From positions 1-32,950 of the forward strand of contig CASFPS010000018.1 in NCBI GenBank assembly GCA_949296355.1: a stretch of 32,950 nt of DNA, given 5' to 3'. Every line of letters starts with the position of its first letter. Position 1 is the first letter of the stretch. The notes beneath the pieces were generated by a model. It saw only the letters and a list, made by a program, of their open reading frames with translations. It made no database searches and was not told the DNA's origin. Below, piece by piece: positions 1 to 32,950 of this stretch. The position numbers were made by a program, and so were the translations under genes. Origin of the DNA: an uncultured bacterium (GTDB lineage: Bacteria > Cyanobacteriota > Vampirovibrionia > Gastranaerophilales > Gastranaerophilaceae).

Positions 1-29
1 CTGCCGCCGCTCTAATTGTGCTTATAAAT

Positions 30-2465
30 CTAAGCTTCAGTTTTTTCTGATGACTTGCTTGGAATTCTCATTGCATAGAATGAACGGATTACAAATACAA
101 GAGCAACGATTAAGATTACAACGCCTGCAATCTTAGCGTGCTGTTTGAATGTCGGGTTGATAGCAATTTCCATTGCGAGCAAACCAAACAAAGTTGTGAA
201 TTTGATAATCGGGTTCATTGCAACTGAAGAAGTATCCTTAAAAGGATCACCGACAGTATCGCCGACAACAGTTGCGGCATGAAGGTCAGTACCTTTTTCG
301 TTCATATCAACTTCAACAATTTTCTTAGCATTATCCCAGCAGCCGCCTGCGTTTGCCATAAATACAGCCTGGAACAAGCCAAACACTGCGATAGCAATCA
401 GGTAGCTTACAAAGAATGATACCGGTGCTGAATTGTCACCTACAGGAGCTGACAGGCAGGCAAGTGCAAGTGCAAATGCAAACAATGCTATGAAGATATT
501 ATACATACCCTTTTGAGCGTATTGCGTACAAATCTTTACAACTTCTTTAGAGTTTGCAAGGTTTGCTCTCTTATCATCTGCTTCACCAAGTTTAATGTTG
601 TTTTTAATGAATTCAGTTGCTGAGTAAGCACCAGTTGTTACAGCCTGCATTGAAGCCCCAGAGAACCAGTAAATTACAGCACCGCCGGCAATGAAGCCAA
701 GAAGTGTATAAGGATTCAGGATATTCAAAATCATTTCAGGCTGAATACCCAATGTTTCCTTGATTACAAGAATCAAAGAGAAAATCATTGTAGTAGCACC
801 GACAACCGCTGTACCGATAAGTACAGGTTTTGATGTTGCTTTGAAGGTGTTTCCTGCACCGTCGTTTTCTTCTAAGTATGTTTTTGCATTTTCAAAATCA
901 GGTTTGAAACCATAAGCTTTTTCAATGCCGTCTGCAACATTCGGGATTTCTTCAATCAGTGATAATTCGTAAACTGATTGAGCGTTATCCGTTACAGGTC
1001 CATAGCTGTCAACAGCAATTGTTACAGGTCCCATACCGAGGAAACCGAACGCAACAAGACCAAATGCGAATACTGACGGATAAATCATTACACTTTCCGG
1101 AATATATAAGCTTGCAAAGTAAGCCAATCCCATTAAAAGTACAACAATTGCACCGATCCAGAAGGCAGAGAAGTTACCTGATACAATACCTGAAAGGATT
1201 GTAAGAGAAGCACCGCCTTCACGTGAAGCTGTAACAACTTCGTGGGTATGCTTAGCTTTAGGGCTTGTAAATACCTTGGTTGCTTCAGGAATCAATGCAG
1301 CGCCAAGAGTACCGCAGGAAATAATGATTGAAAGAATTAACCATAAGTTTGCGCCCATATCGCTTAATAAATAATAGCTTACACCGAATGTCATTAAAAT
1401 AGAAAGGATTGATGTAATCCAAACAAGGCTTGTAAGCGGAGCTTCAAAATCAAATCTCTTTTCTTTTGAAGCAAACGCTTTTGTAATGATGTTATTAACT
1501 CCGTAAGCAACAACAGAAGTAATAATCATCAAGAATCTCATTGTAAATATCCAGGCTAACAGTTGAACCTGATAGTCTTTAAATACGCCTAAAAGAATGA
1601 AGCTTACAAGAGCAACACCTGTTACACCGTAAGTTTCAAAACCGTCAGCAGTAGGTCCGATGGAATCACCGGCGTTATCACCTGTACAGTCCGCAATAAC
1701 ACCAGGGTTTCTAGGATCGTCTTCTTTGATACCAAATTGAATTTTCATCAAGTCTGATCCGATATCGGCAATTTTTGTAAAGATACCGCCTGCTACACGA
1801 AGAGCGGATGCACCTAAAGATTCACCGATTGCAAAGCCTATAAAGCAAGCTCCGGCAAGATGTCCCGGAACAAACAGGAGGATTACAAGCATCATAATAA
1901 GTTCTATAGACACAAGTAATACACCGATACTCATACCTGCTTGAAGAGGTATGTTAAGTATATTTACAGGATTTCCTTTAAGTGCGGTAAATGCAGTTCT
2001 TGAGTTTGCCAGTGTATTCATTCTGATACCAAACCATGCTACAAGGTAAGAACCGAGAATACCGAGAACTGACCAGCCAAGAATAATTAAAACTGATTTG
2101 AGCGCCATCCCTTGCAAATACCAGAAATAGAATGCAATACACAAACCAATTAAAACTTCTAAAGCAATAAGAAACTTACCTTGTTGTACCAGATAAGTCT
2201 TGCAGGTTTCAAAGATTGTGTTACCGACAGCACTCATAGCTTCGTGAACTTCAACTTTTTTTACATTTCTGAACATCCATAGTCCAAATAAAACACCCAA
2301 AACAGAAACTCCCAAGCCAATCAATAAAAGATTATAGCTTAATTCGCTTGCTGCTTTAATGTCAGGAACTACGAGAGATGCTTCTCCGGCAAAAGCCGGT
2401 GCGGTTAAAATCATTGCAAAAAGTGTACCAAACAATGATTTTAACATCGATTGTTTTTTTAGCAT
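30..2465 (-). CDS. hppA: Membrane-bound proton-translocating pyrophosphatase
   Basis: Integral membrane enzyme that couples hydrolysis of PPi to ion pumping across the cytoplasmic membrane. About 16 hydrophobic segments cover the 811 residues. The substrate-binding loop is clear: ADIGSDLMK, then EDDPRNPGVIAD, then GDNAGDSIGPTADGFETYG. The C-terminal half has a GDTVGDPFKDT loop. The stretch GNTFKATS places Lys at about residue 542 and Ser three residues on, where K+-dependent members have Ala and Gly, so a K+-independent type is predicted. The DIGSD variant (Ser instead of the usual Ala) suggests a divergent subfamily, so H+ rather than Na+ transport is an inference. The start was set at 2465, not further upstream, because AAGGAGAG lies five bases before that ATG. 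A signal-like helix with an Ala-x-Ala motif follows the start. The stop is TAG at 30-32. Confidence 0.95.
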   Translation of the reverse strand: MLKKQSMLKSLFGTLFAMILTAPAFAGEASLVVPDIKAASELSYNLLLIGLGVSVLGVLFGLWMFRNVKKVEVHEAMSAVGNTIFETCKTYLVQQGKFLIALEVLIGLCIAFYFWYLQGMALKSVLIILGWSVLGILGSYLVAWFGIRMNTLANSRTAFTALKGNPVNILNIPLQAGMSIGVLLVSIELIMMLVILLFVPGHLAGACFIGFAIGESLGASALRVAGGIFTKIADIGSDLMKIQFGIKEDDPRNPGVIADCTGDNAGDSIGPTADGFETYGVTGVALVSFILLGVFKDYQVQLLAWIFTMRFLMIITSVVAYGVNNIITKAFASKEKRFDFEAPLTSLVWITSILSILMTFGVSYYLLSDMGANLWLILSIIISCGTLGAALIPEATKVFTSPKAKHTHEVVTASREGGASLTILSGIVSGNFSAFWIGAIVVLLMGLAYFASLYIPESVMIYPSVFAFGLVAFGFLGMGPVTIAVDSYGPVTDNAQSVYELSLIEEIPNVADGIEKAYGFKPDFENAKTYLEENDGAGNTFKATSKPVLIGTAVVGATTMIFSLILVIKETLGIQPEMILNILNPYTLLGFIAGGAVIYWFSGASMQAVTTGAYSATEFIKNNIKLGEADDKRANLANSKEVVKICTQYAQKGMYNIFIALFAFALALACLSAPVGDNSAPVSFFVSYLIAIAVFGLFQAVFMANAGGCWDNAKKIVEVDMNEKGTDLHAATVVGDTVGDPFKDTSSVAMNPIIKFTTLFGLLAMEIAINPTFKQHAKIAGVVILIVALVFVIRSFYAMRIPSKSSEKTEA

Positions 2466-2510
2466 AAACACTCTCCTTTTTTGTGTGACACATAAAACAC
2501 TAACAGGAGT

Positions 2511-2540
2511 ATTATAATATAAACTCAAGAAATAGTACAA
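2511..2540 (-). promoter_or_regulatory. Probable promoter of hppA
   Basis: Reading the minus strand, TTGTAC at 2540-2535 and a perfect TATAAT at 2516-2511 are separated by 18 bases. This places the transcript start near 2504 and leaves a leader of about 40 bases before the ATG at 2465. The -35 box is weak. Confidence 0.5.
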
Positions 2541-2554
2541 TTGTTAACATAAAT

Positions 2555-2583
2555 TTGACAATCCTTTATGCTCTTGATATAGT
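2555..2583 (+). promoter_or_regulatory. Strong sigma70-type promoter upstream of tRNA-Leu
   Basis: A consensus -35 TTGACA (2555-2560) is followed after exactly 17 bases by TATAGT (2578-2583). The predicted start is near 2590, about 145 bases before the mature tRNA. The primary transcript would therefore carry a long structured 5' leader. Confidence 0.7.
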
Positions 2584-2633
2584 AGCAAATGTGGCTTTCG
2601 GATTGCAAAGCTGAAATATTGAAAACTAAATAC

Positions 2634-2719
2634 GGGCATGTGGTACTCTGACGAGGTCAAGTTGACTAAATGTCAAGTCGACCGAGAGGGGTAGACACGC
2701 TCAGGCTCTTTAAGAGCCT
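2634..2719 (+). other. Rearranged tRNA-Leu-like leader element with nested hairpins
   Basis: Bases 2634-2644 repeat exactly the first 11 bases of the downstream tRNA-Leu (GGGCATGTGGT). Bases 2690-2701 repeat its D-arm GGTAGACACGCT. In the real tRNA these two blocks are 5 bases apart; here they are separated by 45 bases. That insert folds into stacked stems: CTCT/AGAG, GGTC/GACC (2655-2658 with 2680-2683), then TTGAC/GTCAA around TAAAT (2662-2676). A perfect hairpin AGGCT-loop-AGCCT follows (about 2703-2719). No T-arm or 3' acceptor strand is present, so this is not a functional tRNA. It could be a tRNA relic, a processing leader or an integration scar. Confidence 0.45.
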
Positions 2720-2734
2720 TTGACAGATAAGTAT

Positions 2735-2816
2735 GGGCATGTGGTGGAATGGTAGACACGCTAGTCTTAGGAACTAGTGCGCAAGCGTGGGAGTTCGAGT
2801 CTCTTCATGCCCACCA
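2735..2816 (+). tRNA. tRNA-Leu (anticodon UAG)
   Basis: The 7-bp acceptor stem pairs GGGCATG (2735-2741) with CATGCCC (2806-2812), followed by A and an encoded CCA. The anticodon stem CTAGT/ACTAG closes a seven-base loop with TAG at 2768-2770. A class II long variable arm (TGCGCAAGCG) precedes the T-arm with GTTCGAGT. Sequence and structure are canonical for leucine tRNA. It borders a strip of mobile-element debris and may have served as an integration site. Confidence 0.95.
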
Positions 2817-2821
2817 TTTAT

Positions 2822-2847
2822 AAAAAAGAGCCGAAAAGGCTCTTTTT
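2822..2847 (+). terminator. Rho-independent terminator after tRNA-Leu
   Basis: Stem AAAAAGAGCC / GGCTCTTTTT around a GAAAA loop, ending in a T run, begins six bases after the tRNA CCA. Confidence 0.9.
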
Positions 2848-3309
2848 ATGTATATTTACACAGTTTGCGACGAAAAAGAATAAAACCCAAAATTTTTAAA
2901 AACAGGCTAAAGTCTTTAATTATCCGGGTTTTTAGAGGTTCGAGTCTTTTAACATATTCTGTCTTGCTAATCTTGTTTCAGCATCTTATCAGAAAGCAAA
3001 TATCATGCCCAATTGGTAAGACCCTGAAATAAATTCAGGGTGACACACGTTTTAATTAACATTCATAAGTTTTTTATAACAGTTTATGTTATTTTCTGAT
3101 GTAATATATGTTTGTTTAAAAGTCTATAATATTCTAAAAGTAAGACTGCTTCTGACTTTTTAGGTTCTTCAATCAGCTTTTTTTTATGCATCTCAAAAAG
3201 TTCAAACTTTGCCGCTTTACTACCACACCATTTAGTAGATTTTTAAAATTTAATCGGCATTACAATTAAGTTGTCACTCTAAAAATAAATAAAATATACA
3301 ACATTTTAA
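2848..3309. other. Gene-free stretch downstream of tRNA-Leu
   Basis: I see no credible gene here. It contains a T-arm-like scrap (GTTCGAGTCT at about 2939-2948) that matches 10 bases of the tRNA-Leu T-arm, one dispersed-repeat copy (2956-3048, listed separately) and AT-rich sequence. It is best read as decayed accessory DNA leading into the truncated recombinase. Confidence 0.6.
2956..3048. repeat. Dispersed intergenic palindromic repeat copy
   Basis: The core is an 8-bp perfect inverted repeat ACCCTGAA (3021-3028) / TTCAGGGT (3034-3041) with loop ATAAA, followed by GACAC. About 45 bases upstream lies CTTGTTTCAGCATCT, which looks like the partner half of the same element. Elements of this form (a Gln-Asp-Leu-like palindrome ending in CAGGGTGAC) occur as dispersed intergenic repeats in many bacterial genomes. 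Only one copy of this version is in the window, so repetition is inferred. Confidence 0.45.
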
Positions 3310-3576
3310 ATTACAAAAACAATATTTGCCCTCGTAGCCCAAATTGAAAGAGAGCTTATAAGCCTAAGAACACGTGAGGCACTGCATGCACGAAAGATAC
3401 AGGGGGTAAAATTAGGTCGCCCTTCTGGTAAAGGAAAATCTAAACTTGATGAGCATTCTGCCGATATATTACGGCTGGTAGCTCTACGTGTACCCAAAAC
3501 CATTATCGCCAAGCAGTACGGCTGTTCTGTAGGTAATCTGTACAACTTCTTGAACAGGCTGAATGAAGTTGCATGA
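3310..3576 (+). pseudogene. Truncated serine recombinase (resolvase/invertase), C-terminal part only
   Basis: An open frame without a usable start encodes IERELISLRTREALHARK, then GVKLGRPSGKGKSKLDE, then a helix-turn-helix-like LRLVALRVPKTIIAKQYGCSVGNLYNFLNRL, ending at TGA 3574-3576. This is the end of the long E helix and the DNA-binding domain of the resolvase/invertase family of small serine recombinases. The catalytic N-terminal domain (about 100 residues with the nucleophilic Ser) is missing. The frame is closed by TAA at 3307-3309, with no ATG in between. The fragment sits 490 bases from tRNA-Leu in an otherwise gene-poor strip. I read it as a relic of a mobile element, not an active enzyme. 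Confidence 0.85.
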
Positions 3577-3604
3577 CACAATTATTGTTTGCCTATGACT
3601 TTCT

Positions 3605-3937
3605 TTATATAGAGAATTTTCCTCTTATGTATTCAGCAATATTTCTAAATGGGTTATCCATGTGGTTATATACAATGGCATTTTCTTTTGGAGAAAACAT
3701 TTTCCCAGCTTGCATTACAGGCTTGCCATCTCTAAACATTGTTAAATTTAGACAATCATAAGGTTGTGAACGAGTTACTTCCATTTGCGTAAATCCAGCT
3801 TTATAAGGTGCTGTATTAGCCCCAAATGTGTACATTCTTCTGCCATTTTTAGCATATTCAATCAGTGTGCCATTTCGACACATTCTAGTGTTAATGACAT
3901 TTGGAATTTGTAGTAATAGACCTTTTATATTAGCCAT
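3605..3937 (-). CDS. Hypothetical protein, 110 residues
   Basis: I do not recognise this family. The ATG at 3937 is preceded by AGGAG eight bases upstream, which supports it as a real gene. The product is soluble-looking, with no signal peptide or membrane segment. It is basic near the N-terminus (INTRMCRNGTLIEYAKNGRRMY) and has a middle rich in aromatic and polar residues. It stands alone: the recombinase relic converges on it from one side and almost 1 kb without genes lies upstream. Its probable promoter (4112-4140) resembles that of the 60-residue gene at 16909. Cargo of a decayed mobile element is one possibility. Confidence 0.65.
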   Translation of the reverse strand: MANIKGLLLQIPNVINTRMCRNGTLIEYAKNGRRMYTFGANTAPYKAGFTQMEVTRSQPYDCLNLTMFRDGKPVMQAGKMFSPKENAIVYNHMDNPFRNIAEYIRGKFSI

Positions 3938-4111
3938 ATTGTTATCTCCTATTATTTACCATATTAACCGAAATTAAAATTGTGTAGCACGTTCTTGCAC
4001 CAGTCTAAGAAATTTCCACCCCCCTAATAGAGTTGTATACTCTATTACAACTTGCTATGTATCTGCCATTATCTTACTTTCCGATATAACATAGTCGTTA
4101 ACTACTTACTG

Positions 4112-4140
4112 TATATATAAAGTATTTTTGTCATAGAAAA
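4112..4140 (-). promoter_or_regulatory. Possible promoter for the 110-residue hypothetical gene
   Basis: On the minus strand TATATA (4117-4112) follows TTTTCT (4140-4135) by 17 bases. The block ACTTTATATATACA plus the nearby TAAG matches the promoter region of the gene at 16909. This similarity, more than the weak -35, supports it. It would give a leader of about 170 bases. Confidence 0.35.
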
Positions 4141-4866
4141 TTGCCATGTATATTAAGAAGTGTTAAGATAAGTTTACACAAAACCTTACATTGACCCATC
4201 GAGAAATTAGCTCAAATCCTTCTGTGTCAACAATTTTGCTGATACACTTAACATGAAAATTAAATCTGAGGTCAACAGCAGGGGCTACAACAAGAGCTTT
4301 TATTCTTATTGGTATAAACTTATGCATGAACTTCCTCAATCCACCTTAAAAGTCAGCGTAACTCAAAGTTTCGTTACACTTATAGAGGAGTAAGTAATAC
4401 ATAATGAATGTATCTTTATTTCCTTACGCATCTCAGAGTCCGCCCCTAGCTCGCATTCGCTCGCTTGTGGTGCAGACTCACTTGCACCAGCAACAAACTT
4501 CCACCCCTCACGCTTCGCTTGCTTCTATCAGTTTCACTTCAACCTTTCACATTTAGACATAAGATTTTTTTTCTTGACTTAATAACAGCCTATTACTAAA
4601 TAGACAGGAATTTTTATCAACAATTATTTTTATTTCTTCTCAAACACATACAATAGATATAGGAGGGTATGATATATATTAAATATATACCACTTACCAT
4701 AATATTAACTCTTACTTATTCACTGCTAAGAATGTCCATGAGATACGGTTTCAATTCAAGAAGTTCATGAACATTAAAAGTTCGAGTTCCGTCAACTTTC
4801 TCCCAATTACTTTTTCGGTATTAAAACCCCAAAAATTTTAAAATTTATTTTTTATAAGATTCCCCG

Positions 4867-4885
4867 CAAAAATATTTTTTACAGG
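4867..4885 (+). promoter_or_regulatory. Upstream AT palindrome ending in CAGG (copy 1 of 3)
   Basis: CAAAAATATTTTTTACAGG, with the palindromic core AAAAATATTTTT, ends 13 bases before the ATG of the tagged GNAT-like gene. Closely similar blocks precede two other tagged genes (9301-9318 and, on the minus strand, 22651-22632). The short distance to the ATG here does not suit an ordinary -35/-10 layout, so its role is unknown. A small inverted repeat CAGGTGTTTACCTG (4882-4895) overlaps its end. Confidence 0.4.
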
Positions 4886-4898
4886 TGTTTACCTGAAT

Positions 4899-5519
4899 AT
4901 GAATAATATTAGTTTTACAGGTATAAATATTTCAAACACCAATGTTTTGAACCACAAACTAAGCATTTTTAAACTTACGGAAATTGATAAACCATTTATC
5001 AATAGACTTGGAAATACAGTTGATTTAAAGAAGCTTTATCCCCAAATTACTAAAGATGAATTTACAATCTATGATTTTATATTAAAACGCGCTATTGAGA
5101 ATGCTAAAGATTCAGGTAAACAGAGCCTGCTGCTGAGCAGTGACGGCATTCCATGCGGAATTATGGCAAACAAGCATAAAAATACTACTCATTATGTCGA
5201 TTATATAACAACATGGGCTGTTGAGCCCAATAAGAAAACCCCTTTCGGCGCACAAATCTTATTTACTCAAATGTTTAGAGATTTCCTTAAAACAGGTGCA
5301 AATTTTATAGAACTTTATGCTATAAAGTTTGGAAACGCTATTTCTAAATACAGAAAAATCGGCTTTAAATCATACGGAGGAGATAATTATACGGAAATTA
5401 TGCGGATTAAACGAGAAGAGGTTGAAAAGAGTTATAACAAGCTTCAAGAAAAATTTAACCTGACTCAAGCAGACAGCAGCGAGGATTTAAACCTGTTTGA
5501 TATTTTAAAAATCCGATAG
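4899..5519 (+). CDS. GNAT-like acetyltransferase-fold protein with N-terminal ISFTG tag
   Basis: A 206-residue protein. Residues 4-8 (ISFTG) match the short F-[TK]-[GA] tag found near the start of three other proteins in this window. From about residue 75 the order resembles a GNAT N-acetyltransferase: a central strand LLLSSDGIPCGIMANK, the strand VDYITTWAVEP, a helix GAQILFTQMFRDFLKTGA, then IELYAI and the end motif AISKYRKIGFKSYGG, which matches the usual x-YxKxGF signature. The acetyl-CoA loop is not strongly recognisable, so activity is uncertain and the substrate unknown. No clear ribosome site precedes the ATG. The next Met is too far inside the fold, so 4899 is kept. Confidence 0.7.
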   Translation: MNNISFTGINISNTNVLNHKLSIFKLTEIDKPFINRLGNTVDLKKLYPQITKDEFTIYDFILKRAIENAKDSGKQSLLLSSDGIPCGIMANKHKNTTHYVDYITTWAVEPNKKTPFGAQILFTQMFRDFLKTGANFIELYAIKFGNAISKYRKIGFKSYGGDNYTEIMRIKREEVEKSYNKLQEKFNLTQADSSEDLNLFDILKIR

Positions 5520-5680
5520 GGAAAAGATATTTTTTGCACATCTGAGCTTTTCGCCACTGTTTGCAAATACAACATTTATAATGCCAAACCAGCAGTCCGG
5601 CTTACCAGCCCAATTAATCCCTCCCCAGCATTTACCCCTTGTAACAAAATCTTTACAATAAGACTTGTCAAATAAAAAGG
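5505..5680 (-). other. Open frame without start codon, unclear relic or repeat
   Basis: The 207-base gap between the GNAT-like gene and rpmB contains a minus-strand frame rich in Trp and Cys (KCWGGINWAGKPDCWFGI), closed by TAA at 5507-5505. It has no ATG before an upstream stop, and it is codon-aligned antisense to the last codons of the GNAT gene. The block GGGGTAAATG inside it recurs at 8190-8205 and 32710-32724. It may be a decayed gene end or a copy of a dispersed intergenic repeat. Confidence 0.25.
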
Positions 5681-5693
5681 TTTAATGTAAACT
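5665..5693 (+). promoter_or_regulatory. Probable rpmB promoter
   Basis: TTGTCA (5665-5670), 17 bases, TAAACT (5688-5693), with a leader of about 27 bases before the L28 ATG. Confidence 0.5.
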
Positions 5694-5726
5694 TGAATTA
5701 CACTGGTAGAAAGAAGGAATATAATT

Positions 5727-5918
5727 ATGTCTAAAAAATGTGAAGTATGTGGTAAAACACCTTTAAAAGCTGCTAAATTAACATTCTCTCATAAACAAAT
5801 TGTAAAAAGACAGTCACCTAATTTACAAGAAATCAGAGTTAATGTAAACGGTCAGGCAAAGAAAATGACAGTTTGTACTTCTTGCTTAAGAGCAGGCAAA
5901 GTTCAGAAAGCTGTTTAA
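5727..5918 (+). CDS. rpmB: 50S ribosomal protein L28
   Basis: Large-subunit ribosomal protein of 63 residues. It starts MSKKCEVCGKTP and ends in VCTSCLRAGKV, the typical L28 pattern. Cys5-x2-Cys8 and Cys50-x2-Cys53 make it the zinc-ribbon form. The basic middle KQIVKRQSPNLQEIRV fits rRNA binding. AAGGA nine bases before the ATG sets the start. It is monocistronic, with its own promoter and a strong terminator directly downstream. Confidence 0.96.
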   Translation: MSKKCEVCGKTPLKAAKLTFSHKQIVKRQSPNLQEIRVNVNGQAKKMTVCTSCLRAGKVQKAV

Positions 5919-5936
5919 GATTATTTTATTTAAATT

Positions 5937-5972
5937 AAAAAAAGAACCGGCTTAATAAACCGGTTCTTTTTT
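5937..5972. terminator. Bidirectional terminator between rpmB and tlyA
   Basis: Stem AAAAAGAACCGG / CCGGTTCTTTTT with loop CTTAATAAA. A runs and T runs on both sides let it serve the convergent rpmB and tlyA transcripts. It overlaps the tlyA stop codon by two bases. Confidence 0.92.
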
Positions 5973-6780
5973 AATCCAGAGTTTTGTGTGCGGTATCTAC
6001 AACAGAATCTATATCAACTTCTATTTCCGGCTCAACTGTCGAAAACCAGACCAGATATTCAATATTTCCGGCAGGTCCTTTTATTGAAGAAAAAGTCAGC
6101 CCTTTGATAAAATACCCGAGAGATTTAATGCAAGCAAGAACATTATTTATTACCGCTTTATGAGTATTTTTATCTTTAACCACCCCGCCTTTTTCAACAA
6201 GCTCTTTTCCTGCTTCAAACTGCGGTTTTATAAGACAAATCATCTCATGAAACTCCGGATTCATAAGTATTTTAAGATTCGGAAGGACTTTTTCCAGTGA
6301 GATAAAAGAAAGATCTGAGACCAGTAAGTCTGCTAAAGGCTCGCCTTCTGCATAAATATCCTTCTTTGCGCAAATCTTAAGGTTTGTTTTTTCAATTGTT
6401 TTGACCCGGCTAGAGCTTCTGATTTTCCAGTCTAACTGTCCGTACCCCACGTCAACAGCGTAGACAAATTTAGCGCCGTTTTGCAAAAGACAATCTGTAA
6501 ACCCGCCGGTTGAGGCGCCTGCATCAAAACAAATACGATCTTTTACTTCAACATCAAAACTTTCCAGAGCTTTTTTGAGCTTAAACCCGCCTCTTGAAAC
6601 GAACGGCATTGATTTGACTTTTAAATCATACTCTTTTTCGGGATTAATCTGAAAACCTGCCTTTGTAATAACTTCCGTTCCAATCATAACATTGCCGGCA
6701 AGGATTGCAGCAGCTGCTTTACTTTTGTTTTCAAAATATCCTAAATCTACAAGGTATTTGTCCAGACGTTCTTTTTTCAA
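5971..6780 (-). CDS. tlyA: TlyA family rRNA 2'-O-methyltransferase
   Basis: 269 residues. Residues 1-60 form an S4 RNA-binding domain (ERLDKYLVDLGYFENKSKA...AGNVMIGTEVITKAG). An FtsJ-like methyltransferase follows, with the entry motif PFVSRGGFKLKKAL, SAM motif I CFDAGASTGGFTDCLL, and DLLVSDLSFISL further on. Family members methylate 16S and 23S rRNA 2'-hydroxyls; the older name is hemolysin A. The start codon is TTG (6780-6778), overlapping the TGA of tatD by four bases, so translation is probably coupled. An AAAGG lies about 11 bases upstream. It is the last gene of the minus-strand operon. A hemolytic role should not be assumed. Confidence 0.92.
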   Translation of the reverse strand: MKKERLDKYLVDLGYFENKSKAAAAILAGNVMIGTEVITKAGFQINPEKEYDLKVKSMPFVSRGGFKLKKALESFDVEVKDRICFDAGASTGGFTDCLLQNGAKFVYAVDVGYGQLDWKIRSSSRVKTIEKTNLKICAKKDIYAEGEPLADLLVSDLSFISLEKVLPNLKILMNPEFHEMICLIKPQFEAGKELVEKGGVVKDKNTHKAVINNVLACIKSLGYFIKGLTFSSIKGPAGNIEYLVWFSTVEPEIEVDIDSVVDTAHKTLD

Positions 6781-7541
6781 ATTTTAAAAAACCTTTCTGC
6801 ATTTTCTGTTGTTATGCCGGTTAATTCATCAAGCGGCATTTGCCTTATCTTTGCAATTTCTTCCGCAACAAACTTTACATAAGCCGGATAGTTTGTTTTG
6901 CCTCTATAAGGAACCGGCGTGAGATACGGCGAATCTGTTTCCAGGACTAACTTCTCCAGCGGAACTTCACGCGCAACATCTTTCATCTTAACCGCATTTT
7001 TAAAAGTTACAACTCCGCCGAGCGCAATATACCAGCCCTGCTTTACACACTCCCTCATAAATTCAACACTGCCTGAAAAACAGTGGAATAAAACATCTGA
7101 AGTTTTGTTATTCTCAAGAAGTATATCATAACTGTCTTTATGAGCGTCTCTATCGTGCACAACAACCGGCAGTTCCAGCCTGTTTGCAAGTTTGATTTGC
7201 TTTGCAAAAACCTCTTTTTGTAAATCTGCAAAAGATTTATCCCAGTAATAATCAAGCCCGATTTCTCCGACTGCCTTAACTTTTGGATTCTTTGCAAGTT
7301 CTACCATCTTATTTTCTACTTCCGTAGTATAAGAAGCGGCTTCTGACGGGTAAATTCCAATCATTGCCCAGAGATTTTCATCTCTTTGGGAAGTTTCAAT
7401 AACTTTTTCCATTAATCCTGCTTCTACAGAAGGAACAACTGCTTTTTTTACTCCGTATTCATTCATCTGCTTAATAATTTCCTCAACAGGAATTTCAAGC
7501 ATATCAATATGTGCGTGCGTATCTATCAAATAATCTTTCAT
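6777..7541 (-). CDS. tatD: TatD family metal-dependent deoxyribonuclease
   Basis: 254 residues, the usual TatD length. TIM-barrel metallohydrolase with the metal ligands in place: His9-x-His11 (DTHAHID), Glu in VGEIGLDYY, His in VVVHDRDA, His in LFHCFSGS, and Asp in LETDSPYL followed by TPVPYRGKTNYPAYV. Members have 3'-5' exonuclease activity on DNA and act in DNA turnover. It is third in the operon pfkB-like, nuclease, tatD, tlyA, 17 bases after the nuclease gene and overlapping tlyA by four bases. Confidence 0.94.
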   Translation of the reverse strand: MKDYLIDTHAHIDMLEIPVEEIIKQMNEYGVKKAVVPSVEAGLMEKVIETSQRDENLWAMIGIYPSEAASYTTEVENKMVELAKNPKVKAVGEIGLDYYWDKSFADLQKEVFAKQIKLANRLELPVVVHDRDAHKDSYDILLENNKTSDVLFHCFSGSVEFMRECVKQGWYIALGGVVTFKNAVKMKDVAREVPLEKLVLETDSPYLTPVPYRGKTNYPAYVKFVAEEIAKIRQMPLDELTGITTENAERFFKI

Positions 7542-7558
7542 AAAAAAATTATATCACG

Positions 7559-8182
7559 CTAAAAACATACGGGAGAATACTCGCAGGAGCATTCAGATTT
7601 TTTATCGGGAAGTTCACAATGGTTGATTTTGTCCGTTATGCTTAATAACCGCTCCCTGTACTCTTCGCCCAGTTCCGGAGTATAGTTTATCTTAGCTTCA
7701 TCCCTGTTTTTTAAATCAATATAGACAAAATTAACCCGCTCTGTCTTAAAAAATTCACTTACTGCCATAATATATATCATTGTCTGAAAATCGTATTTAG
7801 GATTTTTGGGGATTGCACCTGTTTTGTAATCAAGAATATAATACTCTTCTCCGTTCTTTACAAGTGCATCAATTCTTCCTCCGAAAAATGAATCCCCGAT
7901 TTTTACCGCAAGATTGTATTCAGTATTTACAACTTCGTAAGAAAAATATTTAATATTTTTCAAATACTGCCACACAGCGGATTCTTTTTCCGTAAGCGAC
8001 AATTCCATTTTATCGATAAATTCTTTTCTTAAATAATAAGAAGCAAGGGCGTGTATATTTTTACCGAACTCAAATATATCATCGTTTACCGGCATGTTAA
8101 TATTTTTAACATACCGGTAATAGAATTTTCTCGGACATTGCTGAAATGTCTTAAGCATATTCGGTGAATATAAAGAGAACAT
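7559..8182 (-). CDS. PD-(D/E)XK nuclease with Cas4/RecB-like Fe-S cysteines
   Basis: 207 residues. The nuclease core is complete: Gly40-x3-His44, Glu88, Asp105 (GGRIDAL), Asp118-x-Lys120 (ILDYKTG) and Gln133-x3-Tyr137. Cys16 (QQCPRKFYYRY) at the N-terminus and Cys198, Cys200 and Cys206 at the C-terminus match the split four-cysteine iron-sulphur arrangement of Cas4, AddB and related PDDEXK_1 proteins, although the CxC spacing is one residue tighter than usual. No CRISPR array or cas genes are nearby, so this is a stand-alone relative, probably a DNA end-processing exonuclease. The ATG follows AGGGGG by seven bases. Confidence 0.88.
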   Translation of the reverse strand: MFSLYSPNMLKTFQQCPRKFYYRYVKNINMPVNDDIFEFGKNIHALASYYLRKEFIDKMELSLTEKESAVWQYLKNIKYFSYEVVNTEYNLAVKIGDSFFGGRIDALVKNGEEYYILDYKTGAIPKNPKYDFQTMIYIMAVSEFFKTERVNFVYIDLKNRDEAKINYTPELGEEYRERLLSITDKINHCELPDKKSECSCEYSPVCF

Positions 8183-8206
8183 AATTTAACCCCCTGCATT
8201 TACCCC

Positions 8207-9250
8207 CTATCCTTCTAAATATGTATAGTCCGGGTTTTGGTTTAATTTTTCCTCTATCTGCTCAAATGTAATATGCCCTTCTGTTGCCCCGAATTGGGAA
8301 ACTACAGAGGCTGAATTTACAGATGCGTACATTAAAGAGCGACCGACATTAAGCCTTGTTCTTTCTAATGCACCGCAGAAGGTTGACGCAAAAGCATCAC
8401 CGGCACCGAGAGTTGAAACAACCGGAGAAGGGAATACCGGACAGAAATAGAATTTCTTTCCATCATAGGCATAAGCACCATTGCCGCCATCTGTTATTAC
8501 AATAACCTGATAGTCCATAACTTTAAGCGTTGTAAGCATTTTCTTAATATCAACGTGGATAAGTTCTTGAGAAAACTTTTCGGTCTTTGTATCAGGTCTC
8601 ACCTGAATATCAGTAGCCATAGTCGCTTCATCTTTGTTCATAACAACAATATGAGCCGATTTAAGAATTGTCTTTATATGCTCAAATCCTCGCTTGAGAC
8701 TTGTAGAACCGGCATTAAAACATATTTTTGTACCATGCTTATGGGCATAATCAACAATTGATTCAATAACCTTGTTGGACTCACCGTTTAACGGCGCAAC
8801 ATACATTAAGTCAGCGTTTTTTATAGCATCAAAATTAATCTCTTCCTGCTTAATTTCTGCATTTGCACCTCTATGCGCAAGAACGGTTCTGTCACCTTGA
8901 AAACTTACAAGAATTATTGAAAAACCTGTAGAAGTATTTTTATCCTGAATAATATGGGATAAATTAACTTTTCTGTCTTTAAAAGATTCTAAAATACCTT
9001 CTGAATAAATATCTTCGCCAATCTTAAAAATAGCTGAAGTTTCAAAACCTAAATTTGCAAAATTACATGCAGTATTAACTCCGCCTCCGCCGACTTTAGA
9101 AGAGAAAGTTGTAATATCAATCTTTGCACCGTACGGGTAACTCATAAACTCAGAATCTTTATTTTTAGAACATACAGATACTATATTCGCATCATCGCAC
9201 TCAACAAAAACATCCATTGTTGCGCTGCCTATCGTTAAAACCTTTGTCAT
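8207..9250 (-). CDS. PfkB/ribokinase family sugar or nucleoside kinase
   Basis: 347 residues. ATP-dependent kinase of the ribokinase fold. The N-terminal signature is GGGGVNTACNFANLG (54-68). The second PfkB signature STLGAGDAFASTFCGAL holds the catalytic Asp285 and the anion hole GAGD (282-285). NKDE near 205 and VITDGGNGAYAY are also typical. The protein is longer than ribokinase, with extra segments around 20-50 and 215-235. The substrate cannot be read from the sequence; an adenosine-kinase-like or sugar-kinase role is possible. GGAGGA six bases upstream of ATG fixes the start. It is the first gene of the four-gene minus-strand operon ending at 5971. Confidence 0.88.
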   Translation of the reverse strand: MTKVLTIGSATMDVFVECDDANIVSVCSKNKDSEFMSYPYGAKIDITTFSSKVGGGGVNTACNFANLGFETSAIFKIGEDIYSEGILESFKDRKVNLSHIIQDKNTSTGFSIILVSFQGDRTVLAHRGANAEIKQEEINFDAIKNADLMYVAPLNGESNKVIESIVDYAHKHGTKICFNAGSTSLKRGFEHIKTILKSAHIVVMNKDEATMATDIQVRPDTKTEKFSQELIHVDIKKMLTTLKVMDYQVIVITDGGNGAYAYDGKKFYFCPVFPSPVVSTLGAGDAFASTFCGALERTRLNVGRSLMYASVNSASVVSQFGATEGHITFEQIEEKLNQNPDYTYLEG

Positions 9251-9300
9251 GCTCTTCCTCCATTATTCTTCTTTATAGTATTATTTTAATACAAAATAAC

Positions 9301-9318
9301 AAAAAAAATATTTACAGG
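9301..9318 (+). promoter_or_regulatory. Upstream AT palindrome ending in CAGG (copy 2 of 3)
   Basis: AAAAAAAATATTTACAGG, 31 bases before the ATG of the tagged 135-residue gene. A TATAAA occurs 11 bases further on (9330-9335). See the other copies at 4867-4885 and 22632-22651. Confidence 0.4.
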
Positions 9319-9349
9319 TTTTATATCGTTATAAACATAGGAGGTTAAT

Positions 9350-9757
9350 ATGAACATGACATCGACAAATGTTAATTTTACAGGAAAAAAAGAAATTGTT
9401 TACGGCTTAAGAAAAGCTGCACAGGAAGCTAAAACTATTGAAATAAACCGTTCTTATGCATTCGGTCCGCGCCCGATCAGACGCGAATATGAAATAAACG
9501 AGGCAAAAGGGGCTTTGAATGCATACGCAGATATGGTTACAAAAGACGGTGAATTTAATACTGCAATCAAAGAAATTGCAGAAGATAAAAAATTTACAAA
9601 AGAATTAGGCGAAACATTAAAACCCAAAGATGTACAATATGGTAAAATCAATCCTCTCGGAGAATTTGTACAATCTCTGAGCGAATCTTTTAAGAAGAAT
9701 GTTTCAAAAACATTGAATGATGACGTAAAGGCATTTTTTAAAAGCATTAAATTGTAA
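9350..9757 (+). CDS. Hypothetical protein with N-terminal VNFTGKK tag
   Basis: I do not recognise the body of this 135-residue protein. It is hydrophilic, Lys- and Glu-rich and mostly predicted helical, with no membrane segment or signal peptide. Residues 8-13 (VNFTGK) give the clearest instance of the short tag shared with the proteins at 4899, 18974 and 22597. The ATG has AGGAGG five bases upstream; a second ATG two codons later is less well placed. It is divergent from the pfkB-like gene and lies just upstream of flagellin, but its own upstream element suggests independent expression. Confidence 0.75.
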   Translation: MNMTSTNVNFTGKKEIVYGLRKAAQEAKTIEINRSYAFGPRPIRREYEINEAKGALNAYADMVTKDGEFNTAIKEIAEDKKFTKELGETLKPKDVQYGKINPLGEFVQSLSESFKKNVSKTLNDDVKAFFKSIKL

Positions 9758-9785
9758 AATTTTGTAAAAATCAAAAGACAGCATG

Positions 9786-9814
9786 GTGTAATTTTTATTT
9801 AGTTATTCTATAAT
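9786..9814 (+). promoter_or_regulatory. Possible flagellin promoter
   Basis: A perfect TATAAT (9809-9814) lies 107 bases before the flagellin ATG, with a poor -35 (GTGTAA-like) 17 bases upstream. The resulting leader of about 100 bases contains GTGGTA/TACCAC (9836-9867), which could fold. I see no sigma28-type sequence. Confidence 0.35.
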
Positions 9815-9920
9815 GTTTGTATACAAGGATATGTGAGTGGTATATAAATTATATTTTTAACTACCACGTCAGATTAGGGATTATATGTGCTGAATTGCAC
9901 TGGGTCAGAAAGGTTAGGGA

Positions 9921-10814
9921 ATGGCTCTTACAATTAATACAAACATTTCGTCTTTGATTGTTCAAAGGAATTTAAGCGCTGCTACTAATAGTCTTAATCA
10001 GGCTATTGAAAGGATGACAACCGGTTTTAAGATTAACCATGCTGCTGATAATGCTGCTGGCTATTCTATTGCAACAAACTGGGAGACTCAGTTAGGCTCA
10101 CTTGATGTTGCCGCTGATAACGCTGCAACAGGGGCTGATATGCTTACAACATTAGAAGATACTTATTCTTTGATATCATCACACCTGCAACGTGTCAGAG
10201 ATTTGACAGAACAGGCTGCTAACGGGACTTACGGTTCCGAATCTTTAAAAGCAATTCAGTCTGAAATAACGGCAAGGTTAGAAGAAATTGACCGTATTGC
10301 AGCTAATTGTGAGTTTAACGGAATAAATATGATGAACGGGGATGTAAATGATGATATTGCGCTCCAAATAGGCTTATATAGTGATGCAAACAGTCAAATT
10401 ACACTTGTTCAGGAACTCTTTGCTGCCTCGGATACAGAAACTTTATTTCAGGAAAACGCGACAGTACCCGGCGGAGATAATTCTATTGAAGGAGTTGCAA
10501 AAGCTTGTTCCGGATATGACGGTACAAAAATTACAGGGGGGCAGGCTGCAATGCTTGACGAAATCGATAAAGTTCTTAACGAAATTTCTTCAAGAACTAC
10601 TACGCTTGGTGCCGCTCAGAACAGAATTGAGTCTGCAATGGAATCAATAAGCGTACAGAGTGAAAACATCACATCTTCTTTATCTACACTTAGAGACGCT
10701 GATGTTGCTGAAGAATCATCAAATTATATACAGGCGCAAATTCTGCAGCAAGCATCCGCAACACTGCTTGCAACTGCAAACCAGGCGCCAAGTATAGCTT
10801 TAAGTTTATTATAG
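9921..10814 (+). CDS. Flagellin
   Basis: 297 residues, a minimal flagellin made of the D0/D1 core with almost no variable D2/D3 region. The N-terminal domain MALTINTNISSLIVQRNLSA and the C-terminal block STLRDADVAEESSNYIQAQI...LLATANQAPSIALSLL are canonical. Residues 89-95 (HLQRVRDL) retain the segment recognised by TLR5 in gamma-proteobacterial flagellin. Two cysteines (Cys130 in RIAANCEFNG and Cys196 in KACSGYDG) are unusual for a flagellin. AAAGG seven bases before ATG marks the start. No other flagellar structural gene is in the window, but the Maf-like protein at 25524-27413 is a plausible glycosylation partner. Confidence 0.96.
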   Translation: MALTINTNISSLIVQRNLSAATNSLNQAIERMTTGFKINHAADNAAGYSIATNWETQLGSLDVAADNAATGADMLTTLEDTYSLISSHLQRVRDLTEQAANGTYGSESLKAIQSEITARLEEIDRIAANCEFNGINMMNGDVNDDIALQIGLYSDANSQITLVQELFAASDTETLFQENATVPGGDNSIEGVAKACSGYDGTKITGGQAAMLDEIDKVLNEISSRTTTLGAAQNRIESAMESISVQSENITSSLSTLRDADVAEESSNYIQAQILQQASATLLATANQAPSIALSLL

Positions 10815-10853
10815 TTTTAAATTTGTTGTTGATTGGGATATGTACTTATATAT

Positions 10854-10880
10854 GAGCTTGATTTAAATCAAGCTCTTTTA
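10854..10880 (+). terminator. Terminator after flagellin
   Basis: Perfect palindrome GAGCTTGATTT/AAATCAAGCTC followed by TTTTATTTT. Confidence 0.88.
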
Positions 10881-10975
10881 TTTTACCCGACAGAAATTGT
10901 AACGAGTTTACGCTCGCACAACTGCGCCCTTCAAACCGGAGAACTTAAGCTCTGTATCTGCTATTTCTGACCTGC

Positions 10976-11004
10976 TTGATATCAATTTGTTTTTTTGTTA
11001 GTAT
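10976..11004 (+). promoter_or_regulatory. Probable fabI promoter
   Basis: TTGATA (10976-10981), 17 bases, TAGTAT (10999-11004), 35 bases before the fabI ATG. Confidence 0.6.
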
Positions 11005-11038
11005 GTTTAGGTATATTAGGTAAAGAGGAGTTTTATTT

Positions 11039-11842
11039 ATGGAATTAATGAAGGGGAAAAAAGGTATTATCTTCGGAGTTTCAAATACTCATGGCATTGC
11101 TTACGGTATTGCAAAGCAGTTATTTGATGAAGGAGCTGATATAGCGTTTACTTATGCCGGAGAAGCAATGGAAAAAAGAGTTAAACCTATTGCAGAAAGT
11201 ATGAATGCAAAACTCATCATGAGCTGCGATGTTACAAAAGAAGAAGAAGTTGAAGCCGTGTTTAAAGAATGCGAAAAGATATACGGCAAATTAGATTTCG
11301 TAGTTCATGCAGTTGCTTTTGCGCCAAAAGAAGACTTGATGGGCAGATTTGTTGATACTTCAAAAGAAGGCTGGGATATTGCTCTTGGCGTAAGTGCATA
11401 TTCGCTTGTTACTGTCTGCAGACATGCAGAACCGATTATGAATGAAGGCAGCTCAATTTTTGCGCTGACTTATCTTGGCTCTGTTCTTTCTGTACCAAGT
11501 TACAACGTAATGGGGGTTGCAAAAGCAGCTTTAGAATCAGCAATGAGATTTTTGGCAGTAGATTTAGGAAGCAAAGGTATCCGTGTTAACTGCTTATCTT
11601 CCGGACCTGTTAAAACACTTGCTTCTATGGGTATAAGCGGATTTTCCAAAATGCTTAAAGCTGCTACATTAAGAGCTCCAATGAAAAGAAATGTATCTTT
11701 AGAAGATGTGGGTAGAGCAGGTTTATATCTGGCATCAGATCTATCAAGCGGAACTACAGGCGAAGTAATCTACTGCGATTGCGGATGTCACTCTGCCTAT
11801 GCTTCATCAGAAGAAATGGATATTTTATCTAAAGCTGAATAA
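11039..11842 (+). CDS. fabI: Enoyl-[acyl-carrier-protein] reductase (NADH)
   Basis: 267 residues. Short-chain dehydrogenase that performs the last reduction of fatty-acid elongation. The nucleotide loop GVSNTHGIAYGIA (13-25) has the altered Rossmann motif typical of FabI, and DVTKEEEV follows. The active-site set Tyr145, Tyr155 and Lys162 (TYLGSVLSVPSYNVMGVAK) fits FabI spacing, followed by VNCLSSGPVKTLAS. The C-terminal half has the expected flexible substrate loop (GISGFSKML). AGAGGAG eight bases before the ATG selects the first Met over Met4. It is monocistronic, or reads through a weak terminator into the next gene. Confidence 0.96.
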   Translation: MELMKGKKGIIFGVSNTHGIAYGIAKQLFDEGADIAFTYAGEAMEKRVKPIAESMNAKLIMSCDVTKEEEVEAVFKECEKIYGKLDFVVHAVAFAPKEDLMGRFVDTSKEGWDIALGVSAYSLVTVCRHAEPIMNEGSSIFALTYLGSVLSVPSYNVMGVAKAALESAMRFLAVDLGSKGIRVNCLSSGPVKTLASMGISGFSKMLKAATLRAPMKRNVSLEDVGRAGLYLASDLSSGTTGEVIYCDCGCHSAYASSEEMDILSKAE

Positions 11843-11854
11843 AATTGTTACAAC

Positions 11855-11894
11855 AATACGGATTTATACTAATTTTGTATAAGTCCGTATTTTC
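11855..11894 (+). terminator. Hairpin terminator or attenuator after fabI
   Basis: A 15-bp stem AATACGGATTTATAC / GTATAAGTCCGTATT (one G-U pair) with a 7-base loop and a short TTTT tail. The weak T tract may allow read-through to the gene at 11914. Confidence 0.65.
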
Positions 11895-11913
11895 AAAAGA
11901 TAGGATGAAAAAT

Positions 11914-12297
11914 ATGAAAAAACTTATATTATCAATGCTTACTTTATTAACTTTTGCTATAAGCACACAGACTACAAAAGCTATGACTTTTGCAGAAGGA
12001 TTGAATGACAGCAAACCTATGGCTTTATTAATTTACGCAAACTGGGCAGATGGAGCTGCTGATACTATTGGTAAATTTAAATCTCAACAGGCTCAGTATG
12101 AAGACAGGTATAATTTTATTTTACTTGATATTGCTTCTGAAGACACAAAAGAATTTAATAAAAAATATCATATTTACCCGAATTTGCCGTATGTACTTCT
12201 TTACAAAGATAACGGTAAAGTATCAAGATACTTACAGAAAGACTGTGTAATGGATGATTCTTGCTTTACAGAAAAGCTTGATTTTTTCATAAATTAA
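11914..12297 (+). CDS. Secreted thioredoxin-fold protein lacking CxxC
   Basis: 127 residues. The N-terminus MKKLILSMLTLLTFAISTQTTKA is a signal peptide. The rest has a thioredoxin-like order: PMALLIYANWADGAADTIGKF, then FILLDIASEDTKEFNKKYHIYPNLPYVLLYKDNGKV, where YPNLPYV holds the cis-Pro. The catalytic WCxxC is replaced by WADGA, so it should lack disulphide oxidoreductase activity. Two cysteines occur only near the C-terminus (Cys at DCVMDDSC). A structural or chaperone role in the envelope is a guess. The start at 11914 was chosen because AGGAT lies about eight bases upstream. It converges on the outer membrane channel gene, overlapping its 3' end by 11 bases. Confidence 0.78.
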   Translation: MKKLILSMLTLLTFAISTQTTKAMTFAEGLNDSKPMALLIYANWADGAADTIGKFKSQQAQYEDRYNFILLDIASEDTKEFNKKYHIYPNLPYVLLYKDNGKVSRYLQKDCVMDDSCFTEKLDFFIN

Positions 12298-13651
12298 AAG
12301 CTTCTGTTTGAGTATAATCAATACCCCCGACAGCATTATAAAGAGAAATTGTAGAGATAACATTGTCGATTTTTGCGGCAATGTTTCTCTGTCTTGCAAG
12401 GTATAAATTAACTTCGGATTTCATCTCATCAAGACGGGAAGAATCTCCGATACTGAATTGCTTTTCCGATAGTTCATGTTTTTCCTTTTCAAGACTAAAC
12501 TCTTCATCAGCTTTAACAAGGTTTGCCTTTGTTGTTTTTGATTCAACCAGAGCATCGTTTACTTCCTGAATAGAAGTTAAAACAGTTTTTTCATACTCTT
12601 CAACTGCTTTTTTATATTCATATTTATTTATTCTGTATCTTGCAAGCTTTGCTCCGCCGGAGAATATATTCCAGGTTGGCATTATTCCTGCGTTAGCCAA
12701 AAATGTCTCACCCGCAAAGATTCTGTTCCAGTTATAAGCATTAAACCCTATATTTCCGAACAAAATAAATTTAGGCAAAAACTCACGTCTTGCAACTCTT
12801 ACATCCAGCCCGACTTTTTTTACGTAACTTTCTGCAGACAAAAGATCCGGTCTGTATTGAACAACAACAGTAGAAATAGAATCCGGTGTTTCAGGATAAG
12901 TTATTGAAGCAAAATCAGAATGCGCAACTTCTTTATCGGTATTTAAGCCTAAAAGAACTGTCATCTGGTTGTTTAACAATTTTTTATTTTCATTCAGGGT
13001 ATTTAAATCTTTTTCAAAATTAACAAGCGCCTGCTTTTCGTTTAATACTTCATTAATTGAAGCAAGACCGGCATTATATTTTCTCTCAGTCATGCTGACA
13101 ATTTCTTTTTGAAGCTCAATTATTTTTTCAAGATTAATCTTTAGTTCATCCATCTTTATTAAATTGTAATAATTAGCAGCGAAAGTTGAAGTTAGATAAA
13201 TATAAGCGGCTCTTTCCTGCTGATCAATAATTTCTTTCTGCTTCTTTGCACTTTTGCGGTTTAAATAATTCTGCCCCCAGATATCAATTTCATAAGAAGC
13301 GTTCAGGGGAAGAAAAATCTCATTTTGAATGTATTTAGGTATAACAGTATTGCCGAATTGAGTCCTTGGTCCTCTAAAAACCCTTGAAAAAGTTCCGTCA
13401 AATCCGACCTGCGGAAGCTGGTTTGCTCCTGCAAGACGAATATTTTCTTCTGCCTGTTTAGCTTTTAGCGCTGCAATTTTCAGGTCATGGTTATTCTCAT
13501 ACAATGTTTGAAAATGTTCAATTAATATTTCATCATTGTAATTTTTCCACCAATCCATATTAATATAATTAAATTTATCTGTATTTTCCTTTGCATAGCA
13601 AGGAATTGTCAGGGTTAAAATTAATATTGTTAAAAATTTTTTAAATGTCAT
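12287..13651 (-). CDS. TolC/NodT-like outer membrane efflux channel
   Basis: 454 residues from the ATG at 13651. A signal peptide (FKKFLTILILTLTIPCYAKE) leads into two outer-membrane-efflux-protein repeats with long periplasmic helices. Typical motifs are NHDLKIAALKAKQAEENIRLAGANQLPQ, a beta strand YEIDIWG, and RPDLLSAESYVKKVGLDVRVARREFLPKF in the second repeat. It forms the outer membrane exit duct for tripartite pumps. It is divergent from marR-emrA-emrB across a 22-bp palindrome, so co-regulation by MarR is likely. The cysteine at the end of the signal region could be lipidated, but the lipobox is not strong. Confidence 0.9.
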   Translation of the reverse strand: MTFKKFLTILILTLTIPCYAKENTDKFNYINMDWWKNYNDEILIEHFQTLYENNHDLKIAALKAKQAEENIRLAGANQLPQVGFDGTFSRVFRGPRTQFGNTVIPKYIQNEIFLPLNASYEIDIWGQNYLNRKSAKKQKEIIDQQERAAYIYLTSTFAANYYNLIKMDELKINLEKIIELQKEIVSMTERKYNAGLASINEVLNEKQALVNFEKDLNTLNENKKLLNNQMTVLLGLNTDKEVAHSDFASITYPETPDSISTVVVQYRPDLLSAESYVKKVGLDVRVARREFLPKFILFGNIGFNAYNWNRIFAGETFLANAGIMPTWNIFSGGAKLARYRINKYEYKKAVEEYEKTVLTSIQEVNDALVESKTTKANLVKADEEFSLEKEKHELSEKQFSIGDSSRLDEMKSEVNLYLARQRNIAAKIDNVISTISLYNAVGGIDYTQTEAFNL

Positions 13652-13668
13652 ATTTACACTTATCCTTC

Positions 13669-13690
13669 TTGTGTTATCATGATAACACAA
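13669..13690. promoter_or_regulatory. Perfect 22-bp palindrome, probable MarR operator
   Basis: Half-site TTGTGTTATCA is followed directly by its exact reverse complement. It lies 17 bases before the channel-gene ATG and 8 bases before the marR ATG, so a bound dimer would block both divergent genes. Its size and two-fold symmetry match MarR-family operators. Confidence 0.85.
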
Positions 13691-13698
13691 AGAAAATT

Positions 13699-14160
13699 AT
13701 GGAACAAGAAATTTTATTACAACAAAAAATCGGGTTAAGACTATCCCGTATCGGGCTTCTCTCTAAGATTTTCGCAATACAGACTTTCTTGAAGGACAAG
13801 TTTGATATCACGCCGGAACAATTTACTGTACTTTATACACTTAAAATAAATAATGGAATGTATTTAAGGCAGCTTGCACAAGAAACATTGAAAGACCGTC
13901 CGAATATCACAAGAATTGTATCAATTCTTGAAGGGAAAAATTATCTTACGACAGCTACTGATAAAGAAGACGGCAGAATGGTTAAAAAATTGTATATAAC
14001 AAAAGCCGGAATAAAGATTTGTAATAAAGTTCTTCCATCCATTTTAAACATCTGGGATAGCATAAGCCGGAATATTTCTGAAGCTGAAATCGACAGCTTT
14101 TTGATAACACTGGATAAAATGGAAGGAAATTTAAAAAACTTGGTAATTATGCAAAATTAG
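13699..14160 (+). CDS. MarR family transcriptional regulator
   Basis: 153 residues from the Met at 13699, chosen because the upstream in-frame codons run through the palindrome. The winged helix covers about residues 40-115: PEQFTVLYTLKINNGMYLRQLAQ, then the recognition region KDRPNITRIVSILEGKNYL, then the wing ATDKEDGRMVKKLYITKAG. The flanking N- and C-terminal helices would form the dimer. It is probably an autorepressor of the efflux locus, released by a small molecule. Its stop is eight bases before emrA. Confidence 0.9.
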   Translation: MEQEILLQQKIGLRLSRIGLLSKIFAIQTFLKDKFDITPEQFTVLYTLKINNGMYLRQLAQETLKDRPNITRIVSILEGKNYLTTATDKEDGRMVKKLYITKAGIKICNKVLPSILNIWDSISRNISEAEIDSFLITLDKMEGNLKNLVIMQN

Positions 14161-14168
14161 GTGATATT

Positions 14169-15281
14169 ATGGCAAAAAAAAGAGAACATGAAGATAAAAA
14201 CGATAAGGAATTTATAAAAAAAGCAAAAGCAAGATTAAAGAAAAGGCGTCCTGAATACAAAAAGAAAAGGGTTGTAGTTCCGACTTTAACTGCAATAGTT
14301 CTTACAATTATGGGAATTTCAGCAGCTATACATTCGACCTTCTACCAGTCAACAGACGATGCTTTTGTGGAAGGAAGGCTTGTTTCCGTTGCGCCGCGTG
14401 TTGCAGCGCCTGTGATTAATCTGCTTGTGGATGATAACCAGGAGGTTAAGGCTGGAGACTTGCTCGTAGAGTTAGACCCGAAAGATTTTCAGGTGGCTCT
14501 TGAACAGGCAGAAGCAAAGTTAGCCGAAGCCAAAGCCGGATTGAATATTTCAACAAAACAGGTTGATGAAAGCACATCAAGAGTAAATAAATCTTATGAA
14601 GACATTACTTCCGCAACATCAAAACTGGATTTTGCGCAAAAAGATTTTGCAAGATATAAAGATTTGTATAAAGACGGCATTGTATCAAAACAGGCTTATG
14701 AGAAAAGCAAGACTGCATTAGAAGTAGCAGAAGCCGACTACAATGCAGCAATGGAAACTTCTAAAGCGTCAGAACACGCTCTGGATTCAAATAAAGCAAA
14801 AACGCAAGCTGATGAAGCGTTAATTAAAAGACTTGAGGCTGAAGTAGAGCAGGCAAAATTAAATCTTGAATACACCAAAATATACGCTCCGCAAGACGGA
14901 AAAATAGCAGCCAGAAGTGTTGAAAAAGGAAATTATGTAAACATCGGACAGCCATTAATGAATATTGTTCCGGAAGAAGTCTGGGTTGTTACTAATTTTA
15001 AAGAAATTCAGCTTACGAACATGCATGCCGGACAGCCCGTCAGAATAAAGGTTGACACTTACCCTAATAAAAGATTCAAAGGGCATGTAGAAAGTATTCA
15101 AAGAGCGACAGGCGCAAAATCCAGCTTGTTCCCGCCTGAGAATGCTGTCGGCAGTTACGTAAAAATCGTACAGAGAGTTCCTGTTAAGATTGTCTTTGAT
15201 GAAGATATCTCAAAATACAATATAGTTCCGGGTATGTCAGTTGTTCCTAAGGTCAGAATCAAAGATGGAAAAGAAAATTAA
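14169..15281 (+). CDS. emrA: HlyD/EmrA-type membrane fusion protein
   Basis: 370 residues. A cytoplasmic basic head (residues 1-35) and one membrane segment (VVVPTLTAIVLTIMGISAAI) anchor it in the inner membrane. STDDAFVEGRLVSVAPRVAAPV and DNQEVKAGDLLVELDPKDF form the first lipoyl half. A long helical hairpin rich in Ala, Lys and Glu follows (about 95-235), then LEYTKIYAPQDGKI, the second lipoyl half, and the beta-barrel VVTNFKEIQLTNMHAGQPVRIKVDTYP. It bridges the MFS pump EmrB and the TolC-like channel. AGGTGAT precedes the ATG. The 3' end overlaps emrB by 17 bases. Confidence 0.93.
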   Translation: MAKKREHEDKNDKEFIKKAKARLKKRRPEYKKKRVVVPTLTAIVLTIMGISAAIHSTFYQSTDDAFVEGRLVSVAPRVAAPVINLLVDDNQEVKAGDLLVELDPKDFQVALEQAEAKLAEAKAGLNISTKQVDESTSRVNKSYEDITSATSKLDFAQKDFARYKDLYKDGIVSKQAYEKSKTALEVAEADYNAAMETSKASEHALDSNKAKTQADEALIKRLEAEVEQAKLNLEYTKIYAPQDGKIAARSVEKGNYVNIGQPLMNIVPEEVWVVTNFKEIQLTNMHAGQPVRIKVDTYPNKRFKGHVESIQRATGAKSSLFPPENAVGSYVKIVQRVPVKIVFDEDISKYNIVPGMSVVPKVRIKDGKEN

Positions 15282-16806
15282 TCCGTATATAATAGCAATT
15301 GCAGTACTTTTGCCGTCATTTCTATCTCTTGCGGCATCCTCCGGCACAAACGTAAGCCAGCCGCATATTGCAGGGTTTTACGGCGCAACACAGTACGAAG
15401 CAAACACCGTTATCACCTGTTACATAATATCCGGCGGGTTAATGCTTCCGGTAACAGGGTATCTGGTAAGATACATGGGGAAAAAGCTCCTGTTTATATA
15501 CAGTATTATTGTATTTGCGCTTGGCTGCCTGCTGTGTATTATTGCCCCGAACCTGCAGGCATTAATTGCGGCAAGAATTGTGCAGGGTATAGGAAGCGGA
15601 AGTATTTTACCTCTATGTCAGGCAGTTTTACTGGAAGTTTTTCCGCCTGAGCAGAGAGGGGTTGCAATGGGATTGTTCGGGGTTGCTGCAATGTTTTCTC
15701 CGCTTGCGGGTCCGTTTATAGGCGGGTATTTAACGGATTATTACTCATGGCAGTGGATTTTTATAATGAATATACCGCTTTGTATACTTTCTCTAATTAT
15801 GATTAAATTCCTCGTCCCTGATGATAAACCGACAGAGAAAGAAAAATATAACAAAAAATTTGATTACCTGGGCTATTTGTCTATCGTTATAGCAATGGGC
15901 TGCATGCAGGTGGTTTTGGATAAAGGACAGCAGCATAACTGGTTTGACGAAACCTGGATTTGCTGGCTTACAGGTATATGTATATTTTCGTTTGTGTTCT
16001 TCTATGTTTGGGAGCTTGAATACAAGTATCCGGTAATCGATATAAGAGTGTTTAAGGACAGAAACTTTTTATTCGGAACATTTACGAGCGCTTTTATTAA
16101 TGTAATCATATATTCTACACTTCTTTTAGTTCCGATGTTTGTCCAGAGCCTTATCGGATACAGCCCTTCTATGTCAGGGCTTTTGATGTTTCCGAGAGCT
16201 TTAATCTGTCTTATCGGCTTGCTTGTAGTCGGTGAAATCTCTAAATATGTTGAAGGCAGGCTGCTTGCAATTATCGGATTTCTCATTATTGCAGCATCAC
16301 TCTTAATGCTAACCCAGATGAATCCTTTATCTTCTATGGAAAGTATAATACTACCTAATATTCTTCTTTGTATCGGCGTACCTACAGCATTTGTACCGAT
16401 AACTGCTCTGTCTTTTCAAACACTTCCTGCATCAAAAAACGCTGATGCAGCCTCACTTCACGCACTGTTTAAAAACATTTTAACCGCTGTCTCAACCTCT
16501 GTCGCGTCAACCTTTATTGCAAGAGTCTCTCAGGTGTATCAGGGGTATTTTGTGCAAAACCTTGCCCCGCACAACCACATGTACTTGATGAAATTGAATG
16601 CACTGCAGCATAAATTCGCCGTATATTACCCGTCTATAGTTGCAGCAAGAAAGGCAGAAGGTACTCTGTACAAGCAGCTTCTGGCACAATCACGGCTTGC
16701 AGCGTTCTTTGACATCTTTACTGTACTTGCCCTTTTAATGGCTGTAGCAATTGCACTTACACTGCTTCTTAAAAATAAACAAGCCCGAAAAAGAAAAGAA
16801 GTGTAA
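15265..16806 (+). CDS. emrB: EmrB/QacA-type MFS multidrug exporter (DHA2, 14 TMS)
   Basis: 513 residues. Proton-driven exporter with about 14 membrane segments. The family motif A is present as GYLVRYMGKKLL, and the motif C region appears as GLFGVAAMFSPLAGPFIGGYLTDYYSWQWIFIMNIP. It starts within the last codons of emrA at ATG 15265 (AAGG about 12 bases upstream); an in-frame ATG at 15241 is less likely. The C-terminal half carries an extended periplasmic loop (QVYQGYFVQNLAPHNHMYLMK), as in EmrB. With EmrA and the divergent channel it makes a complete drug or bile-type efflux machine. Confidence 0.94.
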   Translation: MEKKINPYIIAIAVLLPSFLSLAASSGTNVSQPHIAGFYGATQYEANTVITCYIISGGLMLPVTGYLVRYMGKKLLFIYSIIVFALGCLLCIIAPNLQALIAARIVQGIGSGSILPLCQAVLLEVFPPEQRGVAMGLFGVAAMFSPLAGPFIGGYLTDYYSWQWIFIMNIPLCILSLIMIKFLVPDDKPTEKEKYNKKFDYLGYLSIVIAMGCMQVVLDKGQQHNWFDETWICWLTGICIFSFVFFYVWELEYKYPVIDIRVFKDRNFLFGTFTSAFINVIIYSTLLLVPMFVQSLIGYSPSMSGLLMFPRALICLIGLLVVGEISKYVEGRLLAIIGFLIIAASLLMLTQMNPLSSMESIILPNILLCIGVPTAFVPITALSFQTLPASKNADAASLHALFKNILTAVSTSVASTFIARVSQVYQGYFVQNLAPHNHMYLMKLNALQHKFAVYYPSIVAARKAEGTLYKQLLAQSRLAAFFDIFTVLALLMAVAIALTLLLKNKQARKRKEV

Positions 16807-16837
16807 AGATTTGTAAAGAAATCTGCAAAGAGTGAAA

Positions 16838-16866
16838 TTGTTCTTTCTAAAAAAACTTTATATATA
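16838..16866 (+). promoter_or_regulatory. Probable promoter of the 60-residue protein gene
   Basis: TTGTTC (16838-16843), 17 bases, TATATA (16861-16866). The block ACTTTATATATACATAAG resembles the region upstream of the hypothetical gene at 3937 (minus strand). Confidence 0.5.
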
Positions 16867-16908
16867 CATAAGCAGTAGATACGATGATATAAGAAAGGAC
16901 GGCAATAT

Positions 16909-17091
16909 ATGGCAGGACCGGAAGCAGCAAGCGGTATGCATGGTACACAAGGAACATGGGGCGTTTTTGACTTTAATAACCAGCATGATGGCGGAAATGC
17001 ACGTCCAATGACAATGGAAGAAAAATTACAGAAAAACAGCATCCACGTTCAGGCAGCCGCAGCACAAAGCGCTGGCGCTTACATGGGCTAG
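16909..17091 (+). CDS. Small hypothetical protein, 60 residues
   Basis: I do not recognise it. AAAGGA nine bases before the ATG, a promoter upstream and a strong terminator directly after it all support a real monocistronic gene. The product is rich in Gly and Ala, begins MAGPEAASGMHGTQGTWGVFDF, has a helical middle (MTMEEKLQKNSIHVQ) and ends in AAAAQSAGAYMG. It has no Cys, signal peptide or membrane segment. The strong expression signals and small size suggest an abundant structural or regulatory protein. Confidence 0.8.
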   Translation: MAGPEAASGMHGTQGTWGVFDFNNQHDGGNARPMTMEEKLQKNSIHVQAAAAQSAGAYMG

Positions 17092-17112
17092 TGAAACTGA
17101 AGAAATGAGATT

Positions 17113-17147
17113 AAAACCTGAATTTAAATTCAGGTTTTTTGTTTTTT
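17113..17147 (+). terminator. Terminator after the 60-residue protein gene
   Basis: Palindrome AAAACCTGAATTT/AAATTCAGGTTTT followed by TTGTTTTTT. Confidence 0.9.
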
Positions 17148-17154
17148 ATACGCA

Positions 17155-17185
17155 AAACAAAACCGGCTTATTACCGGCTCTGCTT
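17155..17185 (-). terminator. Possible terminator of the GH13 operon
   Basis: On the minus strand AGCCGG, loop TAATAAG-like, CCGGTT, then TTTGTTTT. The stem is short (about six pairs), but it is well placed 35 bases after the GH13 stop. Confidence 0.5.
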
Positions 17186-17216
17186 TTTCGCAATTTATTT
17201 AATGTTTGCTTAATAA

Positions 17217-18974
17217 TTAGTCTTGGACTTTTTGCTTGAAAACGTGTCCTTTTCTATCCTTTTCTATATTCGGAGTATCAATCTCAAATACATAAGCATC
17301 AGCAGGAGCAAGGTTTACGCGAAGTTCGTTTTTAGATGCCTGAAATTCGCTTGTATCTCCATACTCAGGAATCATATTTTTCAATTTCTGGTCTTCTTTT
17401 AAGCCCGGAATCTCAAGAACGCCGGTTACATTCCTGTTCGGATTTTTGTTAGCAATAATCAGAAGCGTTCTGCCGTTGTTGTGTCTTGCATAAGTTATAA
17501 TCTGATCATTTTTATCTTCACGTTTATCCAGCTCAATGAAGCTGCTGTTTCTGTCTGCAAGCACGTCAAGATTTTCATTTCTCATCTTTAGAACGCCTTT
17601 CATCACACGTTCTATATCAGGATGATCTCCGCCCGGTTTTCTTGATAAATTAAACAATGCAAGACGATAACGGTGTTCGTTCATCAATGTTTTACCGGTA
17701 TATGTTTCTATATTATCCGTATCTCTGTATTTATAGTCATAGTAGTCGCCTGTCTGGAAGCCGTCAATAAAGTACGGATTACACATCGGAATTGTCGCCT
17801 GCAAGACAGTTGTAAGTTTACAGAAATTTTCACCGCCGTGTATCATAGAAGAGCTGTCGTCATGCGTCAGGAATGAGCCAATAACACTCTTTCCTGCAGG
17901 CAGTTTGTGAGACAAATCCAGGTTAAACTTAACATAATCATTAAACTCTGTAGCATTTTTCCAGTCGTGGAAAATATGATACTGCCCGTAGTATTCATCA
18001 AAACCGGCTCTTAAAAGGTCTTCCGGTCTGTCATAAGGCATATTTACCATCGGAGATGCGCATTCATATGTATAGCTTTCTGCAAGCCATGCAAATTCAG
18101 GATCTCTTTTGTGAGAATGCTTAATCAATATATCCCAGAATTCCGGCGGTTTCGCTCTTGCAACATCGGCTCTTATACCGTCTATACCAAGGTCAATACA
18201 AGCATCAACATACTGTTTATGCATTTCCAGTAATTTAGGATTCAAAGTTCTGTCAGCTTCGTCTGCCCAAGGCTCAAACATTCTGATATCAGCCCATCCT
18301 TGCGGAGTTTTATCTTCACCGTTTCTGCCGTATGCCATTAATTCAGGTTCAGCCTCAAACATATCAACCGAAGCGCAGCTCGGCAAATCCAGCATTACTC
18401 TGATTCCTCGTTTGTGACACTCGTCAATAAGGGCTTTAAACTGTTCATCAGGAGTTCTCGGATCATTTTTGTCTATAAGCATTGGATCAATTGCGAGACG
18501 TCCGTCCTCTGTAACATATTTTGCAGGTGAATAAAGAGAACCGGCGGTTCCCATTGCATTTTTCTTTCCGGTCGGATGTATTGGCAGAATATGAATAGTA
18601 TTAATACCATCTGCCTTTAATTCATCCAATCTTGAAATTGCGCTCAATAATGTTCCGTTTTTTTCACCGGTTGACAGGGTAACTTTATCATCACCGTTCA
18701 AATCCTGTGCTGTAAAGGTTCTCGGAACAATTGCCATCATAACTGACTGATTGTTTCGAACCATTGTTCTTAAATTGTTTTTGTAAGATTTGATTTCTTT
18801 TTTGTTTGCATCAACCTTTTGTACGGCAGGCGCATTAATTCTGGCAAGATTATCCAGATAACCGGAAGTTACGCCGGATTCTTTTTTAGACGGAGTTTCA
18901 GGCTTACTTACCGGAACATGCTGCTGCATTGCGGATGCTTTGAAATTAATCGGGATAATTCTACTTATTTCCAT
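17217..18974 (-). CDS. GH13 alpha-amylase-superfamily enzyme with N-terminal INFKA tag
   Basis: 585 residues. The GH13 barrel runs from about 75 to 470: NTIHILPIHPTG (region I side), GIRVMLDLPSC, GIDGIRADVARAKP with the nucleophile Asp270, WLAESYTYE with the acid/base Glu299, and FLTHDDSS with His371-Asp372 in the transition-state position. A beta-sandwich C domain follows (TLLIIANKNPNRNVTGVLEIPG...NLAPADAYVFEI). The substrate is an alpha-glucan, but hydrolysis and transfer cannot be separated from sequence. There is no signal peptide; instead residues 9-13 INFKA form the shared tag, followed by a Pro/Ser-rich linker to about residue 60. It overlaps the upstream gene by 14 bases, with AAGGTGA six bases before the ATG. 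It is last in a three-gene operon. Confidence 0.88.
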   Translation of the reverse strand: MEISRIIPINFKASAMQQHVPVSKPETPSKKESGVTSGYLDNLARINAPAVQKVDANKKEIKSYKNNLRTMVRNNQSVMMAIVPRTFTAQDLNGDDKVTLSTGEKNGTLLSAISRLDELKADGINTIHILPIHPTGKKNAMGTAGSLYSPAKYVTEDGRLAIDPMLIDKNDPRTPDEQFKALIDECHKRGIRVMLDLPSCASVDMFEAEPELMAYGRNGEDKTPQGWADIRMFEPWADEADRTLNPKLLEMHKQYVDACIDLGIDGIRADVARAKPPEFWDILIKHSHKRDPEFAWLAESYTYECASPMVNMPYDRPEDLLRAGFDEYYGQYHIFHDWKNATEFNDYVKFNLDLSHKLPAGKSVIGSFLTHDDSSSMIHGGENFCKLTTVLQATIPMCNPYFIDGFQTGDYYDYKYRDTDNIETYTGKTLMNEHRYRLALFNLSRKPGGDHPDIERVMKGVLKMRNENLDVLADRNSSFIELDKREDKNDQIITYARHNNGRTLLIIANKNPNRNVTGVLEIPGLKEDQKLKNMIPEYGDTSEFQASKNELRVNLAPADAYVFEIDTPNIEKDRKGHVFKQKVQD

Positions 18975-21519
18975 CTTCGCTCACCTTCCTGAAAATATTC
19001 TGCGGATTTCTTATTTTACCAAAGCCAAGCTGTGCGAGTATAGTTGCACCGACTACGCTGCCGCCTATTGCAGAGGCTATTCTTGCCCACTTCTGATTAC
19101 CGTATCTTCTCTCAGAAGCTTTCGTTACCATATCAAGAGTATTTTGGGCAACGAGGTTAAATTTAGACATTCTTGTCTTCTCGGATTTTGTATACTGCTC
19201 CAGAACTTTTGTATCCAAATGATGATAAGGTTTTGTAAAATCAATATCATTATTGCTCATGATATCCTGAAATCTCTTTATATATTTCTTTAATCTGCCG
19301 GAAACATCTCCCGCTGCTACATCACTATAGCCCTTCAATCCGTTTTCTGTAGCATCAGCAAGATTCTGACTCCAGGTCTTTCTCATAACATCTTTATAAA
19401 ACTCAGGATTATTAATTGTATTGAGTTTCATTGTATGTTCTGATGAAGTAGCCCCAATTATTGCATCTCTGCCGAATTTTGCTACTTCTTTTTCATAACC
19501 GCCTTCCGGAAGAGGTCGCTTATATGCATCAAATAAATGCAGAACTCTGTTAAACGAGTTTTTTGCACCTTGATATCTTTCTATAATTCTGGAAATTTCC
19601 TGATTCTTAGAAGAACCTACACCTCTTGCATTATACTTTGCAAACTCAAGACGTTCAGCAGGCGGTAAACTCCAGAAATCCTTGCCGGCATATTTATCTG
19701 TCTTTACACCGTCTAAGAGGTCAAAGAGCTCCTGTCTTGATTCAACAGAATTTGACAAAGTTGCCACATCTTCTTTTACCAGTTTATCAATTGTATTACT
19801 GAATTTGCCGATTGTATTAAGGCGTTTTGCAGTGTTATTATAGTTATTTTCTATACCGGTAATCAAATCCTTAAGATGAGATTCTGAATTTGAACGTCCG
19901 TTAAGATTAATTTCCATCTCTGACATAACTTTGCCAAGCTTATTTACTGCATCTTTATATTTAGCCTCATCCTGCACCAGAGCGTTTAATTGTCTTTCAA
20001 CAATCTCCTTTGCGTAACTTTCGGATTCTCTCATCTGCTTCAAATCTTTGTATTTAATACCAAGAACATCCAGCAAGGTATTTTCAAATCTATTATAAGA
20101 GCGTGCTATAACAGTTTCCGGCGCATACTCAACTTTAAACGACTTACATTTATCAAGAACTTTTTGATTCTGTTTAAACTCGCCTAAAACTTTTGCAAAA
20201 TCTGTTACATCCTTAATATTTTCGTTATTTACATATTTTGCACTGTTTGATTTAATATTCTTTGAAATATTTTCCAGAACATCGTTTTGATATGCTTTTA
20301 AAGCTTCTTTAGGCATGCCGGACTCATTAGCGATCTTAGAATCAAATAAATTCTTAAACTCGCCTTTTATCATAGCCAATTCTTCTTCTGTTATACCGTC
20401 AGTGTTATATTTTTTCACTATATCCGCAACCTCTGCAGATGTAGGAACAAAAATCCGCTCCATAATTGCTTTATTACGTGACGGTATATTGGTTTTTATT
20501 GTTCTTACAAGATCATCAGCAAAGTTATCATTAATAGAATATGCGCCTTTATTATCAGGGTTAAATATTTTTGCTAAATCCGCCTGAATACCTTCTGCGG
20601 CGTTAGCATCCATATCTTTTGTCAAAAGAGATAACAAATTTTCATACTCAACTTTTGGCAATTGCTTGCCTTTATAGTTTGTTAAAATACTTTCAACTTC
20701 CTTGCTTAATTTGTTTGGCTTTATGCTATCTACCTGTTCACTCATTTCAGAAGTTTTATGCAAAGCCCGTGAGATTTTTGTATTGTAGTTTTGATTTCTT
20801 GCTTTTTCCACTGCCGGTGCAACCAGTTTTTCCAAACCACAGCACATCAATGCAGCAATAACAGGAGTTGCAAAACCGGCGGTTAGCATCCAGAGGGTAT
20901 TTGTCTGGATACCGATTTTTCTCATTTGTTCTTTAATCAAATCATGGCGGTTTTTAATTCCTCTTGGAATTCCCATTCTGTCGCCGATTACATCAAGATC
21001 TTCACCCGGATAATCTCCCTGATACATATCAAACGGAATATAATTAGGGTCTTGAAGTACAGATTTTTTACGTCCCTGATCATCAATATATTCTTTCCCT
21101 ACATCAAATCCCTGAATAATTCTTGACGGCGCTTTTATGGCAATAAGAGGGAATAATGACATTGATGCGAGAAAAGCCCCGAGTCCGGCGTATTCCATAA
21201 ATCTGAGCATAGGATTCTTAGTTCTTGCGGCAAGCATTGTAGCGATTCCCAAACCGCCCATTGCAAGCCCTACGTCGTTTAGTCTGCCAAGCTGGTGGTC
21301 ATTTGCATTACCTGCAAGCCCGTCTTTAACAGCCTTAATATCATACGCTCTGTCTTTTATAAAATATTTAGGTACTGTCACAATAGAGTCGTGAACCAGA
21401 TGACCTTCCGGAACAAGAGGTTTTGTATTGCCGGAAGTCTTTACAGCCCCTTTTGCATCTTTGTAAGGTTTATGAGACTTAGTATTTTCAATATTCGGTT
21501 GTACTGGAGTTATAGCCAT
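18961..21519 (-). CDS. Large unrecognised membrane protein with long helical domain, 852 residues
   Basis: I do not recognise this family. It has three hydrophobic segments near the N-terminus (about 82-98, 110-128 and 207-227) and one near the C-terminus (about 814-834, IASAIGGSVVGATILAQLGFG). Between them lies a region of almost 600 residues rich in Lys, Asp, Glu and Asn, predicted helical or coiled-coil, with no catalytic motif visible. The N-terminus MAITPVQPNIENTK lacks the F-[TK]-[GA] tag. The start is one base after the stop of the upstream gene (TAGTATG), so translation is probably coupled. The layout suggests a membrane-anchored scaffold. Confidence 0.8.
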   Translation of the reverse strand: MAITPVQPNIENTKSHKPYKDAKGAVKTSGNTKPLVPEGHLVHDSIVTVPKYFIKDRAYDIKAVKDGLAGNANDHQLGRLNDVGLAMGGLGIATMLAARTKNPMLRFMEYAGLGAFLASMSLFPLIAIKAPSRIIQGFDVGKEYIDDQGRKKSVLQDPNYIPFDMYQGDYPGEDLDVIGDRMGIPRGIKNRHDLIKEQMRKIGIQTNTLWMLTAGFATPVIAALMCCGLEKLVAPAVEKARNQNYNTKISRALHKTSEMSEQVDSIKPNKLSKEVESILTNYKGKQLPKVEYENLLSLLTKDMDANAAEGIQADLAKIFNPDNKGAYSINDNFADDLVRTIKTNIPSRNKAIMERIFVPTSAEVADIVKKYNTDGITEEELAMIKGEFKNLFDSKIANESGMPKEALKAYQNDVLENISKNIKSNSAKYVNNENIKDVTDFAKVLGEFKQNQKVLDKCKSFKVEYAPETVIARSYNRFENTLLDVLGIKYKDLKQMRESESYAKEIVERQLNALVQDEAKYKDAVNKLGKVMSEMEINLNGRSNSESHLKDLITGIENNYNNTAKRLNTIGKFSNTIDKLVKEDVATLSNSVESRQELFDLLDGVKTDKYAGKDFWSLPPAERLEFAKYNARGVGSSKNQEISRIIERYQGAKNSFNRVLHLFDAYKRPLPEGGYEKEVAKFGRDAIIGATSSEHTMKLNTINNPEFYKDVMRKTWSQNLADATENGLKGYSDVAAGDVSGRLKKYIKRFQDIMSNNDIDFTKPYHHLDTKVLEQYTKSEKTRMSKFNLVAQNTLDMVTKASERRYGNQKWARIASAIGGSVVGATILAQLGFGKIRNPQNIFRKVSEDGNK

Positions 21520-21520
21520 A

Positions 21521-22597
21521 CTAAATCACCGTACTTTCTTTGGACTTATCCATAATATCTTTGTTTGCCAATTTTCCCATATGTTTTGCTTTATATATTA
21601 CATTTGCCGTTGTACCGACAGTTAATGCTGCTGTAAACAACATCCAGGCTTTTCCGGCATGTTTCATAAAGCCTGATTTACCCGGATCTCCTGTCCACAG
21701 AGTCTTAAACGATTTTCCGAAGGATTTAAGGAATGTCTTTGAAATTTCATAAGTATTTATTCCAAAATTCTTCATTCTTGATGCCATCTTTGTGCCAAAA
21801 CCTTCACCCGGTTTCGCAATATGGCGCCTTCTGTTTGATATTGACGTAAAGAAATCTTCCCACGAGTCCTGAGCTGCCAGCCCGACTCCTAAACCTGCCC
21901 AGGCGTAAGATGAGAGACTTTTTGCAGTCTTGGTTGTTGAAATTATATTCTGAATTATAGGGGTTGTTTCTGTTACGGAATCATTCAAATCCTCGCCCAG
22001 TCCGAGTTTCTTGGCAATATTATCATAATAAGGTACGCCTATATCTTTTTGAATAAGATCTTTTCTAAAGAACTCTCTTGAGTCATACACTTTTCTCTGC
22101 TGAACCTGCGGAATAATTCTTGCAGCCTCGCCCGATTCTTTAGGCAGAGGGTAGTAAACGTGTTCTATAGGAAGTTCTATATCAACTCCGGTTCCCCAGT
22201 ATACAGGACGTGTAACTAAATCCGGAGATAATGTTTTCATAAGTCCGTATAAAACTACGCCCAGTGCCATCTTTTTACCGTTAATACCGGCTGCTACACG
22301 TGATTTAGGTGTCAGATGTTTATTTACAAGATTAAATAACCCCATAAACATGCCGCTTCCGACAAGATAAGGAATTATTCCCATTGATAAAAATTCATAA
22401 AAATCTGAGTTTACATCTCCTTGTAAACCCTTTATCGGATACTGGAGAAATGCGTTTGATGTTTTCTGGTATTTTTGACGAAGCCTTGTTTTTAGCGTAT
22501 TGGGAAGAATACGGGACTCCATCTCACCCTTTTCTTCTTTTTCGGGCTTAGCTTTAAACATCACATTTTTATCTGCTGAACTGATTGCTTTAATCAT
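21521..22597 (-). CDS. Unrecognised multi-pass membrane protein with N-terminal VMFKA tag, 358 residues
   Basis: No known family recognised. Residues 12-16 (VMFKA) match the shared short tag. Hydrophobic stretches are at about 70-92, 108-122, 229-242 and 318-337, separated by polar loops. The loop after the second segment (RPVYWGTGVDIELPIEHVYYPLP...YDSREFFRKDLIQKD) is loosely like the corresponding loop of the 852-residue neighbour, so the two could be distant relatives; this is only an impression. It is first in the operon, preceded 34 bases upstream by the palindrome ending in CAGG. The ribosome site is weak (GGGG five bases before ATG). Confidence 0.78.
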   Translation of the reverse strand: MIKAISSADKNVMFKAKPEKEEKGEMESRILPNTLKTRLRQKYQKTSNAFLQYPIKGLQGDVNSDFYEFLSMGIIPYLVGSGMFMGLFNLVNKHLTPKSRVAAGINGKKMALGVVLYGLMKTLSPDLVTRPVYWGTGVDIELPIEHVYYPLPKESGEAARIIPQVQQRKVYDSREFFRKDLIQKDIGVPYYDNIAKKLGLGEDLNDSVTETTPIIQNIISTTKTAKSLSSYAWAGLGVGLAAQDSWEDFFTSISNRRRHIAKPGEGFGTKMASRMKNFGINTYEISKTFLKSFGKSFKTLWTGDPGKSGFMKHAGKAWMLFTAALTVGTTANVIYKAKHMGKLANKDIMDKSKESTVI

Positions 22598-22631
22598 ACG
22601 AACCCCATCTGGTACCTATATATTAAAAGTT

Positions 22632-22651
22632 CCTGAAAAAATATTTTTTGC
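22632..22651 (-). promoter_or_regulatory. Upstream AT palindrome ending in CAGG (copy 3 of 3)
   Basis: Read on the minus strand: GCAAAAAATATTTTTTCAGG, with a perfect 14-bp AAAAAATATTTTTT palindrome, followed by a T-rich stretch and TATATA. It lies upstream of the membrane protein/GH13 operon. Near-identical blocks stand at 4867-4885 and 9301-9318. Confidence 0.45.
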
Positions 22652-22746
22652 TATTTATAAAGCATGAACTTTACATTTATTTACAATGTTTTAGATAATA
22701 TAAAACACACATAATTAACTTATCAAAAACATAAAAATAATACAAG

Positions 22747-22773
22747 AAAAAAGGACTGTATAAGTCCTTTTTT
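22747..22773. terminator. Terminator downstream of ferritin
   Basis: Stem AAAAAAGGACT / AGTCCTTTTTT around GTATA, with A and T runs on both sides. It lies directly after the ferritin stop on the minus strand. Confidence 0.9.
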
Positions 22774-22775
22774 CT

Positions 22776-23264
22776 CTATTGACGTTCTCCTAATTCTTTA
22801 TCCATAAGGTAAAGAGAGACTTTATCATCTCCGAAAAGCTCCAGGCGCTTAATTATGTCTTTAACATTTTGCTCTTCTTCAATCTGTTCATTAATAAACC
22901 AGTCGATAAAAGAAAGCGTTGTTCTGTCGCACTCTTCTTCAGCTTGCTTTGCAACCTTCATAACCGATTCCGTGATACATTTTTCGTGTTCATATATTTT
23001 ATTAAAGACTGAAATTATCCCGTGAAATTCAAACTCCGGCGTTCTGATTTGTTTAAGAGTAACAAAACTGTTTCTTGAAATCAGATAGTCAAAAAGTTTC
23101 AGACCGTGTTCAACCTCTTCTTTTGCCTGATGTTTTAACCATGATGAGAAGCCGAAAAGTCCGAGTTCCTTCATATAAGCCGACATTGAAAGATAAAGGT
23201 AGCCTGAATAAAATTCCTTATTAATCTGCTCATTTATAATTTCATTAATTTTATCGCTAATCAT
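22776..23264 (-). CDS. ftnA: Bacterial non-haem ferritin
   Basis: 162 residues. Iron-storage subunit that oxidises Fe(II) and stores Fe(III) in a 24-mer shell in the cytoplasm. The four-helix bundle and ferroxidase residues are clear: Glu17 (NKEFYSGYLYLSMS), Glu50 and His53 (AKEEVEHGLKLFDY), and the later EEECDRTTLSFIDWFINEQIEEEQ. The start at 23264 is preceded by GGGGAGA about eight bases upstream; the longer in-frame extension would run into the preceding gene. It overlaps the superoxide reductase gene by eight bases, so the two are co-expressed. Confidence 0.95.
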   Translation of the reverse strand: MISDKINEIINEQINKEFYSGYLYLSMSAYMKELGLFGFSSWLKHQAKEEVEHGLKLFDYLISRNSFVTLKQIRTPEFEFHGIISVFNKIYEHEKCITESVMKVAKQAEEECDRTTLSFIDWFINEQIEEEQNVKDIIKRLELFGDDKVSLYLMDKELGERQ

Positions 23265-23649
23265 TGTTGTTTTCTCCCCAAAGACCGTGTATATTACAAA
23301 ATTCAATTGCCTCAATCTCATCCGGTATGCAGCTTATATTATATTCTGCCGTATCACCGGGATTCAGATATTTTAAGTGCATTTCCGATTTATCTCTTTT
23401 ATAAACTTCTATAAATTGAATATAGTGTTCTGCAAGCATCGGATGAGATGTAACAGTCACTATTTTTTCGTTTTCTTTGAATTCTATTTTTGGAGAATGC
23501 TTTTCTCCGGTTTCTGATTTGTCGTGCTGAATTTCCTGCAATCTCATAGGCTGTCCGCAGCATACAAGCTCACCCGCGCCCGGAATAAGAACCTGTATTA
23601 AATTTCCGCAGACTTTACACTTGTATATTTGTAATTTTTCTGTTGCCAT
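23257..23649 (-). CDS. dfx: Desulfoferrodoxin-type superoxide reductase (2Fe-SOR)
   Basis: 130 residues. Reduces superoxide to peroxide without making oxygen, a typical defence of anaerobes. The rubredoxin-like centre I is complete (Cys11-x2-Cys14 and Cys30-Cys31). Centre II has Glu49-Lys50-His51, His69, His75, Cys118 and His121 (EFCNIHGLW). AGGGGAGA lies before the ATG. It is first in a two-gene operon with ferritin, which would store the iron released under oxidative stress. It is divergent from the YkgJ-like gene. Confidence 0.95.
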   Translation of the reverse strand: MATEKLQIYKCKVCGNLIQVLIPGAGELVCCGQPMRLQEIQHDKSETGEKHSPKIEFKENEKIVTVTSHPMLAEHYIQFIEVYKRDKSEMHLKYLNPGDTAEYNISCIPDEIEAIEFCNIHGLWGENNND

Positions 23650-23699
23650 ACATTTTCTCCCCTTTCGCTTTCATTCTATATGTTTATAGTTTATTCTCA

Positions 23700-23728
23700 T
23701 TGCCGTAGCGGGGGATTTATGGTACTAT
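23700..23728 (+). promoter_or_regulatory. Promoter of the ykgJ-rlmN-maf-dtd operon, possibly leaderless
   Basis: TTGCCG (23700-23705), 17 bases, TACTAT (23723-23728). The transcript would start within a base or two of the ATG at 23736, and no ribosome site exists in front of that ATG. Confidence 0.5.
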
Positions 23729-23735
23729 CTATGGT

Positions 23736-24497
23736 ATGAATAATTTTTTCGCAACCGGACAAAATAATACTCAAAATAATACTAACAAGACTGATAATTC
23801 TTTAAATTCACAGTTTGATAATATAAAAAATAACTATGAAGCTATTTTTGTTGAGGCAGCGGAGAGTATAAGGCGTGAAATTGATAAATTCAAGCCTGAG
23901 AATCCTTGCGCTGTATGTCAGATTAAGGATTGCAAAATTGAGAAAAAAGACGTGTTTTCCCCCTATCCGATGAACTGCGCGTACAGAGAATGGCAGCTTA
24001 AGGCTTTGACATTCCTTTCCGGAGATTACAGGCAGAAATTAAAAATCGTATATAAAAATATGATGGATAAAAAAAATAATTATACCTGCGCAAAATGTGC
24101 TGCCTGCTGTAAACTGGCAACAAGCGAGTATTCATATAACCAGCTTAAGCAGCGCGCAATGAGAGGGGATAAATTCTCGGAAGATTTTGTATCGGTCTTT
24201 GTTCCTTATGAAACCGAAGAAGAGGCTAAAAAAGCTAATCCTGAGTATTTCAAGCTTCTTAATGAGCTTGTTGAAGACGAAAAAATTTATTACTATTATT
24301 GTCCTAAATTGAAAGACAATTTGTGCTCTGACTACGAAAACAGACCGGATATCTGCAAAGATTTTCCGCACAATCCGCTTAAGCTTCTCCCATCCTCCTG
24401 CTCTTTTAATGAATGGAAGAATGAAATTGCACATGAAGCTATGCTTTTGAAGGCAAAAGTTGATATTATTGATTTTTACAAGGAGAAGCTCCAATAA
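23736..24497 (+). CDS. YkgJ family cysteine cluster protein
   Basis: 253 residues. The UPF0153/YkgJ signature CAKCAACCKL sits in the middle (about residue 118), with more cysteines in YYYCPKLKDNLCSDYENRPDICKDFP, which together probably bind zinc or an iron-sulphur cluster. An additional CAVCQIKDCK and a Cys in PMNCAYREW occur upstream. Residues 10-25 are Asn/Gln/Thr-rich. The function of the family is unknown. The ATG at 23736 lacks a Shine-Dalgarno, but upstream ATGs run into stops. Its TAA overlaps the ATG of rlmN by one base. Confidence 0.85.
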   Translation: MNNFFATGQNNTQNNTNKTDNSLNSQFDNIKNNYEAIFVEAAESIRREIDKFKPENPCAVCQIKDCKIEKKDVFSPYPMNCAYREWQLKALTFLSGDYRQKLKIVYKNMMDKKNNYTCAKCAACCKLATSEYSYNQLKQRAMRGDKFSEDFVSVFVPYETEEEAKKANPEYFKLLNELVEDEKIYYYYCPKLKDNLCSDYENRPDICKDFPHNPLKLLPSSCSFNEWKNEIAHEAMLLKAKVDIIDFYKEKLQ

Positions 24498-25513
24498 TGA
24501 TTTTATCGGGAATGAGTCTTGAAGAGCTTGAAAATTTGATGTCAGAACTTGGCGCCACAAAATTCAGGGCAAAGCAAATTCATAACTGGATTTATACAAA
24601 ATCCGTATCTACTATTGATGAAATGACAAATTTATCCAAAGATTTCCGCGAGCAGTTGAAAGGAATTGCTTCTGTAACAGAGACTAAAATTAAAGTTAAA
24701 CAGACCAGTAAAGACGGAACGTTAAAATATTTAGTTGAATATCCGGACGGAGAATGTGTTGAAACAGTTCTTATGAGATTTGATAACAGGGCAAACCTTA
24801 CGGCATGTGTAAGTTCTCAGGTCGGATGCGCGGTCAATTGTTCATTTTGCGCTACCGGTAAAGGCGGGTTTAAAAGAAATCTTGACTACAAAGAAATTAT
24901 AGAACAGGTTTTGACTATTCAAAGAGACACGGGGTTAAAAGTAACAAACATTGTATTTATGGGGCAGGGCGAGCCGCTTTTGAATCTTGATAATGTTTTA
25001 AAAGCCTTAGAGATTTTTAACAATGATTTTCAAATCGGGGCAAGAAGAATTACAATTTCTACAAGCGGAATAATTCCGGGGATAAACAGGCTTGCGGAGA
25101 TGGATTTGCAGTCTACCCTTGCAATATCGCTTCATGCGCCTAATCACAAGCTGCGTTCTGAAATTATGCCGATAGAGAACAGATACCCGCTTGATGAACT
25201 AAAAAAAGCGCTTTTAAATTATGTTGAGAAAACCGGAAGAAGAATTACTATAGAATATATTCTTATCCACAAATTCAATGACACATTTGAAGTCGCAAAA
25301 GAGCTTGCACACTGGCTTAAAGACTTAAAATGCAATATAAATCTTATCCCTTACAACTCCGTAATTGAAAATGATTACAAAAAACCGTCAAGCAGTGATA
25401 TTATGAAGTTTAAATATCTGCTTGAACACTCCGGCAAAAAAGTTACCATAAGATTGGAGCGCGGGGCAGATATCGATGCTGCCTGCGGACAGCTTCGGGG
25501 AAAGCAAAACTAA
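24497..25513 (+). CDS. rlmN: 23S rRNA (adenine2503-C2)-methyltransferase, radical SAM
   Basis: 338 residues. Methylates A2503 of 23S rRNA (and A37 of some tRNAs). The radical-SAM cluster is Cys111-x3-Cys115-x2-Cys118 (GCAVNCSFCATG). The methyl-carrying cysteine is Cys330 near the C-terminus (DIDAACGQLRG). MGQGEPLLN, STSGIIPGI and ISLHAPN are diagnostic. The N-terminal RNA-binding domain starts FRAKQIHNWIY. AAGGAG lies 11 bases before the ATG that overlaps the upstream stop; Met6 (24512) is an alternative start. Confidence 0.96.
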   Translation: MILSGMSLEELENLMSELGATKFRAKQIHNWIYTKSVSTIDEMTNLSKDFREQLKGIASVTETKIKVKQTSKDGTLKYLVEYPDGECVETVLMRFDNRANLTACVSSQVGCAVNCSFCATGKGGFKRNLDYKEIIEQVLTIQRDTGLKVTNIVFMGQGEPLLNLDNVLKALEIFNNDFQIGARRITISTSGIIPGINRLAEMDLQSTLAISLHAPNHKLRSEIMPIENRYPLDELKKALLNYVEKTGRRITIEYILIHKFNDTFEVAKELAHWLKDLKCNINLIPYNSVIENDYKKPSSSDIMKFKYLLEHSGKKVTIRLERGADIDAACGQLRGKQN

Positions 25514-25523
25514 GGGAGATAGT

Positions 25524-27413
25524 GTGAATTTACTAGAAAAAAATTTAACAGCACTTACTAATAAGGACAGAGAGCTTGCAGAGAGGATTGCAAAGCACAT
25601 TGTCAGTGATGTCCCGCAGCTTGTAAATGAAAACGGATTTTATAATCTTGTTTATAAAAATACTTATCTGCACAACAGGCAAAATCCGCTCAGTGAAGCA
25701 AAAGAGATTTTCTCAATGGCAGCAAACAGTCCTGTTGCAATACATCTTGTTTATGGTCTCGGTTTAGGCTACCTTTTTCAAGTCGCCTCTGCAAATTCAG
25801 CAGGAACCGTTATTTTGTATGAACCGGATTTGAATATTCTGAGAATCGTATTTTCTCTTGTGGATTTTTCTAATGATATTTTAAAAAACAATGTGTTTAT
25901 ATCAGATAGTCTTGAAAAAACAGGGGAGTATATTTATAAGAAATCCAATACGAAAAACACTCCGCTTATGCTTACAACTCCTGCATACCGGGATATGAAT
26001 ACACAAAAATTTAATGAAATGGTAGAAACACTGCAAAGAATGGTCGGTAGGTATAATCTTGATTTAAAATACACGCAGCAGAAGTTTTTCCCGATTGCCA
26101 GAACCATTATCCAAAATATTCCAAACCTCATAAAAGAACCGCCTTTAAGTTCAATTAAGGATTTTTATAAAGGACAAACTGCTGTTGTTGTATCAGCAGG
26201 ACCTACATTGGACAGAAATATTGAAACAATAAAAAAATACAGGGATAATATTGTCCTGATTGTTGTGGGAACCTCAATGAAAACCATTGCAAAACACGGA
26301 ATAACGCCTGATTTTCTTTGTATAATTGAAACTTATGACTCTTCAAAACAAATAGAAGGACTTGACTTATCAGAGGTTAATTTTATAACAGAGCCTTTTT
26401 CAAATATAAATTTACGAAAATTCAAGTTCAAGCAGATATATTCACATATATCGGACAATATGCCGGTAAATTCATTCTGGAGTAATATAATAAACGAAAA
26501 TACGGAAGAGTATTTATCTAAAGGAACTGTATCTTATACAGCGCTGAATGTCGCAAGAATTCTCGGCTGCTCAAAAATTGTTATGGTAGGGCAGGATCTT
26601 GCATACATTGAAGGTCAATGCTACAGCAAAGATTCTGCATACAAAGACCTGGAATGCCGTTTCAATAAAGAAAATAACCGCTGGGAAATTACAGCAAAAG
26701 ATTTTGACAGTTTTGCAGATTCCCTGAGCAATTATCCTGAACGGGAAAAACGACTTGAGGCAGCAAGAACAAGACTCAAAAATCTCAACAATTCGCTTTA
26801 TTATGTAAAAAGCATAAAAGGCGGACAAATTCCTACAGAGTCGGTTTATGCCGCATTTATAAAACCTCTGAGTGAATTTGCACAAAGATTTAATGACAGA
26901 GAATTCATAAATACCTCGCTTGAAGGCGCGCAAATTGACGGATACAAAAATATGCCGCTTGAAGAAGCGCTAAAAGATACAAAACCAATTTCAAACAGGA
27001 ATATCATATCTGATTACAAGTTTGATATTGCTGATATAAAAAACAAATTAAAACAGGAAACCGTTAGACTTAAAAATATTCTGGAAGAAGTCAATAACGG
27101 GCAAAAGTCTGTCAAAAACTTAAACAATGACTTTAAGAGGTACAAAAATGCAACAGTTGAGGTCTTAAAAGATTTAAAAAAAGTTTCCGGAATATTTTTG
27201 AAACTAAGCACCGCTTACACAAATACCCTGTTTGATTTTATAACTGCAAAAGACAGAATCGAATTGGACTATGCAATGAAGATGTCAAAAAGTTTTGAAC
27301 CGGAGAATCTTGAGACCTTAATCACTAAATTTGCAGCCTATTTTGATAATGCGGAAATTGTAATTAATTCGATTAATGCAAGAATCAACAAGGCAATCGG
27401 AGAGATTGAATGA
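25524..27413 (+). CDS. Motility accessory factor (Maf/DUF115), probable flagellin glycosylation protein
   Basis: 629 residues from a GTG start (25524) with AAGGGAG five bases upstream. The central DUF115 domain is marked by TAVVVSAGPTLDRNIETI and by IVLIVVGTSMKTIAKHGITPDFLCIIE and TALNVARILGCSKIVMVGQDLAY, a sugar-nucleotide-binding sialyltransferase-like fold. The N-terminal part (PVAIHLVYGLGLGYLF, TVILYEPDLNIL) is the Maf N domain, and the C-terminal third is helical. Known relatives transfer pseudaminic- or legionaminic-type sugars onto flagellin. The flagellin gene at 9921 is the likely target. It lies between rlmN and dtd. Confidence 0.87.
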   Translation: MNLLEKNLTALTNKDRELAERIAKHIVSDVPQLVNENGFYNLVYKNTYLHNRQNPLSEAKEIFSMAANSPVAIHLVYGLGLGYLFQVASANSAGTVILYEPDLNILRIVFSLVDFSNDILKNNVFISDSLEKTGEYIYKKSNTKNTPLMLTTPAYRDMNTQKFNEMVETLQRMVGRYNLDLKYTQQKFFPIARTIIQNIPNLIKEPPLSSIKDFYKGQTAVVVSAGPTLDRNIETIKKYRDNIVLIVVGTSMKTIAKHGITPDFLCIIETYDSSKQIEGLDLSEVNFITEPFSNINLRKFKFKQIYSHISDNMPVNSFWSNIINENTEEYLSKGTVSYTALNVARILGCSKIVMVGQDLAYIEGQCYSKDSAYKDLECRFNKENNRWEITAKDFDSFADSLSNYPEREKRLEAARTRLKNLNNSLYYVKSIKGGQIPTESVYAAFIKPLSEFAQRFNDREFINTSLEGAQIDGYKNMPLEEALKDTKPISNRNIISDYKFDIADIKNKLKQETVRLKNILEEVNNGQKSVKNLNNDFKRYKNATVEVLKDLKKVSGIFLKLSTAYTNTLFDFITAKDRIELDYAMKMSKSFEPENLETLITKFAAYFDNAEIVINSINARINKAIGEIE

Positions 27414-27847
27414 AAGTTTTAATACAGAGAGTAAAAGAAGCGTCAGTAACAATTGAAAATCAACTTTTTTCTGAGATTAATCTTGGTATTCTTGCACTTG
27501 TCGGTATAGAAAAAGGGGACAGCAGCGAACAGATAGAAAAAATGGCGCAAAAACTTGTGAACTTAAGAATTTTTCCTGATGAAAACGACAAAATGAATAA
27601 ATCGATTCTAGATATAAAAGGAGAAATGCTTATTGTGTCTCAATTTACGCTTTGCGCAAGCTGCAAAAAAGGAACCCGCCCGAGTTTTGACGGTTCTGCC
27701 GCGCCTGAAATTGCAAATTCTCTCTATGAAGAGTTTGTAACCAAAATAAAATCTTTCGGGATACCGGTTAAAACCGGTAAATTCGGCGCAATGATGGAAG
27801 TCGGACTAATAAATGACGGTCCTGTCACATTTATGCTGGAAATGTAG
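27410..27847 (+). CDS. dtd: D-aminoacyl-tRNA deacylase
   Basis: 145 residues, the family length. Removes D-amino acids and glycine mischarged on tRNAs. The N-terminal MKVLIQRVKEASVTI, the SQFTLCASCKKGTRPSF segment with the catalytic Thr loop, and the cis Gly-Pro motif NDGPVTF are all present. It starts ATGA-overlapping with the Maf gene (four bases) and ends the operon before a strong terminator. Confidence 0.96.
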   Translation: MKVLIQRVKEASVTIENQLFSEINLGILALVGIEKGDSSEQIEKMAQKLVNLRIFPDENDKMNKSILDIKGEMLIVSQFTLCASCKKGTRPSFDGSAAPEIANSLYEEFVTKIKSFGIPVKTGKFGAMMEVGLINDGPVTFMLEM

Positions 27848-27861
27848 TTTTATATAAAGAT

Positions 27862-27899
27862 AAAAAAGGAAAGCCGGTTAAACTTGCTTTCCTTTTTTA
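27862..27899 (+). terminator. Terminator after dtd
   Basis: A 13-bp stem AAAAAAGGAAAGC / GCTTTCCTTTTTT with an 11-base loop. It can also serve the convergent symporter gene. Confidence 0.92.
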
Positions 27900-27920
27900 T
27901 TTATCAAAAGAGTATGCTGT

Positions 27921-29246
27921 TTAATTAATGATATCTCCATAAGATTCAGGATTATTCAATAAATCATAATTTATCTCATTCTCATTATCTGCTATTGCGG
28001 CTGCGACTACAGCATCAGAAGTTACGTTCAGAAGCGTCCGCATCATATCTGTAATTCTTTCTATTGTAAACAGGAATGCAAACCCTGCAACAAGCTGCTC
28101 AGGACTCAAGCCCATTCCGTTAAGCACAAGAGCTATTGTAATTAAACCGGCTCCCGGAATTCCTGCACAAGTTGATGAAGCTACTATTGCAAGCAGGGCA
28201 ATTTGAACTACTAAAAACGGAGTTAAAGCAACACCGTATGCCTGAGTTAAGAATATAACCGCAATTACCTGAAGCATTGCAGTTCCGTCCATATTAAGCG
28301 TAGCGCCGAGCGGCAGTACAAAGCTTGAAACTTTATGAGATATACCTCTTTTTTCGCAGCAGGCTATTGTTAACGGGAGTGTTGCAGAAGAACTTGCAGT
28401 TCCAAATGCTACCATCATAGCTTCTGCCATAGCTGCATACAGCATCATAACAGGAACTTTTGAAAATATTTTCAAAAATACCGGATAAACAATAAAGAAC
28501 TGGATTGCAAAGCCAAGAGCCAGTACTCCTAAGTATTTTGAAATACTCATAAAAATATCGATTCCGAAGGAAGAAACGGCTACAGCAGTAAGTGCAAATA
28601 CACCCGGTGCTGCAAAGCACATAATCCAGTCGGTAATTTTCATTGTAGCTGCAAATATTGATTCAAAAAAGCTTACAAAAGGTCTGTTGATATCTCCGAC
28701 TTTTGCAAGAGCAATAGAAAACATTACCGCAAAAACAATAATAGGAACCATATCTCCGCTTGCAATTGAAGCAAGAGGGTTTTTAGGAATAAAACCTAAG
28801 AAGATATTAAGCAGATTGCCTTTCTGGGCTTCAATTGTAGCTGCAACCTGTGATTGAATATCAATTGCTGTATCTATATTTATATAATGCGCTGCACCTA
28901 ATCCCGGTTTTAAAAGAAGCGCCAGCACTGAACCTATTGTTACAGCCGCTACGGTAATAATCGTATAGTAAAAAATCATCTTGGTTCCGAGTTTGCCGAG
29001 CTGCTTGCTGTCGCCGATACTTGTAATACCAATTACAATTGCTGAAATTACAAGCGGAATAACGACCATCTGGATTAATCTGATAAATACCTGTCCTATA
29101 AATGTAAGAGTTGTCATTATGATAGGACTGGGGTCGTTATGAAGCCAGATACCTACCAGAACACCGAGAATAAGTCCGGCAAAAATATGCCAGTTCCTCT
29201 TCAACCCCAAACCAAGTGCAATTAACACTTGCATGTGAAATTTCAT
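27921..29246 (-). CDS. Dicarboxylate/amino acid:cation symporter (DAACS family)
   Basis: 441 residues with the GltPh-type fold. The two hairpin signatures are present: SSSATLPLTIACCEKRG (HP1) and LGATLNMDGTAMLQ (TM7, Na+ site). The HP2 region appears as SSTCAGIPGAGLITIALVLNGMGL. It imports glutamate, aspartate or C4-dicarboxylates with Na+ or H+; which one is not decided by the sequence. GAGAGGA six bases upstream of the ATG supports the start at 29246. It is monocistronic on the minus strand. Confidence 0.93.
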   Translation of the reverse strand: MKFHMQVLIALGLGLKRNWHIFAGLILGVLVGIWLHNDPSPIIMTTLTFIGQVFIRLIQMVVIPLVISAIVIGITSIGDSKQLGKLGTKMIFYYTIITVAAVTIGSVLALLLKPGLGAAHYINIDTAIDIQSQVAATIEAQKGNLLNIFLGFIPKNPLASIASGDMVPIIVFAVMFSIALAKVGDINRPFVSFFESIFAATMKITDWIMCFAAPGVFALTAVAVSSFGIDIFMSISKYLGVLALGFAIQFFIVYPVFLKIFSKVPVMMLYAAMAEAMMVAFGTASSSATLPLTIACCEKRGISHKVSSFVLPLGATLNMDGTAMLQVIAVIFLTQAYGVALTPFLVVQIALLAIVASSTCAGIPGAGLITIALVLNGMGLSPEQLVAGFAFLFTIERITDMMRTLLNVTSDAVVAAAIADNENEINYDLLNNPESYGDIIN

Positions 29247-29337
29247 ATATAAATCCTCTCATATACTTATATTAACTAGTATATCTTACTATTTTTTTGC
29301 ATGAATGTAAATAGTATTAACGATGTGTTTTCCTTAG

Positions 29338-29373
29338 ATAAAGGCGCCGCTTCGTAAGAAGCGGCGCCTTTAT
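29338..29373 (-). terminator. GC-rich perfect hairpin after valS
   Basis: A 16-bp perfect stem around TTAC on the minus strand (core GGCGCCGCTTC / GAAGCGGCGCC), followed by TTTAT. It is much more GC-rich than its surroundings and has only a short T tract. Confidence 0.75.
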
Positions 29374-29381
29374 CCACATAC

Positions 29382-32063
29382 TTATTTTAATGAATCAATC
29401 AATTCCTGTATAGCTTTCTGCTGGGTAGAAATTTCTTCTATTCTGGCATTTGTCTGTTCAACGAGTTCTTTCGGTGCATTTGCAACAAATTTCTCGTTTT
29501 TCATTCTGCCTTCAAGAGAATTTTTCTCATTTGTTAATTTCTCCAGCTTCTTTTCCTGACGCTTAATCTCTGCATCTAAATCAATTAAGTCTGCAAGAGG
29601 AACGATAAGCTTAGAAGCTGATACGACCGCAGAAGCTGATTTAGGCGGAGTCTGAGCGTTCATTGGAGCGTAAGATATATTATTAACTTTAGCAAGCCTA
29701 TGGATATAAGGCTCTATTTCTTTAAATATTTCTTTTTCGCTTCCTTCTGCTCTGATTTCAACATCAACAGTTGCAGAAGTCGAAATATTAAAGCTTTGTC
29801 TTACGTTTCTTAAAGAAGTGATTGTATCAAATACAAGCTTCATCTCTGCAGCTTCTTTCGGGAAGCTTAAAGCCTCATTGAATACAGGGAATTCTGCAAC
29901 AACAAGCGCTTTTGCATTCTCACCGTTAGGTGTAAATGCGTTTACACCCTTAACTCCCGGAATAAGTCCCCAAACTCTTTCAGTTATATGAGGCATTATA
30001 GGATGGAGCATCCTTAAAGACATGTCAAGAACATATCTCAAAACTCTCCGGGTATTAGCTTTTAAACTGCCGTCCTGAAGCTGGATTTTTGCAATTTCTA
30101 CGTACCAGTCGCAATACTCGCTTCTGAAAAAGTCATACAAAGTATGAGCAATTTCACCGATTCTGTACTCTTTCATATACTGGTTAACAAGTTTTGCTGT
30201 TTCATTAAGCTGGTTCAAAATCCATTTATCAACCAGAGTTAACTTATCCTTATCAATAGGCTTGTCGTCAACTCCTTCAAGGTTCATAAGCACGAATCTT
30301 GAAGCATTCCAGAGCTTGTTTGCAAAATTTCTTCCGTATTCAAACCTCTCGTCAGAAATCTTTATATCCTGTCCGCCGTACGTGCAGAGCGAAGTCATTG
30401 TGAATCTCAAAGCGTCACAACCATACTTGTCGATAATTTGTACAGGATCAATAGTGTTGCCCTTTGATTTTGACATCTTTTGACCTTTTTCATCTCTGAT
30501 AAGCCCGTGGATATAAACGGTCGAGAATGGCGCCTTGCCCGTAAATTCAAGACCCATTGTAATCATTCTTGCAACCCAGAAGAAAATAATATCAAAACCT
30601 GTTACAAGAACAGATGTCGGGTAGAACTTTTTAAAGTCATCCGTTTCGGCATTAGGGAATCCCATTGTTGAGAACGGCCACAAGCCTGATGAAAACCAGG
30701 TGTCAAGACAGTCTGTATCCTGTACATAATTTTCAGGATCCGGATTTTCTTTTGCTACAACCATTTCACCTGTTGTTTTGTGATAATAAGCAGGTATTTG
30801 ATGCCCCCACCACAATTGTCTTGAAATACACCAGTCGCGAATGTTTTCCATCCAGCCAAGATAATTTTTTTCCCATCTTTCCGGAATAAACTTAATTCTA
30901 CCGTCTTTAACCGCAGCAATAGCTTCTTTTGCTAAAGGCACCATCTTTACAAACCACTGTTCCGAAAGAAGCGGCTCTATTGTTGTATTACATCTCTGGC
31001 ACTTGCCTACGTTGTGCTCGTGGTCTTTGACTCTTAGTAAGAAGTTGTTGTAACTGAGCATATCAACAATCTTTTTGCGGGCTTCATACCTGTCTAAACC
31101 CTGATAATCCGGCGGAACTTCCGCGCAAGCTTTCATTTTACCTTCTTCATCGATAACCCATATTGGTGCAAAATTATGGCGTTTTCCGACTTCGTAGTCA
31201 TTAGGATCGTGTGCCGGAGTAATTTTTACAGCCCCTGTTCCGAACGACTTATCTACGTATTCATCTGCTATAATCGGTATTCTTCTGCCTGAAAGCGGAA
31301 TCATAACTGTTTTTCCGATAAGTTCGGAATACTTCTTATCAGAAGGGTGTACTGCAATTGCAACGTCCCCGAAGATTGTTTCCGGTCTTGTTGTTGCAAC
31401 GATAATTGCTCCCGGTTCTCCTACCAGCGGATAAGAAATTTCCCACAAATGCCCCTGCTCTGTTTCGTATTCCGTTTCAATATCGGAAATAGCGCTCTGG
31501 CAGCGAGGACACCAGTTTACAATGTATGCACCTTTATAGATAAGTCCTTTATTATAAAGAGTAACAAAAACCTCTTTTACGGCTTCCGAACAGCCTTTGT
31601 CAAACGTAAATCTTTCTCTTGAAAGGTCAAAAGAAGCTCCGAGTCGTTTAAACTGGTTAAGAATTGCTGATTTATGCTCATTTGCCCATTTCCATGTGCG
31701 TTTCAGGAATTCTTCTCTTCCTATATCGTGACGGGTAAGACCTTCTTTTCTTAATTCTTTCTCAACAACCGCTTGCGTCGCAATACCGGCGTGGTCTGTA
31801 CCCGGAAGCCATAGAGCTTCGTATCCGCTCATTCTGTGATAACGGGTCAAAATATCCTGCAAAGTTCCGTCAAGAGCGTGTCCCATATGAAGAACACCGG
31901 TTACGTTCGGCGGCGGGATAACAATTGTGAAAGGAGGTTTGTCTGAATGCGCATCAGCTTTAAAGAATCCTCCGTCTTCCCAGAACTTATACATCTCTTC
32001 TTCTGTAGATTTTGCATCATAAACAGTAGGTAAATCTTCAATTCTTGTTTTAGTTTCTGTCAT
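29382..32063 (-). CDS. valS: Valyl-tRNA synthetase
   Basis: 893 residues, class I aminoacyl-tRNA synthetase. HIGH motif as PPNVTGVLHMGHALDG near residue 55, and KMSKS as GQKMSKSKGNTIDP. The editing domain has TTRPETIFGDVAIAVHP, GTGAVKITPAHDPNDYEVG. Two CxxC pairs (WCPRCQ and CQRCNT) may bind zinc. The anticodon domain SEYCDWYVEIAK precedes the C-terminal coiled-coil arm (EIKRQEKKLEKLTNEKNSLEGRM) that contacts tRNA-Val. GAGGGA precedes the ATG at 32063. I see no T-box in the short leader. Confidence 0.98.
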   Translation of the reverse strand: MTETKTRIEDLPTVYDAKSTEEEMYKFWEDGGFFKADAHSDKPPFTIVIPPPNVTGVLHMGHALDGTLQDILTRYHRMSGYEALWLPGTDHAGIATQAVVEKELRKEGLTRHDIGREEFLKRTWKWANEHKSAILNQFKRLGASFDLSRERFTFDKGCSEAVKEVFVTLYNKGLIYKGAYIVNWCPRCQSAISDIETEYETEQGHLWEISYPLVGEPGAIIVATTRPETIFGDVAIAVHPSDKKYSELIGKTVMIPLSGRRIPIIADEYVDKSFGTGAVKITPAHDPNDYEVGKRHNFAPIWVIDEEGKMKACAEVPPDYQGLDRYEARKKIVDMLSYNNFLLRVKDHEHNVGKCQRCNTTIEPLLSEQWFVKMVPLAKEAIAAVKDGRIKFIPERWEKNYLGWMENIRDWCISRQLWWGHQIPAYYHKTTGEMVVAKENPDPENYVQDTDCLDTWFSSGLWPFSTMGFPNAETDDFKKFYPTSVLVTGFDIIFFWVARMITMGLEFTGKAPFSTVYIHGLIRDEKGQKMSKSKGNTIDPVQIIDKYGCDALRFTMTSLCTYGGQDIKISDERFEYGRNFANKLWNASRFVLMNLEGVDDKPIDKDKLTLVDKWILNQLNETAKLVNQYMKEYRIGEIAHTLYDFFRSEYCDWYVEIAKIQLQDGSLKANTRRVLRYVLDMSLRMLHPIMPHITERVWGLIPGVKGVNAFTPNGENAKALVVAEFPVFNEALSFPKEAAEMKLVFDTITSLRNVRQSFNISTSATVDVEIRAEGSEKEIFKEIEPYIHRLAKVNNISYAPMNAQTPPKSASAVVSASKLIVPLADLIDLDAEIKRQEKKLEKLTNEKNSLEGRMKNEKFVANAPKELVEQTNARIEEISTQQKAIQELIDSLK

Positions 32064-32117
32064 AATTATCCCTCGCTCGTGTAAATCTAATATAAGGATA
32101 CCATAAAAAAATAGCTG

Positions 32118-32145
32118 ATGACATTTATTAAAAAATTGTTATAAT
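32118..32145 (+). promoter_or_regulatory. Promoter of the secreted hypothetical gene, probably leaderless
   Basis: ATGACA (32118-32123), 16 bases, perfect TATAAT (32140-32145). Transcription would start at or one base before the ATG at 32153. No Shine-Dalgarno is present. Confidence 0.6.
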
Positions 32146-32152
32146 AAGAACT

Positions 32153-32641
32153 ATGAAAAAATTTTTATTATTAGTAATGTTATTGTTTTGTCCGTTTGTA
32201 TTTGCAGAAGAATACACCTTGCAGGCGGGAGTTTCTGTAAATGACGTTCCAAAAGCATTTTTCGGAAGCTGGAGAGTTAAAGCCAAGCTTGATGATACAA
32301 ACAGTTACGGGACTTTTAAGCCTCAAAGTATTGATTTTTGGACTTTATCCCGCGTCGGAGACAAAATTACCCTATCAAACCCTTTTAGCGGGGCGAAGGC
32401 GGAAGTGTCTTTAAAGTCAGTCGAAGGTAATGTTATAGTTTTTTCCAAAAAAGCACCTTATGACAATAAGATGCTGACCGATACTATTACAATAAGGCTT
32501 TCTGATAATACTTTTACCGGGATAAATACATTGAGCCTGGAATCTTTTTCGCTTGTGGATAACCATTTGATGAAAACCGAGACTGCAAGGTATACAATCA
32601 GCGGTGAAAAGATTTCAGGTGAAAGTGTTTTGAAAGAATAA
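32153..32641 (+). CDS. Secreted hypothetical protein, 162 residues
   Basis: Unrecognised family. A clear signal peptide MKKFLLLVMLLFCPFVFA is followed by a likely cleavage before EEYTLQ. The mature part is mainly beta: FFGSWRVKAKLDD, FKPQSIDFWTLSRVGDKITLSNPFSGAKAEV, then DTITIRLSDNTFTGINTL. This suggests a lipocalin-like or small beta-barrel envelope protein. It has no cysteine in the mature chain. It is divergent from valS, with 89 bases between them. Confidence 0.82.
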   Translation: MKKFLLLVMLLFCPFVFAEEYTLQAGVSVNDVPKAFFGSWRVKAKLDDTNSYGTFKPQSIDFWTLSRVGDKITLSNPFSGAKAEVSLKSVEGNVIVFSKKAPYDNKMLTDTITIRLSDNTFTGINTLSLESFSLVDNHLMKTETARYTISGEKISGESVLKE

Positions 32642-32754
32642 TAATAGAACATCAACGCGTGTTCCCTCGCCCCTGCAAAACATTCTGCTTGTAGAATTAC
32701 CTGCCAAACCAATACATTTACCCCGGAGAGGGGCTGTAATATTTAACATAAAAC

Positions 32755-32781
32755 TCGAGAGCCCCGACGAGGGGCTCTCGA
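32755..32781 (+). terminator. Hairpin, possible terminator of the 32153 gene
   Basis: Perfect 11-bp stem TCGAGAGCCCC/GGGGCTCTCGA, loop GACGA. There is no T run after it, so it may instead be part of a repeat. Confidence 0.35.
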
Positions 32782-32849
32782 TTCATATTCGACTAGAATA
32801 AATATAACTAAAGGAAAAAGGAAGGAATTTTTGTTTTAGGGATTCTTCA

Positions 32850-32945
32850 CCCCTGAATTGCTGTCGGGTTCACCTCGCCCCTTGCGGGAGAGGGTAGAAT
32901 TTCAAGTTGAGCTTGGGCGAAACTTAGAAATTCGGGTGAGGGGTC
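32850..32945. repeat. Compound palindromic intergenic element
   Basis: CCTCGCCC/GGGAGAGG (one mismatch, about 32873-32893) is followed by GAATTTCAAGTT / AACTT-A-GAAATTC, then GGGTGAGGGG, which can pair back to the CACCTCGCCCC start. It resembles the CCTCTCCC...GGGAGAGG type of dispersed bacterial repeats. Only one copy is in the window, so repetition is inferred. Confidence 0.4.
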
Positions 32946-32950
32946 GTGTC

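Follow-up and report, generated by a model that had tools for sequence, protein, structure and literature searches.

Among described proteins, the one nearest by sequence to the GH13-type enzyme studied here is the maltosyltransferase of Thermotoga maritima (1gju, E = 7.6e-21). The other best profile matches are two alpha-amylases and GlgE. The alignment with 1gju has partial coverage (profile positions 77-298, with a weak C-terminal part), and the canonical Asn-His of region I is absent in both enzymes, which have PRT (1gju) and PSC (ours) in this region. Neither a tag nor membrane partners are known for the protein of T. maritima. GlgE matches with profile E-values of about 1e-11 to 1e-12, and its D...KPxxFW and LAE stretches align with ours. 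It has about 660-700 residues, against 585 in our enzyme, which lacks the N-terminal domain of GlgE (no such Pfam match up to E 1; residues 1-65 are tag and linker) and reaches only 12.6 bits with the profile of its C-domain (PF21702), for a cut-off of 27.

The locus described here comes from Gastranaerophilales, an order of non-photosynthetic Cyanobacteria that is common in animal guts and that has, to our knowledge, been the object of little experimental study. The window, i.e., the whole stretch of 32,950 nucleotides that was analysed, is contig C18 of a genome of 2.09 Mb that is 99% complete. It contains an operon with the genes of two membrane proteins, P358 and P852, and of the GH13 enzyme, in this order and all on the minus strand (Table 1). 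From sequence comparisons and structure predictions, we propose that the three genes may encode a membrane platform, specific to the order, that would hold a cytoplasmic, maltosyltransferase-like alpha-glucan enzyme. We give this reading a probability of roughly 45%.

Table 1. Coordinates of the features of the operon and of its borders in the window.
Feature	Position	Strand	Basis
P358, first gene: 358-aa multi-pass membrane protein	21521-22597	-	ORF
P358 N-terminal tag, MIKAISSADKNVMFKA; F14 conserved in at least 90% of 43 homologues	22550-22597	-	alignment
P852, second gene: 852-aa membrane protein with helical arm	18961-21519	-	ORF
Membrane module of P852 that resembles P358 (residues about 34-250) and is homologous to its residues 24-251	20770-21420	-	hhalign
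Helical arm of P852, residues about 251-800	19120-20769	-	AlphaFold2, mostly high confidence
C-terminal hydrophobic segment of P852, residues 815-833	19021-19077	-	hydrophobicity
GH13, third gene: 585-aa GH13-type enzyme, no signal peptide	17217-18974	-	ORF and profile matches
GH13 N-terminal tag, MEISRIIPINFKA	18936-18974	-	motif in homologues
Conserved linker element of GH13, residues 38-51, GYLDNLARINAPAV	18822-18863	-	alignment
D270 codon, catalytic nucleophile (RAD motif)	18165-18167	-	48/48
E299 codon, acid/base	18078-18080	-	48/48
D372 codon, transition-state stabiliser (HD motif)	17859-17861	-	48/48
Promoter-like site TTGATA-18-TATATT, upstream of P358	22697-22726	-	consensus scan only
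Terminator-like hairpin 3' of ferritin gene, upstream border of unit	22744-22776	-	consensus match only
Hairpin between GH13 and convergent MFS gene	17113-17138	.	consensus match only

The three genes are kept or lost as a whole

The original prediction regarded the three genes as one unit because of their spacing. In the window, P358 and P852 are separated by 1 base, and P852 and GH13 overlap by 14. These spacings recur among the close loci: the gap of 1 base is found in 39 out of 44, and an overlap of 14 or 17 bases in 42 out of 44. We identified GH13 homologues in 77 distinct loci, and the order P358-P852-GH13 is fixed in the 67 loci (67/67) in which all three genes are complete. The prediction of a single unit was thus borne out by spacing, by gene order across related genomes, and by an inheritance of three genes or none (see below). 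The flanks are variable, with the ferritin and MFS genes present at only part of the loci. Upstream, the ferritin gene is set apart from the trio by a terminator-like hairpin and a promoter-like site, the latter coming from a consensus scan that found 32 sites in the region against 24 expected. Downstream, the hairpin facing the MFS gene is possibly a two-way terminator, with a good T-run on the plus strand only. Elsewhere in the window, positions 25476-27413 encode a 645-aa MptE-like protein with a weak N-terminal match to Maf-type glycosyltransferases.

The three genes were found in the same 108 out of 244 genomes sampled in the phylum. Every one of these is from Gastranaerophilales, and they include all genomes of the order in the sample (108/108). 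The trio genes occur in none of the remaining 136 genomes, five of which are from the same class. Among 16 further genomes, the complete trio is present in nine and all three genes are absent from seven. We found no genome, in either set, with only one or two of the genes. In summary, genomes keep or lose the trio in one piece, and nearly all gut Gastranaerophilales have it. Two genera (g3 and g11) include one genome with the trio and another without (pairs G035/G050 and G053/G045, of which G050 and G045 lack it). The six genomes of the order that lack the trio are 88-99% complete and, since the genes are adjacent, one lost contig or assembly gap would drop all three. Some absences may thus be assembly gaps; we take most of them to be real, even if not all are proven. 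Four public metagenome-assembled contigs titled uncultured Acinetobacter or Brachyspira (L059, L077, L096, L108) hold this Gastranaerophilales operon, and these titles are probably mislabelled.

These patterns bear on the possibility that the genes are merely co-transcribed, with the membrane pair and the enzyme having separate jobs. This would be compatible with the fact that the interaction between P358/P852 and GH13 is one that we infer. Yet, the order of the genes, their contact, and the three-or-none pattern hold for P852 proteins that diverged across the order down to about 25% identity, while the flanking genes change. We therefore regard separate jobs as very unlikely and are highly confident that the three genes make a single functional unit.

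P358 and P852 are homologous membrane proteins without known family

P358 has four hydrophobic peaks (residues 69-87, 110-128, 224-242, and 317-335). In P852, the first 235 residues have three peaks (about 80-98, 104-135, and 211-229), and a further one lies near the end (815-833). The models of AlphaFold2, with mean pLDDT of 76 for P358 and 82.8 for P852, indicate that the long middle of the latter is mostly helical. The hydrophobic peaks and the model, with an arm of about 550 residues, agree with the initial description of P852 as a protein with terminal membrane segments around a long helical middle.

We searched for known relatives of these proteins using profile methods and structure prediction, as had been suggested with the original prediction. 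The searches found no Pfam family over the cut-off, either for each protein or for its homologues (43 and 42), none over the cut-off in NCBIfam, and no match in PHROGs or PADLOC. Comparisons with PDB sequences gave no meaningful E-value. Fold searches with models of the whole proteins, against PDB and viral structures, gave nothing clear: Foldseek had no match at E <= 0.001, and the best Z scores of VIA-align (6.7 and 7.5) are values that common helical arrangements also reach. P852 has a few weak Pfam matches (Rab5-bind, Death, prefoldin), which are found in one or two members only and were discarded as coiled-coil noise. The two proteins are therefore, as first described, without match over the cut-off among known families, and they have no clear match among known folds.

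They do match each other. The alignment of their profiles with hhalign gave an E-value of 7e-4 with 43 and 42 sequences. When divergent members were added, residues 24-251 of P358 aligned with residues 34-238 of P852 with an E-value of 7.8e-7 and a probability of 92. Controls using reversed profiles, the helical arm, or GH13 gave E-values between 0.05 and 0.7. The C-terminal parts of the two proteins are weakly alike (E = 0.001). Profile-profile comparison thus shows that P358 and P852 are homologous. P852 is best seen as a P358-like protein into which a helical arm of about 550 residues is inserted, ahead of the final membrane segment. Homology between P358 and the module of P852 is expected of paired subunits and was counted in favour of the platform, as it is consistent with a membrane scaffold. 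The ambiguous topology of P358, caused by basic residues on several loops, was counted against it. On balance, the odds slightly favour a complex of P358 with P852.

The enzyme is GH13-type with an atypical region I

The third protein matches the alpha-amylase profile PF00128 with 26.8 bits (cut-off 22) and also matches solved GH13 chains in profile searches, which places it in the GH13 family. Its match in PADLOC to a model named GlgB was set aside as generic GH13 similarity. The prediction that the enzyme has all catalytic residues was right concerning the triad (D270, E299, and D372), which is invariant in 48 out of 48 homologues; the same is true of R268, H371, K275, and C200. It did not hold for region I, which is invariably D196-L-P-S199-C200 in place of the canonical Asn-His, in an alignment where the pairing of residues hinges on one gap. 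The Asn-His of region I is typical of amylases, but membership in GH13 does not require it. The atypical region I, as in two maltosyltransferases, leans towards the enzyme being a transferase. With its intact triad the enzyme looks catalytically competent, and activity on alpha-glucans is probable. In the genus g30 (L153-L155 and L158-L161), the operon GH13 is longer, about 680-756 aa, with tags of the NFKASLL type and extra sequence.

What would be the substrate of such an enzyme? Glycogen storage was proposed for Gastranaerophilales from genome analyses (PMC5877343), and the genome of the window encodes GlgA, with a match over the curated cut-off. One could thus imagine that the trio is part of the pathway of storage glycogen and brings GH13 to glycogen granules, in line with the glycan body initially evoked as one of the sites where the enzyme might be held. 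However, GlgA was identified in 16 out of 21 genomes searched and is not in step with the trio: it is present in all six genomes of the order that lack the trio (G034, G040, G042, G045, G050, and G051), whereas the search did not find it in G039 and G044, both of which are 99% complete and encode the operon GH13. Furthermore, none of the 21 genomes gave a match for GlgB of the TIGR01515 type, in a search confined to that type of branching enzyme. Since GlgA does not track the trio, these data leave glycogen unsupported as a substrate; the glycogen body is likewise not supported, and we give little credit to a role of the trio in this pathway.

A tag and a linker take the place of the export signal

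The enzyme of the operon had been predicted to be non-secreted, with a tag and a linker instead of a signal peptide. Indeed, signal peptides are absent from all operon GH13 enzymes that we analysed (0/73, maximal hydropathy over 12 residues of 1.43). In contrast, contig C7 of the window's genome (hereafter G000) encodes, outside the operon, a paralogue of about 507 aa that has a signal peptide and whose catalytic domain is about 40% identical to that of the operon enzyme. We analysed the N-termini of this paralogue in 20 further genomes and found 18 clear Sec-type signal peptides (12-residue hydropathy of 2.0-3.1), one borderline, and one truncated. A second GH13 match is present in all but one of the genomes of the window's family (f1) in the phylum sample, and the full-length second copy is found only in this family among the genomes sampled. 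Since the paralogue has a Sec signal that the operon enzyme lacks, the tag and the linker of the latter occupy the position of the export signal. This contrast, which upholds the prediction, shows at the level of N-terminal sequences that the operon GH13 stays out of the Sec pathway.

The existence of an exported paralogue in the same genomes makes alpha-glucan work outside the cytoplasm plausible. P358 and P852 might then be an exporter of an extracellular alpha-glucan or glycolipid, or a platform on which it is assembled, and GH13 would trim or load the chain at the membrane. The fixed association of multi-pass membrane proteins with an alpha-glucan enzyme would also fit this scenario, which we nevertheless find unlikely given that family searches with P358 and P852 identified neither an ATPase domain nor that of a known transporter.

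The tag itself follows the motif [IV]...F[KRG][AGS]. It is found within residues 2-40 of 51 out of 93 GH13 homologues, against 3.3 expected from shuffles, bearing in mind that these homologues are related and thus not independent. None of the 91 P852 proteins has it. We scanned about 0.83 Mb of G000, with 685 predicted proteins of which 444 have a hydrophilic N-terminus. The stretches of this genome in which the tag class was recorded are L109-L128, L133-L152, and L274-L276, together with the two tags of the window (Table 1). An acid-free version of the tag (early I/V, F-[KRG]-[AGS], no acidic residue) matched 14 N-termini against 2 expected, and none of 300 shuffles reached 14, a comparison that is descriptive because the pattern was shaped on the same data; about one of the 14 is a false match, such as an aspartokinase. 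GH13 and P358 fall outside this acid-free pattern because each has an acidic residue. A loose pattern (xF[KRG][AGSN]) is not above shuffles when all N-termini are considered (35 against 31.1). The tag class is genome-wide and represents about 2-3% of the sampled proteins of G000, and the tag is rare and not above shuffles in the other genomes sampled (two cases in G039, one in G068).

The tagged proteins have varied functions. They include an M16 peptidase, a phosphatase of the dual-specificity type, a helix-turn-helix repeat protein, and an NAD-epimerase, and many have no match at all. The repeat protein has 488 aa (L120:15257-16723), along which many helix-turn-helix families match. The epimerase provides a case that does not depend on the pattern: it starts with MKINRINYPNQNTGFKGLFDPN-ILITGG, and its relative in G003 with MIVNKASSSNTTFKGIFDAN-LLVTGS, whereas other homologues start with MILITGG. 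Its gene is followed by the frame of a GlgA-like glycosyltransferase (G000:C7:27482-30508, i.e., L146 from 7482-8534 on), with close relatives found in G019 and G003 only. We excluded that the tag is a signal private to the trio: a 5'-nucleotidase is clearly tagged in G045, which lacks the trio, and unrelated proteins are tagged too. As the tag is not confined to the trio, and as the strict motif is limited to part of the GH13 homologues (the above 51), the tag alone cannot be a specific dock.

Could the tag be an export signal of another route, perhaps a type III-like gate? In that case, both GH13 and P358 would be exported proteins, and P358 and P852 could be partners that insert into membranes outside the cell that makes them. 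The N-termini with the tag have no hydrophobic core, are rich in N, I, S, K, and Q, and may resemble type III signals, and the tagged set includes enzyme types that are often exported (M16 peptidase, 5'-nucleotidase). Export gates of the FHIPEP family are present in 26 out of 27 genomes searched, and most genomes of the order have three. G000 has two full-length FHIPEP proteins (L275:8646-10739 and L274:11844-13934), one gate neighbouring flagellar-type FlhB/FliR-like genes and the other a FliH-like gene; a third protein (L276:10614-12086) is soluble and consists of the C-terminal domain only. A tagged 365-aa protein of no known family (MYSINLISSINNSYYPNFKQ..., NFKQ) is encoded about 1 kb from the second gate (L274:14912-16009). 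On the other hand, these gates have no known substrate, genomes lacking the trio have them too, and the NAD-epimerase and the helix-turn-helix protein are also tagged. A search of the literature for type III systems or N-terminal motifs in Gastranaerophilales returned nothing on point. We thus deem export by such a route quite unlikely.

A putative membrane platform for an alpha-glucan enzyme

Under the platform reading, P358 and P852 would be homologous subunits of a mixed membrane complex, to which P852 would add the helical arm. GH13 would be held at the cytoplasmic face of this platform by its N-terminal tag and the conserved linker element. There it would transfer or trim malto-oligosaccharide units on a membrane-proximal alpha-glucan or glycoconjugate. 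The tethering of the enzyme to the membrane pair is a tentative proposal, to which we give a little less than even odds. A broader possibility, which seems to us rather doubtful, is that P358 and P852 are the central parts of an undescribed kind of membrane machine, ancestral and nearly universal in gut Gastranaerophilales, with GH13 as its catalytic part, and that a few per cent of the proteins are sorted by the F-[KRG]-[AGS] tag.

All sampled genomes of the main family have the trio and, outside the group, the phylum sample has none, which makes it a good marker of what sets the cell envelope or carbon handling of these bacteria apart. The association of sister membrane proteins with an alpha-glucan enzyme that has a Sec-type twin provides a possible case of one enzyme being sent to two destinations by different N-termini. 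Finally, the tag carried by about 2-3% of the sampled proteins may be a sorting signal, perhaps one that has not been described before.
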